Source: Clostridia bacterium
GTDB lineage: Bacteria > Bacillota > Clostridia > Oscillospirales > Acutalibacteraceae
Assembly: GCA_017461625.1 (NCBI GenBank)
Contig: JAFTXJ010000002.1
Location: forward strand, 62,001-126,000
Reading direction: 5' to 3'
Length of the DNA: 64,000 nucleotides
The notes beneath the pieces were generated by a model that made no database searches, was not told where the DNA came from, and saw nothing but the letters and a program-made list of their open reading frames with translations. The position numbers and the translations under genes are program-made. Positions 1 through 64,000 of the stretch are shown here, piece after piece (position 1 is the stretch's first letter; each line of letters begins with the position of its first letter).

Positions 1-138
1 AACCGTCTTCGCCAGTTTTACAGCATTACTCCCGGTGGAAGGGAATATCTTTCGGCAATGAGAAAAGAATATGAATTATTTATTTCGGGGGTTAATCTTA
101 TATACAAAAATCTGGAAGGGGGAGAGTTCGATGCTTAG
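1..138 (+). CDS. PadR-family transcriptional regulator, C-terminal fragment
   Basis: The window opens inside a reading frame (frame 1) that encodes about 45 residues up to a TAG at 136-138. The peptide begins NRLRQFYSITPGGREYL, which matches the end of the winged-helix domain of PadR regulators, where an R-x-Y-x-I-T-x-x-G-R/K motif closes the wing, and then continues as a short C-terminal helix. The 5' part lies outside the window. The next gene starts inside its last codons (8-nt overlap), so the two are translationally coupled. PadR proteins are usually local repressors that respond to ligands or envelope stress, so this one probably controls the two membrane/secreted proteins that follow. 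Family call is from the fragment only. Confidence 0.75.
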   Translation, partial: NRLRQFYSITPGGREYLSAMRKEYELFISGVNLIYKNLEGGEFDA

Positions 139-532
139 TGACAAGCAGAAAAAGAAGTATGTCAGAGCTGTGTCAAAATGCCTGAAATGCTCAAAAAAAG
201 ATAAAACCGAATGTATGGAATTATTCACACATTCGGTTGAGGATATTATAAATCAGGAAGAAGACATAACTATTGAAAAATTAGAAGGCATCTTGGGTAA
301 ACCGCAGGAGGTTGCAAAGGAGCTTGAGAGTGCAATCAACCCAATTGCAATGAAAAAATATGCAAGAAACAGAAAAATTTTGCTCACTACGATAACGATA
401 GTGATTATAGTTGCAATGATTGGAATTTGGCAATATGCAGTTTATTACGCAGTTTCACCGGTTTATTATGTCGAATCACCTGTGCTTTCGCCGGAAGAAA
501 TGGAGATATATGATGAACTTTTATTACACTAA
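131..532 (+). CDS. Small membrane protein with cytoplasmic helical domain, DUF1700/HAAS-like
   Basis: A 133-residue protein. I start it at ATG 131, preceded by GGAAGGGGGAG, rather than at the upstream ATG 71, because 131 has the ribosome site and overlaps the PadR stop. Residues 1-75 are charged and helical with four cysteines near residues 16-28 and 38. One membrane helix follows (about residues 92-115), then a short outside tail. The layout of a soluble helical domain before a membrane span, directly behind a PadR regulator, is that of the DUF1700/HAAS-type partners of PadR. No enzymatic motif is visible. It presumably works with the regulator in sensing or envelope homeostasis; that is inference from context. 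Confidence 0.6.
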   Translation: MLSDKQKKKYVRAVSKCLKCSKKDKTECMELFTHSVEDIINQEEDITIEKLEGILGKPQEVAKELESAINPIAMKKYARNRKILLTTITIVIIVAMIGIWQYAVYYAVSPVYYVESPVLSPEEMEIYDELLLH

Positions 533-1004
533 AAAAGTTATTTCATTGCTTTTAGTGATGACAATTTTGTTATCAATATCATCAGTATCAGTGTTTGCTA
601 CAAATGAAAAAGCAACAGAGGATATAGTGAGATTTGCTGACGGCTGTTATTTTGTAACTGTTATGATTGAGGAGCAAGTAACGCCAAGAGCAACAACGGT
701 TACTAAAACAAAAAAGACTACATGTTATGATGCTAATAATGTAGCCAAGTGTGCGCTTGAGGTTACTGCAACTTTTTCGCTGAACAAGGGTACAAGCATC
801 GCCTGCACCAATGCAACATATAAAACTTATTCTTATGCAAGCGGTTGGTCGATTGAGTCACCCTCCGTGAAATATGATAACTACATAAGCTCAGCGGTCG
901 CAAAAGCAAGCGGAACGGTTAAACACAAGGTTTTAGGTGTAACTGTAAAAACAGAACCGATTTCAGTGAGCTTATCAGGCTACAAAGACGGAACATATGC
1001 ATAA
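513..1004 (+). CDS. Small secreted protein of unknown function
   Basis: About 163 residues. The start is ATG 513 (or the ATG directly before it at 510) with GGAG at 502-505; it overlaps the end of the previous gene by 20 nt, so the pair is coupled. Residues 1-29 form a signal peptide (basic MNFYYTKK, hydrophobic core, cleavage after VFA). The mature part is Ser/Thr-rich and beta-like with a C-x-x-x pattern around TTCYDANNVAKCALEV, followed by TFSLNKGTSIACTNATYKTY. Similar small secreted proteins are common in gut Clostridia behind PadR-type regulators, but I cannot assign a named family with confidence. A hairpin terminator follows immediately. Confidence 0.6.
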   Translation: MNFYYTKKVISLLLVMTILLSISSVSVFATNEKATEDIVRFADGCYFVTVMIEEQVTPRATTVTKTKKTTCYDANNVAKCALEVTATFSLNKGTSIACTNATYKTYSYASGWSIESPSVKYDNYISSAVAKASGTVKHKVLGVTVKTEPISVSLSGYKDGTYA

Positions 1005-1010
1005 ATAAAA

Positions 1011-1034
1011 GAGCCGAGGCATAGCGCTCGGCTC
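1011..1034. terminator. Bidirectional terminator
   Basis: GAGCCGAG at 1011-1018 pairs with CTCGGCTC at 1027-1034 around an eight-base loop, between two converging genes. It directly abuts the stop codon of the minus-strand gene at 1035. Confidence 0.75.
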
Positions 1035-2930
1035 TTAAAACTTTACAAAAAATGGGTTATCAAAACGGGATTTGTCAATTTGTTTTTTGAGGGTAAAATC
1101 AAAAAGGTTTTTTGTTATGAAATCTTTTTCAGGCGGTGCAACCTCATTGCAGGTGAGTGACACTTCCTTTGACAACTTGCTTTGGCTTACTTCATTTTTA
1201 GCAGCGACGGCATAGAAATATGTCTCGCCGTTTTTTGTTTTATTGTCGGTAAAGCTTGTGTTTTGGCTCTCACCAATGAGGCGGAAATGATGGGGCATTC
1301 CCTCTGAACGGTAGATGTAATATTTGTCCGCTCCGTCTGTTTTGCCCCAGGTCAGATTAACGGTCCAGTCCTTCTGAACAATTGTTTCAATCACGGGGGT
1401 GGGGAGTGAAGCTGTTTCTTTGGCGGCTTTGCTCATTTCGCTGTTAAATTCTTCACTCACTCCGAGGCACTGTACCTGATAATAATAAGTTTTACCCTCT
1501 TCAAGTGAGGAGTCAAGAAACTCTTTGGTTGTGGTTTTACCAATGCAGGTAAAAACTGCATCAAGGCTTGTACTTCTGTAAATTTTGTAACCCACAATGT
1601 CGTGAATGTTGTCATCTTCCCAGCTGATGCGAATTGAAGTTTGACTTACATTTTCAGTGCAGATTTTTTTAACAGGGGAAAGGGTAACAGTAACATTGCA
1701 GTCAGCCGAAACATTGCCGTAATCTGATTTCACTGTAATTACGCAGTTGCCTGCACCCTGACCTTTGATTATGCCGTTTTGGGCGGTGGCAACCATTTCA
1801 TTGCTTGTGAGCCATTTTGTTTGCTCACTGTTTGCGTTAAGAGGCAAAACTGCGGAAAAAATCTCGTTGGTTTCACCAATCCCGAGTACAAGTGAATTCT
1901 GACTGAGCACAATTTTTTCAGGTCTGTCATCCACGGTAACAAAGCTGTAAACAGGGCCTTTGTAGGTTTTGCCGTTAATTACTGCATATGTGCAGTAATA
2001 ATATGTTTTGTCAACGGTTAAATCTTCAATATTCAAAGAAAGAGATATGCTCTTTTTTGAAGTATAAGATTTTACCTTTTTCTTTTTTAATGAGCTTTTG
2101 CTCTCGCCAAAGTAAAATCCCGAGGAGCTTATGCCGTAGCTTGAGGAGTTATTGACCTTGCCCATAAGGGTGGCGGAGTGGGCAGTCACATTTTCTGCAG
2201 TTGCGGTTATAACGGCGAGCTGTGATGTGCTTGAGCCTGAACCTGAACTGCCTGATGAATATGAACCCGACCCGTATTTAGAAGCGGCATATGCTGCAAA
2301 TGAGTATGAGCCCACATAGGTTGAACCGTCATTATAGGCAGGGCGGGCATAGCCTAATATGTATGAGGCGTTTTTCTTCCTTGTTTTAGCCTCTGCTCGG
2401 TAGCCCTGAGAGCTGCCGGTGTTGCCCTCAACAACATACACATTGTTACCGCTGACACCTGTTACAATGCCGATGTGCTTGGCTGTTGAGCCACCACTCC
2501 AGTTAAAAAAAATAAGGTCGCCTGCTTTTGGGGTAAATCCGCTTTTTTTGAAGTATTGTCCTCTTTGCGAAAACCAGTTAACAAGTGAGGCACAGTTGCC
2601 GATTCGGGGAATAACAGATGTGCTTATATTTGCCTGATTGGCACACCATACCACAAAAAATGCACACCATGCAGTTGTGGGGGCACCAAACCACGCACCG
2701 TATTTTGTATATCCACCGTCCTGACCCTTGGCGAGTGGCTTGCCTGTTGAGGTGCTCAGCTCGGTGTAGCCAATCTGTGTTTTTGCAACGGCTATGAGGT
2801 CTGCGGTGTTGCCGCCTGTGTTGCGATGGGTGTTAGGAAAGTTATCACGGTAAGTGACACCTTCAGATGTGAAAGAAAAAACACCGATCACCATAACAAA
2901 GGCTAATATTAAACTGAAAACTTTTTTCAA
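1035..2930 (-). CDS. Secreted CHAP-domain peptidoglycan hydrolase with Ig-like and fibronectin III domains
   Basis: A 631-residue exported protein. The ribosome site AAAGGA lies nine bases before the TTG at 2930, giving the typical MKKVFSLILAF signal peptide; a longer start at 2939 is possible. Residues about 40-195 are a CHAP domain: catalytic Cys about 89 in TTAWCAFF and His about 152 in TAKHIGIVTG, the arrangement of amidases/endopeptidases that cleave peptidoglycan peptides. A Gly/Ser linker follows, then a beta domain, a Big2-type Ig domain (near IVLSQNSLVLGIGET) and two fibronectin III-like domains (GYKIYRSTS, KYYIYRSEG). It stands alone between terminators. Role in wall remodelling or lysis is inferred from the domain; the repeats probably bind the wall. 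Confidence 0.85.
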   Translation of the reverse strand: MKKVFSLILAFVMVIGVFSFTSEGVTYRDNFPNTHRNTGGNTADLIAVAKTQIGYTELSTSTGKPLAKGQDGGYTKYGAWFGAPTTAWCAFFVVWCANQANISTSVIPRIGNCASLVNWFSQRGQYFKKSGFTPKAGDLIFFNWSGGSTAKHIGIVTGVSGNNVYVVEGNTGSSQGYRAEAKTRKKNASYILGYARPAYNDGSTYVGSYSFAAYAASKYGSGSYSSGSSGSGSSTSQLAVITATAENVTAHSATLMGKVNNSSSYGISSSGFYFGESKSSLKKKKVKSYTSKKSISLSLNIEDLTVDKTYYYCTYAVINGKTYKGPVYSFVTVDDRPEKIVLSQNSLVLGIGETNEIFSAVLPLNANSEQTKWLTSNEMVATAQNGIIKGQGAGNCVITVKSDYGNVSADCNVTVTLSPVKKICTENVSQTSIRISWEDDNIHDIVGYKIYRSTSLDAVFTCIGKTTTKEFLDSSLEEGKTYYYQVQCLGVSEEFNSEMSKAAKETASLPTPVIETIVQKDWTVNLTWGKTDGADKYYIYRSEGMPHHFRLIGESQNTSFTDNKTKNGETYFYAVAAKNEVSQSKLSKEVSLTCNEVAPPEKDFITKNLFDFTLKKQIDKSRFDNPFFVKF

Positions 2931-3009
2931 TAAAATCAATCCTTTTCAAAATCGGATATAATTTTATCATAAACAGCTCTTTCAGTCAACAAAATGAAAA
3001 ATAGAAAAT

Positions 3010-3031
3010 CCCACAGTCAGATGACTGTGGG
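3010..3031 (-). terminator. Terminator of the esterase/M28 pair
   Basis: A perfect ten-base-pair hairpin, CCCACAGTCA-GA-TGACTGTGGG, followed on the minus strand by a T-rich stretch, downstream of the esterase stop at 3041. Confidence 0.75.
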
Positions 3032-3040
3032 CAAGCTTGA

Positions 3041-4114
3041 TTATTGTTCAGCTGTGTAATTGTTAACGGCATACATAAATCCGTCAATCAGAAATGCTTT
3101 TGCCTCTTTGGCAGGTGTTGCATAGCCAAGCAGGTCAAAACCGTGGAAACAACCTTCAAAGGTTTTAAACATAACTTCAACACCGGATGCTTTTAGGTTT
3201 TCAACATACTGAATTGTTTCATCCGTGAAGGGCTCAATTGTGCCGACATAAGTGAGTGTTGGTGGCAGATTTCTGTAATCTGTTTCACGTGCTGGGGCAG
3301 CATATTTTGAAACATCTTCTGTGCCAAATTTTTCACCAAGATAGAGTTTCCATGCAATTTTATTTGATTTTGTATTCCATATGGGAGCATCGTTGTTTTG
3401 TGAAGATTCAGTAATCATTCTGTCGTCAATCATCGGATAAAGAGGCATCTGAAAAGCGATGTTCACATCGCCTGTGTCTCTTGCCTTGAGCGATACTGCG
3501 GCACAAAGCCCTCCACCGGCACTGTTACCGCCAACAAAAATCTGGTCGTCTCTCATACCGTAGCTTTTGCCGTTTTGCTTAAGCCATAAAAGAGCATCAT
3601 AACAATCGTTAAGTGCGGCGGGGTAGGGTGCGGTAGTAGAATTGGTATAATCCGGGGCAACTATAACGCAACCGGATGCATCAATGAAATTCTGAATAAA
3701 ATTGAAATCCTGTTCAGGGCATCCAAGACCGTAGCCTCCGCCGTGAATCCACAAAAGCCCGGGTACATTCTCTTTTCGATCTTTGGGTGAATAGACACAG
3801 ATCCTGAACTGAGAACCGTCTTCACGGGTAATGTATTTTACTTCACGATTGATATTTTTTGTCAAGTCGGGCAACCCGATATTATCAAGAAAAAGGTTTG
3901 CTATTTTGAAAAATCCTACCGTAAAGTTAGGCATAATTATTCTGATAATATTGCCTACAGTGCGGATTTCAGGGTGGATATCGCTTGATTTCACATTCCA
4001 TATGTCAAAAGGATTGCAGGCGTTACTCTCTTGTGAAGCTTGGTTTGTTGCAGAAGCGGAAAGGGGAACAAGGAAGAACGCAAGACATAATACGATTGCT
4101 ATAAATTTTTTCAT
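3041..4114 (-). CDS. Secreted alpha/beta hydrolase, HSL-type esterase
   Basis: 357 residues with a signal peptide (MKKFIAIVLCLAFFLVPLSASA). The hormone-sensitive-lipase family signature is clear: oxyanion motif HGGG at residues 124-127, nucleophile elbow GNSAGGG with Ser198, and a C-terminal catalytic His324 in CFHGFD with an acid near residues 294-298 (IEPFTDE). The enzyme should hydrolyse short acyl esters outside the cell, for example acetyl groups on sugars or glycerides; the substrate cannot be read from the sequence. It starts three bases after the M28 peptidase stop, so the two are co-transcribed. Confidence 0.85.
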   Translation of the reverse strand: MKKFIAIVLCLAFFLVPLSASATNQASQESNACNPFDIWNVKSSDIHPEIRTVGNIIRIIMPNFTVGFFKIANLFLDNIGLPDLTKNINREVKYITREDGSQFRICVYSPKDRKENVPGLLWIHGGGYGLGCPEQDFNFIQNFIDASGCVIVAPDYTNSTTAPYPAALNDCYDALLWLKQNGKSYGMRDDQIFVGGNSAGGGLCAAVSLKARDTGDVNIAFQMPLYPMIDDRMITESSQNNDAPIWNTKSNKIAWKLYLGEKFGTEDVSKYAAPARETDYRNLPPTLTYVGTIEPFTDETIQYVENLKASGVEVMFKTFEGCFHGFDLLGYATPAKEAKAFLIDGFMYAVNNYTAEQ

Positions 4115-4117
4115 AGC

Positions 4118-5392
4118 TTAACTCAAACCCTTCTTGTCAAAATTGAAAATTGTTGAAAGCACAATTTCATAGCCTGTTTCAATAGCCTTCGGAACAAGTC
4201 GGTCGTAATTGTCACGGCGGTTATGATAGTAATCAGCAGGTGTCGGGTCCATAGCTGCAAGGCAGGTTGCAGGGATACCTGCCTGGGTGAATGCCGAAGC
4301 ATCTGATGAGCCGAAATAAACGTTGGCAAATTTTAAATCGTTATGACCTGCATCTTTGGCAGATTCCATAACAAGGGAGCTGAATTTAGGGTTGTGACGG
4401 ACTGTGCCTGTCATATCTCTGTTGTAAACATTGAGAAATTCAAGGTCGGTGAGTGTGTCAACACACAAAACAGCAGTTTCAACTCCACTGTTTACATATT
4501 CATCATAATGGTCTTTTGCAAACTTTTTGCAACCTCTGAGTCCTGCTTCTTCACCGTCGGTTACCATGCAGACAACCTCAGTGTTTTCAAAGCGGATGTC
4601 TGCTTCGTGAAGCATTTTAACTGCACATGCGGCAGCAAAAGTGCCTGTAAGGTTATCGTTTGCACCGGGAACAAGATTTTTGTAATCAACAAAAGTTAAA
4701 AGACCGATCATTGCAACTGTTGTAAAGGGGAAGAGTATGTAGCTTGCAATTTTCACAAAGTCTGCAAAGGAGTTTTCAACACCTTTTGCCATAAGAATAA
4801 TCTGGATAACAGCCACAACAAAGCTGGCAATTGCCCCAACAATAACCGAGGCGAGCACTGCTGCCTGACCCTTACCGCCAAAATAATACATATGGCGCCA
4901 TTCATAAACAGAGTCGCAATGACCGCTGATAATAATTCTTCTTTTGGTTTCACCGGTTGCTTTTCTTGTGGCAACAAGGTTGTGACCTTCTACCTTTTTG
5001 CAAAACGGGTCGCAGAACTGTTTGTATAAAAGAAATTCCATAACTGTGATGAAAAGACCAACGCCGACAACGGCACCGAAAATGATGTTAAGTAAAAGAT
5101 AAGAAATTATATTTGCGAAAAACAAAGCAAAAGAGATAACACCTGCCGCCATAACAGCAATGCTTACAACTTTGGTGAAGCTGAAAAATGCCTTCGGTGC
5201 AACGGTATAGCCTTCATAATGTGTTTCATCAACCGAATCACCGAGGAATTTTTTGATTTCTTCCTGTGATTTATAGCAACCCTCGCAGCCTGATTCACGG
5301 GGTCCGCAGGTTTTTATGATGTGCTCAATACCCTTGACTGTTTCTTTAACATTCTTTTTGATTATGTCTTTCGGAAATTCTGAAATTTTCAA
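4118..5392 (-). CDS. Membrane-embedded M28-family zinc peptidase
   Basis: 424 residues. GAGG lies eight bases before TTG 5392, which I take as the start (GTG 5401 overlaps the ribosome site). The M28 metal ligands are all present: SGHCDS (first His), GANDN (bridging Asp), GEEAGLRG (catalytic Glu pair), LCVDTL (Asp) and DYYHNRRDN (last His). Two membrane helices precede the catalytic domain (about residues 70-120). Two more (about 177-203 and 215-237) sit between the first His and the bridging Asp, where other M28 enzymes have a short loop. It should be an aminopeptidase-type enzyme working at the membrane. First gene of a two-gene operon with the esterase. Confidence 0.8.
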   Translation of the reverse strand: MKISEFPKDIIKKNVKETVKGIEHIIKTCGPRESGCEGCYKSQEEIKKFLGDSVDETHYEGYTVAPKAFFSFTKVVSIAVMAAGVISFALFFANIISYLLLNIIFGAVVGVGLFITVMEFLLYKQFCDPFCKKVEGHNLVATRKATGETKRRIIISGHCDSVYEWRHMYYFGGKGQAAVLASVIVGAIASFVVAVIQIILMAKGVENSFADFVKIASYILFPFTTVAMIGLLTFVDYKNLVPGANDNLTGTFAAACAVKMLHEADIRFENTEVVCMVTDGEEAGLRGCKKFAKDHYDEYVNSGVETAVLCVDTLTDLEFLNVYNRDMTGTVRHNPKFSSLVMESAKDAGHNDLKFANVYFGSSDASAFTQAGIPATCLAAMDPTPADYYHNRRDNYDRLVPKAIETGYEIVLSTIFNFDKKGLS

Positions 5393-5489
5393 AACAATCA
5401 CCTCAAAAGAATTTTACATTTTGAGAACTAAAAAATCAATAGATTTCATAAATTTTATGTTTATTTTTATTAACTTACTTTCTTAAATG

Positions 5490-5518
5490 TTGTTTTATTC
5501 TGTGAAATTTGTTATAAT
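5490..5518 (+). promoter_or_regulatory. Sigma-A-type promoter of the glycosyltransferase-queH operon
   Basis: TTGTTT (5490-5495) and TATAAT (5513-5518) are separated by 17 bases, about 35 bases before the GTG start of the first glycosyltransferase. Confidence 0.6.
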
Positions 5519-5554
5519 TATTACATTAAGTGGATGATAAGTGAGGTGATTGAT

Positions 5555-6601
5555 GTGTCGGCTGAAAAACTTGTAAGCATTGTGATACCTGTTTATAATG
5601 TTGAAAAGTATCTCCCCCAATGTCTTGACAGTGTTATGGGGCAGACTTATAAAAACATTGAAATAATCTGTGTCAACGACGGCTCACCCGACGGCAGCGA
5701 AAAAATTATTGCTGATTATATGAAAAAAGACGGTCGGATTGTTCTCATCAGTCAAAAAAACCAGGGCCTTTCAGGGGCAAGAAATACAGGGCTTGAAAAT
5801 GCCAAAGGTGAATACATAGTTTTCCTTGACAGCGATGATTGGATTGACCATGAAACGGTTGAGGTGGCTCTTGGTGAGGCTGAAAAAGAAAATGCTCAGC
5901 TTGTTATGTGGAGCTATGTAAGAGAATTCCCGACAGTGTCGGTGCCTAAAAATGTTTTTGAAAAAGACCGGATTGCTTTTGAGGGTGACAGTCTGAAAAA
6001 CATTCTCCATCGCAGAATGGCAGGTCTTATGGGTGAAGAGCTTCGTGACCCGAGCAATGCGGATTCAGCCGTAACGGCCTGGGGCAAGATGTATAAAACA
6101 CAGTGCCTTGAGGATTGCCGTTTTGTTGACACAAAAATTATCGGCACGGAGGATGCACTGTTTTCGCTCCATGCCCTTTGCTATGTTGAGAAAGCGGTGT
6201 TTGTTAATCGCCATTTCAATCATTACCGTAAGGATAACGACACCTCTTTAACAAGAAAGTATAAACCACGGCTTTTTTCTCAGTGGCAGGAACTTTATTC
6301 AAGAATGGGAGAGGTTATCAGAAACAATAATCTTCCTTTTGAAGAGGCTCTCAATAACCGAATCGCTTTAAGCATAATAGGGCTTGGTCTCAACGAGCTG
6401 ATTAACCCTGTTTCTCACAAAGAAAAAATCAGAAAATTAAAGGGAATTATTACCTGCGAAAGATATAAAAAAGCATATTCAGCTTTGCAGACAAAGTATT
6501 TCCCGATTCATTGGAAGCTGTTTTTTACCCTTTGCAAAACGGGTAACGCAACAGGTGTTTATGTTTTATTAAATTGTATAGATAAAATCATCAGTAAATA
6601 A
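5555..6601 (+). CDS. Family 2 glycosyltransferase
   Basis: 348 residues from GTG 5555, chosen because GAGG lies eight bases upstream; an ATG at 5534 has no ribosome site. The N-terminal 100 residues are a GT2 (GT-A fold) domain: VSIVIPVYNVEKYL, nucleotide-binding VNDGSPDGS, and the metal-binding LDSDDW. The C-terminal 240 residues are mostly helical with no obvious membrane span. Inverting transfer of a sugar from a nucleotide sugar to a cell-surface polymer is the family role; donor and acceptor cannot be deduced. First gene of a five-gene operon. Confidence 0.88.
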   Translation: MSAEKLVSIVIPVYNVEKYLPQCLDSVMGQTYKNIEIICVNDGSPDGSEKIIADYMKKDGRIVLISQKNQGLSGARNTGLENAKGEYIVFLDSDDWIDHETVEVALGEAEKENAQLVMWSYVREFPTVSVPKNVFEKDRIAFEGDSLKNILHRRMAGLMGEELRDPSNADSAVTAWGKMYKTQCLEDCRFVDTKIIGTEDALFSLHALCYVEKAVFVNRHFNHYRKDNDTSLTRKYKPRLFSQWQELYSRMGEVIRNNNLPFEEALNNRIALSIIGLGLNELINPVSHKEKIRKLKGIITCERYKKAYSALQTKYFPIHWKLFFTLCKTGNATGVYVLLNCIDKIISK

Positions 6602-6613
6602 CGGAGAGTTAAA

Positions 6614-7534
6614 ATGAAAACTTTAACGGTTTTTACCCCTGCGTATAACAGAGCTTATTCAATTCACCTCTGCTACGAAAGTCTTTGCCGTCAGACCTGC
6701 AAGGATTTTGTGTGGCTTGTAGTTGATGACGGTTCAACAGATGAAACTGCCGAGCTTATTAAAAAATGGCAGAGTAGAGATAACGGCTTTGAAATTAAAT
6801 ATGTCTACAAAGAAAACGGCGGTATGCACACAGCCCACAACACAGCTTATGAAAACATTGACACTGAGCTTAATGTGTGCATTGACTCTGACGATTATAT
6901 GACAGATGATGCCGTTGAAAAAATCATTACCCTCTGGAAAGAAAAGGGAAATCCCCAATATGCCGGAATTATTGCCCTTGATAAAACCGAGGACGGCAAA
7001 ATTATCGGCTCAATTCTTGAAACCGACCGTGAAGACACCACCCTCACAGGCTTTTATCAACGTGGGGGCAAGGGTGACAAAAAGCTGGTTTACAGAACGG
7101 ATGTTATGAAAAAATATCCGCCCTACCCTGTTTTTGAGGGTGAAAAGTATGTGTCCCTTGCTTATAAATATTCTCTTGCTGATGAAGAGTACACCTTGCT
7201 TATTTTAAATGAGGCTTTGTGTGTGGTTGAATATATGGCAGACGGTTCGAGTACAAATATGTTTAAGCAATATCTTCGCAACCCCAAGGGCTTTGCTTTT
7301 ATCCGAAAGGTTGATATGCAACGGGCAAAAAGCTTTAAAGAGGTTTTTCGCTGTGCCGTTCACTATGTTTCAAGTTCAGTTATTTCAAAAAATAGAAGCT
7401 TTATTAAAGAGTCACCCAAAAAGGTTGCAACTGTTTTGGCTATACCCTTTGGAATTGCATTGACTTTTTATATTAAAAAGAAGTCAGGCGGATATATGAA
7501 TGTTAACGGATTTAATGAAAAGAGGAAAAATTAA
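6614..7534 (+). CDS. Family 2 glycosyltransferase
   Basis: 306 residues with GGAGAG before the ATG, 12 bases after the previous stop. GT2 motifs are LTVFTPAYNRAYS, VVDDGSTDET and IDSDDY. The C-terminal segment around 275-293 (VATVLAIPFGIALTFYIKK) is hydrophobic and could dock the protein to the membrane. Its pairing with the preceding GT2 enzyme suggests sequential sugar additions on the same surface glycan. Its stop codon shares a base with the next start (TAATG), so the downstream gene is coupled. Confidence 0.88.
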   Translation: MKTLTVFTPAYNRAYSIHLCYESLCRQTCKDFVWLVVDDGSTDETAELIKKWQSRDNGFEIKYVYKENGGMHTAHNTAYENIDTELNVCIDSDDYMTDDAVEKIITLWKEKGNPQYAGIIALDKTEDGKIIGSILETDREDTTLTGFYQRGGKGDKKLVYRTDVMKKYPPYPVFEGEKYVSLAYKYSLADEEYTLLILNEALCVVEYMADGSSTNMFKQYLRNPKGFAFIRKVDMQRAKSFKEVFRCAVHYVSSSVISKNRSFIKESPKKVATVLAIPFGIALTFYIKKKSGGYMNVNGFNEKRKN

Positions 7535-8157
7535 TGCACATTCCATCATCAACAACAAAAGAAATTGAAGTTCTCACCTTTGAGGATGCACTCAAAGGCA
7601 GAACCGACGGCAAAGATTACGACACCGAAAAATGGCTGTATGTTCCCGATTTTTATTCGGAATACCGTTATATATTAGGCACAAGGGGAGTAAAACCTCT
7701 TATCTGTATAGGCATAAACCCCTCAACAGCAAAGCCCGATGATCTTGATAATACCCTCAAATCTGTTGAGCGAATCGCATTAGGTAACGGATTTGACTCT
7801 TTTATAATGTTTAATGTTTATGCTCAGCGTGCCACAAGTCCAAAGGATATGGAAAAAGAATGTAATTATGATTTACATAATGAAAATATGAAGGCTTTTG
7901 AGTATATTCTCGGCATTTCAAGGGATGCTCCTGCCGTGTGGGCAGCCTGGGGAACAATAATTAACGAGCGTGATTACCTTGCACCGTGTGTTATGGATAT
8001 GATAGAGCTTGGCAAAAAGTACGGTGCAAAGTGGTACACTGCCGGCAAGCGTTCCAAAAACGGAGGTCATCCGCATCATCCGCTGTATCTTAAAAAAGAC
8101 AGTGTGCTTGATGAGTTTCAGGTTGAAGATTATGTTAAGGGATTGATGCTTAAATGA
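7534..8157 (+). CDS. DUF1643 family protein
   Basis: 207 residues. The conserved DUF1643 blocks are visible: ICIGINPSTAKPDDLDNT near the N-terminal third, FIMFNVYAQRATSP in the middle, and AAWGTI followed by the C-terminal GGHPHHPLYL. The family has no established biochemical function; the Asn-Pro-Ser-x-Ala and His-Pro-x-His motifs look like a nucleotide or metal pocket, which is only a guess. It is translationally coupled on both sides (one-base overlap with the glycosyltransferase, ATGA overlap with the next gene), so it belongs firmly to this operon. Confidence 0.85.
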   Translation: MHIPSSTTKEIEVLTFEDALKGRTDGKDYDTEKWLYVPDFYSEYRYILGTRGVKPLICIGINPSTAKPDDLDNTLKSVERIALGNGFDSFIMFNVYAQRATSPKDMEKECNYDLHNENMKAFEYILGISRDAPAVWAAWGTIINERDYLAPCVMDMIELGKKYGAKWYTAGKRSKNGGHPHHPLYLKKDSVLDEFQVEDYVKGLMLK

Positions 8158-8960
8158 AATATCTCTGGGCGGCAATCATAACGCTCTGGTTGGTTGTTGC
8201 TGTTTATTTTTATATAAACTATGTGCTTTTTCACAAACATTTCGGAAAAGCAGGTAAAAAGAAAAATCCTCCTGCTCAATGCAAGGAGAATGTTGGCTCA
8301 TATGAAAGAATAAATATTACATCTGCAGATCAGTTTATTTTAACGGCAAAGCTTTTTACCCCTGCAAACGGTGACGGAAAAAGGAGCGTGCTTCTTTGCC
8401 ACGATTACAGAAGCAACGGTGAAGCTGACTTTGCAAAAGAGCTTGATTTTTACAAAAACCTCGGCTACAATATTTTGCTGATTGAACAGCGTTGCCACGG
8501 CAAAAGTGCAGGTGACACCACTTCAATGGGTATAACCGAAAGCTATGATGTTGTTTATTGGTGCAGTTGGCTTGAGCTCAGGTTCGGTACGGGATGTCCT
8601 ACTGTTGTTCACGGCAAGGGAATGGGTGCGTTTGCCGCCCTTGTTGCCCTTGCAAGCCCCGAACTTCCGCAGAATGTTATTAAAGCAGTTGTAAGCGAAG
8701 TGTATGATAGCGTTTTTGAAAAATTTTCGCAAACGGTTAAAAATAAATACGATTTTTGGAGCAAGGTAATTATTCCTACGGTTAATATGTTTTACCGTCT
8801 TAACACCGGATTTGATATGAGAGATGCCGATATAAAAAACTTTGCAAAAAAAATCAGCACCCCTGTGCTGTTTGATTGTAAAGATAAAGAAACTCAAGCT
8901 TTTAAAACCGTCAGAATGGCTGTCAGCGGTGAAGGGCTTGAAAAATTTTTGAATGAGTGA
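8154..8960 (+). CDS. Membrane-anchored alpha/beta-hydrolase-fold protein lacking the nucleophile
   Basis: 268 residues. An N-terminal membrane helix (residues 4-24) precedes an alpha/beta-hydrolase core with VLLCHDYRSNG and LIEQRCHGKSAGDTTSMG, the latter matching the D/E-x-R-x-x-G-x-S-x-G loop of this fold. At the nucleophile elbow the expected G-x-S-x-G reads GKGMG (in VVHGKGMGAF), so the Ser is replaced by Gly. No convincing catalytic His remains near the short C terminus. It is therefore probably not an esterase but a binding or scaffold protein, or a decaying gene that is still open. ATGA overlap with the preceding gene and overlap with queH show co-translation. Confidence 0.75.
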   Translation: MKYLWAAIITLWLVVAVYFYINYVLFHKHFGKAGKKKNPPAQCKENVGSYERINITSADQFILTAKLFTPANGDGKRSVLLCHDYRSNGEADFAKELDFYKNLGYNILLIEQRCHGKSAGDTTSMGITESYDVVYWCSWLELRFGTGCPTVVHGKGMGAFAALVALASPELPQNVIKAVVSEVYDSVFEKFSQTVKNKYDFWSKVIIPTVNMFYRLNTGFDMRDADIKNFAKKISTPVLFDCKDKETQAFKTVRMAVSGEGLEKFLNE

Positions 8961-9576
8961 AATTATGGAAAAACAAAATTATCAAAAATTGATGGAAGAG
9001 CAGATAGCATCCCTTGATGGTGTGCCGACCCTTTTGCTCCAGAGCTGTTGCGGACCATGCAGTTCATATGTTTTAGAGGTGTTGGCTCAGTATTTTAATG
9101 TGACGGTGCTTTATTATAACCCCAACATCTATCCTGAAGAGGAGTATAATAAAAGACTTTCTGAGCAGATTAAAATTATTAACTCAATGCCATTAAAAAA
9201 TAAGGTTGAGCTTATGCCTTGTGACTATGATGAGCAAGAGTTTCTCGATATAGCCAAAGGCTTTGAATCTGAGCGTGAAGGGGGAGCAAGGTGCAAAGAG
9301 TGCTTTGTGTTACGCCTTGGAAAAACCGCTGCCCTTGCCAAAGAAAAAGGCTTCGACTTTTTTACAACAACCCTTACAGTCAGCCCTCACAAAAATGCAC
9401 AGCTTCTTAATCAGATAGGAAAAGAGCTTGAGGAAAAGTACGGCGTTAAATATCTCTTTGCAGATTTCAAAAAGAAAGAGGGATATAAACGCTCAATTCA
9501 GCTGTCAAAAGAATATGACCTGTACCGTCAGGAATACTGTGGCTGCAGATTTTCGCTTAAAGTGGAGCAACCTTAA
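8953..9576 (+). CDS. queH: Epoxyqueuosine reductase QueH
   Basis: 207 residues. QueH (formerly DUF208) replaces QueG in many Firmicutes and reduces epoxyqueuosine to queuosine in tRNA. The signature adjacent cysteines are in LLQSCCGPCSSYV (Cys32, Cys33, Cys36), with further conserved CKECFVLRL and C-terminal YCGCRFS cysteines that bind the iron-sulfur and second metal centre. Two in-frame starts exist (ATG 8953 and ATG 8965); neither has a strong ribosome site, consistent with coupling to the upstream gene. Finding it at the end of an operon of glycosyltransferases is probably convenience rather than shared function. Its stop is nine bases from that of the converging next gene. Confidence 0.92.
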   Translation: MSEIMEKQNYQKLMEEQIASLDGVPTLLLQSCCGPCSSYVLEVLAQYFNVTVLYYNPNIYPEEEYNKRLSEQIKIINSMPLKNKVELMPCDYDEQEFLDIAKGFESEREGGARCKECFVLRLGKTAALAKEKGFDFFTTTLTVSPHKNAQLLNQIGKELEEKYGVKYLFADFKKKEGYKRSIQLSKEYDLYRQEYCGCRFSLKVEQP

Positions 9577-9585
9577 ACTCAATAG

Positions 9586-10119
9586 TTATGCCTGAAACAC
9601 CGAGGGGACAAAATCTCTTGGTGCTTTTGTTTTAAGCTGAATGTAAAATAATTCTAATGCGTGAACGGTGGCAATGGTGCAAATAACACCCATCCATATT
9701 TTTCCGTCCATTATTTGCATTGTAAGGGGCAAAACAAAAACCGAACCGCCAAAAATTTTGCCAAGGTAGGTATGAGGCAAAAAGACTTTTTTGAATCTCG
9801 CTTTGGTGACGATTGCACAAATTCCGAATAAAATGCCTGCACTTAAAATCCAGATAAAAATCCATAACGGAACAAGCTTTTTAAAAATGAGCACTTTAGT
9901 TAAGGCAAGGTATGTTAAAACATCACCGATTGTGTCAAGCGAAGCACCGAGGGTGCTTGAGCTTTTTGTTTTTCTGGCAATCGGTCCGTCAATTAAATCG
10001 GTGAAACCACATAAAATATAAACGGATAGAAACACAGATGTAATATCTTTACAGAAAAACAGAAAGATTGCACCTGCAACGCGACTGAGCGAAATGATGT
10101 TTGCTAAATGTTTTTTCAT
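9586..10119 (-). CDS. CDP-alcohol phosphatidyltransferase
   Basis: 177 residues from ATG 10119, which has AGGAG eight to nine bases upstream; a longer frame to 10155 lacks one. The family motif D-x2-D-G-x2-A-R-x8-G-x3-D-x3-D is complete (DLIDGPIARKT, then LGASLDTIGD). Five to six membrane segments surround it. It transfers a phosphatidyl group from CDP-diacylglycerol to an alcohol in phospholipid synthesis. The sequence resembles PgsA-type enzymes, but the acceptor (glycerol phosphate, inositol phosphate or other) cannot be settled here. Convergent with queH without a visible terminator between them. Confidence 0.88.
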   Translation of the reverse strand: MKKHLANIISLSRVAGAIFLFFCKDITSVFLSVYILCGFTDLIDGPIARKTKSSSTLGASLDTIGDVLTYLALTKVLIFKKLVPLWIFIWILSAGILFGICAIVTKARFKKVFLPHTYLGKIFGGSVFVLPLTMQIMDGKIWMGVICTIATVHALELFYIQLKTKAPRDFVPSVFQA

Positions 10120-10198
10120 TAAGACCACTCCTGTTATTTGTTTTAACCGTGGCAAACACCTTGTAATTATTTTTTAACTTAACAATATAAAAATAATA

Positions 10199-10287
10199 TC
10201 AACACAATATAAAGATAACATCAACTGAAAATCAACAATTGTTGAACTTCAGTTGAATTTTAGTTGAGTTTTTTAAATTAATATAAT
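10199..10287 (+). promoter_or_regulatory. Phased operator array and promoter upstream of the patatin gene
   Basis: Half-sites TCAAC occur at 10199, 10221 and 10232, and their complement GTTGA at 10241, 10252 and 10263. Within each arm the spacing is 11 bases or a multiple of it, and the arms meet in the 14-base perfect palindrome TCAACAATTGTTGA (10232-10245), flanked by TCAACTGAA/TTCAGTTGA. A -10 box TATAAT follows at 10282-10287 and the last half-sites cover the -35 region. This reads as a cooperative operator for a dimeric regulator. Confidence 0.6.
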
Positions 10288-10316
10288 AGAGGTATCAAAT
10301 TTGAAAGAGTGTTTAT

Positions 10317-11417
10317 ATGAAAAATAAAGTTACTGAAAGTTTGGATAAAATTAAAGAAAGCTCTGCATCAAAGATTATTTCTGCAGGGGTAGAAAAAGTG
10401 AAAGATGTTTCTTCAAGCAAGGTCGCTTCGGGAATAGAGAAGGTGCGTGACAGCTCAGCTTCAAAAATTATTTCCGCAAGCATTGATGCAGGACGCGAAA
10501 AAGCAAAAGAACTGAAGGTTTATTCCGGTATCGATAATGTTCCCTCGGGATCAGCATCAGATAATATTATTGACGGCTGTATGGTCCTTGAAGGTGGTGC
10601 TTTCAGGGGTGTTTATACCTCAGGTGTGCTTGATTATCTTATGCAAAACGGAATAAATATGCGCTCTACTGTTGGTGTTTCGGCAGGGGCGATGACCGGT
10701 GTTAACTATGTTTCCGGTCAGATTGGTCGCTCTGCAAGGGTGAATCTCCGATTCCGTCACGACAGTGATTATATCGGCATTGGTGCAATAAAGAAAAATG
10801 ACGGTATAGTAGGCTTTGACTTTTTATATAACGAGCTTGATAAAATTGAACCACTTGACAAAGAACGCTTTGCTGACCCTGAACGTCAGTTTGTGGCTGT
10901 TGCAACCAACTGCCTGACGGGAGAGGTTGAGTATTTTGATAAGGCAAACTGCTCTGATATTTATCAGGCGGTCAGAGCATCTGCAAGTTTGCCGTTTGTT
11001 TCAAAAATGGTCGAGATTGACGGCAAGCCATATCTTGACGGCGGATGTGCTTGCAAAATCCCTTATAAATGGGCGATTGAACAGGGCCACGAAAAAATTA
11101 TTGTTATAAAAACAAGGGAAAGCACATATCGCAAACCTACACCTAAATCTCAGGTAGAAAAGGTTTGTGATGTAACATATCGCAATTATCCTGAGTTTGC
11201 CAAGGTTCTTGCTAAAAGCGACGAATATTATAACCGTGAATGCGACGAGCTTGACGAGCTTCAAAAATCAGGCAGGGTGTTTGTTATAAGCCCCTCTGAT
11301 CCTGTAACCGTGAGCCGAATGGAATCAGATATGGAAAAGCTGGGTGAGCTTTATTTCCTTGGTTATGAAGATGCCAAAAGAAACTTTGAAGCATTAAAGG
11401 AATATCTTGCAAAATAA
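10317..11417 (+). CDS. Patatin-like phospholipase with N-terminal repeats
   Basis: 366 residues. Patatin domain from about residue 85: oxyanion loop GGAFRG (93-98), nucleophile elbow GVSAG with Ser122, and catalytic Asp241 in YLDGG, so the Ser-Asp dyad is intact. It matches bacterial patatins of the YjjU/RssA type and should hydrolyse acyl chains from phospholipids inside the cell (no signal peptide). Residues 10-66 hold three imperfect copies of a Ser-Ser-x-Ser-Lys-x-x-x-x-x-x-(Ile/Val)-Glu-Lys pattern (for example SSASKIISAGVEKVKD), predicted amphipathic and absent from the standard family. Transcribed alone from the phased promoter region. Confidence 0.88.
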   Translation: MKNKVTESLDKIKESSASKIISAGVEKVKDVSSSKVASGIEKVRDSSASKIISASIDAGREKAKELKVYSGIDNVPSGSASDNIIDGCMVLEGGAFRGVYTSGVLDYLMQNGINMRSTVGVSAGAMTGVNYVSGQIGRSARVNLRFRHDSDYIGIGAIKKNDGIVGFDFLYNELDKIEPLDKERFADPERQFVAVATNCLTGEVEYFDKANCSDIYQAVRASASLPFVSKMVEIDGKPYLDGGCACKIPYKWAIEQGHEKIIVIKTRESTYRKPTPKSQVEKVCDVTYRNYPEFAKVLAKSDEYYNRECDELDELQKSGRVFVISPSDPVTVSRMESDMEKLGELYFLGYEDAKRNFEALKEYLAK

Positions 11418-11420
11418 AAT

Positions 11421-11446
11421 GAGGTAGTGCGTTTTTGCACTACCTC
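11421..11446. terminator. Bidirectional terminator
   Basis: GAGGTAGTGC and GCACTACCTC form a perfect ten-pair stem around GTTTTT between the converging patatin and lipase genes. Confidence 0.8.
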
Positions 11447-11453
11447 TGAATTT

Positions 11454-12530
11454 TTATAAACAGTTAATCATATTAAGGTGTTCGGTATAAAGTCTTTCAA
11501 CATCTGTGTTGGTCTTTAATAATCCGCCCTGAAGTGACATATGGTCACCGTGATATGTGGGCATAACATTCCACACACCTTTTGGAATATCATTTGCATC
11601 AAAATCTTTAGAACGGGCATTGGTAGGTGCTTTTGCCGAGAATGTGTTAACAAGTCCGTCGTTTTCAAACCATTCTTCACCAAATTCATATCCGCCAACT
11701 GTTACTCCGGAATATCTGCCGATTTCATCCGCACTGCTTTGGAAAAGACTTTCCATAATATCTTTTTCTGCAGAATAGGTTCCGTCTTCATTTCTTACAG
11801 TCGCTGAGCAGGGGATTGAGAAATAATAAGACTGATTGCTGGTGTAAATTTTGTCGTTAAGAGCTATTGCGTTGTCGATATACATATCGTAAGCGGCTGT
11901 GTCGATTTCTTCTGCAGGCTCAGAATAAGCTGTTGTGCCGTTATTAGGTGCAGCAAGAGCTGTTAATGAATATATCCAATCTTCTTTGCCACCTGTGAAA
12001 AGGGGAGAGATTTCATCAGCATCTGTTACAGCTCTCTCATCCTCACTGCCGATTGCCATCAAAGAAGCAAAAAGTCGCATTGTTGCACCGCCGAAAGAAT
12101 GACCGAGAAGGTTGATTTTGTTTTTAGCATCCCATTTTTCAACAAGGGCTCTGTCGGTGAAATCTTCACCGAATCTTTCGTGACCGCAACGCTCACTGTG
12201 CTCTTCACCATAGTCGACAACGGTACCTGTAAGCTGAGCATAAAGCTCGCAAGCTCTGTCCCACGCACTTGCAGTTCCGCTGACGGTGGCAGCATAGCAG
12301 TCAAAGCCTTTATCGTTTAATTTGTTAAGCAGGTTTCCACCAAAGGTTCCCCAATAAGGGAAAAGGTCATAATAAAAATCGTAGCTGCCCCAACCCATAA
12401 GACCGTGAACAAAAACATAAGAGTAGTTAGTGTTCCACTGCTCAGGAGTGGGTTCTTCTTTTTCACCGGGAAAAAAGAAAGACAACAGCGACATAATAAT
12501 TGCTAAGGGAAAAGCGACAATTTTAGCCAT
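11454..12530 (-). CDS. Exported lipase of the staphylococcal/Geobacillus type
   Basis: 358 residues with AGGAGG before the ATG. An N-terminal hydrophobic segment (AIIMSLLSFFFPG, residues 10-22) exports or anchors it. The core follows bacterial lipase family I.5/I.6: VFVHGLMGWG (oxyanion, residues 39-48), VDYGEEHSERCGHERFGED (residues 105-123, the structural metal region), nucleophile elbow GHSFGG with Ser145, ENDGLVN (Asp291) and PTYHGDH (His327/330). All three catalytic residues are therefore present. It should hydrolyse acylglycerols outside the cell. It has its own promoter and lies between two terminators, as a single-gene unit. Confidence 0.85.
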   Translation of the reverse strand: MAKIVAFPLAIIMSLLSFFFPGEKEEPTPEQWNTNYSYVFVHGLMGWGSYDFYYDLFPYWGTFGGNLLNKLNDKGFDCYAATVSGTASAWDRACELYAQLTGTVVDYGEEHSERCGHERFGEDFTDRALVEKWDAKNKINLLGHSFGGATMRLFASLMAIGSEDERAVTDADEISPLFTGGKEDWIYSLTALAAPNNGTTAYSEPAEEIDTAAYDMYIDNAIALNDKIYTSNQSYYFSIPCSATVRNEDGTYSAEKDIMESLFQSSADEIGRYSGVTVGGYEFGEEWFENDGLVNTFSAKAPTNARSKDFDANDIPKGVWNVMPTYHGDHMSLQGGLLKTNTDVERLYTEHLNMINCL

Positions 12531-12559
12531 ATAAAATCCTCCTTAATTTCGGTAAAAGA

Positions 12560-12588
12560 ATTATACAGCCAATTTGCTGAAAAGTCAA
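12560..12588 (-). promoter_or_regulatory. Promoter of the lipase gene
   Basis: On the minus strand, TTGACT and TATAAT lie 17 bases apart, directly before the AGGAGG of the lipase gene. Confidence 0.7.
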
Positions 12589-12592
12589 TAAA

Positions 12593-12614
12593 AACCCACC
12601 GCTTTCGGTGGGTT
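12593..12614 (-). terminator. Terminator of the P-loop kinase gene
   Basis: AACCCACCG and CGGTGGGTT form a nine-pair stem with a four-base loop, followed on the minus strand by TTTTTATTG. Confidence 0.75.
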
Positions 12615-12625
12615 AATAGTGGTTA

Positions 12626-13123
12626 TTACTGATTTAGTGCTTTGTCAATTTCGTGTTTGCTTTTTAAACAGATTGTTTTGTCGGTATATTGTGATAAAAT
12701 TTCATTAATTTCTTTCATGTTTTTATTTTGAAAAGTGTCAGTCCATTTAAGCAGATTAAAAAGTGATTTAAAGGTTTCTTTTTTACCTTTTTCTATGCCG
12801 AATTTTCTTCGTATAAATCTTCTGATGATTCTTGCTTTGTATAACCGCTTTGGAACATCTAAAACATAAATGATGTCTGCATCTGCAAAGCTTTGTTGCA
12901 CCCAACCGTAATAGACTCCTTCTATAATCCAGTCAGGCTTAATCAGTATATCGTTTAACATTTGGTTACGTTTTTCAACAGGCATTTTTACCCCATATGA
13001 ATTTTGGGTGTTATCCCATTGTAAGTCATCCAAATCAAAGTGAGGGATATTGTGCTTTTGAGATAGTTTCTTGGCTAAATATGATTTTCCTGAACCGCTG
13101 CAACCAATAATTCTGATTTTCAT
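12626..13123 (-). CDS. P-loop nucleotide kinase (adenylate-kinase-like, FlaR/topology-modulation type)
   Basis: 165 residues from ATG 13123, which has AAGGAG upstream and overlaps the preceding stop as ATGA. Walker A is GCSGSGKS at residues 7-14, followed by HFDLDDLQWD, WIIEGVYYGW and IIYVLDVPKRLYKARIIRRF, the order seen in small shikimate/adenylate-kinase-like proteins annotated as FlaR or topology modulation proteins. The substrate is unknown. It is coupled to the broken four-helix-bundle gene upstream, and ribosomes stopping at the premature codon there could reduce its translation. Confidence 0.8.
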   Translation of the reverse strand: MKIRIIGCSGSGKSYLAKKLSQKHNIPHFDLDDLQWDNTQNSYGVKMPVEKRNQMLNDILIKPDWIIEGVYYGWVQQSFADADIIYVLDVPKRLYKARIIRRFIRRKFGIEKGKKETFKSLFNLLKWTDTFQNKNMKEINEILSQYTDKTICLKSKHEIDKALNQ

Positions 13124-13467
13124 TTTACTTTCTCCTTTGCGGTGTTTATGGAGGCGATGAGGATTCGACGGATAGAGCCGCACTCATGCAATATGTTTTT
13201 AGATTTGTCATCGGAAATTAAATTTGCTTTCAATGCGATTTCAATCCAGTATTCGGTTTCATAACACTCTTTTAAAGCAATCTGAAGTTTAGAAATGAAA
13301 TCTGCTCGGCTATGAGCTTATTTGGCCTTGCGGATATTCGCACCGATACTTGTTCCGCTTCTTTCAAGCTGGTTGGATAAGGAATAATGACCTTTAATGC
13401 TGTCAGCCAAATTAAGTATTTTAACTGCAAATTCAGTTGATATGTCTGCAAGTCTGTTCTCTGCCAT
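13120..13467 (-). pseudogene. Four-helix bundle protein (S23/IVS-encoded type) interrupted by an in-frame stop
   Basis: From ATG 13467 (AGAGGTGG upstream) the frame reads MAENRLADISTEFAVKILNL and then LSNQLERSGTSIGANIRKAK, the hallmark of the four-helix bundle proteins related to those in 23S rRNA intervening sequences. A TAA at 13318-13320 ends it after 49 codons. The same frame then continues without any shift as AHSRADFISKLQIALKE, ETEYWIEIALKANLI and onward to a TGA at 13120-13122, giving 115 codons in all. Homologues carry Tyr or a similar residue where the TAA stands, so a single base change explains it. It overlaps the kinase gene by four bases. Confidence 0.8.
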
Positions 13468-13523
13468 TTAAACCACCTCTTTTGAATACGATAACATAAA
13501 TTTGTTATAATTTCAATGAAATC

Positions 13524-13669
13524 GCACAAAGTGCAGTGAAATCCAAGGTGTCTTGGATGAAATCTGCAATGCAGATGAAATTAAATCCGTTCATCTTCGG
13601 ACGAAGTCGGATTTCATCACAAAGTGATTTCATCTTACATCGTAAGATTTATTCCGTCTGAAAAGACGG
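13524..13669. repeat. Chain of seven short hairpins joined by GATGAAAT/ATTTCATC linkers
   Basis: Successive small inverted repeats have unrelated stems: GCAC-AAA-GTGC (13524), CCAAG/CTTGG (13543), CTGC-AAT-GCAG (13564), AAATCCG/CGGATTT containing CTTCG/CGAAG (13583-13614), ATCAC-AAA-GTGAT (13616), CTTAC-ATC-GTAAG (13634) and CCGTCT/AGACGG (13654). The linkers are almost constant, (A)TGAAAT on the left and ATTTCATC or ATTTATT on the right. It occupies the space between the four-helix-bundle gene and tRNA-Ser. Confidence 0.75.
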
Positions 13670-13680
13670 ATTTAACTGAA

Positions 13681-13708
13681 AAAAGCACTTGCAAATGCAA
13701 GTGCTTTT
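13681..13708 (-). terminator. Terminator after the tRNA-Ser pair
   Basis: AAAAGCACTTGCA and TGCAAGTGCTTTT form a 13-pair stem with a two-base centre, just downstream of tRNA-Ser(GCU); A and T runs on both sides allow termination in either direction. Confidence 0.8.
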
Positions 13709-13711
13709 TTC

Positions 13712-13801
13712 TGGCGGAGGACAAGGGATTTGAACCCTCGCGCCGGTTACCCGACCTACTCCCTTAGCAGGGGAGCCTCTTCACCACTTGAGTAATCCTC
13801 C
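13712..13801 (-). tRNA. tRNA-Ser (anticodon GCU)
   Basis: The minus strand begins GGAGGATTACTCAAGTGG and ends with GGTTCAAATCC and GTCCTCC-G-CCA. The seven-pair acceptor stem, the long variable arm typical of serine tRNAs and the anticodon loop CTGCTAA (anticodon GCU, reading AGC/AGU) are all visible, and the CCA end is encoded. Confidence 0.93.
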
Positions 13802-13839
13802 ATTGGTGAACAAATATTCAATATTTTGTTCTTTTGCAA

Positions 13840-13867
13840 GTAAGACTTCCTATAAAGGAAGTCTTAC
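13840..13867. other. Perfect hairpin between the two tRNA genes
   Basis: GTAAGACTTCC and GGAAGTCTTAC form an 11-pair stem around TATAAA. No good T-run follows on the minus strand, so it may be a processing signal or a weak terminator between the two tRNAs. Confidence 0.55.
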
Positions 13868-13873
13868 TCAGTG

Positions 13874-13962
13874 TGGCGGAGAGAGTGGGATTCGAACCCA
13901 CGGTACGTTGCCGTACGACGGTTTTCAAGACCGTTCCGTTATAACCACTTCGGTATCTCTCC
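13874..13962 (-). tRNA. tRNA-Ser (anticodon UGA)
   Basis: The minus strand starts GGAGAGATACCGAAGTGG and ends GGTTCGAATCCC, CTCTCC-G-CCA, with a long variable arm (CGTACGG/CCGTACG region). The anticodon loop CTTGAAA gives UGA, which reads UCN serine codons. It is the first gene of the tRNA transcript. Confidence 0.93.
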
Positions 13963-13974
13963 AAGTGCCTTAAT

Positions 13975-14003
13975 ATATTATCACAAGAAAACGGCTTTGT
14001 CAA
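13975..14003 (-). promoter_or_regulatory. Promoter of the tRNA-Ser genes
   Basis: TTGACA and TAATAT are 17 bases apart on the minus strand. The upstream CAAAAAAGTGTTGACAAA block and the spacer TTTTCTTGTG are shared with the 5S rRNA promoter at 17650-17678. Confidence 0.8.
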
Positions 14004-14088
14004 CACTTTTTTGAAACTTATTTATTAAATATATAGATTTTTAATAATGAGTGTGCTATAATTCTCACTGTTGAAAAGAGGTCATACT

Positions 14089-15300
14089 ATGCAAAAGTTA
14101 AATCAGAAACACGCAAAGATGCTGACACTCCTTTGTGCTGTATCATATTTTGTGAGTTATCTTACAAGAACAAACTTTGCCGCAATTATAACGGCAATTA
14201 TCCAAACGGGGATTATCGAAAAAACCGCCGCAGGTATGGTTACCACCATCGGCTTTATCACTTACGGTGTGGGTCAGCTTATCAGTGGTTGGCTGGGTGA
14301 CAGAATTAACCCCAAAAAGCTGATGTTTGTGGGCTTTATCACAACGGCTGCGATGAATTTTATTATTCCCTTCTGCCCGAACGGTTATGCAATGTGCCTT
14401 GTGTGGGGTGTCAACGGCTTCGCCCAGTCTCTTATGTGGCCGCCTATGGTCAAAATTATGAGCACAGCAATGGATACCGATACATATAACAAAAGCTGTG
14501 TTTCCGTAACTCTTGGCAGCACCCTCGCCACAGTTTCAATTTATATCCTTGCGCCTGTTATAATTTCTCTTACAGACTGGAAAGGCGTTTTCTACATCAC
14601 ATCTGTTTCTGCAATGATTATGTCAGGTGTATGGTATGTGATGATTACCAAAATTGAAAAGATTTCAGGCCTTACTTACGTTCTCAGAACAGGCGAAAAG
14701 AAGAAAAAAAAGAAAAATTACTCAATTTGCGGTATGCTTCTTGCGGTAACAATGGTAGCAATCTGCCTGCAGGGTAGCCTTCGCGACGGTGTTACCACCT
14801 GGGTGCCAACTTATATTTCAGAAGAGTTCAAATTGGGTAGTGAAATTTCAATCCTCAGTGGTGTGGGCATTCCGATTTTCTCCCTTGTGAGCATTAAAGT
14901 TGTTTCTGTTTTTTATAACAAAATGGGCAAAAAGCCTTTTAAATGCACAATCATTCTCTTCGCTGTTGCGGCTGCCTGTTGCGGTGCGTTAACCGCACTT
15001 TCGGGTGTTTCGGTTATTCTTACAATTATCCTCACAGGTCTTATTGTTGCCTGTATGCACGGCATCAACCTTATTCTTGTTTGTTATCTTCCTGCGATTT
15101 ATGCCGATGCCGACAGTGTATCGTCACTTTCTGGCACGCTTAACTTTATGACTTATGTAGGTTCAGCACTTTCAACCTACGGTTTTGCACTTCTTTCAGA
15201 AAAATTCGGTTGGGGCGGAACAATAATTTCCTGGCTCGGTATTTCTGTTTTTGGTGCAATAATGTGTTTTGTTGCAAACATTAAAAGCAAAAAGGATTGA
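14089..15300 (+). CDS. MFS transporter, sugar-phosphate/organophosphate type
   Basis: 403 residues from ATG 14089 with AAGAGG seven bases upstream (a TTG at 14071 is less likely). About twelve membrane helices are visible with a central loop (GEKKKKKKN near residues 204-212). The loop between helices 2 and 3 carries GWLGDRINPKKLM, the MFS G-x-x-x-D-R motif A. N-terminal SYFVSYLTRTNFAA resembles the organophosphate:phosphate antiporter branch (GlpT/UhpT). It is followed six bases later by the GH36 glycosidase, so it probably imports the oligosaccharide or sugar conjugate that enzyme cleaves. Substrate is inferred. Confidence 0.82.
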   Translation: MQKLNQKHAKMLTLLCAVSYFVSYLTRTNFAAIITAIIQTGIIEKTAAGMVTTIGFITYGVGQLISGWLGDRINPKKLMFVGFITTAAMNFIIPFCPNGYAMCLVWGVNGFAQSLMWPPMVKIMSTAMDTDTYNKSCVSVTLGSTLATVSIYILAPVIISLTDWKGVFYITSVSAMIMSGVWYVMITKIEKISGLTYVLRTGEKKKKKKNYSICGMLLAVTMVAICLQGSLRDGVTTWVPTYISEEFKLGSEISILSGVGIPIFSLVSIKVVSVFYNKMGKKPFKCTIILFAVAAACCGALTALSGVSVILTIILTGLIVACMHGINLILVCYLPAIYADADSVSSLSGTLNFMTYVGSALSTYGFALLSEKFGWGGTIISWLGISVFGAIMCFVANIKSKKD

Positions 15301-15305
15301 TTTTT

Positions 15306-17408
15306 ATGACAAAACAGCACAGCTTTTTTGATGTGTATTATCAGGGCGGTGAAGTGCCCGAATTTTGTTACAGAAGCGGTAAAATGGTATATCAGGAGGC
15401 TTTTCAAGGTGGCTCACTTATAGCTCTTGGCTATAATAGTGCAGGGTATCCGCTGAATCTTCGCAAAAATGAAAAAACAAGGGTAAATATCAGAAAATTC
15501 TGCGAACCTTTTGCTTTCAACATTGAGCTTGACGGTCAGAGCGTTGACTTCGGCCTTGAGCTTGTTGACTTTAAAACAGAGAAAGACGAAACAAATCTCA
15601 AATCAACTCTTGTTTTAAAAAGCACAATTAAGCCTGTTGAAATCCGTGTTCACACTTTACTTGACGGAACGCAGATGTTTTCGAGATATATTGAAATTGA
15701 AAACCTTTCGGATAATAACATAAACCTCAGCCGACTCAGCCTTTTAAGCGGAGCACTTGAAGAGTTTGAAGCAACTGGCGATGATACATATTCAATCGGC
15801 TATTTTGATAATGATGAGTGGGGCAATGAGGGCGATTTTTCGTGGCATAAGCTTCAGCCTGATGTTACTTGCATTGACTCTCGCTTTGGCCGTGACCGTT
15901 TCAGGCATCCGCTGATTTTTATCAGGAACAATGAGTCGGGCAAAATCTGGTTTTCTCAGATTGCCTGGACAGCCGGTTGTTGCTTCACTGTTGATTATAA
16001 TTCAAAGCCACGCAAAGAGGATAAATATCTTTCTTTTAAGGCTGAGATAAAAGCACACAACCCTATGTATGTGCTTAAGCCTCACGAAACCTTTGTGTCA
16101 CCTGAGGTGCATATGGGACTTGTTCAGGGTGACCTTGATTTTGCCGTTAATGAGATGCACGCTCATATCAGAAAATCTGTATTGACTGCCCCTTGGGATT
16201 CTATGATTGGTTGCGGTATGGGTGCAGACCACGATATGAGTGTGGAAACATCAAAGTCATACATCCGTCAGTTTAAAGAAATGGGCGGAGAAGTGTTTAT
16301 CATTGACGCAGGCTGGGAGTGCCCTCCCGGTAAAGAAACTGAGTGGGGTCCATATAACGGTATTAATAACCCTGATAAAGACAGATACCCCAACGGAATA
16401 AAAGAGCTTTCTGATTATTGCCACGAAATGGGTATAAAATTTGCCATGTGGATTGAAATTGAGCGAATGGGCAATATGTGTGACGGATATAAAGAGCACC
16501 CTGAATTCCGTTCAAACGATGTTTTCGGCAAGCATAATCAAAACGGTGACCTCGATTTTTCAATTTCCGAGGCAGCAAAATGGGCTGAAAATGAGCTTGC
16601 AAGAATGATTGAAGAATATAACCTTGACCTTCTCAGAATTGACAGCAATTTTTCGTATCCATATGCATTCTTCAATATGGCAGACACAGGCTCAGGGGTT
16701 AAAGAGTGCGTTTCCCTTCGCCATTTTAACGGTGTATATAATATGTATCAGAATCTTAAAAAGAGATTCCCTGATGTTGTGTTTGAAAACTGTGCAGGCG
16801 GTGGCGGCAGAACAGACCTTGGTATGATGAAAGCATTTAACCACACCTGGGTTTCAGACTGTCAGGTTATGCCACAGTCGATTATTATTACAAACGGTAT
16901 GACCATGGCTTTGCCGCCTGAAAGAGTTGATCGACTTTTTGCAGGTATGAACTGTCAGAGCATAGGCGAGTTTGAAGCTCACCTGAGAAACACAATGCTT
17001 ACTCATATGTCGCTGAATGTTTTCTCGCCCTGTGACGGTGAAATCAATGCGGAACAGATGGAGTTTGTGCATCACAGCACAGATATTTACAAAAACTTTA
17101 TCAGACCGTTTTTGAGCGAGGCGATGATTTATCACCATACTCCCGAAGCAAGAAAAGATAATGTAACAATTCTTGAAGTTGCCTCACCAGACAAATCAAA
17201 AGGTGCAGCAACGGTTATTGCTCTTAAATCGGGAGCAGAGATAACCGTTAAGTTCAAGGGTGCTGATGCTTCAAAAATGTATAAGGTCACTCTTGATAAT
17301 AATCGAGAAAGCTTTGAAATAACAGACAGAGAGCTTCGTTATAACGGAATTAATGTTTATATTCCGTCAATTCTTTCGTCAGAGTTGATACTTTTTGAAG
17401 AAATATAA
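15306..17408 (+). CDS. GH36-family alpha-galactosidase
   Basis: 700 residues from ATG 15306 (AAAGGA nine bases upstream); no signal peptide, so it acts in the cytoplasm. The N-terminal beta-sandwich (about 1-280) precedes the TIM barrel: FIIDAGWECPPG, FAMWIEIERMG, the nucleophile strand LDLLRIDSNFSYP (Asp) and the acid/base region FENCAGGGGRTDLGMM (Asp). The usual GH36 nucleophile motif is K-x-D; here it is R-I-D, so specificity may differ from classical melibiases. It forms a two-gene operon with the MFS permease and ends at a strong terminator. An alpha-galactoside substrate is the family default. Confidence 0.85.
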   Translation: MTKQHSFFDVYYQGGEVPEFCYRSGKMVYQEAFQGGSLIALGYNSAGYPLNLRKNEKTRVNIRKFCEPFAFNIELDGQSVDFGLELVDFKTEKDETNLKSTLVLKSTIKPVEIRVHTLLDGTQMFSRYIEIENLSDNNINLSRLSLLSGALEEFEATGDDTYSIGYFDNDEWGNEGDFSWHKLQPDVTCIDSRFGRDRFRHPLIFIRNNESGKIWFSQIAWTAGCCFTVDYNSKPRKEDKYLSFKAEIKAHNPMYVLKPHETFVSPEVHMGLVQGDLDFAVNEMHAHIRKSVLTAPWDSMIGCGMGADHDMSVETSKSYIRQFKEMGGEVFIIDAGWECPPGKETEWGPYNGINNPDKDRYPNGIKELSDYCHEMGIKFAMWIEIERMGNMCDGYKEHPEFRSNDVFGKHNQNGDLDFSISEAAKWAENELARMIEEYNLDLLRIDSNFSYPYAFFNMADTGSGVKECVSLRHFNGVYNMYQNLKKRFPDVVFENCAGGGGRTDLGMMKAFNHTWVSDCQVMPQSIIITNGMTMALPPERVDRLFAGMNCQSIGEFEAHLRNTMLTHMSLNVFSPCDGEINAEQMEFVHHSTDIYKNFIRPFLSEAMIYHHTPEARKDNVTILEVASPDKSKGAATVIALKSGAEITVKFKGADASKMYKVTLDNNRESFEITDRELRYNGINVYIPSILSSELILFEEI

Positions 17409-17414
17409 AACAAA

Positions 17415-17437
17415 ACGGACTGCAAAATGCAGTCCGT
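17415..17437. terminator. Terminator of the permease-GH36 operon
   Basis: ACGGACTGCA and TGCAGTCCGT form a ten-pair stem, followed by AAAATTTT. Confidence 0.75.
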
Positions 17438-17464
17438 AAAATTTTGCCTATAAACAAGAAAACA

Positions 17465-17482
17465 GCCACCCTATTGGGCGAC
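17465..17482 (-). terminator. Terminator of the 5S rRNA transcript
   Basis: On the minus strand GTCGCCC-AATA-GGGTGGC (with two G-U pairs) is followed by TGTTTTCTTG, 14 bases after the end of 5S rRNA. Confidence 0.6.
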
Positions 17483-17495
17483 TGAATTCAGTTAT

Positions 17496-17611
17496 GTTGG
17501 CGTCGACCTATCTTCCCGGGCGGCTGCCCGCCAAGTATTTTCGGCACTGTTGAGCTTAACTACCGTGTTCGGGATGGGAACGGGTGGACCCTCAACGTCA
17601 TTAACACCAAC
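17496..17611 (-). rRNA. rrf: 5S ribosomal RNA
   Basis: The minus strand contains the highly conserved 5S core CCCGTTCCCATCCCGAAC followed by ACGGTAGTTAAGC, with terminal helix GTTGGTG pairing with CGCCAAC. The length is about 116 nt. No 16S or 23S sequence lies on either side: the upstream neighbour on this strand is a flavin reductase gene and the downstream neighbour is the GH36 gene. It has its own consensus promoter and terminator. Confidence 0.95.
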
Positions 17612-17649
17612 TGCTCGGAACGGTGGTCCGTTCCGTAAAGTGCTTGTAT

Positions 17650-17678
17650 ACTATACCACAAGAAAATGGGTTTGTCAA
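17650..17678 (-). promoter_or_regulatory. Promoter of the lone 5S rRNA gene
   Basis: TTGACA and TATAGT on the minus strand are 17 bases apart. The A-rich block CAAAAAAGTGTTGACAAA and spacer TTTTCTTGTG are nearly identical to those of the tRNA-Ser promoter 3.7 kb away. Confidence 0.82.
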
Positions 17679-17696
17679 CACTTTTTTGAAAATTTT

Positions 17697-18197
17697 TTAA
17701 TCTTTTTTCAAAACTTTTATTATTTCACCCACATAAGTTGCGTGAAAGTCGTTTGCTTTGTAGTTGTCGTCAATAATTGACCTGTCGAAGAAGCAGTCGG
17801 GGGTCATATCCTGAGCGTAAAGCTTTTTGCAAACAAGTACAAGATTTGCCTGAGCAAGATGAGTTGTGTTGTTCTCAAAAACAGGTGTAAGTCCTGTTTC
17901 TTTTGCTTTGTCAATGTCTCTGCCTGATTTTGCTCCGCAGATACGCAGTGCACCCTTGTAGCTTTCATCAAAGAATGAGAGGGTAAAATAATCGCTGTTG
18001 TCCATAAATTCTTTTGTGTATCTCTGAGGGCGAACAAAAACAAAAGCGACATCTTTGCCCCAAAGCTCACCTAATCCGCCCCAGCTGACTGTCATTGTGT
18101 TCCATCCGTCAGCGTTACCTGCGGTAAGAAGTGCCCAGTCTTCGGTGATAAGCTTGATTGCGTTTTTATCTATTTCTCTTGGTGAAATTTCTTTCAT
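17697..18197 (-). CDS. Flavin reductase family protein (FMN-binding split barrel)
   Basis: 166 residues with AAGGAG before the ATG. It follows the flavin-reductase domain pattern: N-terminal strand ALLTAGNADGWNTMTVSWGGLG, then VAFVFVRPQRYTKEF, the SLSFF-like YFTLSFFDESYKGALRICG and a C-terminal HATYVGEIIKVL strand. The family binds FMN and either reduces it with NAD(P)H or acts on electron-carrier partners. No partner is adjacent, and the 5S rRNA promoter begins right after its stop. Physiological substrate unknown. Confidence 0.8.
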   Translation of the reverse strand: MKEISPREIDKNAIKLITEDWALLTAGNADGWNTMTVSWGGLGELWGKDVAFVFVRPQRYTKEFMDNSDYFTLSFFDESYKGALRICGAKSGRDIDKAKETGLTPVFENNTTHLAQANLVLVCKKLYAQDMTPDCFFDRSIIDDNYKANDFHATYVGEIIKVLKKD

Positions 18198-18239
18198 AAA
18201 AACAACTCCTTTTTATAATAATATGTTTGCTTTAAAAGA

Positions 18240-18266
18240 AAATGCCGGGATAATGCCCCGGCATTT
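18240..18266 (-). terminator. Terminator of guaB
   Basis: AATGCCGGG and CCCGGCATT form a nine-pair stem; A and T flanks suit a factor-independent terminator nine bases after the guaB stop. Confidence 0.8.
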
Positions 18267-18274
18267 GAATTTGA

Positions 18275-19765
<1,491 letters not shown>

Positions 19766-19772
19766 TTAATTT

Positions 19773-19801
19773 ATTATACAACAGTTTTTAAATAACTTCA
19801 A
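19773..19801 (-). promoter_or_regulatory. Promoter of guaB
   Basis: TTGAAG and TATAAT on the minus strand are separated by 17 bases, about 40 bases before the guaB start and its AAGGAGG site. Confidence 0.75.
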
Positions 19802-19925
19802 TATATATTTTTTGACAGAAATCAAAAAATTATTAAGAAAACCGCCTCTTTTTTGTGAATAATTTGAACAAAGCCTCAAAGAATATAGTAGGATTTTAAA
19901 TCCAAATATTTTTCGGAGGCAAATT

Positions 19926-20072
19926 ATGTCAGACATTAACAACAATCAGAACAAAAAAGAGCAGAACTATAATAACCAGAAAAATAGCAATAACAACAAT
20001 TGCCCAAGCAATAAGCAGAGCAATAATCAGAACAACCAGCAGAATAAAAAGAATAATAACAACGCTTATTAA
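19926..20072 (+). CDS. 48-residue asparagine/glutamine-rich protein
   Basis: ATG 19926 has CGGAGG six to eight bases upstream and the frame ends with TAA at 20070-20072, directly before a strong terminator. The peptide begins MSDINNNQNKKEQNYNN and is built almost wholly of Asn, Gln, Lys and Ser, with a single Cys in NNNNCPSN and the ending NNNNAY. The ribosome site, terminator and isolation argue for a real gene despite low complexity. Small Asn/Gln-rich proteins occur in many spore-forming Clostridia, but I know of no established function. It may be a disordered or spore-associated protein, which is a guess. Confidence 0.7.
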   Translation: MSDINNNQNKKEQNYNNQKNSNNNNCPSNKQSNNQNNQQNKKNNNNAY

Positions 20073-20077
20073 TGCAG

Positions 20078-20103
20078 ATAAAGTCGCCCTTGGGCGACTT
20101 TAT
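20078..20103. terminator. Bidirectional terminator
   Basis: ATAAAGTCGCCC and GGGCGACTTTAT form a twelve-pair stem with a two-base loop between the Asn/Gln-rich gene and the converging subtilisin gene. Confidence 0.85.
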
Positions 20104-20109
20104 ACATAG

Positions 20110-21864
20110 TTATCTTATCTGAGAAACAAAATCGGTAAACACTCCGCACCTTGCAATAATTCCCGAATCGTCAGCATCCACATCGTTGTCAAAGTCAACA
20201 TCGCAGGCAAAGCTTATGCTGTCAGGTACAGCTCCTCCTGCAACGCTGTAATCGCACAGCAAAGCATCGCGGCCGTCACACTGAGCATCACCGTCAGTGT
20301 CACCGAAAATCACAATTTCATAGTCTCTGAAAATAGTGCCGGTGTTTGTGAGAACTCTTATTATAGTGCCTGTTCCGTTGCCGTTTTCGGTGGGTATAAT
20401 TTGATAACTTCCGTCACTGACGGCTATGTAAGATTCAATAGATATGTAGTTTTCATCAATTCCGTAAACTAAAGATGATGAATCATCAACCACAGCTGTT
20501 GAGCCGGCAATGGCATAAAGGGTGGGCATGGTATTGGGATAGCTGAGAAGTTTAACTGCATTAACCAATGGGAAAGTATAAGTTGTGTCTGTTACAACAG
20601 CAGAGTTTGATGTAACGGTATCTGTGCTTGACTTCATAAGTGAACGGCGGAACTCCTCAGGGGTGTGGTCAGGGTAGATTGAAAGATAAAGTGCCGCAAG
20701 ACCTGCGATGATAGGGGTTGCCTGAGAAGTGCCGGAAGATCTTGACGCAACATTAGTCGCAGAGCCGGAAATACCTAAAATGTTATATCCCGGGGCAGCT
20801 ATATTATAGTATTCAAGAGTAGGGTCGTAGTTTGAAAAATCGCAAAGCTCACCGTCGCTTCCGCATGCCATAACACCGATGACGCAGTCAAATGCAGCAG
20901 GGTAACGCAGTGAATCACTTGCACTTTCACTGTTGTTGCTTGCACTTGCAAGCACAATAATGCCTGCATCATAAGCGGCTTCACAAGAGGCATTAAGCAG
21001 AGCGTTTGCTTCGGTAGTGCTTAATGAAAGTGATATAATATCTGCTTTGTTGGAGATTGCATAGTTTATACCTGTTATAACAGCAGAAATTGAGATTGAA
21101 TTGGTTTTTGCTGAAACTTTGATGGGCATAATCTGAGCTTCAGGTGCAACGCCAATCAAAGAATAATTGTAACCGGCTGCACCGACAATTATTCCGGCAA
21201 CATTGTCACCATGACCTGTATCGGGTGAAACTTCACTTGTGCAGGTAACTGCATTGTACCCCTTGTTGCCTGCCGGGTCTTCCCATATTCTGCCTGAGTA
21301 TTCAGGGTTACTTAATGTAAAGCCGGAATCAAGCACAGCAATAACAACACCTTCACCAAGCGTGTCAAATTTTTCCCACGCTGTAGGGATGTTGAGCAAA
21401 TCTTCAAACCACCATTTTGTGTAGGTGTTGTAAAGACTTCTCGGTGAGGTTACTTCTGTAGGTATGGTGACAGAGTCTTCTTGCATAAGTCCGTTCGGAG
21501 AGGAGTATCCGACGCTTTCAAGCTCTGAAAGTTCGTTGCAGGCGGTTTCGACGTCGCCTTCAAAATAGCCGACAAAATATCCGCTTTTGGTTTTGGTGCC
21601 ATCGGGGTTTGTTTTAACGCTTGTGTCAAAAATTCTGTCAACCAGCAATTCTTTAACAGTGGTTATGCCGACATTTGCAAGCTCATCGGGAATATTTTCG
21701 TTATTTAAAAAATCATTCGTATCATTAACTGTTTGTGTGTATTCAAAAACAACTTCCCCTTCAACATATTCATCGGGATATTCCTGAGCAGTGGCACAAA
21801 AAGGCATAGCCGTAAAAGTTAAAACGGCACATATAAAAATTGAAAAAATTTTTTTGAAGCTCAT
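20110..21864 (-). CDS. Secreted S8 subtilisin-like protease with C-terminal dockerin-like module
   Basis: 584 residues from ATG 21864, seven bases after AGGAG; longer frames upstream lack a site. Signal peptide residues 1-26 (MSFKKIFSIFICAVLTF core). A pro-region precedes the S8 domain with Asp179 (VIAVLDSG), His218 (DTGHGDN) and Ser380 (SSGTSQATP). After a linker (about 450-518) come two EF-hand-like calcium loops at 521-532 (GDTDGDAQCDGRD) and 556-567 (DVDFDNDVDADD), each followed by a short helix, as in type I dockerins. The enzyme is thus probably secreted and docked on a cohesin scaffold or otherwise calcium-stabilised. It diverges from the deacetylase gene with only 40 bases between starts. 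Confidence 0.85.
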   Translation of the reverse strand: MSFKKIFSIFICAVLTFTAMPFCATAQEYPDEYVEGEVVFEYTQTVNDTNDFLNNENIPDELANVGITTVKELLVDRIFDTSVKTNPDGTKTKSGYFVGYFEGDVETACNELSELESVGYSSPNGLMQEDSVTIPTEVTSPRSLYNTYTKWWFEDLLNIPTAWEKFDTLGEGVVIAVLDSGFTLSNPEYSGRIWEDPAGNKGYNAVTCTSEVSPDTGHGDNVAGIIVGAAGYNYSLIGVAPEAQIMPIKVSAKTNSISISAVITGINYAISNKADIISLSLSTTEANALLNASCEAAYDAGIIVLASASNNSESASDSLRYPAAFDCVIGVMACGSDGELCDFSNYDPTLEYYNIAAPGYNILGISGSATNVASRSSGTSQATPIIAGLAALYLSIYPDHTPEEFRRSLMKSSTDTVTSNSAVVTDTTYTFPLVNAVKLLSYPNTMPTLYAIAGSTAVVDDSSSLVYGIDENYISIESYIAVSDGSYQIIPTENGNGTGTIIRVLTNTGTIFRDYEIVIFGDTDGDAQCDGRDALLCDYSVAGGAVPDSISFACDVDFDNDVDADDSGIIARCGVFTDFVSQIR

Positions 21865-21904
21865 AATGTCACTCCTGTAGGGGAAATTAATATCGGGTGA
21901 TATT

Positions 21905-22801
21905 TTGAAAAAGTTAATTTGTTTAATATTAAGTGTGTGTATTTTGGTTCTCAGCGGGTGCGTTTCGGATACGCAGAACAATACTGCACTCACTGATGAA
22001 AGCGGCCTTGATGCTGCCGCAACCACAGAAAAGTATGACACTTTCACAGGTAAAGCACCGCTGAAACCGATAAATTTTGATGTAGCAGACCCACAGAACA
22101 CAAAAGGACTTTCTACAAAAAAGATTGCACATTCCTTTGGTGTTGCTTCAAACGGTGAGTCTCATGAAATATCAAAGCAGTCACAAAAATATTTTGAAGA
22201 AAACAACGTGAATGCAATCACTTATAACACAAGCGGTGAAAAGGTGCTGTATCTCACCTTTGACTGCGGATACGAAAACGGCAACACAGAAATAATCCTT
22301 GATGTGCTTAAAGAAAAGAATGTGAAAGCAGCGTTTTTCTGTACGCTGATAAATATTAAATCCTCTCCCGAGCTGATGGCAAGAATTATCAATGAAGGGC
22401 ATATTTTGGGTAATCACTCGTCAAACCACCCTTGCTTTGATGAAATTTCAAGGGAAGAGATGGCACAAGAAATTGAAGAATGCGACAACTATTTAAGAGA
22501 AAAATTCGGCTACACTTCTCCGTATTTCAGGTTCCCGAAAGGGGAGTATTCCGAATGTGCATTGGATTTGGTGAACTCAATCGGGTTTAAGTGTGTGTTC
22601 TGGTCATTGGCTTATAACGATTGGAATACCGACAGTCAGAAGGGCGCAGATTATGCCTTTGAAACGGTGACATCACGCCTTCACCCGGGGGCAATAATCC
22701 TTCTTCATTCAGTGTCTTCCGACAACGCCGAGGCAATGGGAAGAATTATAGATTATGCCAGGGAACAAGGTTATTCATTCAAAACACTAAACGACCTCTG
22801 A
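21905..22801 (+). CDS. PdaA-like polysaccharide deacetylase lipoprotein
   Basis: 298 residues starting at TTG 21905. The signal peptide ends in a lipobox (VLVLSGC, Cys19), so it is a lipoprotein. The NodB domain starts at about residue 115: YLTFDCGYENGNT, then GHILGNHSSNHP (metal-binding His pair), YFRFPKGEYS, FWSLAYNDWNTDSQKG and AIILLHSVSSDNAEAM. These blocks follow Bacillus PdaA closely, the N-acetylmuramic acid deacetylase needed for muramic delta-lactam in spore cortex. The catalytic position usually TFDDG reads TFDCG here, as PdaA proteins also deviate there. Role in cortex is likely if the organism sporulates. Confidence 0.85.
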   Translation: MKKLICLILSVCILVLSGCVSDTQNNTALTDESGLDAAATTEKYDTFTGKAPLKPINFDVADPQNTKGLSTKKIAHSFGVASNGESHEISKQSQKYFEENNVNAITYNTSGEKVLYLTFDCGYENGNTEIILDVLKEKNVKAAFFCTLINIKSSPELMARIINEGHILGNHSSNHPCFDEISREEMAQEIEECDNYLREKFGYTSPYFRFPKGEYSECALDLVNSIGFKCVFWSLAYNDWNTDSQKGADYAFETVTSRLHPGAIILLHSVSSDNAEAMGRIIDYAREQGYSFKTLNDL

Positions 22802-22843
22802 TACCATTTTATCACAAAACAAAATTTAATACAACAAAAAGTT

Positions 22844-22877
22844 GAAACTCACCAATCCGCAAGGAGAGGCGAGTTCC
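22844..22877 (+). terminator. Probable terminator after the deacetylase gene
   Basis: GAAACTCACC and GGCGAGTTCC pair with few mismatches around an inner TCC-GCAA-GGA, followed by ATTTTTTG. Confidence 0.6.
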
Positions 22878-22933
22878 ATTTTTTGCAGGATATTTTATGA
22901 ACGTGTGGAGATGTATTTGAAAAAGATATTAAA

Positions 22934-23056
22934 ATGTATCAATAAAAGATACATATATTTCGCTTGATTTATTTTAGATTTGCAGTATAATTCTTTTGTA
23001 AAACGATTTTGATCATCTTAGAAAGGTTTTCGGATCAAATCATAATTATACTGCAA
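22934..23056. repeat. Nested inverted repeats with embedded promoter upstream of the M4 protease
   Basis: This 323-base gap (22802-23124) holds no gene. ATGTATC/GATACAT (22934-22954) is one hairpin. A larger one pairs TTGCAGTATAATT (22980-22992) perfectly with AATTATACTGCAA (23044-23056), and inside it GATTTTGATC (23005) pairs with GATCAAATC (23033). TTGATT (22964) and TATAAT (22986) with a 16-base spacer form a plausible promoter, so the -10 box is part of the repeat arm. Confidence 0.6.
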
Positions 23057-23124
23057 TAATAGTTTCTGAGGGAGGCAGATATGGGTTGCAGGGGGTAAAA
23101 TATTTTATATATGGAGGTTTACAT

Positions 23125-26100
23125 ATGAAAAAAATAATATCAATATTACTTGCAGTAGTAATGATGTTTACAATGCTTTTAGCACCTTCAACTGCACAGG
23201 ATGCTGCTGAAGATGCACAGACAAACTACAGCGAAAGCAACTTTTTTGAAGATTTATTTGAAGGTATTCATGGTATCTTCGGTGACATTCTTGCATTCTT
23301 TGGCTTGACATGCCCGATTTGTCGGGAAGTTCACGGTGAAGATGATGGAGAGACAACTTATAAATTAGATGTTGTTTCCTCGTTTGGAGGTGAAACTATT
23401 GATGTAACAGGCAGGTATAAGGAAGGCTCTGTTATTGAGATTTTAGCGCTACCTGATGATGGTTGGGAGTTCAGCAGATGGGAGTCAAACAATGGAGGCT
23501 GGTTTGAAAATGATGTAGATTCAAGCACGAAGTTTACAATGCCCAATGTGGAAACAACTATTGTTGCGGTATTTTCAAAAGCTGGACAAGAACCACTTAC
23601 AGAAGAGGAAGAAGCTGTTTATCGTGCTTATTATGGAACAGAAATTGGCTTTTCTGCAGGGGATTTCGCTGATTCGGTAACGCAAAAGTTAACTTTGCCA
23701 AAAACTTTTGGTGAAAATGAGCAAATGGTTGATATTGAATGGGTTTCAAGTTTAGAGAATTGTATTGATAAAGAAGGAAATGTTTCGAGAGATGAAAGTG
23801 AAAATAAAATAGTAGTTTTAACGGCAATATTTTCTAAAGGTGAAACCTCTTTTGAAAAAGAATTTACAGTGAAAGTAATCAAGGTTAGCGACATATTAAA
23901 AGATGAGATTGAAGATAGTTTAGTAACAGACTTGGAAGAACTGAATAAAGATGCAGAATATGAATTAGAAGTGGAGTACAATGAAGATGGTACGCGAGTA
24001 GAGTATATTAGCGGAACATATAGTGAAGTTGTCGTAGAATCAGTAGATAATGCACTGTTGTCTTTGTATTCTGTCAAAAGTATGATTGGTTTAAATGATC
24101 CATCGAGTCAATTGAAGTGGATCGCTACAAACTATGATGATGTTACTTTGAACTATAGCTTCAATCAAGAATATATGGGTATTGAAGTGTATGGTAGTAC
24201 AATTACAGTTAATGCTGAAAAAGAAACAGGGAAAACTTTATCGCTTTCAGCAAATGTTGTTCCCTATGAGGTTTTGAACACAGTGGATTGTAATGCAAAC
24301 TTGTCTGAAGATGAAATAACAGATTTATTTTTAGCAGATGGTCCGATAAAGAGTTGTTCGAAGGTAATTTATTCTTTGAATGAGTATAATGAGACACCAT
24401 TGTTGTGTTACATAATTGAAACCAGTGATGAAATGATAATCGTTGATGCAGATGAGGGTGTAGTAATAAATAGATATGATACAGTAACTAGTCTCGGTGA
24501 TTATAGTACTACAGGCAAGGGTAAAAACGAACAAGGCTCAACGATTACCTTTCCAGTACAGTTTCATCAGTGGGATTGGTGGTTTTATTATCAAGAAGAT
24601 GTTGTAAGAAATATTGAGCTTTTTGGTGGCAATCATAGTATGATTACCAAAGAGTTTAATACAGAATGGGGCGATCAAACAGCTAATTCAGCTTACACAA
24701 ACATAATTAAAGCATATGACTATTTTTACAACAAGTTTAAGAGGAAATCGGTTGATAACAATGGTAAAAAAATAGAAGTAAATGTTCATAATGAAAGGTG
24801 TTCTGGTACAAACAATGCCCATTCACATGGTAGTGATGGAGTATTTTGTTTTTTTGATAATTCCAGTGGAAATCTGCCAACAACTGCTGCTGGGTATGAT
24901 ATAGCAGTGCATGAGTATACTCATAATGTTTTTGGAAATATAATTAATACCTATTTTCCTTATTCGGGAGAGACAGGTTCCATTAATGAAGGTTATGCAG
25001 ATATTTTTGCTTGCTTTGCAGATATTGAAGATTGGTTGGTTGGAGAAGATTGGATAGAACTCAGAAATATAGCAAATCCAGAAAGTTTAGGATGTCCATC
25101 TAAAATAAGCAGTTCAGCATATTATATTGGAACAGACCAAAGCACACTAGTTCATACTAACGCAACTGTTGTTTCACATGCGGCATATTTAATGCATACA
25201 TATGGTATAATTGGATCTAGATTAGAAAAATTGTGGTATAATTCTATGAGTCAAGGCTATAATGCTAACTCAACCTTTAAAACCTTAAGAAGAAATGTTA
25301 TTCAAGCTGCAAAGAATAATGGGTTCTCTGATTCTGAACTAGCAAAAGTGAGAAAAGCCTTTGATGCGGTTGAGATTTATGACGAAAAGAGTGATTTGAC
25401 AATAAAAATTGTTGATAGTGAGAATAATATGATAAATCTTACTTCACTTAACGCAAGAATATCTCTTCAACGAACAAAATATGATGTTCCAGGAGTTAGT
25501 AAGAGTGTGAGTACAGTCATTAATCCAGTTGAAATTAAGGACCTTTATTTTGGCGACTATAATTTAAATATAGATGTTGATGGATATGTGCCGTTTGTAA
25601 GTAAAATAAATTTAGCAAAGAATTGTTGTCAAAATATTACAATAAAATTGGTTAAAGAAGGGGTTGCTAAAGTTTCAGGAACCATTACTAGTGCAACGAC
25701 AGCAAGACCAATTTCAGGAGCTATGTATGAGTTGTTGGCAGGTTTGAATATGACAACAGGAACAGTAGTTAAACAAGGCTCAACTGATTCAAATGGCGAC
25801 TATCTGTTCGAAATTCCAGCAGGATACTATACTATGATTGTATCAAGTGATGGATATGTTACGGGTTATTTCAACATAATTGTAGATGGAGGAAAGGAAA
25901 TCACAAATAATTTGAGTATATCCCCAGTTCTATCAGGAAAAGATTTTCGCGTTGTTTTAAGATGGGGCGCCAATCCGAAAGATTTGGATTCACATTTATT
26001 CGGGTATCTAGAAACGGGATCTGATTACCATATATATTATCGTAATAAAAATGCGTATTCCGATGGAAACAATATAGCAAATCTTGATGTTGACGATACT

Positions 26101-26358
26101 ACCAGTTACGGCCCGGAGACAACAACATTTGTAGTAGATGCTACAGGCAAATATGAGTACTACATAGATTGGTTTGCTGGATCAGGAACATGGGCCTCTA
26201 GTGGTGGTCATATTGAAGTTTACAATGGGGACAGATTAGTTTATGATTTTGTAGCACCTAATGTTAATTCGAAAAGTGGTAGTTGGAAAGTGTTTACAAT
26301 AGAAAATGGTATCTTTACAGCTCACAATATGATTCAATCCAATGATATATATGAATAA
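23125..26358 (+). CDS. Secreted M4 (thermolysin-like) metalloprotease with DUF2135 C-terminal domain
   Basis: 1077 residues from ATG 23125 (GGAGG eight bases upstream), signal peptide MKKIISILLAVVMMFTMLL. After a short Cys pair (CPICREVH) come a beta-repeat domain, an Ig-like domain and a propeptide-like region (about 250-450). The catalytic domain has His596-Glu597-x-x-His600 (VHEYTHNVFG) and the third ligand Glu622 (SINEGYADIF). C-terminal parts are a carboxypeptidase-regulatory-like fold (VSGTITSATTARPISGA) and a DUF2135-like domain (VVLRWGANPKDLDSHL to the end). The gene is clearly more AT-rich than its neighbours (17 G/C in the 60 bases from 25201), which suggests acquisition from elsewhere. 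Extracellular protein degradation is the likely role. Confidence 0.85.
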   Translation: MKKIISILLAVVMMFTMLLAPSTAQDAAEDAQTNYSESNFFEDLFEGIHGIFGDILAFFGLTCPICREVHGEDDGETTYKLDVVSSFGGETIDVTGRYKEGSVIEILALPDDGWEFSRWESNNGGWFENDVDSSTKFTMPNVETTIVAVFSKAGQEPLTEEEEAVYRAYYGTEIGFSAGDFADSVTQKLTLPKTFGENEQMVDIEWVSSLENCIDKEGNVSRDESENKIVVLTAIFSKGETSFEKEFTVKVIKVSDILKDEIEDSLVTDLEELNKDAEYELEVEYNEDGTRVEYISGTYSEVVVESVDNALLSLYSVKSMIGLNDPSSQLKWIATNYDDVTLNYSFNQEYMGIEVYGSTITVNAEKETGKTLSLSANVVPYEVLNTVDCNANLSEDEITDLFLADGPIKSCSKVIYSLNEYNETPLLCYIIETSDEMIIVDADEGVVINRYDTVTSLGDYSTTGKGKNEQGSTITFPVQFHQWDWWFYYQEDVVRNIELFGGNHSMITKEFNTEWGDQTANSAYTNIIKAYDYFYNKFKRKSVDNNGKKIEVNVHNERCSGTNNAHSHGSDGVFCFFDNSSGNLPTTAAGYDIAVHEYTHNVFGNIINTYFPYSGETGSINEGYADIFACFADIEDWLVGEDWIELRNIANPESLGCPSKISSSAYYIGTDQSTLVHTNATVVSHAAYLMHTYGIIGSRLEKLWYNSMSQGYNANSTFKTLRRNVIQAAKNNGFSDSELAKVRKAFDAVEIYDEKSDLTIKIVDSENNMINLTSLNARISLQRTKYDVPGVSKSVSTVINPVEIKDLYFGDYNLNIDVDGYVPFVSKINLAKNCCQNITIKLVKEGVAKVSGTITSATTARPISGAMYELLAGLNMTTGTVVKQGSTDSNGDYLFEIPAGYYTMIVSSDGYVTGYFNIIVDGGKEITNNLSISPVLSGKDFRVVLRWGANPKDLDSHLFGYLETGSDYHIYYRNKNAYSDGNNIANLDVDDTTSYGPETTTFVVDATGKYEYYIDWFAGSGTWASSGGHIEVYNGDRLVYDFVAPNVNSKSGSWKVFTIENGIFTAHNMIQSNDIYE

Positions 26359-26404
26359 TATATAATATACCAAATTAGTAAAGTAAAAAAGTTTTCACAC
26401 ATCA

Positions 26405-26436
26405 AAAAGCAGAATCGGTTTCCCGATTCTGCTTTT
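26405..26436. terminator. Bidirectional terminator
   Basis: AAAAGCAGAATCGG and CCGATTCTGCTTTT form a 14-pair stem with loop TTTC between the converging M4 and nrnA genes. Confidence 0.9.
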
Positions 26437-26438
26437 AA

Positions 26439-27389
26439 TCATTTCAGATATTCTTCAATATTTTTGAGGAGGGTGGCTTTTGCTTCTTCCAGTGGGCCTT
26501 CAAGCTGGCAGCCTGCTGCCCTGGGGTGCCCTCCACCGTTCATTTTGCCGCAGATAGCCGAAGCATCAACGGGCTCGTGGGTGCGAAGGGACACCTTAAA
26601 GCTGCCATCTGCACGTTCACGAAGTGTTGCACCGATAACAACCCCTTCAACCTGACGTGAAAGGGAGGCAATTGCGTCACATTCACTTTCGTCAGAGCCA
26701 CTTTTCTTAAACATCTCTTGTGTTACCGTAATCAGTGAACACTTGCCGTCAAAGTGCATTTCAAGCCCCCCAAGGCAAAGTCGCTGAAGCTCAAGGTATG
26801 ACTTTGTTTTGGTGTCAAACATCACGGTGTTGATGTCAGCGTGAGAAGCGCCTTTTTCAATCATCTCTGCACCCATAATCATAGTGCGTGGAGTGACATT
26901 TGAATAACGGAAGCAGCCTGTGTCGGTTGAAAGACCTGTGTAAATGCAGTCGGCTGTTTCTTTTGAAATTTCAACGCCAAGCTCTTTTATAACCTGAAGC
27001 ATAATTTCACAAGCTGCGGCAGCATTTGCATCAAGATATGTTCTCTTTGCATAAAGGCGGTTTGAGCCGTGATGGTCGATGCACAAATCAACCTTATCTT
27101 TATAAAGCTCTTCGTTTTCTTTGCCGAGAAGCTTTGTGTCTGCCACATCAACCGCAACGATGAAATCAGGCTCAAAGCTTTTTTCTTCAATGTCATTGAA
27201 AAGGTAGTTATATTTTGACGGAATCGGGTCAGAGCACGAAACCCTTGCATTTTTGCCCATTGAAATCAAGCTTCGGCAAAGGGAATAGCCGCATCCCAAT
27301 GTGTCTCCGTCAGGGTGAGCGTGAACAAGAATTAAAATATTATCTTGTTCTTTTAAAATTTCCGCAACTTTTTTCGGGGAATCAATCAT
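26439..27389 (-). CDS. nrnA: Bifunctional oligoribonuclease/PAP phosphatase NrnA
   Basis: About 316 residues; GAGGA favours ATG 27389 over the adjacent ATG 27392. DHH-family motifs: LVHAHPDGDTLG (motif I), VAVDVADT (II), CIDHHGSN (the DHH triad), the DHHA1 C-terminal GGGHPRAAG. NrnA degrades RNA fragments of two to five nucleotides and 3'-phosphoadenosine 5'-phosphate using Mn2+. It overlaps rbfA by a few bases and is the last gene of the nusA-infB operon, an arrangement common in Firmicutes. Confidence 0.93.
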   Translation of the reverse strand: MIDSPKKVAEILKEQDNILILVHAHPDGDTLGCGYSLCRSLISMGKNARVSCSDPIPSKYNYLFNDIEEKSFEPDFIVAVDVADTKLLGKENEELYKDKVDLCIDHHGSNRLYAKRTYLDANAAAACEIMLQVIKELGVEISKETADCIYTGLSTDTGCFRYSNVTPRTMIMGAEMIEKGASHADINTVMFDTKTKSYLELQRLCLGGLEMHFDGKCSLITVTQEMFKKSGSDESECDAIASLSRQVEGVVIGATLRERADGSFKVSLRTHEPVDASAICGKMNGGGHPRAAGCQLEGPLEEAKATLLKNIEEYLK

Positions 27390-27741
27390 CATTTTCCTCA
27401 GTCCTCAAATCATCCATCATTTTAACGATGTTCATACCGTGTTCGATAGAATCGTCTGCGATGAATTTAATTTCGGGGGTTTTTCTTAAATGAAGTCGCT
27501 GACCAACCTCACGGCGGATATAGCCTGTGGCATTGGTAAGACCCTTAACTGCTTCTTTGGCAACATCATAGCCCTCAATGGCACTGATATAAATCTTTGC
27601 AAAAGAAGCATCTGAGCTGACTTCAACACGAACCACCGTCAGGAGCTTGTCAAGGACTCTCGGGTCCTTGAGCTCTCTGATGATAGCGATTGTTTCTCTT
27701 TTAATATCTTCTGATATTCTGTTAATTCTGTAACCTGCCAT
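27382..27741 (-). CDS. rbfA: 30S ribosome-binding factor A
   Basis: 119 residues. RbfA helps mature the 30S subunit, acting on the 16S 5' end. Recognisable blocks are RINRISEDIKRETIAIIRELKDPRV, LTVVRVEVSSDASFAKIYIS (KH-like core) and GYIRREVGQRLHLRKTPEIKF with the closing DDSIEHG. Thirteen bases separate it from infB upstream and it overlaps nrnA, so all three are co-translated. Confidence 0.95.
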   Translation of the reverse strand: MAGYRINRISEDIKRETIAIIRELKDPRVLDKLLTVVRVEVSSDASFAKIYISAIEGYDVAKEAVKGLTNATGYIRREVGQRLHLRKTPEIKFIADDSIEHGMNIVKMMDDLRTEENDD

Positions 27742-27754
27742 AGTTTAACCTCTG

Positions 27755-30154
27755 TCAGTCACGGTATTCTTCAATGATATAAGCCTCAAATACGTCGCCC
27801 TCTTTAATATCAGAGAACTTGTTAAGACCGATACCGCATTCATAGTTTGAAGCAACTTCCTTAACGTCATCCTTGAAACGGCGGAGTGAAGAAATTTCAT
27901 CCTCAGCTACAACAATGCCGTCACGTACTACGCGGATTTTGCTGTTTCTTGTAACCTTACCGTCAGTAACGTAGCAGCCTGCAATTTTACCAACGGAAGA
28001 AATTGAAATAACATTACGAACTTCAATTCTGCCCTGCTCAACATCACGGTATTTGGGAGCGAGCATACCCTTAATAGCCGCCTGAACATCTTCAAGGCAG
28101 TCGTAAATTACACGGTACATACGCATCTCAACACCGTCACGCTCTGCAAGAGTTTTAGCAACTGCATCAGGTCTGATGTTGAAACCGACGATGATTGCAT
28201 TTGATGCGTTAGCAAGCATAATGTCAGATTCGTTAACAGCACCAACACCGTTATGGATAACACGAACACGAACCTCTTCATTTGAAAGCTTTTCAAGGTT
28301 CTGCTTAACTGCTTCGGCTGAACCCTGAACGTCTGCCTTAACGATGATGTTAAGCTCTTTGAGCTCACCTTCCTGAAGTGAGGAGAAGAGGTTATCAAGA
28401 GTAACCTTCTGAACAGCCTTAAACTGCTCTTCCTTAGCTTCCTGCTTTCTCTGCTCAACAAGCTCACGTGCAAGCTTTTCGTCAGAAACTGAGTCGAAAA
28501 TGTCACCTGCCTGAGGAACTTCTGCAAGACCCATGATTTCAACAGGAACTGAGGGGCCGGCTTCTTTAACATTTTCGCCCTTGTCATTTTTCATAACTCT
28601 TACACGGCCAACTGACATACCTGCAACGATGATGTCACCTGAGTGAAGGGTACCTTTCTGAACAAGAAGGGTTGCAATTGGGCCTCTGCCCTTATCAAGC
28701 CTTGCTTCAATAACAATACCTTTGGCTGCCCTGTTGGGGTTAGCCTTAAGCTCCTGCATTTCTGCAACAAGAAGGATTGATTCAAGAAGCTTATCAATAT
28801 TTGTACGCTGTTTTGCAGAAACAGGAACGCAGATAACATCACCGCCCCATTCTTCAGGAACAAGTGAATGCTCTGTGAGCTGCTGCATAATTCTGTCAGG
28901 GTTTGCACCGTCACGGTCCATTTTGTTGATAGCAACAATAATGCTTACGCCTGCTGCCTTTGCGTGGTTAATAGCCTCAATTGTCTGTGGCATAATACCG
29001 TCATCAGCGGCAACAACAAGAACTGCGATGTCGGTTGCCTGAGCACCTCTTGCACGCATTGATGTGAAAGCTGCATGACCGGGTGTGTCAAGGAATGTGA
29101 TTTTCTGACCGTTAAGGTCAACTCTGTAAGCACCGATGTGCTGAGTGATACCGCCTGCCTCTGTTGAAGTAACAGAAGTGTTGCGGATAGCGTCAAGAAG
29201 TGATGTTTTACCATGGTCAACGTGACCCATAACAACAACAACCGGGTCTCTCGGCTGAAGGTCGCTGTCATCGTCTTCGCTGGCATCGATAATACGGTCT
29301 TCAATAGTGATAACAACTTCTTTTTCGCACTTTGCACCAAGCTCTGTTGCAACAATTTCTGCTGTGTCATAGTCGATAACATCGTTGATAGCTGCCATCT
29401 GGCCGAGAGCAAAGAGCTTTTTGATAACTTCAGCTGCTGTCATATGAAGAAGCTCTGCAAGACCGCCGACTGTGATTTCTTCAGGAACGGTGATAACCAT
29501 CTGAGGTTTCTTTGCTCTTTCAGCGGCAATTCTCTTAAGGCGCTCTGCTTCAGTTTCTTTCTTTGAAGAGCGCATACCCTGCTTGCGATACTGCTGAGAA
29601 CGTTGCTTTAACTTCTGCTTGTTAACGGTGCGGTCTGTCTGAATGTTGTTGTGGTGAGACATATTTTCATAACGCTCATTGTATTTATCAAGCTCAATGT
29701 TACTTGCTCTTGTGTCAACAATTCTTGTTTCGCCCTTTGTTCTGCGCTGAATCTGTGCGTTGGGGTCTTTCTCCTTTTTCTTTGCAGGGGTATTTTGCTG
29801 AGGTGCAGCCTTAGGAGCCTCACTCTTTTTGCCGTCAGCTTTTGGCGTAGGCTTGTCGTTCTTTTTAGGTTCTGCTTTTTTAGGCTCTGCAGCTTTTGGC
29901 TGTGCGGGAGCTTCTTTTTTCTCAGGTGCGGGCTTTTCAGCTTTCTTTTCATTAGCTGTTGCAAAGTATGCGTCAAAATTCGGAACCTCACGCTCTTTGG
30001 TAAATGTTTCAAAAATAACGTCAAGCTCAATTTCTTCCAACGCTGTCATATGTTTTTTTGGGTCGTCAAAATATTTGCCGAGCAATTCAACAACCTTTTT
30101 GCTTGGCAAGTCAAAATCTTTTGCGACTTCGTGAACTCTGTATTTATTTATCAT
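27755..30154 (-). CDS. infB: Translation initiation factor IF-2
   Basis: 799 residues with GGAGG before the ATG. The N-terminal IF2-N helical domain ([20 protein letters not shown]) is followed by a long Lys/Pro/Ala/Glu-rich linker (about 75-140), a second IF2-N domain (near [17 protein letters not shown]) and the GTPase domain with G1 GHVDHGKT, G3 DTPGH and G4 NKMD. Domains II-IV that bind fMet-tRNA follow. Full length for a low-G+C Firmicute. The start overlaps the ylxQ stop region by 11 bases. Confidence 0.97.
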
Positions 30155-30482
30155 ATAATGTTTCCTCCCCGGGTCTGTATTCTGTTTTAAAATGTTTCAT
30201 AAATGATTTGGCAAAACCGCCGTCATCTATAGTGATTATCCCTGCCTTGTAGCCGATAAGATGATGGATTTCATCAATGGTCGGCTCAATTCTGAAAATG
30301 GGAATGTTTTTGTTTTCACAAAGCTTTGAAAATTCTTCAAACACTCTTTGTGAAGAATCAGAACTGACAAGGCAAACGCAGGCTTTGTCCGCATTTACAG
30401 CACCTTTGCACATATCGTGCCCCATGCTGAGCTTGTTGGCCTTTCTGCAAAGGCCGAGCATGCTCAACGCATTGCTATTCAC
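30144..30482 (-). CDS. ylxQ: L7Ae-family RNA-binding protein YlxQ
   Basis: 112 residues from GTG 30482, with GGAG about ten bases upstream inside the end of rnpM. It has the L7Ae/L30e/S12e/Gadd45 fold: [35 protein letters not shown] and [17 protein letters not shown]. YlxQ is a small kink-turn type RNA-binding protein found in the nusA-infB operon of Firmicutes, with no settled role. Overlaps both neighbours. Confidence 0.9.
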
Positions 30483-30744
30483 TTTTAATCAGCTCCTGTT
30501 CCATTTTCTCAAATATTTCATCGGGAATGGCACAGTCAAATGCTCTTTCTATTCTTTTGGCTTTTTGAGCTTTTTTAAGGCAAGCGGCATCTTTGCACAC
30601 ATAAGCACCTCTGCCGTTCTTTTTGCCTGTTAAGTCAAGTGAAATTTCACCCTCAGGTGATTTAACCACACGCACAAGCTCTTTTTTAGGCTTCATTTCG
30701 CCGCAGCCGGTGCATTTCCTCATAGGAACTTTTTTGGTTTGCAT
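30475..30744 (-). CDS. rnpM: RNase P modulator RnpM (YlxR, DUF448)
   Basis: 89 residues. Typical YlxR features: N-terminal RKCTGCGEMKPKKEL, the LDLTGKKNGRGAYVCKD core and C-terminal helix with KAKRIERAFDCAIP. YlxR binds RNA and has been reported to bind and modulate RNase P in Bacillus. It lies between nusA and ylxQ, the conserved location. Confidence 0.93.
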   Translation of the reverse strand: MQTKKVPMRKCTGCGEMKPKKELVRVVKSPEGEISLDLTGKKNGRGAYVCKDAACLKKAQKAKRIERAFDCAIPDEIFEKMEQELIKSE

Positions 30745-30786
30745 TTTTTCGCCTCCCGAATTATAGCTTTAAGGGATTATTATATA

Positions 30787-31857
30787 TTATTCCAATACGA
30801 TTGCAGGGGATTCTTTACCGCTTTCGGGTTTGATGTCGATCTTCCAACCTGTGAGCTTGGCGGCAAGGCGGGCGTTCTGACCACGGTTACCGATAGCCAA
30901 TGAAAGCTGCATATCAGGAACGATAACCTTGCAGGATTTTTCGCCTGATTCATCAACGGTAACTGATACAACATCTGCGGGAGCGAGAGCTGCTGCGATG
31001 AACTCCGCAGGATTTTCACTGTATTTAACAATGTCAATCTTTTCACCGCCGAGAAGGTCAACAACCTTGCCTACACGAGCACCTCTCGGTCCGATGCAAG
31101 CGCCGACTGCATCAACGTTTTCATCTGCTGAGTAAACTGCCATCTTTGTTCTTGAACCTGCCTCACGAGAAACAGACTTGATTTCAACAGTGCCGTCATA
31201 AATTTCAGGAACTTCTGTTTCAAAAAGGCGGCGAACAAGACCGGGATGTGTTCTTGAAATTGTAGCTCTGGGGAAACGGCGTGTTGAATCTTTAACATCG
31301 GCAATATAAACCTTGATAAGGTCACCGGGGTTGAGAACTTCACCGGGAATCTGCTCACTCTTTGAAAGGAATTCCTGAGCTTTGCCGATTTCGATAAGAG
31401 CATCGCCTGTTTCAGGATCAATTCTTGAGACCTTTGCAGTAACAATTTCCTGATTTTTGCTCTGAATTTCTTCACGCATTCTGCCGTGCTCAGCTTCACG
31501 AATGCCCTGACGGATAACGTGCTTGCCTTTGTCAGCGGCAATACGGCTTACTTCTTTGGTTTCAAGTTCAATTTCAATGATGTCACCGGGAACTGCTGTT
31601 GCCTTATATTTCTGAGCCTGCTCAACGAGGATATCCTCATCAGGGTCAGAGATTTCGGATACAACATTTTTTCTTACAAAAACACGCATTGTTTCTGCTT
31701 CGGGGTCAAGCTCGCAAAAAACGATGTCTTTGTTATTGTAGTCACGCTTAACAGCTGTAACCAATGCTCTTTGAATGCCTTCACAAAGCACGTCCATTGA
31801 AATGCCCTTTTCTTTCTGAAGCATTTTAAGAGCTGCGAATAATTCTTTGTTTTTCAT
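30787..31857 (-). CDS. nusA: Transcription termination/antitermination protein NusA
   Basis: 356 residues, the shorter Firmicutes form without the acidic repeats of Proteobacteria. The N-terminal RNA polymerase-binding domain (about 1-125), an S1 domain (VTAKVSRIDPETGDALIEIGKAQEFL) and two KH domains (CIGPRGARVGKVVDLLGGEKIDIV, and LAIGNRGQNARLAAKLTGWKIDI) are in order. NusA modulates pausing and intrinsic termination. Its ATG shares a base with the rimP stop. Confidence 0.97.
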   Translation of the reverse strand: MKNKELFAALKMLQKEKGISMDVLCEGIQRALVTAVKRDYNNKDIVFCELDPEAETMRVFVRKNVVSEISDPDEDILVEQAQKYKATAVPGDIIEIELETKEVSRIAADKGKHVIRQGIREAEHGRMREEIQSKNQEIVTAKVSRIDPETGDALIEIGKAQEFLSKSEQIPGEVLNPGDLIKVYIADVKDSTRRFPRATISRTHPGLVRRLFETEVPEIYDGTVEIKSVSREAGSRTKMAVYSADENVDAVGACIGPRGARVGKVVDLLGGEKIDIVKYSENPAEFIAAALAPADVVSVTVDESGEKSCKVIVPDMQLSLAIGNRGQNARLAAKLTGWKIDIKPESGKESPAIVLE

Positions 31858-32342
31858 TATATTTCTCCTCCAAAATCGTCAAGCTTGATATATGACGCTT
31901 CTTTTTTGTTAATCATAAGTCCGGAACCGTCTTCAAATTTAATCTGAACATTGCCTGCGTCGTAGCTTTCAAGTGTGCCTGAAAACTCACGCTGACCGTC
32001 AAGAGGACGGATGAGCTTAACTTTAATTTTCATTCCTATGCACTGCTCAAAGTGGCTGTCTCTTTTAAGGTCCCTTTCAATTCCTGGGGAAGAAACCTCA
32101 AGGCAGTAGCTCTGATCAATGGGGTCAGCATCGTCAAGGGGTTTATCAAGAGCGTGGCTCATATCAACACAGTCATCAATAGAAACTCCGCCGTCTTTAT
32201 CGATAAACACTCTGAGATACCAGTTAGCACCCTCTTTTTCAAAACGAACATCCCAAAGCTTTAAACCAAGGCTGTCTGCAATGGGTTCGGCAATGCTCCA
32301 TACGGTGGCAACGGTGTTGCCGCCCTTACCTTTTGATGCCAT
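31857..32342 (-). CDS. rimP: Ribosome maturation factor RimP
   Basis: 161 residues with AGAGGT before the ATG. RimP assists 30S assembly (S12 region). Conserved motifs are GLKLWDVRFEKEGANWYLRVFIDKDGGVSIDDC, in shorter form LRVFIDKDGG and SIDDCVDMSHALD, followed by the hallmark LEVSSPGIERDLKRDSHF. First gene of the seven-gene operon through nrnA. Confidence 0.95.
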   Translation of the reverse strand: MASKGKGGNTVATVWSIAEPIADSLGLKLWDVRFEKEGANWYLRVFIDKDGGVSIDDCVDMSHALDKPLDDADPIDQSYCLEVSSPGIERDLKRDSHFEQCIGMKIKVKLIRPLDGQREFSGTLESYDAGNVQIKFEDGSGLMINKKEASYIKLDDFGGEI

Positions 32343-32389
32343 AAAATACCTCTTTTTCTTTAATGTTTTTGTAAAGGTTTAAACAAACA

Positions 32390-32417
32390 CAAAAGAGCGG
32401 GTCGCCCCACTCTTTTG
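32390..32417 (-). terminator. Hairpin between the DUF5058 pair and rimP, terminator or leader element
   Basis: CAAAAGAG and CTCTTTTG with inner GGG/CCC form a strong hairpin; on the minus strand it is followed by TGTTTGTTT. TTGATA and TAAACT with a 17-base spacer lie upstream of it (minus strand, about 32447-32477), so it may sit inside the rimP leader and also end the upstream transcript. Confidence 0.6.
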
Positions 32418-32492
32418 AATCATCAAATCTTACATTGTCAATAGTTTAACACATAATTTTAAAAATATCAATAGTTTTTTAAAATTATTTTA

Positions 32493-33152
32493 TTAAAGCT
32501 TGTTTGCCTTGTTAAGGATGAGAACACCGATAACGGCGGCAACGATTGTGATAAACATAAGTGTACCTGCACCCATTGTTGGGTCAACAAAATAAAGGAA
32601 GAGAACACCAACAACAAATGGAGCAATCATAACCTTCCAGTGCTTGAGAATATAGCCTGCAGCAAGTGAACCGAAAAGAGCAGGGAGAACATACTCAAAA
32701 GCAGGGGCGAGAGCGCCTTCTGTAAGAAGCTGGAGAGAGCCTGTTGCACCGAATGCAAGAACACCAACGGCAATGATAACTGTTGTAGTGATTGCTGAAA
32801 CAGCAATGGCAATTGTTGAAATAACTTCGCCTTCTTCTGTGTTGGCTCTTACTTTTGCCTGTTCCATTGCTTTAAGACCGCAAGGGAGCTTAAGGTTTGA
32901 AATGTTACCTGTAACAAAGCTGAGGTAAGCACCACCCGGTCCGAGAAGAGGAACATAAGTAATAACTTCAACAATAGCAGTGAGCCAATAAAGACCCATA
33001 AGCTTTGGCATAATGCTCAAAAGAGAGTCAAGCTCAGGCCATACACCGAGATAAATACACATTGCAACGGGTACACAAAGGAGTGTAAGCAATGCACCGA
33101 TGTTCCAGAGAATTCCCCATTTATGAACTTTATCGAAATAATCTTTTTGCAT
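32493..33152 (-). CDS. Multi-pass membrane protein, partner of DUF5058 protein
   Basis: 219 residues with AAGGAGG before the ATG and seven or so hydrophobic spans. The region YVPLLGPGGAYLSFVTGNISNLKLPC between spans 2 and 3 is the only distinctive polar stretch, with Pro/Gly-rich turns like those in transporter re-entrant loops. I do not recognise a characterised family. It lies 12 bases after the DUF5058 gene, and the two probably form one membrane complex, possibly a transporter. Confidence 0.75.
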   Translation of the reverse strand: MQKDYFDKVHKWGILWNIGALLTLLCVPVAMCIYLGVWPELDSLLSIMPKLMGLYWLTAIVEVITYVPLLGPGGAYLSFVTGNISNLKLPCGLKAMEQAKVRANTEEGEVISTIAIAVSAITTTVIIAVGVLAFGATGSLQLLTEGALAPAFEYVLPALFGSLAAGYILKHWKVMIAPFVVGVLFLYFVDPTMGAGTLMFITIVAAVIGVLILNKANKL

Positions 33153-33164
33153 ATCTGTCCCTCC

Positions 33165-34034
33165 TTATTCGTAGATTTGTGCAAGTTCTGAACCGATTTC
33201 AAACCATGCATGGTTAACAAGGTCTTCGGGAAGAACATTTGTAAATACAACAGCCATTCCCATTGCGGCAAACATTGCAATAGGCATTGCAAAGGGCTCG
33301 AGCTTTGTGAGTTTGAATTTTTTGCATACTATGTCAAGAATAAGCATAAACACAACTGCACAGATGAGCACGAGAATTGACATGAGACCAGCAGAGCCCG
33401 TGATTGTCTTAACTTTGAGAATTTGGCCTGCTTCGTTAACAATGCTGTTGCCGGCGGCATCAAGAACATTGCTCTTCTGAACGGTGTAAGAGTAAATTTC
33501 TCTTGATACAAAAGCCATAACAATGCCGATAAATGCAGCTGCTGAAATAGCGTCACCGAATTTCTGTGACTTTTCGCTTTTGTTAACTGTTGCACCGATT
33601 TTCTTCTGAAGCTTTTTGCAAAGGAAGGGGAGAAGAAGCAATGGGGCAATGCTACCCAATGTCATAGCCCATGCGATTGTAGCAAATTGCTGAGGGTCAG
33701 CAACTGAATGCTTGAGCGATTCGCCCCAGAAGTCAAGGGCGGTCTGTGCTGCTGTTGTTTCATAAGCGAGGTTGCCGATAACAGAGAGTCTGATCCACGG
33801 AAGAACAATACCCAACGCATTTGCAAGAACAATAATTGTTGCAAGAATTGAAATTGCAGGGGCAACGGTGAAAACTGCACTTGAAACCATGGTTGTTTTA
33901 AGTGTTTCTTTCGGAATACCTAATTCCTTGGCTCTCTTTAATGACTTAACAAGGAAAAATACGGATTGTGCGATAACGAAAGCAATAATGCCCAGGGCTA
34001 CCGCATACATAAACGGACTTTCTTTAAAATCCAT
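33165..34034 (-). CDS. DUF5058 family membrane protein
   Basis: 289 residues from ATG 34034, eight bases after AAGGAG (GTG 34043 overlaps that site). About seven membrane helices. The N-terminal MDFKESPFMYAVALGI, then SSAVFTVAPAISILATI and GSIAPLLLLPFLCKK are typical of the DUF5058 proteins of Firmicutes, whose function is unknown. Together with the following small membrane protein it forms a two-gene unit. No substrate clue is present in the neighbourhood, since flanking genes have their own promoters. Confidence 0.8.
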   Translation of the reverse strand: MDFKESPFMYAVALGIIAFVIAQSVFFLVKSLKRAKELGIPKETLKTTMVSSAVFTVAPAISILATIIVLANALGIVLPWIRLSVIGNLAYETTAAQTALDFWGESLKHSVADPQQFATIAWAMTLGSIAPLLLLPFLCKKLQKKIGATVNKSEKSQKFGDAISAAAFIGIVMAFVSREIYSYTVQKSNVLDAAGNSIVNEAGQILKVKTITGSAGLMSILVLICAVVFMLILDIVCKKFKLTKLEPFAMPIAMFAAMGMAVVFTNVLPEDLVNHAWFEIGSELAQIYE

Positions 34035-34100
34035 TTTTACCACTCCTTAATAATATTTGTTAGAATTTTATCACAGTTTGTTTAAAACTTCAACCGTCAA

Positions 34101-34784
34101 TTAAAGTTTATTTATAACCTCAAGCAAAATATCAGCCAAAGCTGTTTCGGCAAGAGCATTCATTTTTTTGTAATCTTCAGCGGCAGAATCTTCACTGTCG
34201 TCAGACACCTTGCGGATGCTGAGCATAGGAACATCACAACAATGGCAAACTGAAGCGATTGCACCTGTTTCCATATCAAAGGTATTGATACCGAAAAGGT
34301 TATAATATTCCTCTTTCTGTGAATCTTTAGTTAAAAAGTAATCGCCTGTTCCGCATTTGAGACGACGGATTCCCATTTCTTTGGGAACGGCGTCAAGCAA
34401 GTTTTTGTCAGCTTCATAAACATATTCCTGACCGGGTTTTACACCGAGGTCACGACCGAGAGCAGTGAGGTCAAAGTCACACTCTGTAAAAGAAGTGCCT
34501 GCAAAAACAGTGCCTCTGTTAACACCCTTAACTCCGCCCGAAAGACCGATGTTCATAATGCAGTCCGGTTTGAATTTGTCAATGAGCATTGCAGTTGCGG
34601 TGGCAGCGTTTACTTTGCCGATTCTGCACTTGATAGCGGTAACATCCTTACCGTTTACGGAAAAAGAAATTGTTTCGTAAGAATTTATTTCACCTTTTTT
34701 TGCTCCCATGGGGGCAACACTTTCAACCAAAGGCAAAAACTCCATATCGTCAGCAATAACGACACCGATTTTTTTGTATTCCAT
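34101..34784 (-). CDS. mtnN: 5'-methylthioadenosine/S-adenosylhomocysteine nucleosidase
   Basis: 227 residues from ATG 34784 (AAGGAG upstream; the longer frame to 34841 runs through the promoter). PNP/UDP phosphorylase superfamily, MTAN type: N-terminal IGVVIADDMEFLPLVE, the NIGLSGGVK phosphate/ribose loop, FDMETGAIASVC (ribose-binding Met-Glu) and IRKVSDDSEDSA with catalytic Asp. It removes adenine from MTA and SAH, recycling methyl-cycle by-products. Some spacing differs from E. coli Pfs, so a related nucleosidase substrate is possible. Single-gene unit with a perfect promoter. Confidence 0.85.
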   Translation of the reverse strand: MEYKKIGVVIADDMEFLPLVESVAPMGAKKGEINSYETISFSVNGKDVTAIKCRIGKVNAATATAMLIDKFKPDCIMNIGLSGGVKGVNRGTVFAGTSFTECDFDLTALGRDLGVKPGQEYVYEADKNLLDAVPKEMGIRRLKCGTGDYFLTKDSQKEEYYNLFGINTFDMETGAIASVCHCCDVPMLSIRKVSDDSEDSAAEDYKKMNALAETALADILLEVINKL

Positions 34785-34812
34785 AAATCTGTCTCCTTTT
34801 TGAATTTTAAAT

Positions 34813-34841
34813 ATTATACTTCCCTTTTTAAAGAGTGTCAA
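34813..34841 (-). promoter_or_regulatory. Consensus promoter of the nucleosidase gene
   Basis: TTGACA and TATAAT on the minus strand are exactly 17 bases apart, a perfect sigma-A consensus, about 29 bases before the ATG. Confidence 0.85.
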
Positions 34842-34848
34842 GAAAATG

Positions 34849-34877
34849 AATTCCGGACAGCAAACACTGTCCGGAAT
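34849..34877 (-). terminator. Terminator of the beta-helix protein gene
   Basis: ATTCCGGACAG and CTGTCCGGAAT form an 11-pair stem with a six-base loop, six bases beyond the stop. Confidence 0.8.
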
Positions 34878-34882
34878 AATGT

Positions 34883-37153
34883 TTATTTTATTGTTCTGCC
34901 CATTTTTTCATAAGGAATGCTTTCAAATTCAGGTGCAGACTCCCTGATAGCATCAATGTCCTTGATGCTGTAATCTCCGTTGTCCGGGTCAACAAAAACT
35001 TCGTCAGCTTTCTTAATAAGATAAATTGCATTTTCGCTTATATCGCTGAATCTTTGTGCCGAGTCAAAAATATTGCCGAGCTCAATATATTTGTTGATAA
35101 TCAGGTTGTTTTTAATTTCACTTGCCGGGTTGGGGATATAAGCAGATGTTTCTGCTTCTGAAATGTCATCAGTGCAGTTTTTATATTGAGGGAAGGCTTT
35201 CTGCCAGATTTCACTCTGCCAAGGCGAAGCATAAAGAGCTTCCCACATATCGCCTGTTCCCACATGGGCGTGGGTGAACCAGCCGTTTTTGTCAAGTGCA
35301 CCTTCTCTTGCTCTTTCATCATAATAAACAGCGTATCTGCCTGCGTTGATTATGATGTTGTTTTTTATCATGTTGTCTCTGCCACCGCCCACAAGAATTC
35401 CGTAGCGTGGTATGTTAACAAGCAGGTTGCCGTAAACCTGCTGACCTGAGAGTGCATCATCAAGATAAATTCCGTTGGGAGAATGTCCGTCAGAGCCTAA
35501 ATTGTAAACACAGTTGTATCTTACAATGTTACCGTACCACACCCAGCTTCTGCCTGAATAAATTGCACCTGCATCATCTGAAAGAAGGCAAACGTTATGA
35601 ATGTTATTATATTCAACAATATGATTGTTGCCCTTGTATGTAACAGCTTCGTGAGGGGAATCGTGCATCTCGTTGTGAGAGCAGATGTTGCCCACACCTT
35701 CAAGTGTTACGGCAGGCTGATATGTCTGATAAATTTCAGACCAATGGTGGATATAGTTGTTATCAGCTTTGCTGTTGCCGGGGGTGAGGGTTTCTGTGTC
35801 ACCGCCGGTGATTATAATTCCGCCCTTACCTGTTCTGGTAATTTCGTTGCAGAAAGCAAGGTTGTTACTGCCTGTCATACTAAGAGCATTGCCTGCAATA
35901 TTTTTAATAAGGCAGTTTTTAACTGAATTGTTGTTACCTTCAATAACAACGGCATCTTCTCTTGTTCCCTTGATTGTGATTGAGTCAAAGGTGATGTAAT
36001 CTGCTTTAGCTTCAATTATGGGGTTGAGTGAAAGTGAAAGATCAATCTGTGCCTCGGTAAGATTTTCAGGCTTCCACATACAAAGCAGACCGTTTTCTCG
36101 GTCAAGATACCATTCGCCTTCAGCGGTTAATTCTTCAAGAACGTTGAAGAAATAATACGGTGCATCTGTTTTTGTGCCGTAAAGGCTTACGAATTTCGGT
36201 GAAAGTTCGCCTGTTTCTTTGTTAAAGCTTCCGATAGGGGATGAAGCATCTGCCCAGTCATATTTCCAGAATCCGAACATCCATACATCATTGAGGTTGC
36301 TCCAGCTTGCAACTCTCTGAGAAAGCTCTTCGTTTATTCTGTAAACATCGGTTTCAGGGTTTCGGATTTTTTCCCAATCTTTAACCGGTGCTGTTGAACT
36401 GTCAGATTCTCTGCCCAGGCCTGTTTTTACAACCTCTTCGGTGTAGAGGTATTCATTGTCGGGGTATCTTGCAAGTGTCTGCCTTTTATCGTTAACAAAA
36501 AGCTCACAATAAAGCGGACCTGTGTAATCTCCGTCATAGCTTTCAGCAGTGTGATAAGATCCGAAAGCGTATATTTTACCCCAGTCTTCACTTGTGAGGG
36601 AATAGGGCTCTTTTGTCAGGTCAACAACCAAAACATTTTTCTTAACTTTGTCAGAGAGCTTTTTTTCAATTTCGGGATAATTGTTTACTTCTTCAAAGCT
36701 GTCGGCAGTCAGAGTAACACCACCGTTCAAAACAACCTCACCGCCATAACCGCAATAAGTTACGGGGCATTCAGCTGTGCCTGAATCCTCTTTAGTGAAT
36801 GTGAGTGAAGAAACACGGTATTCGCCCGCTTCGATGCAGACTGTTATACAGTTTTTGCCGGTTTTATCCATTTTTCTTACTGCTTCAGCGGCCTTTCCGA
36901 TTGTTAAAAACGGAGCGTCCTTTGTGCCGGGGTTAGTGTCGCTTCCCTTTGTGCTTACATAAAAATCACCTGTTGGAGCAACAATGTCTTTTGGGCTTGA
37001 TTGGGTGTTTATCACAGGTGTAGCTGACATATAATCTTCATAAATCACGTCAGTCAAGCCTCGCTTAATGTCTTTAAAAAAGCAGATGAATGTTACCGCA
37101 AGTGCAACACATATAACTGCAATAACTATTTTGATTATTTTCTTCTTGTCCAT
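34883..37153 (-). CDS. Membrane-anchored right-handed beta-helix protein
   Basis: 756 residues from ATG 37153 (AAGGAGG upstream). One N-terminal membrane segment (IIKIVIAVICVALAVTFICFF) leads to an outside protein. DUF1565-like opening FYVSTKGSDTNPGTKDAPFLTIGKA is shown by its key blocks KGSDTNPGT and PFLTIGKAAEAVRKM; parallel beta-helix repeats then run from about 370 to 620 with Asn-rich turns (EGNNNSVKNCLIKNI, GNNHIVEYNNIHNV). This architecture matches pectate-lyase-fold polysaccharide-active proteins such as GH141-like or alginate/pectin enzymes. The exact activity cannot be assigned. It is a single-gene unit with its own promoter. Confidence 0.82.
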   Translation of the reverse strand: MDKKKIIKIVIAVICVALAVTFICFFKDIKRGLTDVIYEDYMSATPVINTQSSPKDIVAPTGDFYVSTKGSDTNPGTKDAPFLTIGKAAEAVRKMDKTGKNCITVCIEAGEYRVSSLTFTKEDSGTAECPVTYCGYGGEVVLNGGVTLTADSFEEVNNYPEIEKKLSDKVKKNVLVVDLTKEPYSLTSEDWGKIYAFGSYHTAESYDGDYTGPLYCELFVNDKRQTLARYPDNEYLYTEEVVKTGLGRESDSSTAPVKDWEKIRNPETDVYRINEELSQRVASWSNLNDVWMFGFWKYDWADASSPIGSFNKETGELSPKFVSLYGTKTDAPYYFFNVLEELTAEGEWYLDRENGLLCMWKPENLTEAQIDLSLSLNPIIEAKADYITFDSITIKGTREDAVVIEGNNNSVKNCLIKNIAGNALSMTGSNNLAFCNEITRTGKGGIIITGGDTETLTPGNSKADNNYIHHWSEIYQTYQPAVTLEGVGNICSHNEMHDSPHEAVTYKGNNHIVEYNNIHNVCLLSDDAGAIYSGRSWVWYGNIVRYNCVYNLGSDGHSPNGIYLDDALSGQQVYGNLLVNIPRYGILVGGGRDNMIKNNIIINAGRYAVYYDERAREGALDKNGWFTHAHVGTGDMWEALYASPWQSEIWQKAFPQYKNCTDDISEAETSAYIPNPASEIKNNLIINKYIELGNIFDSAQRFSDISENAIYLIKKADEVFVDPDNGDYSIKDIDAIRESAPEFESIPYEKMGRTIK

Positions 37154-37198
37154 CAAAAAACCTCCTTGTCGGAACACAATAAGATGCCCAATATATAA

Positions 37199-37227
37199 AC
37201 TATATCATAAAAAATATGTTTTTTCAA
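37199..37227 (-). promoter_or_regulatory. Promoter of the beta-helix protein gene
   Basis: TTGAAA and TATAGT on the minus strand are 17 bases apart, 46 bases upstream of the start. Confidence 0.7.
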
Positions 37228-37324
37228 TTTGTAAAAGAAAGATGAGGATAATAATTCCAGTATATTAACCCTTTAAAGCAATAATATACATATTTATATA
37301 CAATTATTTATGCAACATTATTGT

Positions 37325-37353
37325 TTGACTTTTATATGACATTTTGGTAAAAT
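37325..37353 (+). promoter_or_regulatory. Promoter of the aminotransferase-transketolase operon
   Basis: TTGACT (37325-37330) and TAAAAT (37348-37353) are separated by 17 bases, about 40 bases before the first gene. Confidence 0.75.
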
Positions 37354-37393
37354 AAAAGGGAAAGTATGCACTTGACATTAAGGAGGAATCATT

Positions 37394-38152
37394 TTGACAG
37401 ATGCAAGAACTTTGGCATACATAAATATGTACGCCGTACTCGGTACTTTGGAGAATCTTTGTGAGCTCAGCGAAGAGGCAAGGCAGCTTGTGAAAACCAA
37501 AAAGCCCGTATCAATAGGTTTTGAGGTTAAGGGCGGTCCCAGTGCCACAATCACATTTAAAAACGGACGTTGCCGTATGCAGCAGGGCTGCGGTGAATGT
37601 GATGTTAAGCTTCCTTTCAGCTCTTGTGAAAAATTCAACGGTCTTATTGACGGAACTGTTACACCAATTCCCTCAAAAGGATTTACTAAAATCGGATTTT
37701 TGCTTAAGCAGTTTACACCCCTTACCGATATGCTTTCAAAGTATATGCGACCAAGCGAAGAAGACCTGAAGGATGAAAAGTTTTTTGAACTCAGCACAAA
37801 TCTTCTTTTCTACACAATTTCTGTTGCAATTTCTCAGATTGCAAATAATGACGAAATCGGTCAGTTCAGTGCAAAGCATATTCCTGACGGTAACATCAAG
37901 CTTTCAATCGCAGGCGGTCCTTCTTCAACAATAAGCGTTAAAGACCATCGCCTTGTTACGGTTAAAAAGTGCCCAGATAAATACCGTGCTCTTATGGAAT
38001 TTGCCGATATGAAATTGGCTCACGACCTCTTTGACGGCAAGGTTAACGCCATTGCAAAGGTTGGCGAGGGTGAAATCGTTATGAAGGGCATGATCAACAT
38101 GCTTGACAACATGAACAGAATTCTTGACAGAGTAGCACTCTATCTTGCATAA
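37394..38152 (+). CDS. Unrecognised protein with two SCP2-like halves, first gene of the transketolase operon
   Basis: 252 residues from TTG 37394, seven bases after AGGAGG. I recognise no named family. The protein seems to hold two similar halves (about 47-120 and 150-250): each has a beta-rich stretch (VSIGFEVKGGPSATITFKNG; NIKLSIAGGPSSTISVKDH) followed by a helix, a G-K/D-V/T turn and a closing helix (FDGKVNAIAKVGEGEIVMKG then ILDRVALYL). That order resembles SCP2 sterol-carrier domains, which hold hydrophobic ligands. No signal peptide. The fifth gene of the operon is a probable distant paralogue. A carrier or subunit role for the enzymes in between is inference from position. Confidence 0.6.
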   Translation: MTDARTLAYINMYAVLGTLENLCELSEEARQLVKTKKPVSIGFEVKGGPSATITFKNGRCRMQQGCGECDVKLPFSSCEKFNGLIDGTVTPIPSKGFTKIGFLLKQFTPLTDMLSKYMRPSEEDLKDEKFFELSTNLLFYTISVAISQIANNDEIGQFSAKHIPDGNIKLSIAGGPSSTISVKDHRLVTVKKCPDKYRALMEFADMKLAHDLFDGKVNAIAKVGEGEIVMKGMINMLDNMNRILDRVALYLA

Positions 38153-38164
38153 GGAGGCTTTCCT

Positions 38165-39427
38165 ATGGCTTTTAAAATTAATAAATATAAAAAGAGTAAC
38201 GAGCTCTTCCAGAGAGCTACAAAAGTAATCCCTTCAGGTGTTTACGGTCACCTTGGCCCTGCTGAAGGTAACTTTATCCCGGTTAGTGCATGGCCATTCT
38301 TTTCACAGAAGGCAGAGGGTGCATATTTTTGGGATGTTGACGGCAACAAATTCATCGACTATATGTGTGCATACGGTCCCAACATTTTAGGTTATAACGA
38401 CCCCGATGTTGATGCTGCCGCTATGGAGCAGGCTAAAATCGGTAACTGCACAACTTCACCGTCATACAAAATGGTTGAGCTTGCAGAGCTTCTTGTTGAC
38501 ACAGTTGCTTGTGCTGACTGGGCTTTCTTCGCAAAGAACGGTAACGATGCAACCTCATGTGCAGTTCTTGCCGCTCGTAATGCAACACACCGCAAAAAGA
38601 TTATCTTTGTAAACGGCTTCTATCACGGTGTTTCTGCATGGACTCAGAAGATTGACTATCCCGGTGTTCTCCCTGAGGATGTTGCAAACAACCTTTATGT
38701 TGATTGGAACGATATTCCTGCTCTTGAAAAATTGATTGAAGAGAACAAGGGTGAAATCGCAGCATTTATTTCAACACCTTATATGCACGGAAACTACAAA
38801 GACAATGAGCTTCCTGCGGATGGATACTGGAAAAAGGTTCGCGAACTCTGCACAGCTAACGGTATTGTTCTTATCATTGACGACGTTCGTGCAGGTTGGC
38901 GTCTTGACCTTGCAGGTTCTGACCATTACTACGGCATCGAAGCTGACCTTATCTGCTTCTGTAAAGCTCTTGCAAACGGTTGGAACGTTTCTGCTATCTG
39001 TGGTAAGGATTGGATTAAAGATGCAGTAAGCGGTCTTTCATACACAGGTTCTTATTGGATGAGTGCTGTTCCCTTTGCAGCAGCAATTGCAAATATCAAC
39101 AAGCTTAAGAAAATTGACGCTCCCAAGCTTTTGAGAGAAAAATCAGTTAAGCTTCTTGATGGCCTCAAATCAGCAGCAGACAACAATGGCTTTGATTTGG
39201 TTGTTTCAGGCGAACCTTCACTTTTCTATCTCAGAATTGCAAACGATGACTCAATGATGATTCATCAGGATTGGGTTGCAGAAATGGTTAAGAGAGGTAT
39301 TTTCATTTCAAGTCACCACAACCACTTTATGAATGCCGCAATTTCTGACGAAGATATCAAGCGTACAGTTGACATTGCCAACGAAGCATTCAAAGTTACC
39401 AAGAAAATGCATCCTGAAGCATTTTAA
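38165..39427 (+). CDS. Class III PLP-dependent aminotransferase (glutamate-1-semialdehyde aminomutase-like)
   Basis: 420 residues, AAGGAGG upstream. Class III motifs: VIPSGVYGHLGPAEGNFIPV at the start, GNKFIDYMCAYGPNILGYNDP, FFAKNGNDATSCAVLAARN (PLP phosphate loop), GFYHGVSAW, VLIIDDVRAGWRLDLAG (Asp that holds the pyridine nitrogen) and the Schiff-base Lys267 in CFCKALANGW. It is closest in look to HemL-type enzymes, but no heme genes are near. With the two transketolase subunits behind it, it probably makes or uses an amino-ketose or amino-aldehyde. The substrate is unknown. Confidence 0.85.
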   Translation: MAFKINKYKKSNELFQRATKVIPSGVYGHLGPAEGNFIPVSAWPFFSQKAEGAYFWDVDGNKFIDYMCAYGPNILGYNDPDVDAAAMEQAKIGNCTTSPSYKMVELAELLVDTVACADWAFFAKNGNDATSCAVLAARNATHRKKIIFVNGFYHGVSAWTQKIDYPGVLPEDVANNLYVDWNDIPALEKLIEENKGEIAAFISTPYMHGNYKDNELPADGYWKKVRELCTANGIVLIIDDVRAGWRLDLAGSDHYYGIEADLICFCKALANGWNVSAICGKDWIKDAVSGLSYTGSYWMSAVPFAAAIANINKLKKIDAPKLLREKSVKLLDGLKSAADNNGFDLVVSGEPSLFYLRIANDDSMMIHQDWVAEMVKRGIFISSHHNHFMNAAISDEDIKRTVDIANEAFKVTKKMHPEAF

Positions 39428-39468
39428 TCAGGGTTCATAAATAAATTTATATGTAGGGAGGAACTACA

Positions 39469-40338
39469 ATGCCATTATCCAAATCAGAATGGTTAGCTCT
39501 CGAAAAGAAAGCTCACGAACTCCGTAACCTCTGCCTTGACACTACATATTGGGCAGGCAGTGCTCATATCGGTGGCGATATGAGCGTTATGGATATGATG
39601 ACCGTTCTTTATCACAAATATCTCAATATCAAGGTTGATGACCCCAACTGGGAAGACAGAGACCGTTTCATTTTAAGTAAAGGTCACGCAGGCGTTGCCT
39701 ATGCAGCAGTTCTTGTTGACAAAGGCTTCAATGACCCCGAACAGCTTAAAACATTCAACCTTTCAAACTCAAAAATGGGTATTCACCTTGACTCGAACAA
39801 GGTTGTTGGTGTTGATGCTTCAACAGGTTCACTCGGTCACGGTCTTTCAATCGCTCTCGGTACTGCTCTTGCAGCAAGAGTTTTAGGTAAGGATTACAAA
39901 ACATACTGTATCCTTGGCGACGGTGAATGTGACGAAGGCTCAAACTGGGAAGCAGCAATGTCAATCGCTCACTTCAAGGCAACAAATGTTATTTCATTTG
40001 TTGACCGCAATAAGTGTATGATTGACGGCCGCACAGAAGACGTTATGAACCTTGAACCCTTTGTTGACAAATGGAAGGCATTCGGCTTTATCGTTAAAGA
40101 AGTTGACGGTCATAACCTCAGCGAGCTTTGTGATGCTATTGACTTCGCTCTTAATCAGAACGAAGCTCCCGTTATGATTGTTGCCAATACAATCAAGGGT
40201 GCAGGTATCGACTTTATGGCAGACGATTATCACTGGCATTACGGTGCTATTGATGAAGGCAAATATCAGCAGGCTAAAGAAAGCCTTGAAAAATATTACA
40301 AACAGCGTGTAGCTCGTGCAGAAAAGGAGGGTGTATAA
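39469..40338 (+). CDS. Transketolase, N-terminal (TPP-binding) subunit
   Basis: 289 residues with GGGAGG before the ATG. It covers the pyrophosphate domain of a split transketolase: GSAHIGGDMSVMDMMTVLYHKYL, DRFILSKGHAGVAYAA, GSLGHGLSIALGTALAARVLG and the ThDP motif GDGECDEGSNWEAAM ... FVDRN (GDG-x(n)-N). Residues binding Mg2+ and diphosphate are present. It needs the following gene for the pyrimidine domain. Split transketolases also serve special pathways outside the pentose phosphate cycle, so the location beside an aminotransferase suggests a dedicated role. Confidence 0.92.
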   Translation: MPLSKSEWLALEKKAHELRNLCLDTTYWAGSAHIGGDMSVMDMMTVLYHKYLNIKVDDPNWEDRDRFILSKGHAGVAYAAVLVDKGFNDPEQLKTFNLSNSKMGIHLDSNKVVGVDASTGSLGHGLSIALGTALAARVLGKDYKTYCILGDGECDEGSNWEAAMSIAHFKATNVISFVDRNKCMIDGRTEDVMNLEPFVDKWKAFGFIVKEVDGHNLSELCDAIDFALNQNEAPVMIVANTIKGAGIDFMADDYHWHYGAIDEGKYQQAKESLEKYYKQRVARAEKEGV

Positions 40339-40339
40339 T

Positions 40340-41359
40340 ATGGCAGGCGGACTTACATATACAGCTCTTGACTCAACTGAACTCTCAACAGCCGAAATTT
40401 ACGGCCAGACACTCGTTGAATTAGGTAAAGAACATCCCGAAATCGTAGGTCTTACAGCAGACCTTGCAGGTTCAACTAAAATCGGTGTATTCGGTAAGGC
40501 ATACCCAGACCGTTTCTTCAATGTTGGTATTGCTGAGCAGAATATGTTCGGTGTTGCCGCAGGTATGGCAAAGGCGGGTCTTGTACCTTTCCTTTCAACA
40601 TTCTCTGTTTTCGCTTCCTTAAGAAGTGCTGACCAGCTTCACACAGATATTTGCTATCAGAATGTTAATGCAAAGATTATTGCAACTCATTCAGGCACAT
40701 CCTTCGGTCAGGCAGGTTCAACTCACCACGCTATCTGCGATCTTGCAGTTGTTCGCTCAATGCCTAACGTTACACTTATCTGCCCTGCAGACGGTGTTGA
40801 AACAGCCGAAGCTGTTGTTGCAGCATATGAAAACAAAGGTCCTTACTACATCAGAATCAACCGTGGCTTTGACCGCGTGCTTTACGGTAAGGATTATCCC
40901 CGTGAATACAAATTTGAAGTAGGCAAGGCTGTTGAGGTTAACCCCGGAACAGACATCACTGTTATTGCTTGCGGTTCTTGTGTATTCCAGGCTTATCAGG
41001 CAGCAAAGTTCCTTGAAAATGCTGACGGACTTAAAGTTCGTGTTCTTGATATGCACACAATCAAACCCATCGACAAAGAAGCTATCCTTAAAGCTGTTCA
41101 GGATACTCGCCGTATCATCACAGTTGAAGACCACAACGTTATCGGCGGTCTCGGCTCAGCTGTTGCAGAGGTTATGGCTGAAGCAGGTAAGGGTTGTGCA
41201 TTCACACGCCTTGGTATTCAGGATACATTTGCTCCTATCGGACTTCACGAAGATATTATGTCAAACCTCGGTATTGACTGTAACGGTATCATCAACGCTA
41301 TCCGTGAAGCTATGAACAAAGACTTTGAAGAGGACGACAACTGGGACGACGAAGTTTAA
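40340..41359 (+). CDS. Transketolase, C-terminal (pyrimidine-binding) subunit
   Basis: 339 residues from ATG 40340, one base after the stop of the N-terminal subunit and with GGAGG upstream. The pyrimidine domain carries VGIAEQNMFGVAAGMA, with the Glu that activates the TPP aminopyrimidine, then STHHAICDLAVVRSMPN and the C-terminal domain with IACGSCVFQAYQAAKFL and VEDHNVIGGLGSAVAE. Together the two subunits form a whole transketolase that moves a two-carbon unit from a ketose to an aldehyde. The acidic tail (FEEDDNWDDEV) is unusual. Confidence 0.92.
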   Translation: MAGGLTYTALDSTELSTAEIYGQTLVELGKEHPEIVGLTADLAGSTKIGVFGKAYPDRFFNVGIAEQNMFGVAAGMAKAGLVPFLSTFSVFASLRSADQLHTDICYQNVNAKIIATHSGTSFGQAGSTHHAICDLAVVRSMPNVTLICPADGVETAEAVVAAYENKGPYYIRINRGFDRVLYGKDYPREYKFEVGKAVEVNPGTDITVIACGSCVFQAYQAAKFLENADGLKVRVLDMHTIKPIDKEAILKAVQDTRRIITVEDHNVIGGLGSAVAEVMAEAGKGCAFTRLGIQDTFAPIGLHEDIMSNLGIDCNGIINAIREAMNKDFEEDDNWDDEV

Positions 41360-41394
41360 TTTCTTCACTATCCTACAGAAAGGAATGATTTATT

Positions 41395-42201
41395 ATGGCA
41401 AACGAAACCGTATTGACCAACAAAATATTTCTTAATGCCGTTTTGCCTCTTGTAAAGGTTATTGCAACAGACGTACCTTCTCTTGCTAAAAAGTTTGAGA
41501 ATATGCACGCTGTTTTTCAGGTAAGTGCACTTGACCCCGATTCACCGGGCGGAAAGGTAGCAACTCATTTCACAGTTAATAACGGTGAATGGGTGGTTTG
41601 TGCCGATAAGGTTGCAACCAACGCTTTTGTTGACCTTGAGTTTAAAAATCTTGAAGCTATGAACAGCTTCTTCAAGGGCAAAATCGGCCCTGCAACCCTC
41701 CCCAAGATGAAGGGTGCTCTCAAGTATCCCAAGGTTTTTGCAGCTTTATTGATGACTCTTCTCAAAATGTCATCTCTTTTGACTGCGAAAGCTGCCCCTG
41801 AAGCTGAAGAAGATAAGCTTCTTATGGTTAAGTGCTTCTTCTATCTTCTTTCATCGGGTATCAGCCAGCTTAACAAGCAGGGTCATGAGGCTGTTCACAA
41901 TTGGACTAAAACAAGCCCCGACCGTGTTTATGCATGGGCTGTTGACGGTCACCCCGAGGTTTCTGCTTATCTGAGAATTAAAGCAGGTAAATCCCGTTCA
42001 GGCAGAGGCGTTTATAAAAGAGCAATGCCGTTCTTCACAATGCGTTTCGATTCTCTCGACAGTGCATTAGGTATTCTTCTTTCAACAGACGATATGCTTG
42101 ACTCCACCAAAAAAGGTAAGCTCATTATGGACGGTGCTCCCGAATTCGGTGCACAGATTGGTGAGTATATGCTCACCGTTGCAGCTTACGCACAAGGATA
42201 A
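41395..42201 (+). CDS. Unrecognised protein with SCP2-like halves, last gene of the transketolase operon
   Basis: 268 residues, AAAGGA upstream of the ATG. Not recognised. It shares layout with the first gene of the operon: two halves with a beta-rich part followed by a helix and a G-K turn (NAFVDLEFKNLEAMNSFFKGK in the first, MRFDSLDSALGILLSTDD ... GKLIMDGAPEFGAQIG in the second), as in SCP2 folds where a final helix covers the ligand tunnel. The middle (about 100-150) is hydrophobic and helical (VFAALLMTLLKMSSLL). No signal peptide. It ends at a strong terminator, so it closes the operon. A ligand-holding role is a hypothesis. Confidence 0.6.
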   Translation: MANETVLTNKIFLNAVLPLVKVIATDVPSLAKKFENMHAVFQVSALDPDSPGGKVATHFTVNNGEWVVCADKVATNAFVDLEFKNLEAMNSFFKGKIGPATLPKMKGALKYPKVFAALLMTLLKMSSLLTAKAAPEAEEDKLLMVKCFFYLLSSGISQLNKQGHEAVHNWTKTSPDRVYAWAVDGHPEVSAYLRIKAGKSRSGRGVYKRAMPFFTMRFDSLDSALGILLSTDDMLDSTKKGKLIMDGAPEFGAQIGEYMLTVAAYAQG

Positions 42202-42205
42202 AATT

Positions 42206-42236
42206 AATCGGCAGCCTTTCGGTTGCCGATTTTTTA
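42206..42236 (+). terminator. Terminator of the transketolase operon
   Basis: ATCGGCAGCC and GGTTGCCGAT form a ten-pair stem (one G-U) around TTTC, followed by TTTTT. Confidence 0.85.
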
Positions 42237-42258
42237 CATCAAATTTATTGATTATATT

Positions 42259-42373
42259 TGGCTCCCCTTGTCCAGGGGAGCTGGGTCGAAGACCCTGAGG
42301 GGTAGTTAACTCGGTGTATCTCTCCCTCCGTCTTTTGCTTCGCAAAATCCACCTCCCTCGTCAGAGGGAGGCG
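42259..42373. repeat. Palindromic intergenic repeat, MITE-like
   Basis: It starts GGCTCCCCTTGTCCAGGGGAGC, continues with GGGTC-GAA-GACCC, and ends with CCTCCCTCGTCAGAGGGAGG; a central TTTTGC-TTCG-CAAAA hairpin lies between. Both ends are C/G-rich stem-loops of the kind scattered between genes in many gut Clostridia. It contains no reading frame and sits between two converging transcripts. Confidence 0.75.
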
Positions 42374-42390
42374 AAGAAAATTCACTAAAT

Positions 42391-43050
42391 TTACATCATA
42401 TTCATAGCTTCAATAGGATTGACTGTTTTATCATTTACAGTGGTTTCAAGGTGAATATGAACACCCTCTGCTGTTTCAATGGGGAGTGTGCCGGCTACTC
42501 CGATAATATCACCTTTAGTTACAACATCACCTTTTTTAACATTAACATTATCCTGAAGACCGCTGTATTTTACTTTCAGATTACCGGGGCAGGTGAGCTC
42601 AATGCTTACACCCCAAAGAGCATCTTTATCAATGGCGGTAACGGTTCCGTTCTGAACGGCAAGTACCTGCTCGCCTTCGGTTGCACTGAAATCAACACCG
42701 TTGTGTACCCTCCAGTCGCTCATAGTTTCGCTTTTAACCATTTCACCGTTGCTGAAGTCTTTAATAACTTTGCCTGCGGTGGGAGTAATAAATTCACCCT
42801 TATAAGGCAAAAGCTCAGAGGGTGTGGTTGTGGTAACAGTTGTGGTTTCAGTGGTTTTTGGAATCCCTGTGGCGGTTACATTTGCCTGTTCATCTGAAAC
42901 AGGCTGAGTCTGTGATGTTGTGGTTTGATTTTCAACTTTACTGTTTTGGTGGGCAGTGTAATTATAAATTGCTGCACTCACACCGACCACCAGCAGAAGG
43001 CACACCGTAAGTACCGAATAATACACCTTTGTCTGTGACATTTTTTTCAT
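42391..43050 (-). CDS. M23 (LytM-type) metallopeptidase with N-terminal membrane anchor, SpoIIQ-like layout
   Basis: 219 residues with GAGGTG before the ATG. A single membrane segment (VYYSVLTVCLLLVVGVSAAIY) is followed by a Thr/Ser/Gln-rich linker (about 36-80) and an M23 domain with HNGVDF (His-x3-Asp) and VHIHLE (His-x-His), so the Zn2+ site is complete. M23 enzymes cut peptide cross-bridges in peptidoglycan. The short anchor-linker-LytM order matches the forespore protein SpoIIQ as well as general wall peptidases; no sporulation partner lies nearby to decide. Confidence 0.85.
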   Translation of the reverse strand: MKKMSQTKVYYSVLTVCLLLVVGVSAAIYNYTAHQNSKVENQTTTSQTQPVSDEQANVTATGIPKTTETTTVTTTTPSELLPYKGEFITPTAGKVIKDFSNGEMVKSETMSDWRVHNGVDFSATEGEQVLAVQNGTVTAIDKDALWGVSIELTCPGNLKVKYSGLQDNVNVKKGDVVTKGDIIGVAGTLPIETAEGVHIHLETTVNDKTVNPIEAMNMM

Positions 43051-43109
43051 ATAAACACCTCGTTTTGTTTTTAGTTATTCTTGCCATAAAACAAGATGTT
43101 TATGCAAAG

Positions 43110-43134
43110 AAAAAACAGCCGGGGTTACCGACTG
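43110..43134 (-). terminator. Terminator of the candidate RNA
   Basis: On the minus strand CAGTCGG-TAACC-CCGGCTG (one G-U pair) is followed by TTTTTTC. A C-T5 run on the other side means it could also work on the plus strand. Confidence 0.7.
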
Positions 43135-43256
43135 CTTTTTCCAATAAATTGAGGGGTTTATTGAGGAGGGGTATGTGCCTTGGGGAGTTGCGGCTCTCTC
43201 CTTAGCACAGTTAAAGAATACCCCATAAATATGAATTTGGTGTGAACATTTTATGA
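43110..43256 (-). ncRNA. Candidate small non-coding RNA, about 147 nt
   Basis: The 43051-43376 gap holds no convincing gene. On the minus strand a promoter (43263-43291) predicts a transcript from about 43256. It contains a long hairpin at 43168-43224, closed by GGGGTAT/ATACCCC with inner GTGC/GCAC and GGGGAG/CTCTCC pairs, and ends at a hairpin plus TTTTTT (43134-43110). A 22-codon frame starting ATGGGG runs through it but has no ribosome site. I cannot match it to a known RNA family. Confidence 0.5.
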
Positions 43257-43262
43257 TGTTTT

Positions 43263-43291
43263 ATTATAATTTTTATGAATTTATATAACAA
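43263..43291 (-). promoter_or_regulatory. Promoter of the candidate RNA
   Basis: TTGTTA and TATAAT on the minus strand with a 17-base spacer, pointing away from the isomerase gene. Confidence 0.65.
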
Positions 43292-43306
43292 AAAACTCAT
43301 AACCAC

Positions 43307-43363
43307 TTGAAAAATATTTTCAAAGGTGTAGAATACACATTGTAAACAAAAATTGTTTAACAA
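43307..43363 (+). promoter_or_regulatory. Promoter and operator-like palindrome of the isomerase-dehydrogenase operon
   Basis: TTGAAA (43307-43312) and TAGAAT (43329-43334) are 16 bases apart. Right at the expected start of transcription lies TTGTAAACAA-AAA-TTGTTTAACAA (43340-43363), an almost perfect inverted repeat that ends just before the AAGGAG. A repressor of LacI or similar type bound there would block the promoter. Confidence 0.6.
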
Positions 43364-43376
43364 AGGAGATTTTGTT

Positions 43377-44342
43377 ATGAAATTAGGTGTATTTACCTGC
43401 CTTTTAGGTAATCTTCCTTTAGAGCAGGCACTTGAATATTTTAAGTCAAAGGGCATTGAAATGGTTGAAATCGGTTGCGGCGGATATCCCGGCAATAGCC
43501 ACGCTGACCCCGAGACTCTTCTCGGTGATAAAAACAAGTTTGAAGAGTTTAAGGCTACTATTGAAAAGTACGGTCTTGAAATCAGTGCGTTGAGCTGTCA
43601 TGGCAACCCCGTTCATCCCAACAAGGAAATTGCCGCAGAATATGACAAAACAATCCGCAACACAATTCTTCTTGCTGAAAAATTGGGCATTCATCAGATT
43701 AACACATTCTCAGGCTGCCCCGGCGACCACGACGGTGCAAAATATCCCAACTGGGTAACCTGCCCTTGGCCGAATGATTTCAGCGAGGTGCTTGAATATC
43801 AGTGGAACGATGTTCTTATTCCTTATTGGAAAGATTTGGTTGCATTTGCAAAGGCTCATGGCGTTAACAAAATTGCTCTTGAGCTTCATCCCGGTTTCTG
43901 TGTATACAATACAGAGAGCCTTCTTAAACTTCGTGAAGCTGTGGGCCCTGAAATCGGTGCAAACCTTGACCCAAGCCACCTTATCTGGCAGGGTATGGAG
44001 CCGGTTGCAGTTATCCGTGCTTTGGGCGATGCGATTTTCCACTTCCACGCAAAGGATACAAAAATCGACAAATACAACACAGCCGTTAACGGTGTGCTTG
44101 ATACAAAGCCTTATGGTGATGAAATCAACCGTTCCTGGATTTTCAGAAGCGTAGGTTACGGCAATGATGCATCATATTGGAAAGATATTATCAGCAATCT
44201 TCGTCTTGTAGGCTATGATTATGCAATCAGTATTGAGCACGAAGACAGCCTTATGAGCCAGAATGAGGGTCTTTTAAAGGCAGTAGATTTGCTTAAAGAA
44301 GTTTTAATTACAGAATCCACAGGAGATATGTGGTGGGTATAA
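43377..44342 (+). CDS. Sugar phosphate isomerase/epimerase (AP-endonuclease-2-like TIM barrel)
   Basis: 321 residues from ATG 43377 with AAGGAG upstream. The xylose-isomerase-like TIM barrel is clear: MKLGVFTCLLGNLPLEQALEYFKSKG at its first strand, VEIGCGGYPG, ISALSCHGNPVHP, ALELHPGFCVYN (Glu metal ligand), IGANLDPSHLIWQGM (Asp-x-x-His) and FHFHAKDTKID, then SIEHED with the last Glu. These residues coordinate a divalent metal in IolE/IolI-type isomerases. It is paired with a Gfo/Idh/MocA dehydrogenase 14 bases later, a common combination in inositol or sugar-acid breakdown. The exact sugar is unknown. Confidence 0.85.
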   Translation: MKLGVFTCLLGNLPLEQALEYFKSKGIEMVEIGCGGYPGNSHADPETLLGDKNKFEEFKATIEKYGLEISALSCHGNPVHPNKEIAAEYDKTIRNTILLAEKLGIHQINTFSGCPGDHDGAKYPNWVTCPWPNDFSEVLEYQWNDVLIPYWKDLVAFAKAHGVNKIALELHPGFCVYNTESLLKLREAVGPEIGANLDPSHLIWQGMEPVAVIRALGDAIFHFHAKDTKIDKYNTAVNGVLDTKPYGDEINRSWIFRSVGYGNDASYWKDIISNLRLVGYDYAISIEHEDSLMSQNEGLLKAVDLLKEVLITESTGDMWWV

Positions 44343-44356
44343 GCGAGGTCTTTTAA

Positions 44357-45430
44357 ATGGTAAACGGAAAATTCGGCGGTGCAGTTATCGGTTACGGCGG
44401 TATGGGTAGCTGGCACACAAGAAAAATTACTCAGCAGATGCAGGATGATATTGAATTTATCGGAATTTATGACATTAATCCTGAACGTGCTGAAAAAGCA
44501 AGAGAAAACGGACTTTTTGCCTTTGAATCAAGAGAAGCACTTCTCAGCGATGAAAGAATTGACTTTGTGATTGTTGCTACTCCAAACGATGTTCACCGTG
44601 AAATTGCAGTGGATGCAATGGCTCACGGTAAGCACGTTATCAGCGAAAAGCCTGTTACAACATGCAGTGAAGAGCTTGAAAAAATGATTGCCGCTTCAAA
44701 GCAATACGGCAGAATTTTTACAACTCATCAGAACAGACGTTGGGACCCTGATTATCTTGTTATTAAAAAGCTTTATGACGAGGGCACTCTCGGCAGAGTT
44801 TTCAACATTGAATCAAAGGTTCACGGCTCAAGGGGAATCCCGGGTGACTGGCGAAATCAGAAGGCTCACGGCGGCGGAATGCTGTTTGACTGGGGCATTC
44901 ATATTATCGACCAGGCACTTATGCTTCTTGACGGTATTGAGATTGAGTCTCTATATGCAAGGCTTGATAATGTTACCAATGAAGAAGTTGACGACGGCTT
45001 TAAGCTTGAGTTGAGATTTAAAAACGGTGTTGATTATCACGTTGAGGTTGGCACAAGCAACTTTATTGAGCTTAACCGTTGGTACATACAGGGCGAAAAC
45101 GGAACTGCGATTATTAAGGACTGGGATCTTAACGGTGAAATTGTAATGGTTACAGACTGGGAAAATAAAGACGCTGTGCCAATTCAGGCAGGTGTTGGTC
45201 TTACCAAAACAATGGCACCCAGAACCGATGAAACTATTGACAGATATCCGCTTCCTTTTGTTGAAAATAAAGGCTTTGATGACAGAAGCGAATTTTATCG
45301 CAACTTTGTTGCAACACTCCGTGGGGAAGAAACACAAACTGTTACCCACGACCAGCAACGCAGACTTATTAAATTGATTGAAGCGATTTTTGAATCTGCC
45401 GAAGATAATAAGGTTATATATTTTGAATAA
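44357..45430 (+). CDS. Gfo/Idh/MocA family oxidoreductase
   Basis: 357 residues. The N-terminal Rossmann fold has GAVIGYGGMGSWH (dinucleotide loop) and FIGIYDINPERAE, followed by VATPNDVHREIAVDAMAHGKHVISEKPVTT, whose EKP Lys is the usual catalytic-site residue, and the C-terminal GGGMLFDWGIHIIDQALML with the active-site Asp-x-x-x-His. It oxidises or reduces a sugar or cyclitol with NAD(P). Transcribed with the preceding isomerase and ended by a strong terminator; both are probably induced by the same carbohydrate. Confidence 0.9.
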   Translation: MVNGKFGGAVIGYGGMGSWHTRKITQQMQDDIEFIGIYDINPERAEKARENGLFAFESREALLSDERIDFVIVATPNDVHREIAVDAMAHGKHVISEKPVTTCSEELEKMIAASKQYGRIFTTHQNRRWDPDYLVIKKLYDEGTLGRVFNIESKVHGSRGIPGDWRNQKAHGGGMLFDWGIHIIDQALMLLDGIEIESLYARLDNVTNEEVDDGFKLELRFKNGVDYHVEVGTSNFIELNRWYIQGENGTAIIKDWDLNGEIVMVTDWENKDAVPIQAGVGLTKTMAPRTDETIDRYPLPFVENKGFDDRSEFYRNFVATLRGEETQTVTHDQQRRLIKLIEAIFESAEDNKVIYFE

Positions 45431-45432
45431 TC

Positions 45433-45466
45433 AAAACGGATTGCAGAATTTCCTGCAATCCGTTTT
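45433..45466. terminator. Bidirectional terminator
   Basis: AAAACGGATTGCAG and CTGCAATCCGTTTT form a 14-pair stem with a six-base loop, followed by TT, between converging genes. Confidence 0.9.
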
Positions 45467-45469
45467 TTG

Positions 45470-47311
45470 CTATCTTTTGCCCATTGGTTTTTTACCACCC
45501 ACCATACTTCCACCGGGCATTCCCGGAGCACCGTTCATATTGCCCATTGAGCCTGAGGATGAATAGAGAATATCCTTCATTTCAACTTCAGTTTTTTCGG
45601 AGCCTGTATTTAAAGTATAAACTTCGCCTTCCTTAATTTCGGGTGAGCTTATAATTACAGAGTTGAATTGTTTAGGTGAAGTCCATGAAACAATTGTTTT
45701 GTTATTTGAATCAGTGAGAGTGATTTTTGAATTTGCCTGCTGAGTGCTTACATTTACCATCATTGTTCCTTGCTCGGCAGAAGAAAAGTTTTGTGCCATA
45801 CCTGATGAGCCTGAGCAAATAAAAATACCACCTGTTATGCTCGCTGAAGAACCGTAATCAAGGGCTCCGTTGCCGCTGTTTGTCGGGCCTGAAAGGTAGG
45901 TTGTGCCACCAGAAATTTGAAGCGAGCCGTTAGAATCAATTCCGTCACCTGATGCGTCTATATTCAGCATTCCTCCGCTTATTTTAATATATGATGAATC
46001 AGAAGCTGTACCGAATTGGTCAGGGCGACCCATCATTCCGCCAAAACCGCTTTCGTCGTTTCCGCCTGCTGCGTTCATTCCGTCGTCACTTGCAACAAGA
46101 TAGATGCTTCCTCCTGTTACATCAATGCTCTGACCTTCAAGACCTTCATAGCTTTCGGTGATTTTTATTGTGCCGCCCGAAACCGTCAGATTATTGTCTG
46201 CGTGGAAACCGTCATCGCCTGTTGCAATATTGAAAGTACCGCCTGCGATTTTAACACTGCCGTTAGCGTGAATGGCATCATCGGCACAGTTAAGATTAAA
46301 TTTGCCGTTTTTGATTGTAAGATTGCCTGCCGTTTTTATGCCTTTGAGGCTCTCGGAATCTTCTGTGGTTATGTTTTGCAAATACCCCGGGTGTTGCATA
46401 AAGAAATCGTTCTTGTTTTTTAGTTCTGCATTTTCACTGCCACCGCCTGATTTAACCGTGAATGTTCCGTTGTCTATAAGAACATACGCTGCACCGCTGA
46501 ATCCATCAAGGTCAGAGGTAACATTAAATGTGCCGTCAGAAATGTAAAGAAAGCCCGAAGCTTCATCGTCAGCATTTTCAGCGTGAAAACCGTCTTTTCC
46601 GCTGGTGATGTTGAATGAACCGTTTTGGATACGGATACTGTCTTTACCTGTTACACCGTGGCTTGCAGATGTGATTGCGTAGTTTCCGTTGGTGAAAACA
46701 AGGTCATCTTTTGAAACAATTCCGTGACCTGCCTTGGCATTGATAGCGAGGCTTCCTGTACCGTTTAAAGTAAGGTCGCATTTTGAAAAAATAACAGAGT
46801 CAATGTTGTTGTCATCAACAGCGGAGTATGTTCCACCGTTGGTAAGGGTGTTTTTGCTGCCAGTGCCGGCTGTCACAAAAACCTTGTCAGCTTCTTTTGC
46901 ATAAATTGCTGCCGAAGTTTTGCTTGTGATATTTGCATTTTTTAAAACAATTTGCACCTTTGCAGTTTCGGGGGCATCAACAATAACTGAGCCGTCAGAC
47001 AGTGTGCCTGAAAAAGCATAGATTCCGTCAGCAGTGATTGTGATGTTACCGCCTGAAATTTTAACGGAAGAATCACTGCATTGAGCCGAAGCTCCGTTTA
47101 ATATGACAGCGATGCTTTCATTTTCACTATATGTGCCTTCGGAATCTCGGTCTGAAAACATATCATCGGTATCTGTCGGGATTTCTGCAACTGTTGTTGT
47201 TTCATTGGTTTTGTCGGCGGAGTTGCCGGTAACGCTGTTATCTGATTTTGAGCAAGAGCAAAACAGTATGGTTACACACATCAACAGAGCCGGAATTTTT
47301 ATTTTTTTCAT
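45470..47311 (-). CDS. Lipoprotein with DUF4353-type carbohydrate-binding beta-helix
   Basis: 613 residues with GAGGTG before the ATG. The signal peptide ends in a lipobox (CVTILFCSC, Cys20). A Thr/Asp-rich linker leads into a long repetitive beta-solenoid whose units contain I-x-G-G-x-x-x-I-x-x-x-x-D-G (for example KIAGGTFNIATGDDGFHAD, LQISGGTTYLSG). This is the DUF4353 'carbohydrate-binding domain-containing' type. A Gly/Met/Pro-rich tail follows (GNMNGAPGMPGGSMVGG). It is last in an operon with a DUF4956 membrane protein and a VTC-type polyphosphate polymerase, a set seen together in other Firmicutes. It is presumably the surface member of that set; the ligand is unproven. Confidence 0.85.
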   Translation of the reverse strand: MKKIKIPALLMCVTILFCSCSKSDNSVTGNSADKTNETTTVAEIPTDTDDMFSDRDSEGTYSENESIAVILNGASAQCSDSSVKISGGNITITADGIYAFSGTLSDGSVIVDAPETAKVQIVLKNANITSKTSAAIYAKEADKVFVTAGTGSKNTLTNGGTYSAVDDNNIDSVIFSKCDLTLNGTGSLAINAKAGHGIVSKDDLVFTNGNYAITSASHGVTGKDSIRIQNGSFNITSGKDGFHAENADDEASGFLYISDGTFNVTSDLDGFSGAAYVLIDNGTFTVKSGGGSENAELKNKNDFFMQHPGYLQNITTEDSESLKGIKTAGNLTIKNGKFNLNCADDAIHANGSVKIAGGTFNIATGDDGFHADNNLTVSGGTIKITESYEGLEGQSIDVTGGSIYLVASDDGMNAAGGNDESGFGGMMGRPDQFGTASDSSYIKISGGMLNIDASGDGIDSNGSLQISGGTTYLSGPTNSGNGALDYGSSASITGGIFICSGSSGMAQNFSSAEQGTMMVNVSTQQANSKITLTDSNNKTIVSWTSPKQFNSVIISSPEIKEGEVYTLNTGSEKTEVEMKDILYSSSGSMGNMNGAPGMPGGSMVGGKKPMGKR

Positions 47312-47321
47312 TTAAAGCACC

Positions 47322-48017
47322 TCATAATTCAGCAATGCTGTTATCCTGTCTTGAAACAGTGATTTCAAGGTTACCGTTTCTGCAACGGAGTTTATTTATT
47401 AAATCTTTTTCTGTATTTTCATTTTTAAATGTAACGTTATAAGTGAGTCTGAAAAGGCTTCCCATATTTGTGGTTTTTACTTGAATGAGGTCACAGTTTG
47501 AAGTATATTCAGCTAAAAGAGGTTCAATTACGTCGTTATAGTCCAAATCTTCAGGAATTGTTATACGTATTGTTTTATAAAGGGAAGAATTTTTCTTTTC
47601 ACCAAAGTTAATAAGGCTGTAAATCATGCTTGCGGCACTTAATATCACTGCAAACAAAACGGAATAGCCGAGATAGCCCATGCCTGCAATAAGACCTGCC
47701 CCCATAGCTAAAAAAAGAATGCCGATTTCTTTGGCTGTTCCGGGAACAGAACGGAAACGCACAAGGCTGAATGCACCTGCAACAGCCACACCGGTGCCGA
47801 TGTTTCCGTTAACCATCATAATCACAACACAAACAACAGCAGGTAGCAAAGCAAGTGTGATAACAAAGCTTTTGGTGTATCTGGTTTTATACATATATCC
47901 ACATGCCAATAAAAGACCGGTGAGAAGAGAACATCCCACACATAAAAGAAAATCGGTAACAGTTATAACTGAAGCGGCTGAAGAATCAAACAGACCCTGA
48001 AAAAGATTATTAAGCAT
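47322..48017 (-). CDS. DUF4956 membrane protein
   Basis: 231 residues, GGAGG before the ATG, overlapping the VTC-type gene by eight bases. Four membrane helices in the N-terminal half surround the family signature GAFSLVRFRSVPGTAKEIG. The C-terminal ~85 residues are a soluble alpha/beta domain (IRITIPEDLDYNDVIEPLL). DUF4956 proteins nearly always neighbour a VTC-type polyphosphate polymerase gene, and probably form the membrane part of that system. Mechanism not established. Confidence 0.88.
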   Translation of the reverse strand: MLNNLFQGLFDSSAASVITVTDFLLCVGCSLLTGLLLACGYMYKTRYTKSFVITLALLPAVVCVVIMMVNGNIGTGVAVAGAFSLVRFRSVPGTAKEIGILFLAMGAGLIAGMGYLGYSVLFAVILSAASMIYSLINFGEKKNSSLYKTIRITIPEDLDYNDVIEPLLAEYTSNCDLIQVKTTNMGSLFRLTYNVTFKNENTEKDLINKLRCRNGNLEITVSRQDNSIAEL

Positions 48018-48729
48018 TTTTAGTGCCTCCTTTAATTTTTTTGAAAATGCTTTGCTGATACGCTGTTCCGTATTTTGAAAAGGATGTACGGAAAACCTTA
48101 TTTGCCGTAAGCCAGTCGGTCATCCACAGAGGGATTCCGCCGGCTGTTTTGATTTCCATAAGTACAAGATTGTCATGAAGAATCGGAGTGCCGTAAATTT
48201 CGCTGTTGAAAGAAAAATTTTCGCGTCTGAACAGAATGTTTTCATCAAAGGTTATTCTGAAATCATGCCTTTCAACAGAATAATATGCGTCACGCTCATA
48301 AGAAAGAAAAACAACAGGATGCAAATTGCCGTAATATGAGCAGAAATAGTTGATTTCATCAGCAACCTGAGTTGATACAGGCAAAGGAATGTTGTTGCTC
48401 AGGCAATTGATCGCCGTCGCTTGAGGCAAAGTGAGCCGCCGTTTGTAAACGATATGTTTGTATTTCTTTTTTAGCTCAACAAAAACCGGGTCGTCGGCAC
48501 TTGCTTTTTTATAGCTTCTTATTCTGAGCTTTTCTTTGTAAACAGGTTTTTCAATTGAATGGCGGATAAGTCGGTAATTATCGGTATCAAAATATATGTT
48601 GCGAATGGTGGTGCGTCCGTATTTGTCGGGGTACATATAATTTTTCATTAAATCAAGCAGATTTTGTTGTTGTTCTTTAGTTAAAAAATATTTAAGCTCA
48701 TATCTTTTAAATACAGTTTCAAATCCCAC
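48010..48729 (-). CDS. VTC-domain polyphosphate polymerase
   Basis: 239 residues from GTG 48729, eight bases after AAGGAGG; the longer frame overlaps that site. It is a TTM/VTC tunnel-fold protein with the charged strands lining the tunnel: KRYELKYFL, IYFDTDNYRLI, KLRIRSYKKA, VFVELKKKY, YKRRL, ERDAYYS, FRITFDENI and LMEIKT. The basic and acidic residues needed to bind ATP/polyphosphate and metal appear intact. In yeast Vtc4 this fold makes polyphosphate from ATP at a membrane. First gene of the operon with DUF4956 and the lipoprotein. Confidence 0.87.
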   Translation of the reverse strand: MGFETVFKRYELKYFLTKEQQQNLLDLMKNYMYPDKYGRTTIRNIYFDTDNYRLIRHSIEKPVYKEKLRIRSYKKASADDPVFVELKKKYKHIVYKRRLTLPQATAINCLSNNIPLPVSTQVADEINYFCSYYGNLHPVVFLSYERDAYYSVERHDFRITFDENILFRRENFSFNSEIYGTPILHDNLVLMEIKTAGGIPLWMTDWLTANKVFRTSFSKYGTAYQQSIFKKIKGGTKNA

Positions 48730-48786
48730 TGTCTGCGCCTCCTTCACCGATAATATAAAATTATAAAAACGTAACCCTAATTTAAC

Positions 48787-48845
48787 TTTAAAACATATGT
48801 TAACAAATTTAAAACATTGATGAAGAAGAAAAATTATGTTATATT
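48787..48845 (+). promoter_or_regulatory. Two-component system promoter with tandem regulator sites
   Basis: TTTAAAACAT occurs twice, at 48787-48796 and 48808-48817, 21 bases apart, in direct orientation. The second touches TTGATG (48817-48822), which is 17 bases from TATATT (48840-48845). This is the layout of an OmpR-type activator binding upstream of a promoter, suggesting autoregulation and possibly control of the divergent operon. Confidence 0.6.
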
Positions 48846-48893
48846 AAAGTAAGCTTAAAGTGGTTATGCAATAATTCAGGTGAGGTGATTAAA

Positions 48894-49571
48894 ATGAGGT
48901 TGCTTTTAGCTGAGGATGAAAAATCTCTTTCAAAGGCATTGAGTACGATTTTAGAAAAAAACAATTATTCCGTTGACACTGTTTTTGATGGTGAAGAGGC
49001 GATGGACTATTTGTTAACGGGCAAATATGATGGTATCATCCTTGACATTATGATGCCTAAAATTGACGGAATTGAAGTACTTAAAGCTTTGAGGAAAAGC
49101 GGAAACACCGTTCCTGTTTTACTCCTTACAGCTAAAGCAGAGGTTGATGATAAAGTTTTCGGTCTTGACAGTGGTGCGAACGACTATCTGACAAAGCCAT
49201 TTAATGTTAAAGAGTTGTTGGCACGTATAAGGGCTATGACACGCCAACAGACCTCACAGACAGATTCTCACTTGAAAGTGGGCAATATCACCCTCAATTG
49301 TGCAACCTTTGAGCTTTCTTCAGCCTCAGGTAAGTTTCGCCTTGCAAACAAAGAGTTTCAGATGATGGAGCTTTTGATGCGTAATCCGAGAAATCTTATT
49401 TCAACAGACAGCTTTATGGAAAGAATCTGGGGATACGACAGCAATGCTGAAATAAGTGTTGTATGGGTTTATATATCATATCTTCGTAAAAAGCTTACGG
49501 CTTTGAATGCAGATGTTGAAATAAAGGCCTCAAGAAATTCGGGATATTTTTTGGAGGTTTCAGATGATTAA
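48894..49571 (+). CDS. OmpR/PhoB-family response regulator
   Basis: 225 residues from ATG 48894 with GAGG eight bases upstream. Receiver domain: LLLAEDEKSL (acidic pair), phospho-acceptor Asp51 in IILDIMMPKIDG, LLLTAKA (Thr) and TKPFN (Lys). The C-terminal winged helix (about 128-223) has FRLANKEFQMMELLMRNP and the recognition helix region ISVVWVYISYLRKKL. It overlaps the kinase gene by eight bases. Divergent from the VTC-DUF4956-lipoprotein operon, which is its most likely target together with itself. Confidence 0.93.
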   Translation: MRLLLAEDEKSLSKALSTILEKNNYSVDTVFDGEEAMDYLLTGKYDGIILDIMMPKIDGIEVLKALRKSGNTVPVLLLTAKAEVDDKVFGLDSGANDYLTKPFNVKELLARIRAMTRQQTSQTDSHLKVGNITLNCATFELSSASGKFRLANKEFQMMELLMRNPRNLISTDSFMERIWGYDSNAEISVVWVYISYLRKKLTALNADVEIKASRNSGYFLEVSDD

Positions 49572-50790
49572 AAAGCTTCGCGTAAAATTTGTCTGTGCTG
49601 CAATGCTTTCGTCTTTTATTGTTCTGTTTGGCATTATCGGAATTATAAATGCTCTGAATTTTGTGGAAGTAGTCAATCAGGCTGATATTACTATTTCGCT
49701 TTTGCAAGAGAATGACGGTGAATTCCCTAAAAAAGAAGAAATGATGCCAAAGCCTGACCGTGGACCATTAAGTGAACCGCTTATGAAAGAGCTGCCCTAT
49801 GAGTCAAGATTTTTTACCGTAACAATAAAAGACGGTGAAGCAGTTTCAATAGAAACAGGCAGAATTGCTGCAGTTGATGAAAAAACTGCTGAAGACTTTG
49901 CTAAAAGGGTTATAGATGATGGAAACGGAAAAGGCTTTTTAAAAACATACAGATATCATTTGGATGAAACTGCTGACGGAACAAGGGTTATTTTTTTAGA
50001 TTGCACAAGGAATTTGTCAACTTTTTTTTCTTTTTTGACTGCAAGTATCGGAATTTCTTCAATAGGGTTATTGTTGATCCTGATTATTTTGATTTTTGTT
50101 TCGGGCAGGGTAGTGCGTCCTGTATCAGAAAGTTTTGAAAAACAAAAGCAGTTTATTACCGATGCAGGTCACGAAATAAAAACACCGGTCACCATTATTG
50201 ATGCCGATGCTGAAGTTATTAAAATGGAAACAGGAGAAAATGAATGGCTCAATGACATTCAGTTGCAATCAAAACGGTTGGCTTCGCTTACCAACGATTT
50301 GATTTATCTTTCACGCATGGAAGAGTGTGAGTCAGAGCTGCAACTTTTGGAATTTCCCTTATCCGATGTGGTGAGTGAAACAGCACAATCTTTTCAATCA
50401 TTGGCAAAGCTTGGTCATAAAACCTTCAGTCAAGACATTCAGCCCATGATTGAAATGAAAGGTGACGAAAATGCAATTCGTCGATTGGTGTATATTTTGC
50501 TTGACAATGCAGTAAAATATTCTGATGAAAACGGAGAGATAAGTTTAAAGCTTGAACGTAACGGTAAAAACATCCGTCTGCAGATTGAAAATACAACGAG
50601 CAAACCGTTACCTGAAAATCTGATGAAGATGTTTGACAGATTTTATCGTGGAGATAAATCGCGAAACTCAAAAACAGGCGGTTACGGCTTAGGTCTTGCA
50701 ATAGCTAAAGTGACGGCTGAAGCTCATAAAGGAAGAATCAACCTGACAAAGTCATCAGAAAACCGTTTATGTGTTAAGGTGATTTTTTAA
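49564..50790 (+). CDS. Sensor histidine kinase
   Basis: 408 residues. Two membrane helices (about 10-35 and 158-182) enclose an outside sensor region of about 120 residues with acidic and Met/Pro-rich parts (KKEEMMPKPDRGPLSEP). The dimerisation helix has phospho-acceptor His203 in DAGHEIKTPVTI, without a clear HAMP domain before it. The ATPase domain shows the N box (VYILLDNAVKYS), F box (FDRFYRGDKS) and G box (GGYGLGLAI). Partner of the upstream regulator. Stimulus unknown; the acidic sensor could bind cations or cationic peptides. Confidence 0.93.
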   Translation: MIKKLRVKFVCAAMLSSFIVLFGIIGIINALNFVEVVNQADITISLLQENDGEFPKKEEMMPKPDRGPLSEPLMKELPYESRFFTVTIKDGEAVSIETGRIAAVDEKTAEDFAKRVIDDGNGKGFLKTYRYHLDETADGTRVIFLDCTRNLSTFFSFLTASIGISSIGLLLILIILIFVSGRVVRPVSESFEKQKQFITDAGHEIKTPVTIIDADAEVIKMETGENEWLNDIQLQSKRLASLTNDLIYLSRMEECESELQLLEFPLSDVVSETAQSFQSLAKLGHKTFSQDIQPMIEMKGDENAIRRLVYILLDNAVKYSDENGEISLKLERNGKNIRLQIENTTSKPLPENLMKMFDRFYRGDKSRNSKTGGYGLGLAIAKVTAEAHKGRINLTKSSENRLCVKVIF

Positions 50791-50794
50791 AGCG

Positions 50795-50820
50795 AATCGG
50801 CTGTGCACTGCACAGCCGAA
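50795..50820. terminator. Bidirectional terminator
   Basis: TCGGCTGTGCA and TGCACAGCCGA (centred near 50808) form a long stem between the kinase and acyltransferase genes, which converge. Confidence 0.75.
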
Positions 50821-50825
50821 ATTGT

Positions 50826-51944
50826 TTATGCTTTGCCTGAAATATAGTTTCTGACAGATGAAAATATTTTGGATAAGTATTTAATGATAAAATTATAAAG
50901 CTTATTGATGTGAATGATTGCAAAAAGCTTTTGTCTTAATATATCAATTATAGTGCATATTAAGTAAATAGCTATTGCGATACCCAAAACTGAAAAGATC
51001 AAAATATACCATGGTTTATCAGAAATGAAAACCAGAGAATCACTGAGTATATTAAAATAAAACAGCGGATTCGTATGGAGAATGTATACAAAAAATGCTG
51101 TTGCAGAAAGAGTTTGAATAAACTTACTCTCTTTAACTTTAAGATTTATAAATATAAGGAACAATGTAACCGAAGAAACTACCATAGGTGGAGACGGGTA
51201 TGAAACAATCATTCCTGAAAGTTTGTCGGTGAAGTCTGTACCTATAAAGACAAATATCATTTTTATTCCCCAGGCGAGAAGGTTGCAGGCAACAAAAATA
51301 ATCAGCAGGGTAGATTGTTTTATTTTTTTTAGGTTTTCTCCGTGCAAGGATATATAAGAGCCAATAAAATACAAATATAATAACCACAAAGGGCTGTATC
51401 CGCTTTTTAAAACATAAATGTCAGTTTGCAAAATTCCGTAAGCAAAATAATGGCAACAAAAAAGCACAAATCCTATCAGAATTAGTGTTACGTGTTGTTT
51501 TTTACTAAGAGTGCACAACATTTTATTGATATACGGAATGAACAGCCATAGACAAACATATGCCGAAAAATACCAATGATTTTTATTGGTGACGGGCATA
51601 GAATTGTAAATTGCTTCTGCAAACACAATTTTGCCGGATAAAAAGAAAACACCGGCAAAAATAACACTGTAAAAAAATACAGCACCCCACAGATTAAACA
51701 GTTTGTTCCATCGGTGGTTTTGTGTTTTTGCATAAACAAATCCGGTGGTTATGCAAAAAATGTTAACTGAGTTATAAGCGATGGTTTCCAAAAGCCACGT
51801 AATGTTATAATTGGCAGACAAAGGTTCAACGGAGGAAAGGATTCCTCCAGCACCTAACAGATGAAGAATAACAACCAGAAAAGTAGAGAAAATTTTCAAA
51901 AGATCAAGACCGGCATTACGCTTTGATAAAGTGATATTGCTCAT
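50826..51944 (-). CDS. Membrane acyltransferase (acyltransferase 3/OafA-like)
   Basis: 372 residues from ATG 51944 (GGAAGG upstream). About ten membrane helices. The N-terminal RNAGLDLLKIFSTFLVVILHLLG carries the conserved Arg-x-x-x-x-D and active His of acyltransferase 3 enzymes, and the block NHWYFSAYVCLWLFIPYINKML matches the W-Y/F-x-x-x-x-L-x-x-Y-x-x-P pattern. These enzymes O-acetylate or succinylate surface sugars using acyl-CoA. Single gene with its own promoter; the glycan acceptor is unknown. Confidence 0.87.
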   Translation of the reverse strand: MSNITLSKRNAGLDLLKIFSTFLVVILHLLGAGGILSSVEPLSANYNITWLLETIAYNSVNIFCITTGFVYAKTQNHRWNKLFNLWGAVFFYSVIFAGVFFLSGKIVFAEAIYNSMPVTNKNHWYFSAYVCLWLFIPYINKMLCTLSKKQHVTLILIGFVLFCCHYFAYGILQTDIYVLKSGYSPLWLLYLYFIGSYISLHGENLKKIKQSTLLIIFVACNLLAWGIKMIFVFIGTDFTDKLSGMIVSYPSPPMVVSSVTLFLIFINLKVKESKFIQTLSATAFFVYILHTNPLFYFNILSDSLVFISDKPWYILIFSVLGIAIAIYLICTIIDILRQKLFAIIHINKLYNFIIKYLSKIFSSVRNYISGKA

Positions 51945-51969
51945 TATATACACACCTTCCCTAAAGGCC

Positions 51970-52042
51970 ATTATAACATAAAACAGAAACAAGAGCAATA
52001 TTGTAAAAATCTCTTGACCTTTTGTGCTGTTTGTTGCATAAT
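51970..52042. promoter_or_regulatory. Divergent promoter pair of acyltransferase and unknown membrane protein
   Basis: Minus strand: TTGCTC and TATAAT (51970-51998) with a 17-base spacer. Plus strand: TTGACC and CATAAT (52014-52042), also 17 bases apart. The two promoters are back to back with about 15 bases between their -35 boxes. Confidence 0.65.
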
Positions 52043-52067
52043 TAGAAAAAAGGATTGAGGTGATCTT

Positions 52068-53423
52068 ATGGCAAAAGCAGGTCAGAAAAACACGATGTTT
52101 AACATTTTGGCCGTCCTTGTGGGTGCATTGCTCATGGGATTTTTGTGGCGAGTGAGAGGAACAACTGGGTGGGGTTCATCTTGGGGACTTCTCAATGCTG
52201 GGTTTGTTTTTACGATGTTTCTTATTCTTGTTAACGGTGCTCGTCAAAAGATGAACGCAGGTTGGCTCGGCCTTACTTCATTGTCTTTTATGCTCACAGT
52301 TCCTGCCTGGGGTACAATTATCGGGCAGATAACAGGTGTGCTTGAAGATTCCGAATTGATTGAAACTCAAAAATTTGTGTCTATTCCGTCGGCAGTTTTT
52401 CAAATGCTTTGTCTGGGATTTGGCGTTGCCGTTATTTTTGGCATTATGCTTGGCAGAGCATACAGTTCAAAACAGTGGAAAATTCTTGATTTTATAATTG
52501 TGATTGCAATTTTTTATGCTGTTGACTTGATTGCTAAAGCAACTGTTTCTCATTGGATTATTGATGCAATTCAGCCTCAGGCGGCAGAGCTTTTTGAAGA
52601 AGGACTTGCACTTGCAGGCAAAGACGAGGGTACGGCATATAAGGCATATATGAGCCATTTTGCCGATATTTCATGGGCAAAGAAAATTGCAGGCGGCAGA
52701 AACTATTTTTCTGCTGTTCAGACGATTTCTTCAGCATTCAGAGCAATCGCTGCAATTGTTGCCACAAGATTTATTGTAAAGGATAAGGTCGCCGCAAAAA
52801 CAGGTTTGATTGTTTCAGCTGCGTTTGCATTTTCTATTACTGTTTCAGATTTATTCTTCTATTTCGGTAACGGTGGTTATCATGAGCTTGGTGCATCAGC
52901 GTTCCCTGAATCGGTTTATCCATGGTCCTGCTGGGAATATTTTACAGGCTTCATCGCAGGCGGTATTATCACTGCATTTGTTCTTTCTCTTAAAAAGGAA
53001 GATGATGTGCCTGAAATCACTTTTGCAAAAATTCCCGAAAAAGCAACAACAGTTCTCACTTTTATCATGGGTTATGTGTTCCTGATAGGCGTGAACCTTG
53101 TTCGCCCGATTCTTGAAAGATATGATGATTCGGATTATCTTATTCTTTGCGTAATTCTTGCTGTTGTGGTGGCAGCGGTTATTGTTTTTGTTGTTGCCAA
53201 AAAGCTTGGTGTCAAAGCTCAGGATGCTGATATGACAGCATATTCAAAAATGCTCTTTCCCATACTTACCGTATCAATGATTGTTACATATATGTTCCTT
53301 GCGATTCCCGAAGATATGAACTATACAGGTATCGGAAGCGTTCACAATATTCTTGTTGTTGCTTCGGTTGTTGTTATACTTTTGTGGTGGGCAAAGTACG
53401 GTCTTAAAGCTAAAAGTAAATAA
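52068..53423 (+). CDS. Polytopic membrane protein of unknown function
   Basis: 451 residues; the region before the ATG has GAGGTGAT. About 11-12 membrane helices. Distinctive polar positions are FLWRVRGTTGWGSSWGLLNAG between the first two spans (Arg-x-Arg, Trp-rich), HWIIDAIQPQAAELFEEG and FFYFGNGGYHELGASAFPESVYPWSCWEYFTG. I do not recognise a family. The Arg and Trp clusters and an outside Glu-Trp loop look like a polysaccharide- or lipid-handling membrane protein, but that is speculation. It has its own promoter and terminator, so it is a single-gene unit. Confidence 0.75.
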   Translation: MAKAGQKNTMFNILAVLVGALLMGFLWRVRGTTGWGSSWGLLNAGFVFTMFLILVNGARQKMNAGWLGLTSLSFMLTVPAWGTIIGQITGVLEDSELIETQKFVSIPSAVFQMLCLGFGVAVIFGIMLGRAYSSKQWKILDFIIVIAIFYAVDLIAKATVSHWIIDAIQPQAAELFEEGLALAGKDEGTAYKAYMSHFADISWAKKIAGGRNYFSAVQTISSAFRAIAAIVATRFIVKDKVAAKTGLIVSAAFAFSITVSDLFFYFGNGGYHELGASAFPESVYPWSCWEYFTGFIAGGIITAFVLSLKKEDDVPEITFAKIPEKATTVLTFIMGYVFLIGVNLVRPILERYDDSDYLILCVILAVVVAAVIVFVVAKKLGVKAQDADMTAYSKMLFPILTVSMIVTYMFLAIPEDMNYTGIGSVHNILVVASVVVILLWWAKYGLKAKSK

Positions 53424-53430
53424 AAATTCA

Positions 53431-53457
53431 GGGCATCTTCCAAAACGGAAGATGCCC
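53431..53457. terminator. Bidirectional terminator
   Basis: GGGCATCTTCC and GGAAGATGCCC form an 11-pair stem, with A-rich left and T-rich right flanks, between converging genes. Confidence 0.85.
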
Positions 53458-53462
53458 GATTT

Positions 53463-55259
53463 TTATGCTTCTTCTTTATATTTTTCTGCCTGAAGGTTAA
53501 ACATATATGCGTATTTGCCGTTTTTTGCCATAAGCTCTTCATGAGTTCCGCTTTCAACGATTTCGCCATTTTCAAGCATATAAATTACGTCTGCCATAAC
53601 AGTGGTGGAAAGCCTGTGAGAGATGAAGATAACCGTTTTATCCTTTGCGGCTCTGCTCATTGCTTCGTTGAGCGAATATTCCGAAACGGGGTCAAGGTTG
53701 GCACTTGGCTCGTCAAGAATAGCAAAAGGACAGTCTTTATAAAAGGCTCGTGCAACGGCAACCTTCTGAGCTTCACCGCCTGAAAGAGAAACACCATTGT
53801 CATCAAATTCTCTTAAAAGAATAGAGTCGGCACCGTTTGGCAAGTCTTTGCTAAAGCTGCTTTCTTTAAGGCTTGCCATAACCTTTTCAATGTCGGGGTT
53901 TTCTTTCATAGCAACATTTTCGCCAAGTGTTGCACCAAAAAGTGAAAAGTCCTGAAAAACAGCCGCATAATTTTCGTGATATGAACGGATGTTCCAATCT
54001 TTAATATTCATACCGTCAACGGTAATTTCACCCTCGGTTACGTCATAAAGACGAAGCAACAGATTGGTAAGTGTAGTTTTACCTGCACCGTTGTAGCCTA
54101 CAAGGGCGATTTTTTGATAAGGTTTAATTTCAAGGTTAATGTTTTTGAGGGTTGGTTTATCGTTACCTGGGTAGGTGAATGAAACATTGTTCAGCTTGAT
54201 TGTTTCAGGTTTTTTAAATTTCTTGGTAATTTCACCGTCTTTGATTTTTTCTTCAGCTGCCATAAATTTTTTGAACTTTTCAACATAAAGTCCGTTTTCT
54301 CTGAAAGTCATTGCAAACCAGCTTGTCAATGCAAAAACGCTGTTGCTTACGGCACTTACTCCGTTAAATGTTGCGGCAAAGCTGCCAAGACCAATTTCCT
54401 TTGTTACAATGGTTTTATAACCCATATAAAGAGTAACACCGAAGCAAATCAAAATTGTAAGAGGCAAACTTTCTTGACAAAAGTATAACTGCCATTGCCT
54501 TTTAAGATAAGGTGAAATTGTGAAAAGACGGTCAATAATGTTTTTCTTGTATCTTCTTTCAATCATTTCACCGGCCGGGTTAAGTCTCAATTCTTTTGCA
54601 TAATCCTGCAAATAAAAAACACGTGAAAAGTAAAGATTTTTTCTGTCAAGGGGCGTCATAGCCTCTTTTTTGTTTACATTAACTTTAGCTATCAGCCTGC
54701 CGATCGGCACCATAATTCCTACACATGCGGCAATAAAAACAAAGCATATCGGGTCAATGGTGAGAATAACTGCGGTTATTGAAATTATGGACACAAGCTC
54801 TGTCACAAGGTTTCGTGTGCTTGTAAGGACACTTTCGGCTCTGTCCCCCATAGTATTCATCGCAAGTACAAAGTCGTTGTAAAATTCGGGGTTGTCGTAG
54901 GATTCAAAGTCCATTCGTGATGCCTTGTCATAGATGAGAGTGTAGAGCCTGTAATGAAGCTTTTCTTTTTGAAGAGGCAAATAGATTTCATAGAAAAGAG
55001 TGTTCAAAAGGTTACCGATAACAACCACCGATGCAAAAATGATACAGGCAACAGCTATTCTGTAAAGGTCGGTCCCTTCTGTGACAACATCAATTATGTA
55101 TTTAAGCAGTACAACATTTGATAAAATCCACGGCAACGTGGAAAGCAGGTCTGAAATAATCAACGAGGGGAGAATCCACGGAGAATGCTTTGAAATAAAG
55201 CGAATCATAAACCAGTAATTTCTTATGCTGTGAGAGCTTTCAGCTTTTTTATTCTTCAT
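53463..55259 (-). CDS. ABC transporter, fused permease/ATPase, second subunit of a heterodimer
   Basis: 598 residues from ATG 55259 (GAGGAGG upstream). Six membrane helices in the first 320 residues (ABC type IV exporter fold), then the ATPase: Walker A GYNGAGKTT, Q-loop AAVFQDFSLFG, signature VSLSGGEAQKVAVARAF, Walker B FAILDEPSANLDP and the switch FISHRLSTT. The catalytic Glu after Walker B is present, so the site can hydrolyse ATP. It overlaps the first subunit gene by 11 bases. Substrate unknown; such pairs export peptides or lipids. Confidence 0.9.
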   Translation of the reverse strand: MKNKKAESSHSIRNYWFMIRFISKHSPWILPSLIISDLLSTLPWILSNVVLLKYIIDVVTEGTDLYRIAVACIIFASVVVIGNLLNTLFYEIYLPLQKEKLHYRLYTLIYDKASRMDFESYDNPEFYNDFVLAMNTMGDRAESVLTSTRNLVTELVSIISITAVILTIDPICFVFIAACVGIMVPIGRLIAKVNVNKKEAMTPLDRKNLYFSRVFYLQDYAKELRLNPAGEMIERRYKKNIIDRLFTISPYLKRQWQLYFCQESLPLTILICFGVTLYMGYKTIVTKEIGLGSFAATFNGVSAVSNSVFALTSWFAMTFRENGLYVEKFKKFMAAEEKIKDGEITKKFKKPETIKLNNVSFTYPGNDKPTLKNINLEIKPYQKIALVGYNGAGKTTLTNLLLRLYDVTEGEITVDGMNIKDWNIRSYHENYAAVFQDFSLFGATLGENVAMKENPDIEKVMASLKESSFSKDLPNGADSILLREFDDNGVSLSGGEAQKVAVARAFYKDCPFAILDEPSANLDPVSEYSLNEAMSRAAKDKTVIFISHRLSTTVMADVIYMLENGEIVESGTHEELMAKNGKYAYMFNLQAEKYKEEA

Positions 55260-57072
55260 TGTCAGCATCCTCCTCTCTGTAGCCTGATGCCTGGAGGGTA
55301 AACATGTTGCAATATTCTCCTCCAAGGTTCATTAATTCTTCGTGAGTGCCAGATTCAATAAGTTGACCTTGTGAAAAAACAAGAATGTTGTCGCTTCTTG
55401 TTGCACTTGAAAGACGGTGAGAGATATAAACGACCGTTTTGTCTTTTGTGCCTTCCATAAGATTGTCATACATTTTTGACTCTGCAACGGGGTCAAGGGC
55501 TGATGACGGCTCATCAAGAATGGCAATATCAAAGTTTTTGGCAAACATTCTGGCAATTGTAACCTTCTGACTTTCACCGCCTGAAAGGAGTGCACCTTCT
55601 TCGTCAAATTCTCTTGTGAGAATGGTGTTTTCTTTTTCGGGTAAGGTTTCAATTTTGGAATAAACTCCGCTTTGCTTAAGTGCCTTTGTTGCCCTTTTAA
55701 TATTATTTTCGTCAGTTTCTTCAATAAGAACATTTTCTGCAACGGTCATTGCAAAAATTCTGTAATCCTGAAAAACGCTGGCAAAGCACTCACGGTATTT
55801 TAACAAATCGTATTCTTTGATGTTTATTCCATTATAAAGGATTTCACCTTCATCAACATCATAAAGGCGCATCATCAACTTTGAAAGAGTAGTTTTACCT
55901 GCACCGTTATGACCTACCACAGCAATGCTTTCGCCACGGTTAATTTTAAATGATACATTTGAAAGAGAGTTCTTGTCATTTCCGCTGTAATGGAATGAAA
56001 CATTTTTGAACTCAAGGCTTTCAAATTCGCCGGGTATTTTGTCACCGCCGACGATTTTGGGTTCATAGTCGAGGAATTCTCTTAAATTCTGAACCCACAG
56101 GCAATGCTTTTGCTGCATTGTGAAATAGTAGGCAAGCTGATTTAATTTGTTTCTGCAGTTTGTAATTGCTGAAATTAGCACCGAAAATGCAGAAATTTCA
56201 ATGTTTTGCAAAACAATCAGTCGGTAGCAACCATATGCAAAGCCGCCTGCAATTGGAATAACTTCACCAAAAAAGTCGCTTGCAACTTCAAGTACGGCAA
56301 TTTTAAGGCCGTATTTTTTTATCATTTTAATGTTATTTTTAATTGCTTCTTTAAAGCGACGCTTAACAACATCAAAAATATTTGTGGTTTTAATCTCTTT
56401 TGCAAAATCCTTTAAAAGAACGGTTCTTTTGGTATAATCTTTCTGCCTTTCAAATGGGGTCATCATTTTTTCTTTTTCAAACTCAACATTGTTTCTTTTA
56501 ACCCTGAAAAACAAAACGATAACAGGGCAAAGGAGGACCAGAAGCAGCCATGGGTCAAGTTTATAAAGGTAAATCGCCAGGAAAATTATGCTCACAACCG
56601 AGCCTAAAGTCCATGCTGAGCCTTCAATGATTCTTTTGAAGCCCTGCTTTTCAACTACCCATGTTGCACGGTTATAGTTATCAAAAAAGTCGGGGTTTTC
56701 ATAACAACCAAGTTCAACCTGCTGAGCCTTTTGGAAAATGAGGTTGTTTATGTATCCCTCACATTTAATTTCAAATTTCTCACGTACAGGGTGAAATGCT
56801 ATGTAAGAAAATAAGTCAACGGCAATCTTACCGAAAACAATCAGACCGATTTTGATTGCAAATTCTTTAAAACTTCTTCCGCCTTCAATTATTGAAAGTG
56901 CAGTTTCAAGGAACATAACATTGAAAACAACTGCGTAATAAACATTTTCAGCAATGTAAGCAAGGTAAATGATAATCATAGCAACAGGTGCGCTTTTAAG
57001 ACCGCACTTTAACATGAAGCCGGTATTTTTGATTATATGTGCCTTTGCTTTGAAGTCAACGGCTTGTTGCAT
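55249..57072 (-). CDS. ABC transporter, fused permease/ATPase, first subunit of a heterodimer
   Basis: 607 residues, AAGGAAG before the ATG. Six membrane helices, then Walker A GHNGAGKTT, Q-loop ASVFQDYRIFA, signature ALLSGGESQKVTIARMF, Walker B IAILDEPSSALDP and switch YISHRLSSA. Similar to its neighbour in every motif, hence a heterodimeric exporter with two competent ATP sites rather than one degenerate one. It starts 34 bases after the flavoprotein gene, with no terminator between, so all three are probably one operon. Confidence 0.9.
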   Translation of the reverse strand: MQQAVDFKAKAHIIKNTGFMLKCGLKSAPVAMIIIYLAYIAENVYYAVVFNVMFLETALSIIEGGRSFKEFAIKIGLIVFGKIAVDLFSYIAFHPVREKFEIKCEGYINNLIFQKAQQVELGCYENPDFFDNYNRATWVVEKQGFKRIIEGSAWTLGSVVSIIFLAIYLYKLDPWLLLVLLCPVIVLFFRVKRNNVEFEKEKMMTPFERQKDYTKRTVLLKDFAKEIKTTNIFDVVKRRFKEAIKNNIKMIKKYGLKIAVLEVASDFFGEVIPIAGGFAYGCYRLIVLQNIEISAFSVLISAITNCRNKLNQLAYYFTMQQKHCLWVQNLREFLDYEPKIVGGDKIPGEFESLEFKNVSFHYSGNDKNSLSNVSFKINRGESIAVVGHNGAGKTTLSKLMMRLYDVDEGEILYNGINIKEYDLLKYRECFASVFQDYRIFAMTVAENVLIEETDENNIKRATKALKQSGVYSKIETLPEKENTILTREFDEEGALLSGGESQKVTIARMFAKNFDIAILDEPSSALDPVAESKMYDNLMEGTKDKTVVYISHRLSSATRSDNILVFSQGQLIESGTHEELMNLGGEYCNMFTLQASGYREEDADNEE

Positions 57073-57106
57073 TGTTTCACTTCCTTTTTGGAGTTTATTT
57101 TATTAG

Positions 57107-58432
57107 CTACTGCTTGAATGCATTTGTATAAGTCTTAGCCCAGGAGGCTACGTGCTGTGAATCCCACTTCTGGGGGATTGAAGCACAGGCTGTAACAACC
57201 TTTGCCATGCTTACGCCAACTTTACCGATTTTCTTAAGCAATTCGGGCTTTTTGCAAAGATAAACGGCTTTGTTTGTAAGGTCTTTGATGTCTATTTTGA
57301 AAAGGTCGCTCATTTTGCCAAAGTCGGCAGACATTGTGATGTTTTCATCTGTGAGGATACCTGTTTCAAAGCAGTAGTCGACCTCTTCAGGCGTAAGATT
57401 GAATAAAAGATATTTAACACATTCAAGGGGAGCAAGGTTTGAGCCGAGAGCCTTGTAATATTTAACCTGATAGTTCCACAAAGACTCTGCACTGAATGAA
57501 TCTGTTTCATCTGCAATAATGGTGTCTGCAAGGATTCTTGATGCTTTAAGAGCGTTTGCAATGCCTGAACCGATGAGGGGAACGGGCATAAATGCACTGT
57601 CACCGATAGCGGCATAGCCGTCAGCTACCATAACAGCGAGGGTATGACGAACAGGGATTTCAACAAACTGACCGCCACGGATAACTTCTTTGCCAAGGCG
57701 GGGGTTTTTCTCTCTGAGATATTCGGCGAATTTTTCAACATCGTTGATGTCGAAATCTTCAAATCTGCCCATAAGCAGGTCTGTGTGTTCATCCTCGGAA
57801 GCAACCCAGCTTATGCCCATAACACCGCCTGCATAGAGCATAACCTTGAATTTGGCTGGGACTTCACAGTCACTTGCTTTATTGAAGAAAGCACGATAAA
57901 TGGTGATTCGCTCTTTTCTGCCAACTTCTTTTTCAATGCCTAAGCTGTCAGGGAGGTTGAGGCGAACGGGTGAATTCATTCCGCAAGCATCAATAATTAG
58001 GTCACCGAAAAAATCACCTTCTGAGGTGTGGATGCCAACAACACGATTGCCGAGCATGATCGGACCTTTTACCTCACAATCATATTTGATTTTAACTCCG
58101 CTGTTAATGGCATTTTCTATAAAGTGAGCATAAATATCGCTGCGTTCCATTTTGATTTCACGTTTATCAAGAGGAACGTGTTGCTGAAGAGACTTCTTTT
58201 CACTTGGCGGGAAGAAGGTCATATCTTCTTTATATTCAAATTTATCTTTCGGAGGCATCCCCATGCCGGCAATACCCAAAGCTGACGGGTCAAAAATATC
58301 TGTCCAGTCATAACCGAGAGTACCTTCCTTTTTCTTTTCATAAACGGTTACGTCATATCCCTGCTGTGAAAGGAGTGCGGCAACAGCTATTCCGCCGTGA
58401 CCGAGACCTGCAACGATAATCTTTTTGCTCAT
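57107..58432 (-). CDS. FAD-dependent oxidoreductase, geranylgeranyl-reductase/FixC-like
   Basis: 441 residues from ATG 58432 (GGGAGG upstream; the longer frame lacks a site). The N-terminal dinucleotide fold has IIVAGLGHGGIAVAALL and VTVYEKKKEG; DLIIDACGMNSPVR and the C-terminal GYAAIGDSAFMPVPLIGSGIANALKASRILAD (G-D at the FAD ribityl site) mark the p-hydroxybenzoate hydroxylase/geranylgeranyl reductase group. No signal peptide. Members hydroxylate or saturate isoprenoid, aromatic or halogenated substrates. It precedes a heterodimeric ABC exporter, so the product may be exported. Actual substrate unknown. Confidence 0.83.
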   Translation of the reverse strand: MSKKIIVAGLGHGGIAVAALLSQQGYDVTVYEKKKEGTLGYDWTDIFDPSALGIAGMGMPPKDKFEYKEDMTFFPPSEKKSLQQHVPLDKREIKMERSDIYAHFIENAINSGVKIKYDCEVKGPIMLGNRVVGIHTSEGDFFGDLIIDACGMNSPVRLNLPDSLGIEKEVGRKERITIYRAFFNKASDCEVPAKFKVMLYAGGVMGISWVASEDEHTDLLMGRFEDFDINDVEKFAEYLREKNPRLGKEVIRGGQFVEIPVRHTLAVMVADGYAAIGDSAFMPVPLIGSGIANALKASRILADTIIADETDSFSAESLWNYQVKYYKALGSNLAPLECVKYLLFNLTPEEVDYCFETGILTDENITMSADFGKMSDLFKIDIKDLTNKAVYLCKKPELLKKIGKVGVSMAKVVTACASIPQKWDSQHVASWAKTYTNAFKQ

Positions 58433-58464
58433 AATAATTCCTCCCGAGAATATTTTACTAAGGA

Positions 58465-58494
58465 AGTATAACACAGAACATTTATCCAATTCAA
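58465..58494 (-). promoter_or_regulatory. Promoter of the flavoprotein-ABC operon
   Basis: TTGAAT and TATACT on the minus strand, 18 bases apart, about 35 bases before the flavoprotein start. Confidence 0.55.
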
Positions 58495-58497
58495 GAC

Positions 58498-58559
58498 TTG
58501 TGTGAAGAAATAATGTATGTTATAATTATTACATCAAGTCGGAGCATATGCTTCGACTT
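58498..58559 (+). promoter_or_regulatory. Promoter and leader palindrome of the alpha-mannosidase gene
   Basis: TTGTGT (58498-58503) and TATAAT (58521-58526) are 17 bases apart. Right after the expected start point lies AAGTCGGAGCAT/ATGCTTCGACTT (58536-58559), a 12-pair palindrome with one G-U pair, followed by TTTTTC and then CAGGAG and the ATG. It is too close to the start for a normal terminator; an operator or RNA-stabilising hairpin is more likely. Confidence 0.6.
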
Positions 58560-58576
58560 TTTCAGGAGTTGATGTT

Positions 58577-60997
58577 ATGAAAGAGTTACATATGATTTGT
58601 AATGCTCACCTTGACCCGGTGTGGCTTTGGCGACGTCCGGAGGGAATTGCCGAGGCTATTTCAACCTTCAGGGTTGCGGCAGATTTTTGTGAAGAATTTG
58701 AAGGGTTTATTTTTAACCATAATGAATCCGTTTTATATGAATGGGTAGAGGAAAATGAGCCTGAACTTTTTGAGAGGATACAGCGTCTTGTTAAAGAGGG
58801 AAAGTGGCATATTATGGGTGGCTGGTATCTTCAGCCCGATTGCACTATGCCGTCAGGTGAGTCTTTTATTCGCCAAATTGAAACAGGTAACCGTTATTTT
58901 AAAGAAAAATTTGGTGTTAAGCCGACTACAGCCATAAACTTTGATCCGTTCGGTCACACAAGAGGATTAGTGCAGATACTCAAAAAATGCGGATACGATT
59001 CTTATGTTTTTATGCGCCCGGGCGGTCATGAATGGGATGCTGATTTTATCTGGAAAGGCTTTGACGGCAGTGAAATCATCGGTCACAAAACCCAGGGTGG
59101 TTATAACTCTGCAAGGGGTAAAATTCTTGAAAAAATCGGTCGTGCCCTTGAATGGGAATACGGCAACGGAATCAACCTTATGCTTTGGGGTGTGGGTAAC
59201 CACGGTGGCGGACCGTCAAGAGTTGACCTTGAAACTATTGAAAAATATAAAAAAGAAAACCCCGGCTTTGAGGTTATCCATTCCACCTGTGAAGATTATT
59301 TTAAAAAGATTGACAAGTCCAATCTTCCTAAAATCAATAAATCCCTTGTTCATTGTATGGTTGGTTGCTACACCACAATGGTGAGAATCAAGCAGGCTAA
59401 CCGCCACCTTGAAAACGACCTTGCTATGTGTGAAAAAATGCTTTGCGTAAGCGGAGTTGATTATGACAAATCCGAGCTTGAAAAAGCAGAAAAGGCTCTT
59501 CTTTTCTGCCAGTTCCACGATGTTTTGCCGGGTACTCTTATAAAGGGCGCAGAGGATGATTGCCTTCGTCTGTTTTCTTTTGGTGAAGAGATTGTTGATA
59601 AATATAAAACCAAGGCGTTCCTTAAGCTTTGCGAGGGTCAGCCTAAGGCAAAAGACGGTGAGATTCCTGTCCTGGTGTTTAACCCTAATCCTTATCCTGT
59701 TAAAGAAAATATTGAGGTTGAGTTCCAGCTTGCTGACCAGAACTGGAATGATAACGAAACAACTGTTATTTCTGTCCGCGATGAAAACGGAAATTATCTG
59801 CCAACTCAGAACGAGAAAGAATCAAGCTCACTTAACCTTGACTGGCGTAAGCGAATCTGTTTCACAGCAGAGCTGAAGCCGATGAGCATCAACCGTTTTG
59901 ACTGTGAGCTTGAGGTTAAAAATCTTCCAAAGCGTGAAATAAGGAATTGTGAAGAAACGGACACTCACTTTGTCTTTAAAAATGACAGCATTGAAGTGAA
60001 AATCAATAAATCAACAGGTCTTATTGATACATACAAGTCAAAGGATATGGATTATCTTAAAGAGGGTAGTGCAAAAATCCGTGCTTATCGTGACAACGAA
60101 GACCCATGGGGAATGGAAACTGACGGCTTTTATGACTGCATTGGTGAGTTTACCCTTGCGAGTGACGATGAGGCGAATCGCTTTAACGGCTATCCCGATG
60201 AAAAAATCTCAAACATAAGAGTAATTGAATACGGTGATGTAAGGTGCAAAATCCAGGCAATTTTCAAATATTCAAATTCTTTTGCCGTTGTTACATATAC
60301 TCTTCCAAATGAAGGCTCTTATGTTGATATAAAAATCAAAATGCTTTCTGCTGACAGCAATGTATTTTATAAGCTCAGCTTTGATACTGAGTTTTGTTCA
60401 CCTATTTTTGCAGGTCAGACAGCCTTTGGTAAAGAGGGACTTATGAAAGCAGAGCATGAGGTTACATATCAGAAATGGTGCGGAGCTTTTGAACACGGTT
60501 ATGGTTTTGCAGTTATCAATAACGGTACCTACGGTGGCTCTGCAACTGACGGAAAACTTAATATTTCGCTTATGAGAACACCTGTTTATTCGGCTCATCC
60601 GATTCGCGACAGGCAGCTTACCGACCACGACCGTAATCACGACCACATTGATTTGGGAGAGAGAGAGTTTGAATACCGCATCACAACAAAAATTGACCAC
60701 CTTGATAAAGATGCTGAAATCTTTAATCAGAGACCAATGGCACTTTCTTTCTTCCCAAGTGGTGACAAAGAGAAAAAAGAAACAGAGGTTTCTGTTGATA
60801 ACGAGGATATTATTCTCACTCGCCTTAGCAACAGAAACAACGGTGTAACCTTAAGACTTTATAACTCATCACAAAATGAAAATACCGCCAATGTTAAAAT
60901 CAGCGGCACAGCAACAAAAATTGATTTTACACCTTTTGAGGTGAAAACATTCAAAATTAACGGTTCAGTTCTTAATGAATGTGGTATGTTGGATTAA
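58577..60997 (+). CDS. GH38 family alpha-mannosidase
   Basis: 806 residues with CAGGAG before the ATG; no signal peptide, so cytoplasmic. GH38 motifs: NAHLDPVWLW (His11 and Asp13 bind Zn2+), FNHNESVLYEWVEE, MGGWYLQPDCTMPSGES and nucleophile Asp123 in AINFDPFGHTRG, with GHKTQGGYNSARG and the later His of CQFHDVLPGTL as the fourth metal ligand. The large C-terminal beta domains are complete. It removes alpha-mannose from glycans taken up by the cell. Single-gene unit; no mannoside transporter is adjacent. Confidence 0.92.
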   Translation: MKELHMICNAHLDPVWLWRRPEGIAEAISTFRVAADFCEEFEGFIFNHNESVLYEWVEENEPELFERIQRLVKEGKWHIMGGWYLQPDCTMPSGESFIRQIETGNRYFKEKFGVKPTTAINFDPFGHTRGLVQILKKCGYDSYVFMRPGGHEWDADFIWKGFDGSEIIGHKTQGGYNSARGKILEKIGRALEWEYGNGINLMLWGVGNHGGGPSRVDLETIEKYKKENPGFEVIHSTCEDYFKKIDKSNLPKINKSLVHCMVGCYTTMVRIKQANRHLENDLAMCEKMLCVSGVDYDKSELEKAEKALLFCQFHDVLPGTLIKGAEDDCLRLFSFGEEIVDKYKTKAFLKLCEGQPKAKDGEIPVLVFNPNPYPVKENIEVEFQLADQNWNDNETTVISVRDENGNYLPTQNEKESSSLNLDWRKRICFTAELKPMSINRFDCELEVKNLPKREIRNCEETDTHFVFKNDSIEVKINKSTGLIDTYKSKDMDYLKEGSAKIRAYRDNEDPWGMETDGFYDCIGEFTLASDDEANRFNGYPDEKISNIRVIEYGDVRCKIQAIFKYSNSFAVVTYTLPNEGSYVDIKIKMLSADSNVFYKLSFDTEFCSPIFAGQTAFGKEGLMKAEHEVTYQKWCGAFEHGYGFAVINNGTYGGSATDGKLNISLMRTPVYSAHPIRDRQLTDHDRNHDHIDLGEREFEYRITTKIDHLDKDAEIFNQRPMALSFFPSGDKEKKETEVSVDNEDIILTRLSNRNNGVTLRLYNSSQNENTANVKISGTATKIDFTPFEVKTFKINGSVLNECGMLD

Positions 60998-61003
60998 AAA
61001 AAT

Positions 61004-61027
61004 TGGGCTATCCGAAAGGATAGCCCA
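61004..61027. terminator. Bidirectional terminator
   Basis: TGGGCTATCC-GAAA-GGATAGCCCA, a perfect ten-pair stem, between the converging mannosidase and esterase genes. Confidence 0.9.
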
Positions 61028-61033
61028 TAATGT

Positions 61034-61933
61034 TTAATTGAGATAAGCTTCAACATATTGGTTAAACAATTCACTTGCAATGGTCATATTTTCCGCGTCA
61101 TTATTAAGTCCGTGACCTGAATTTGGGTAAGAGTTAAAGTGGTGAGAAATACCGTACTGAGTCAGCTTGGCATCAAGAGCCACTGCATTTGAATAAGGAA
61201 CAATGTCATCAACCATACCGTGGTTTATAACTGTGGGCACGGTGTTTTCGTCAACATAATAAAGCGGAGAAACTTTTTTAAGTGCGGCTTCTGCTTCGTG
61301 GCGGGTTTCAAAGGTGAAAGTTTGACCGCAAGCCCATGAAAGAATCTTGGCTACATAATCAGAATCTCCCAAGGCGTTGCCGTTGCCTGTTCCGTAAAAA
61401 TAGTTTACATCCGTAAGGTCGGTAGGACCGCAATCACTCACAACTGCGGCAGGCTTAATTGCTGAAACCTCATCCCTTGAATAAGCATAAAGCAGTGAAA
61501 GATGACCGCCTGCAGAACCGCCTGTTAAAAGCATTTTGTTAATTTCAACACCCTTTTTGTCGGCTGTTTCTTTGATTTTTTCAACTGCAAGCTGAATGTC
61601 ATCCATAATATCGTTAAGGTTAACATCTTCGCTTATATAACGGTAGTTAACAGCAGCACAGGCATAACCCTTCTCGTCTGCCATATATTCAAGGGTGCTT
61701 TTGTAGCCGTCTTTGTCGCCTTCAATCCACGCACCGCCGTGAATGTAAAGCACAAGACCGACCTCGCATTTTCCTTTGGGAATATAGAGGTCAAGTGTCT
61801 GCCGTTCATGTGATCCGTAGTTGAGATTTTCATAAATATAATTGTTTATTCTGACCGATTCAATTCCGAAAATACTTCCGATAAAGGTGATAACGGTCAT
61901 AAAAACAGATATTATTTTTGAAATGATACACAT
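61034..61933 (-). CDS. Membrane-anchored alpha/beta hydrolase, BD-FAE/kynurenine-formamidase-like esterase
   Basis: 299 residues. N-terminal hydrophobic anchor or uncleaved signal (IISVFMTVITFIGSIFG, about 7-23), then LDLYIPKGK and the oxyanion motif LYIHGGAWIEGDKDGY, the nucleophile elbow TGGSAGGHLS (Ser), DCGPTDLTD and the C-terminal catalytic Asp (GMVDDIVPYSN) and His (NSGHGLN). The triad is intact. This family includes carbohydrate esterases that remove acetyl or feruloyl groups. Likely acts outside the cell on dietary or host glycans. Confidence 0.87.
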   Translation of the reverse strand: MCIISKIISVFMTVITFIGSIFGIESVRINNYIYENLNYGSHERQTLDLYIPKGKCEVGLVLYIHGGAWIEGDKDGYKSTLEYMADEKGYACAAVNYRYISEDVNLNDIMDDIQLAVEKIKETADKKGVEINKMLLTGGSAGGHLSLLYAYSRDEVSAIKPAAVVSDCGPTDLTDVNYFYGTGNGNALGDSDYVAKILSWACGQTFTFETRHEAEAALKKVSPLYYVDENTVPTVINHGMVDDIVPYSNAVALDAKLTQYGISHHFNSYPNSGHGLNNDAENMTIASELFNQYVEAYLN

Positions 61934-62047
61934 AAAATCAACTCCTGCATTTTTTGAAAGTATATAACTTTTTTGTATTTATGTCAATTTAATGTTGAAA
62001 AGCACTTGATTTTCTGATAATATAATCAGCAAAGGAAGGTGTATAAA

Positions 62048-63034
62048 ATGGTAGGATTTATTACTTTTATCAAAGGCTTGGTTGCCGTAATTATGTCGGT
62101 GCTCAACTTTTTCTTCTGGCCTGTTTTCGGTGATTTCACCGCCGCAACAACTCCGTTGAAAGAGGATTGCAGACTGAACTTTGCTGCAATTTCAGATATT
62201 CATATGACCGAAGAAACCGCACGCTGTGATATGCTTGCCTTCGGTCTTCAGGATATGGAAAACTCTCAGCGTTCACTTGATGCTCTTGTTTGTGCAGGTG
62301 ATTTAACCGACCACGGCGAAAAAGAGGAGTGGGAAATGCTCGCTGAGGCTTTCAGCGGATACACCCCTGCTGAGAATATTATTCTCGCCGTAGGCAATCA
62401 CGACACGTGGACAGATGCCGGTTGTGACGTTGCACAAGAGTATTTTATTGAAGCAAACAAAGTTATTGCCGACAGAGATATTGACAAGGTGTATTATTCA
62501 ACCAAAATAGATGGTTACACTTTTATTGTTATGGGCAGTGAGAGTGACCACACTTATGCTACCTTTAATCAGGAACAGATTGATTTGCTTGACAAAGAAA
62601 TGGAAACAGCATCTGAAGACGGACTTCCCATTTTTGTCATCAGCCACTGGCCTATTAACGAAAGTCACGGACTCCCCGGCACATGGGGCGATGATGAGCC
62701 TGAGCTTGACGACGGCGGAATGGGTGACCAGTCAGCACAGGTTGAAGCAATTCTAAAAAAATATGAAAATGTATTTTTGATTTCAGGCCATATTCATAAC
62801 GGACTTACCAATGAAAGTCAGGAAGATGTTTATGATTATGTCAGCGTTGAGAGTGACGGCTCATTCCACAGCGTAAATCTTCCCAGCTATATGTATCTGA
62901 CCATGAGAGGAAGAATTGCCAACGGTACAGGTCTTAACTTTGAAGTGTATGATGATGAAGTCGTTATCCGTGCAAGAAGTTATTCTGCAGGCGTGTGGTA
63001 CACAGATTATAATTATACAATCGAATTGGTATAA
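62048..63034 (+). CDS. Membrane-anchored metallophosphoesterase
   Basis: 328 residues from ATG 62048, eight bases after GGAAGG (GTG 62039 overlaps that site). N-terminal membrane segment (VAVIMSVLNFFFWPVFG) puts the enzyme outside. Calcineurin-like motifs: AAISDIHMTEE (D-x-H), VCAGDLTDHGE (G-D), AVGNHDTW (G-N-H-D), VISHWP and LISGHIHNG (G-H-x-H). The two-metal site is therefore complete. It should cleave phosphomono- or diesters such as nucleotides or lipid head groups. Alone between terminators. Confidence 0.88.
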   Translation: MVGFITFIKGLVAVIMSVLNFFFWPVFGDFTAATTPLKEDCRLNFAAISDIHMTEETARCDMLAFGLQDMENSQRSLDALVCAGDLTDHGEKEEWEMLAEAFSGYTPAENIILAVGNHDTWTDAGCDVAQEYFIEANKVIADRDIDKVYYSTKIDGYTFIVMGSESDHTYATFNQEQIDLLDKEMETASEDGLPIFVISHWPINESHGLPGTWGDDEPELDDGGMGDQSAQVEAILKKYENVFLISGHIHNGLTNESQEDVYDYVSVESDGSFHSVNLPSYMYLTMRGRIANGTGLNFEVYDDEVVIRARSYSAGVWYTDYNYTIELV

Positions 63035-63040
63035 CATCAA

Positions 63041-63071
63041 TAATGGCTGTCGGTTTAACTGATAGCCATTA
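63041..63071 (+). terminator. Terminator of the metallophosphoesterase gene
   Basis: TAATGGCTGTC and GATAGCCATTA pair (one G-U) around GGTTTAACT, followed by TTTTT. Confidence 0.8.
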
Positions 63072-63144
63072 TTTTTAGATTTCAATTTGACCTTTTCTAT
63101 GCAAAATAGTATAATCTTTAAAAATGAAGTAAATGGTGATTGGT

Positions 63145-63597
63145 ATGTTTAGAAAACCCAATTTTTACTGCAGACAGATGATAGAAGAAGATATCAAAAA
63201 TCTTATTCCATTGTATATAGAATATTACAATGGCTATGAAAATGCAGAATGGACTGAAAAAACCACCTATAAAAGAGTTCATCAAGTATTAAGCCGTGAG
63301 GATTCGTATTGCGTAGTGTGGGAAGATGATGATGGCATTGTTGCTTTCGCCATAGGTTATTTTGAGCAATATGATGATGGCTTTGCCTATGACTTGGTCG
63401 AAATTGTTGTTGTTACACATTTGCAAAATAAGGGTTATGGTACCGTTTTTATGAGGCAGTTGGAATCATACGTAAAGAAAGAAGGAGCAATGCTTGTTCA
63501 GTTGCAAGCAGTTAATGATGATTTACATAATCATTTTTACAGCAAGTTGGGTTACAAAGATGCTTCCAATTTAGTTCTAAAAACAAAGATACTTTAA
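63145..63597 (+). CDS. GNAT-family N-acetyltransferase
   Basis: 150 residues from ATG 63145 with GGTGAT upstream; ATG 63133 is an equally possible in-frame start. The GNAT fold is shown by FYCRQMIEEDIKNLIPLYIEY, VAFAIGYFEQYDDG, the acetyl-CoA loop VVTHLQNKGYGTVFM (Q/R-x-x-G-x-G) and AMLVQLQAVNDDLHNHFYSKLGYKDASN at the end. It acetylates a small molecule or protein N terminus; the substrate is not evident. It lies just upstream of the NUDIX gene, probably co-transcribed. Confidence 0.85.
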   Translation: MFRKPNFYCRQMIEEDIKNLIPLYIEYYNGYENAEWTEKTTYKRVHQVLSREDSYCVVWEDDDGIVAFAIGYFEQYDDGFAYDLVEIVVVTHLQNKGYGTVFMRQLESYVKKEGAMLVQLQAVNDDLHNHFYSKLGYKDASNLVLKTKIL

Positions 63598-63622
63598 CAT
63601 CAAATAAAAGGCAGGAAATAAT

Positions 63623-64000
63623 ATGGGTTATATCGGTGAAATGCGAAAATTTGTTGGTCATGCGCCAATTATGGCTGTTGCCGCAATGGGTATTCTTTAC
63701 AATAATGAAAAAGGATTGCTGTTAGAAAAGCGTACAGACACAGGTGAATGGGTGCACACCCGGAGGGGCGATTGAGCTCGGTGAATCTTTAGAAGATGCC
63801 CTTAAAAGAGAAATCAAGGAAGAAACCAATCTTGATTTTACAAATCCTCATTTGTTTGATATTAAAGCAAATGTCCACATGGTTTATCCTAATGGCGATG
63901 AAGTTTATTATACTGATGTGGTATATGAAATCAATGAATTCTGTGGAGAATTAAAGCCTGACGGTGAAAGCATAGAGTTGCAGTTTTTTGATTTAAACAA
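63623..64000 (+). pseudogene. NUDIX hydrolase gene with a frameshift, cut by the window end
   Basis: ATG 63623 (GCAGGAAA upstream) opens MGYIGEMRKFVGHAPIMAVA and MGILYNNEKGLLLEKRTDTGEW, then meets TGA at 63773 after 50 codons. Reading one base back from the GGG at 63750-63752 restores CTPGGAIELGESLEDALKREI and KEETNLDF, the NUDIX box (G-x5-E-x7-R-E-U-x-E-E-x-G/N). The frame then stays open to the window edge. One extra G explains the break, either a real mutation or a sequencing error. The intact enzyme would hydrolyse nucleoside diphosphate derivatives. Confidence 0.8.

What the first reader, a model, noticed from the sequence alone, without database searches (positions are those of the whole stretch)
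37394..42201. Five-gene operon: aminotransferase and split transketolase between two unrecognised SCP2-like proteins
One strong promoter (37325-37353), short spacings and one terminator (42206) define a single transcript. The middle genes are a class III aminotransferase and both halves of a transketolase. The first and last genes encode proteins I cannot name, each apparently of two similar halves with SCP2-like layout. Transketolases adapted to amino sugars are known in antibiotic pathways (the rifamycin cluster has a split transketolase for iminoerythrose 4-phosphate), but none has SCP2-like companions that I know of. The simplest hypothesis is a pathway that transaminates and cleaves or extends a ketose-like or hydrophobic compound held by the flanking proteins.
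Basis: partly seen in the sequence, partly recalled or inferred. Interest (0 to 1): 0.72.

Follow-up and report, generated by a model that had tools for sequence, protein, structure and literature searches.

The report
Lipid-adapted transketolase and aminotransferase operon
Many uncultured gut bacteria carry the same five-gene unit, in which a sugar-metabolism enzyme that has lost some of its usual sugar contacts and an amine-transferring enzyme each appear with their own lipid-binding-type partner protein, hinting at an undescribed way to make or break down sphingosine-like fats.

Summary
The five genes, promoter and terminator are as described, and the unit is real: 65 of 80 fetched loci carry all five genes in the same order and strand; the other 15 start at a contig end and lack only upstream genes. 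Both flanking proteins are tandem SCP2-like by profile comparison; no structure could be predicted. The transketolase is not the only one: the genome holds a canonical split transketolase. In this one the catalytic residues are invariant, but E. coli R91, R358 and D469 are replaced and G99, P101 and P27 have become larger or apolar. R358 and D469 are among the sites engineers changed to widen aldehyde range. The aminotransferase groups with FumI, which deaminates a fumonisin backbone. A-B and C-D-E behave as separable modules, so each enzyme seems to have its own carrier. Best reading: reversible interconversion of a sphingoid-like 2-amino-1,3-diol with a fatty aldehyde plus a C2 unit. Substrate and direction are inferred; ceramidase and fatty-aldehyde dehydrogenase co-occurrence tests did not support either specifically.

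The parts
37325..37353 (+). sigma-70-like promoter with TG before the -10
   Evidence: match of 10/12 or better in 53 of 63 testable relatives
37394..38152 (+). gene A: tandem SCP2-like protein, 252 aa, TTG start; partner of the aminotransferase module (A-B)
   Evidence: PF02036 over cut-off; halves alike; profile match to SCP2; A-B apart from C-D-E in some genomes
38165..39427 (+). gene B: class III aminotransferase, FumI-like, 420 aa
   Evidence: closest solved structure 6hbs aminopentol aminotransferase; tree and motifs
39469..40338 (+). gene C: N-terminal subunit of split transketolase, 289 aa, substitutions at E. coli P27, R91, G99, P101 positions
40340..41359 (+). gene D: C-terminal subunit of split transketolase, 339 aa, R358 and D469 equivalents replaced
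41395..42201 (+). gene E: divergent tandem SCP2-like protein, 268 aa; partner of the transketolase module (C-D-E)
42206..42231 (+). intrinsic terminator, 11 pairs plus T-run

Best explanation
The operon encodes a two-step, lipid-adapted transketolase-transaminase route. B moves an amino group between a long-chain 2-amino-1,3-diol (sphingoid-like base) and a 2-oxo acid such as pyruvate; the keto form HOCH2-CO-CH(OH)-R is exactly the donor motif of a transketolase. C/D then exchanges the two-carbon HOCH2-CO unit between that ketone and a small aldose phosphate, giving a fatty aldehyde R-CHO and, for example, xylulose 5-phosphate. A (with B) and E (with C/D) are tandem SCP2 carriers that present the hydrophobic intermediate to each enzyme. 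Shown here: conserved operon, SCP2 relationship by profile, substituted transketolase active site, FumI kinship, modularity. Inferred: sphingoid-type substrate, pyruvate, sugar-phosphate partner, carrier role. Direction is open; I lean to breakdown (about 55:45). The confidence given covers the chemistry in either direction.
For: Conserved unit. Closest solved relative of B is FumI, E 3.4e-86 vs 3.9e-49 for the best glutamate-1-semialdehyde aminomutase; shared motifs, and grouping with the FumI clade at support 0.88 in a 19-sequence tree; FumI moves the C2 amine of hydrolysed fumonisin B1 to pyruvate (PMC2933618, passages). C/D: catalytic His/Glu invariant in the rows read; D469 equivalent Ala in 99 of 100 (Ser in one), R358 replaced in 96 of 98, R91 Asn in 94 of 95 (one unread), G99 Met/Ile/Val in 95 of 95, P101 Leu in 93 of 95, P27 Ile/Leu/Val/Phe/Ala in 95 of 95. 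The canonical split transketolases of the own genome and five others keep R91, G99, P101 and D469; R358 is kept in the five where it could be read. Papers: mutations at R358, S385, D469 and R520 widen E. coli transketolase to aromatic aldehydes (PMC7661550); D469T accepts propanal and gives a hydrophobic surface (PMC10787763). SCP2 partners. Modularity: G022 and G630 carry A-B and C-D-E on different contigs, G166 has the order C-D-E-A-B, G188 and G198 have A-B without D or E orthologues. Aldehyde-handling enzymes beside the modules in two outliers: an ALDH3-class gene 68 bases after E in L092, second-best solved match fatty aldehyde dehydrogenase 4qgk, and an iron alcohol dehydrogenase after A-B in L065.
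Against: No substrate was tested. FumI-like enzymes equally far from B (36-39%) sit by class II aldolases, four-carbon sugar-acid kinases or ABC transporters in five Proteobacteria examined, with no transketolase or SCP2 annotated within 8 kb, so the family is not sphingoid-specific. Acceptance of aliphatic aldehydes does not need an apolar site: D469E-type variants were the best (PMC5573996), and the Carboxydothermus split enzyme takes bulky aldehydes without these changes (PMC7661550). Transketolase gives 3-(S) ketols in PMC5573996, whereas natural D-erythro sphinganine is 3-(R) (recalled), so the selectivity would have to differ or the lipid be of another series. No transporter, lipid hydrolase or acyltransferase belongs to the five-gene unit. 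S385, H461 and R520, which include phosphate contacts, are kept. ALDH3 relatives do not co-occur with the operon (9 of 48 vs 25 of 152, hand count), and NCBIfam's best label for the L092 enzyme is a benzaldehyde dehydrogenase, below cut-off. Ceramidase co-occurrence was matched by a fucosidase control. E_C does not match the SCP2 profile directly (2.3%).
Confidence: 0.5

Rival explanations
1. Same chemistry run in the synthetic direction (a part of the 0.5 given to the chemistry; my first figure of 0.35 did not fit the stated 55:45 and is set to 0.22): C/D joins a fatty aldehyde and a C2 unit (from a ketose phosphate or hydroxypyruvate) to a 1,3-dihydroxy-2-ketone and B aminates it, making a sphingoid-like amino lipid without serine palmitoyltransferase.
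For: The five genes stand without uptake or hydrolase genes and occur complete in three genomes of two other families of the phylum sample (L093, L094, L096); both reactions are reversible in principle; ALDH3 is not linked to the operon.
Against: No lipid acyltransferase or headgroup gene in the unit; aldehyde-handling enzymes lie beside the modules in two outlier loci; serine palmitoyltransferase or amino lipids were not looked for.
Confidence: 0.22
2. A non-lipid substrate of hydrophobic or aromatic kind: B and C/D handle a smaller amino alcohol or ketol, and the SCP2 proteins bind that ligand.
For: FumI-like relatives lie in non-lipid contexts; transketolase variants changed at the same sites accept aromatic aldehydes.
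Against: Two tandem SCP2 proteins per unit fit a long-chain ligand better (inference); no aromatic-pathway gene among the few neighbours that were annotated, apart from the benzaldehyde-dehydrogenase-like label in L092.
Confidence: 0.2
3. Amino-sugar or antibiotic-type pathway like the split transketolase of the rifamycin cluster, or a spare housekeeping transketolase.
Against: R91, R358 and D469 replaced with larger or apolar neighbours; a canonical split transketolase elsewhere in the genome; two SCP2 partners.
Confidence: 0.06

Closest known systems
FumI, aminopentol aminotransferase (Sphingopyxis MTA144; 6hbs/6hbv)
   Same: 38% identity over the aligned part, shared motifs (YGH, MCAYGPN, KNG.DATS, DDVRAG, TGS.W, HN.F) that the aminomutase lacks; acts on the C2 amine of hydrolysed fumonisin B1
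   Different: B stands beside a transketolase and SCP2 proteins, and is equally far (36-39%) from other proteobacterial relatives of unknown substrate
Split transketolase of Carboxydothermus hydrogenoformans (6yak/6yaj)
   Same: two-gene layout, best solved match of both subunits
   Different: the Carboxydothermus enzyme keeps R358 and D469 equivalents (alignment); here replaced
Engineered E. coli transketolase variants (D469T, D469T/R520Q, S385Y/D469T/R520Q)
   Same: changes at the D469 site, and at R358 in related work
   Different: natural, Ala rather than Thr, with R91N, G99M/I and P101L in addition; S385 and R520 kept
SCP2 sterol-carrier family (PF02036)
   Same: A over the Pfam cut-off; A_N, A_C and E_N match an 11-row SCP2 profile at 94.9, 94.7 and 89.3%
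   Different: tandem domains; E below every Pfam cut-off, E_C reached only through A_C
Sphingosine-1-phosphate lyase route of sphingoid degradation (recalled, not compared)
   Same: would also end in a fatty aldehyde
   Different: no kinase and no lyase needed; the amine is removed first and a C2 unit kept as sugar

Membership tests
SCP2 (PF02036), gene A | score over Pfam's curated cut-off | tested here: met
   gene A 23.5 vs 21.3 bits; 9 of 16 A members match PF02036 at E <= 1
SCP2 (PF02036), gene E | score over Pfam's curated cut-off | tested here: not met
   0 families for window E; 2 of 17 members match PF02036 weakly, best E 0.002; relation rests on profiles
SCP2 | alpha/beta fold with hydrophobic cavity | not testable with these tools
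Transketolase | ThDP-binding, pyrimidine-binding and C-terminal domains, catalytic His/Glu | tested here: met
   PF00456, PF02779, PF02780; H26, H66, H100, H261, E411, H461, H473 equivalents invariant in the 95 to 100 rows read at each
Canonical sugar-phosphate transketolase | R358 and D469 contacts kept | tested here: not met
   replaced in 96 of 98 and 100 of 100 rows
FumI-type aminotransferase | closest characterised relative, shared motifs, common clade | tested here: met
   (clade support 0.88)
FumI-type aminotransferase | activity on 2-amino-3-hydroxy long-chain amines | not testable with these tools
   needs enzyme assay
Glutamate-1-semialdehyde aminomutase | NCBIfam cut-off and GVNSPVR motif | tested here: not met
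   232 vs 398 and 212 vs 527.3 bits; GVNSPVR is GVYGHLG in B
Rifamycin-type split transketolase pathway | biosynthetic cluster context and amino-sugar phosphate substrate | tested here: inconclusive
   no such gene among the window's annotated flanks and sugar contacts replaced; the rifamycin genes themselves were not compared

The most novel reading that the evidence does not exclude
A natural transketolase-transaminase pathway for sphingoid-type lipids, independent of serine palmitoyltransferase and of sphingosine-1-phosphate lyase, in which each enzyme works with its own dedicated tandem SCP2 lipid carrier and which links membrane lipids directly to the pentose phosphate pathway in gut Clostridia.
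Probability: 0.4. Interest if true: 0.88.

Novelty: new variant of a known kind. Interest (0 to 1): 0.74.

Why it matters
If true, uncultured Clostridia of herbivore guts and other habitats can join or split long-chain amino alcohols by sugar chemistry, a third route beside serine palmitoyltransferase and the phosphate lyase. Sphingoid bases are dietary and microbial signals, so the gene set would be a marker for who makes or removes them. It would also be a natural enzyme pair resembling what engineers build with mutated transketolase and aminotransferases (recalled), and it gives SCP2 proteins a dedicated metabolic job in bacteria that can be tested directly.

Tried and rejected
Ceramidase co-occurrence: PF04734 in 28 of 48 A-positive and 12 of 152 A-negative genomes of the same 200 looked striking, but the fucosidase control PF01120 gave 44 of 48 and 52 of 152, so it mostly marks versatile degraders; within the 96 fucosidase carriers a weaker association stays (27 of 44 vs 8 of 52). 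Neither test corrects for kinship or genome size, apart from a count by genus for the ceramidase (20 of 32 A-positive genera vs 8 of 103 others). Of the four ceramidase-like proteins printed in full, only the G040 one shows a GDxSPN-type motif (motif recalled). Rejected as evidence.

Fatty-aldehyde dehydrogenase: an ALDH3-class gene follows E in L092, but ALDH3 relatives occur in 34 of 200 genomes at E 1e-60, 9 of 48 A-positive and 25 of 152 A-negative (hand count), and not in the own genome. No general link.

Inserted genes between operon members (GNAT, beta-lactamase-like, an endonuclease/exonuclease/phosphatase-family protein, an alpha/beta-hydrolase-like protein) occur in few loci. The phosphatase-family insert of L100/L170 (one genome) had no solved-structure match at 1e-5 and no NCBIfam match at 1e-5, so it is not claimed as a sphingomyelinase.

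Viral contigs: no relative of A found. Literature: ten searches; those on this topic listed no title that describes this gene set; one search showed 15 of 73 papers. Searches returned none, yet one search also missed the Carboxydothermus split-transketolase paper that one search found, so a miss means little; the library holds open-licence papers only. I saw passages of PMC2933618, PMC6310800, PMC5573996, PMC7661550 and PMC10787763, one passage of PMC7910519, and listings of the rest; no paper was read whole.

Dropped rows: residue counts come from 110 loci; rows under 40% identity (for instance the fused transketolase of L097) or cut at a contig end are left out. Six pairs of loci are the same sequence twice (L062/L140, L077/L158, L078/L142, L079/L124, L080/L177, L100/L170), so rows are not all independent. 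The SCP2 profile came from 14 of the 28 loci for which a frame was found (A_N 92.1, A_C 73.9, E_N 79.1, E_C 0.7%); three rows in a wrong frame were then dropped, leaving 11. My simple gene caller made antisense calls in some loci; order and strand counts rest on tblastn.
Full report
Observation. Median gaps are 20, 74, 8 and 59 bases. In 200 genomes drawn from the window's family, A occurs in 48 and E in 45, always with A. E relatives are rare outside: 6 of 295 genomes in an order sample, five of them of the same family (the own genome included), and 5 of 398 in a phylum sample, the own genome and four of three other families; three of those four (L093, L094, L096) have all five genes in order, the fourth (G630) has two separate modules. 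Record titles name uncultured Clostridia, Oscillospiraceae and Ruminococcaceae, many from herbivore gut samples; termite and digester origins are my recollection of sample names.

Flanking proteins. A passes the Pfam SCP2 cut-off; E does not match any family. Whole A and E profiles match at 96.5%. Profiles of 92 A and 106 E rows split into halves show A_N like A_C (97.5%), A_N like E_N (96.1%), A_C like E_C (94.8%) and A_C like E_N (81.2%), but E_N vs E_C only 10.4% and A_N vs E_C 2.2%. An 11-row SCP2 profile matches A_N, A_C and E_N at 94.9, 94.7 and 89.3% but E_C at 2.3%. Reversed profiles gave at most 1.3%. So both are most likely tandem SCP2 proteins, E_C being the most diverged; this is sequence evidence only, since no model could be made.

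Aminotransferase. The nearest solved structure is the aminopentol aminotransferase FumI, well ahead of glutamate-1-semialdehyde aminomutases. No NCBIfam model reaches its cut-off among the 25 best shown. B and FumI share motifs that the aminomutase lacks. In a 19-sequence tree the B orthologues (0.98) and the FumI group (1.00) are separate clades that group together against a Streptomyces relative, the aminomutase and two other aminotransferases at 0.88. FumI transfers the 2-amino group of hydrolysed fumonisin B1 to pyruvate (PMC2933618, passages); that this is a sphinganine analogue is general knowledge. Against a narrow reading, five proteobacterial relatives (36-39% identity to B) lie beside class II aldolases (three), four-carbon sugar-acid kinases (two) or ABC transporters, without annotated transketolase or SCP2 within 8 kb; I looked at six of the 39 plasmid records with a match.

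Transketolase. Both subunits are closest to the split enzyme of Carboxydothermus. The genome has a second, canonical split transketolase. Positions were mapped by alignment to E. coli numbering (recalled; the residue numbers agree). The catalytic residues are invariant in the rows read. D469 is Ala in 99 of 100 and Ser in one; R358 is Ala, Ser, Thr or Gly in 96 of 98; R91 is Asn in 94 of 95 (one unread); G99 is Met, Ile or Val in 95 of 95; P101 is Leu in 93 of 95; P27 is Ile, Leu, Val, Phe or Ala in 95 of 95. In E. coli D469 makes salt bridges with R91 and H100 and hydrogen bonds to G99 and H26 (PMC6310800), so three members of one contact network have changed together. The canonical split transketolases of the own genome and of five others keep D469, R91, G99 and P101, and R358 in the five where it could be read; they carry Ala at the S385 position, where the operon enzyme has Ser in 98 of 98. 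A further divergent copy in G198 (L240) lacks most of these residues. Papers report that changes at R358, S385, D469 and R520 widen the aldehyde range of E. coli transketolase. Against a simple polarity argument, D469E-type variants are the best on aliphatic aldehydes and the Carboxydothermus enzyme takes bulky aldehydes as it is. S385, H461 and R520 are kept here, which suits a sugar phosphate as the other partner.

Modularity. G022 and G630 carry A-B and C-D-E on different contigs; G166 has C-D-E-A-B; G188 and G198 have A-B with more than 3 kb of contig beyond B, but no D or E orthologue by whole-genome search, and G077 is alike but its contig ends at B. So A travels with the aminotransferase and E with the transketolase. 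That each enzyme has its own carrier is an inference.

Mechanism. A C2 ketone with hydroxyls at C1 and C3 is both the deaminated form of a sphingoid base and the donor motif of a transketolase; loss of D469, which contacts the hydroxyl next to the aldehyde carbon (recalled), fits a chain without a hydroxyl at C4. Hence the proposed route between a 2-amino-1,3-diol lipid and a fatty aldehyde plus a C2 unit. The direction is not settled. For breakdown: an ALDH3-class gene 68 bases after E in L092, whose best solved match is an aldehyde dehydrogenase (6k0z) and second-best a fatty aldehyde dehydrogenase (4qgk), though NCBIfam's best label is a benzaldehyde dehydrogenase below cut-off, and an iron alcohol dehydrogenase after A-B in L065. 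Against a general link: ALDH3 relatives are about as common with the operon (9 of 48) as without (25 of 152), and the ceramidase association is not specific. Stereochemistry is an open problem: yeast transketolase products are 3-(S) (PMC5573996), natural sphinganine is 3-(R) (recalled).

Conclusion. A widely conserved operon of known enzyme kinds, for which I found no description in the searches named, with a transketolase clearly altered in its substrate site. The sphingoid reading is the best fit but untested.

Noticed in passing
window 41974-42036 (gene E, second half): A nearly invariant basic stretch RxKxGK(S/T)(K/R)(A/S)G(R/K)GxY in the second SCP2-like domain of E; it might dock on the transketolase or bind a phosphate.
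   Followed up: no
L064 (G166), 5149-9872: Operon order permuted to C-D-E-A-B, showing two movable modules.
   Followed up: yes
L066 824-4479, L097 4914-7841, L067 10407-11654: In three diverged loci of 110, an alanine dehydrogenase/transhydrogenase-alpha-type gene is divergently transcribed next to a module (full NAD(P) transhydrogenase genes in L066 and L097, the alpha-type gene alone in L067). Alanine or redox recycling for the aminotransferase step is a possible link.
   Followed up: partly
L093 6128-6778, L094 7600-8250, L099 10218-10871: Related TetR-type regulators downstream of the operon on the same strand in two different families, 45% identical between L093 and L099; may be a lipid-responsive regulator.
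   Followed up: partly
L192 4106-6280 (Shinella plasmid): An alpha-ketoacid dehydrogenase alpha/beta gene, another thiamine-diphosphate enzyme, lies two genes before the FumI-like aminotransferase.
   Followed up: no
L186 (G000 contig C14) 4462-6501: The one SCP2 match that the family search reports in this genome lies in the C-terminal part of a protein that looks like an SdsA1-type alkyl sulfatase (name recalled); the search did not list gene A itself.
   Followed up: partly
L198 7860-9290 (G000 contig C17): A 476-aa ceramidase-like protein just over the PF04734 cut-off without a GDxSPN motif; several operon-bearing genomes hold more than one such match.
   Followed up: partly
window 45470-47311: Protein with two Cthe_2159 carbohydrate-binding stretches.
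   Followed up: no
window 33165-34841: DUF5058 protein and a nucleoside phosphorylase/nucleosidase-type gene on the minus strand; a nucleosidase-like cluster (recognised by eye) lies upstream on the operon's strand in 10 of its 13 loci.
   Followed up: no
L100 2760-3806 (same genome as L170): Endonuclease/exonuclease/phosphatase-family protein with a signal-peptide-like start, inserted between B and C; function unknown.
   Followed up: partly
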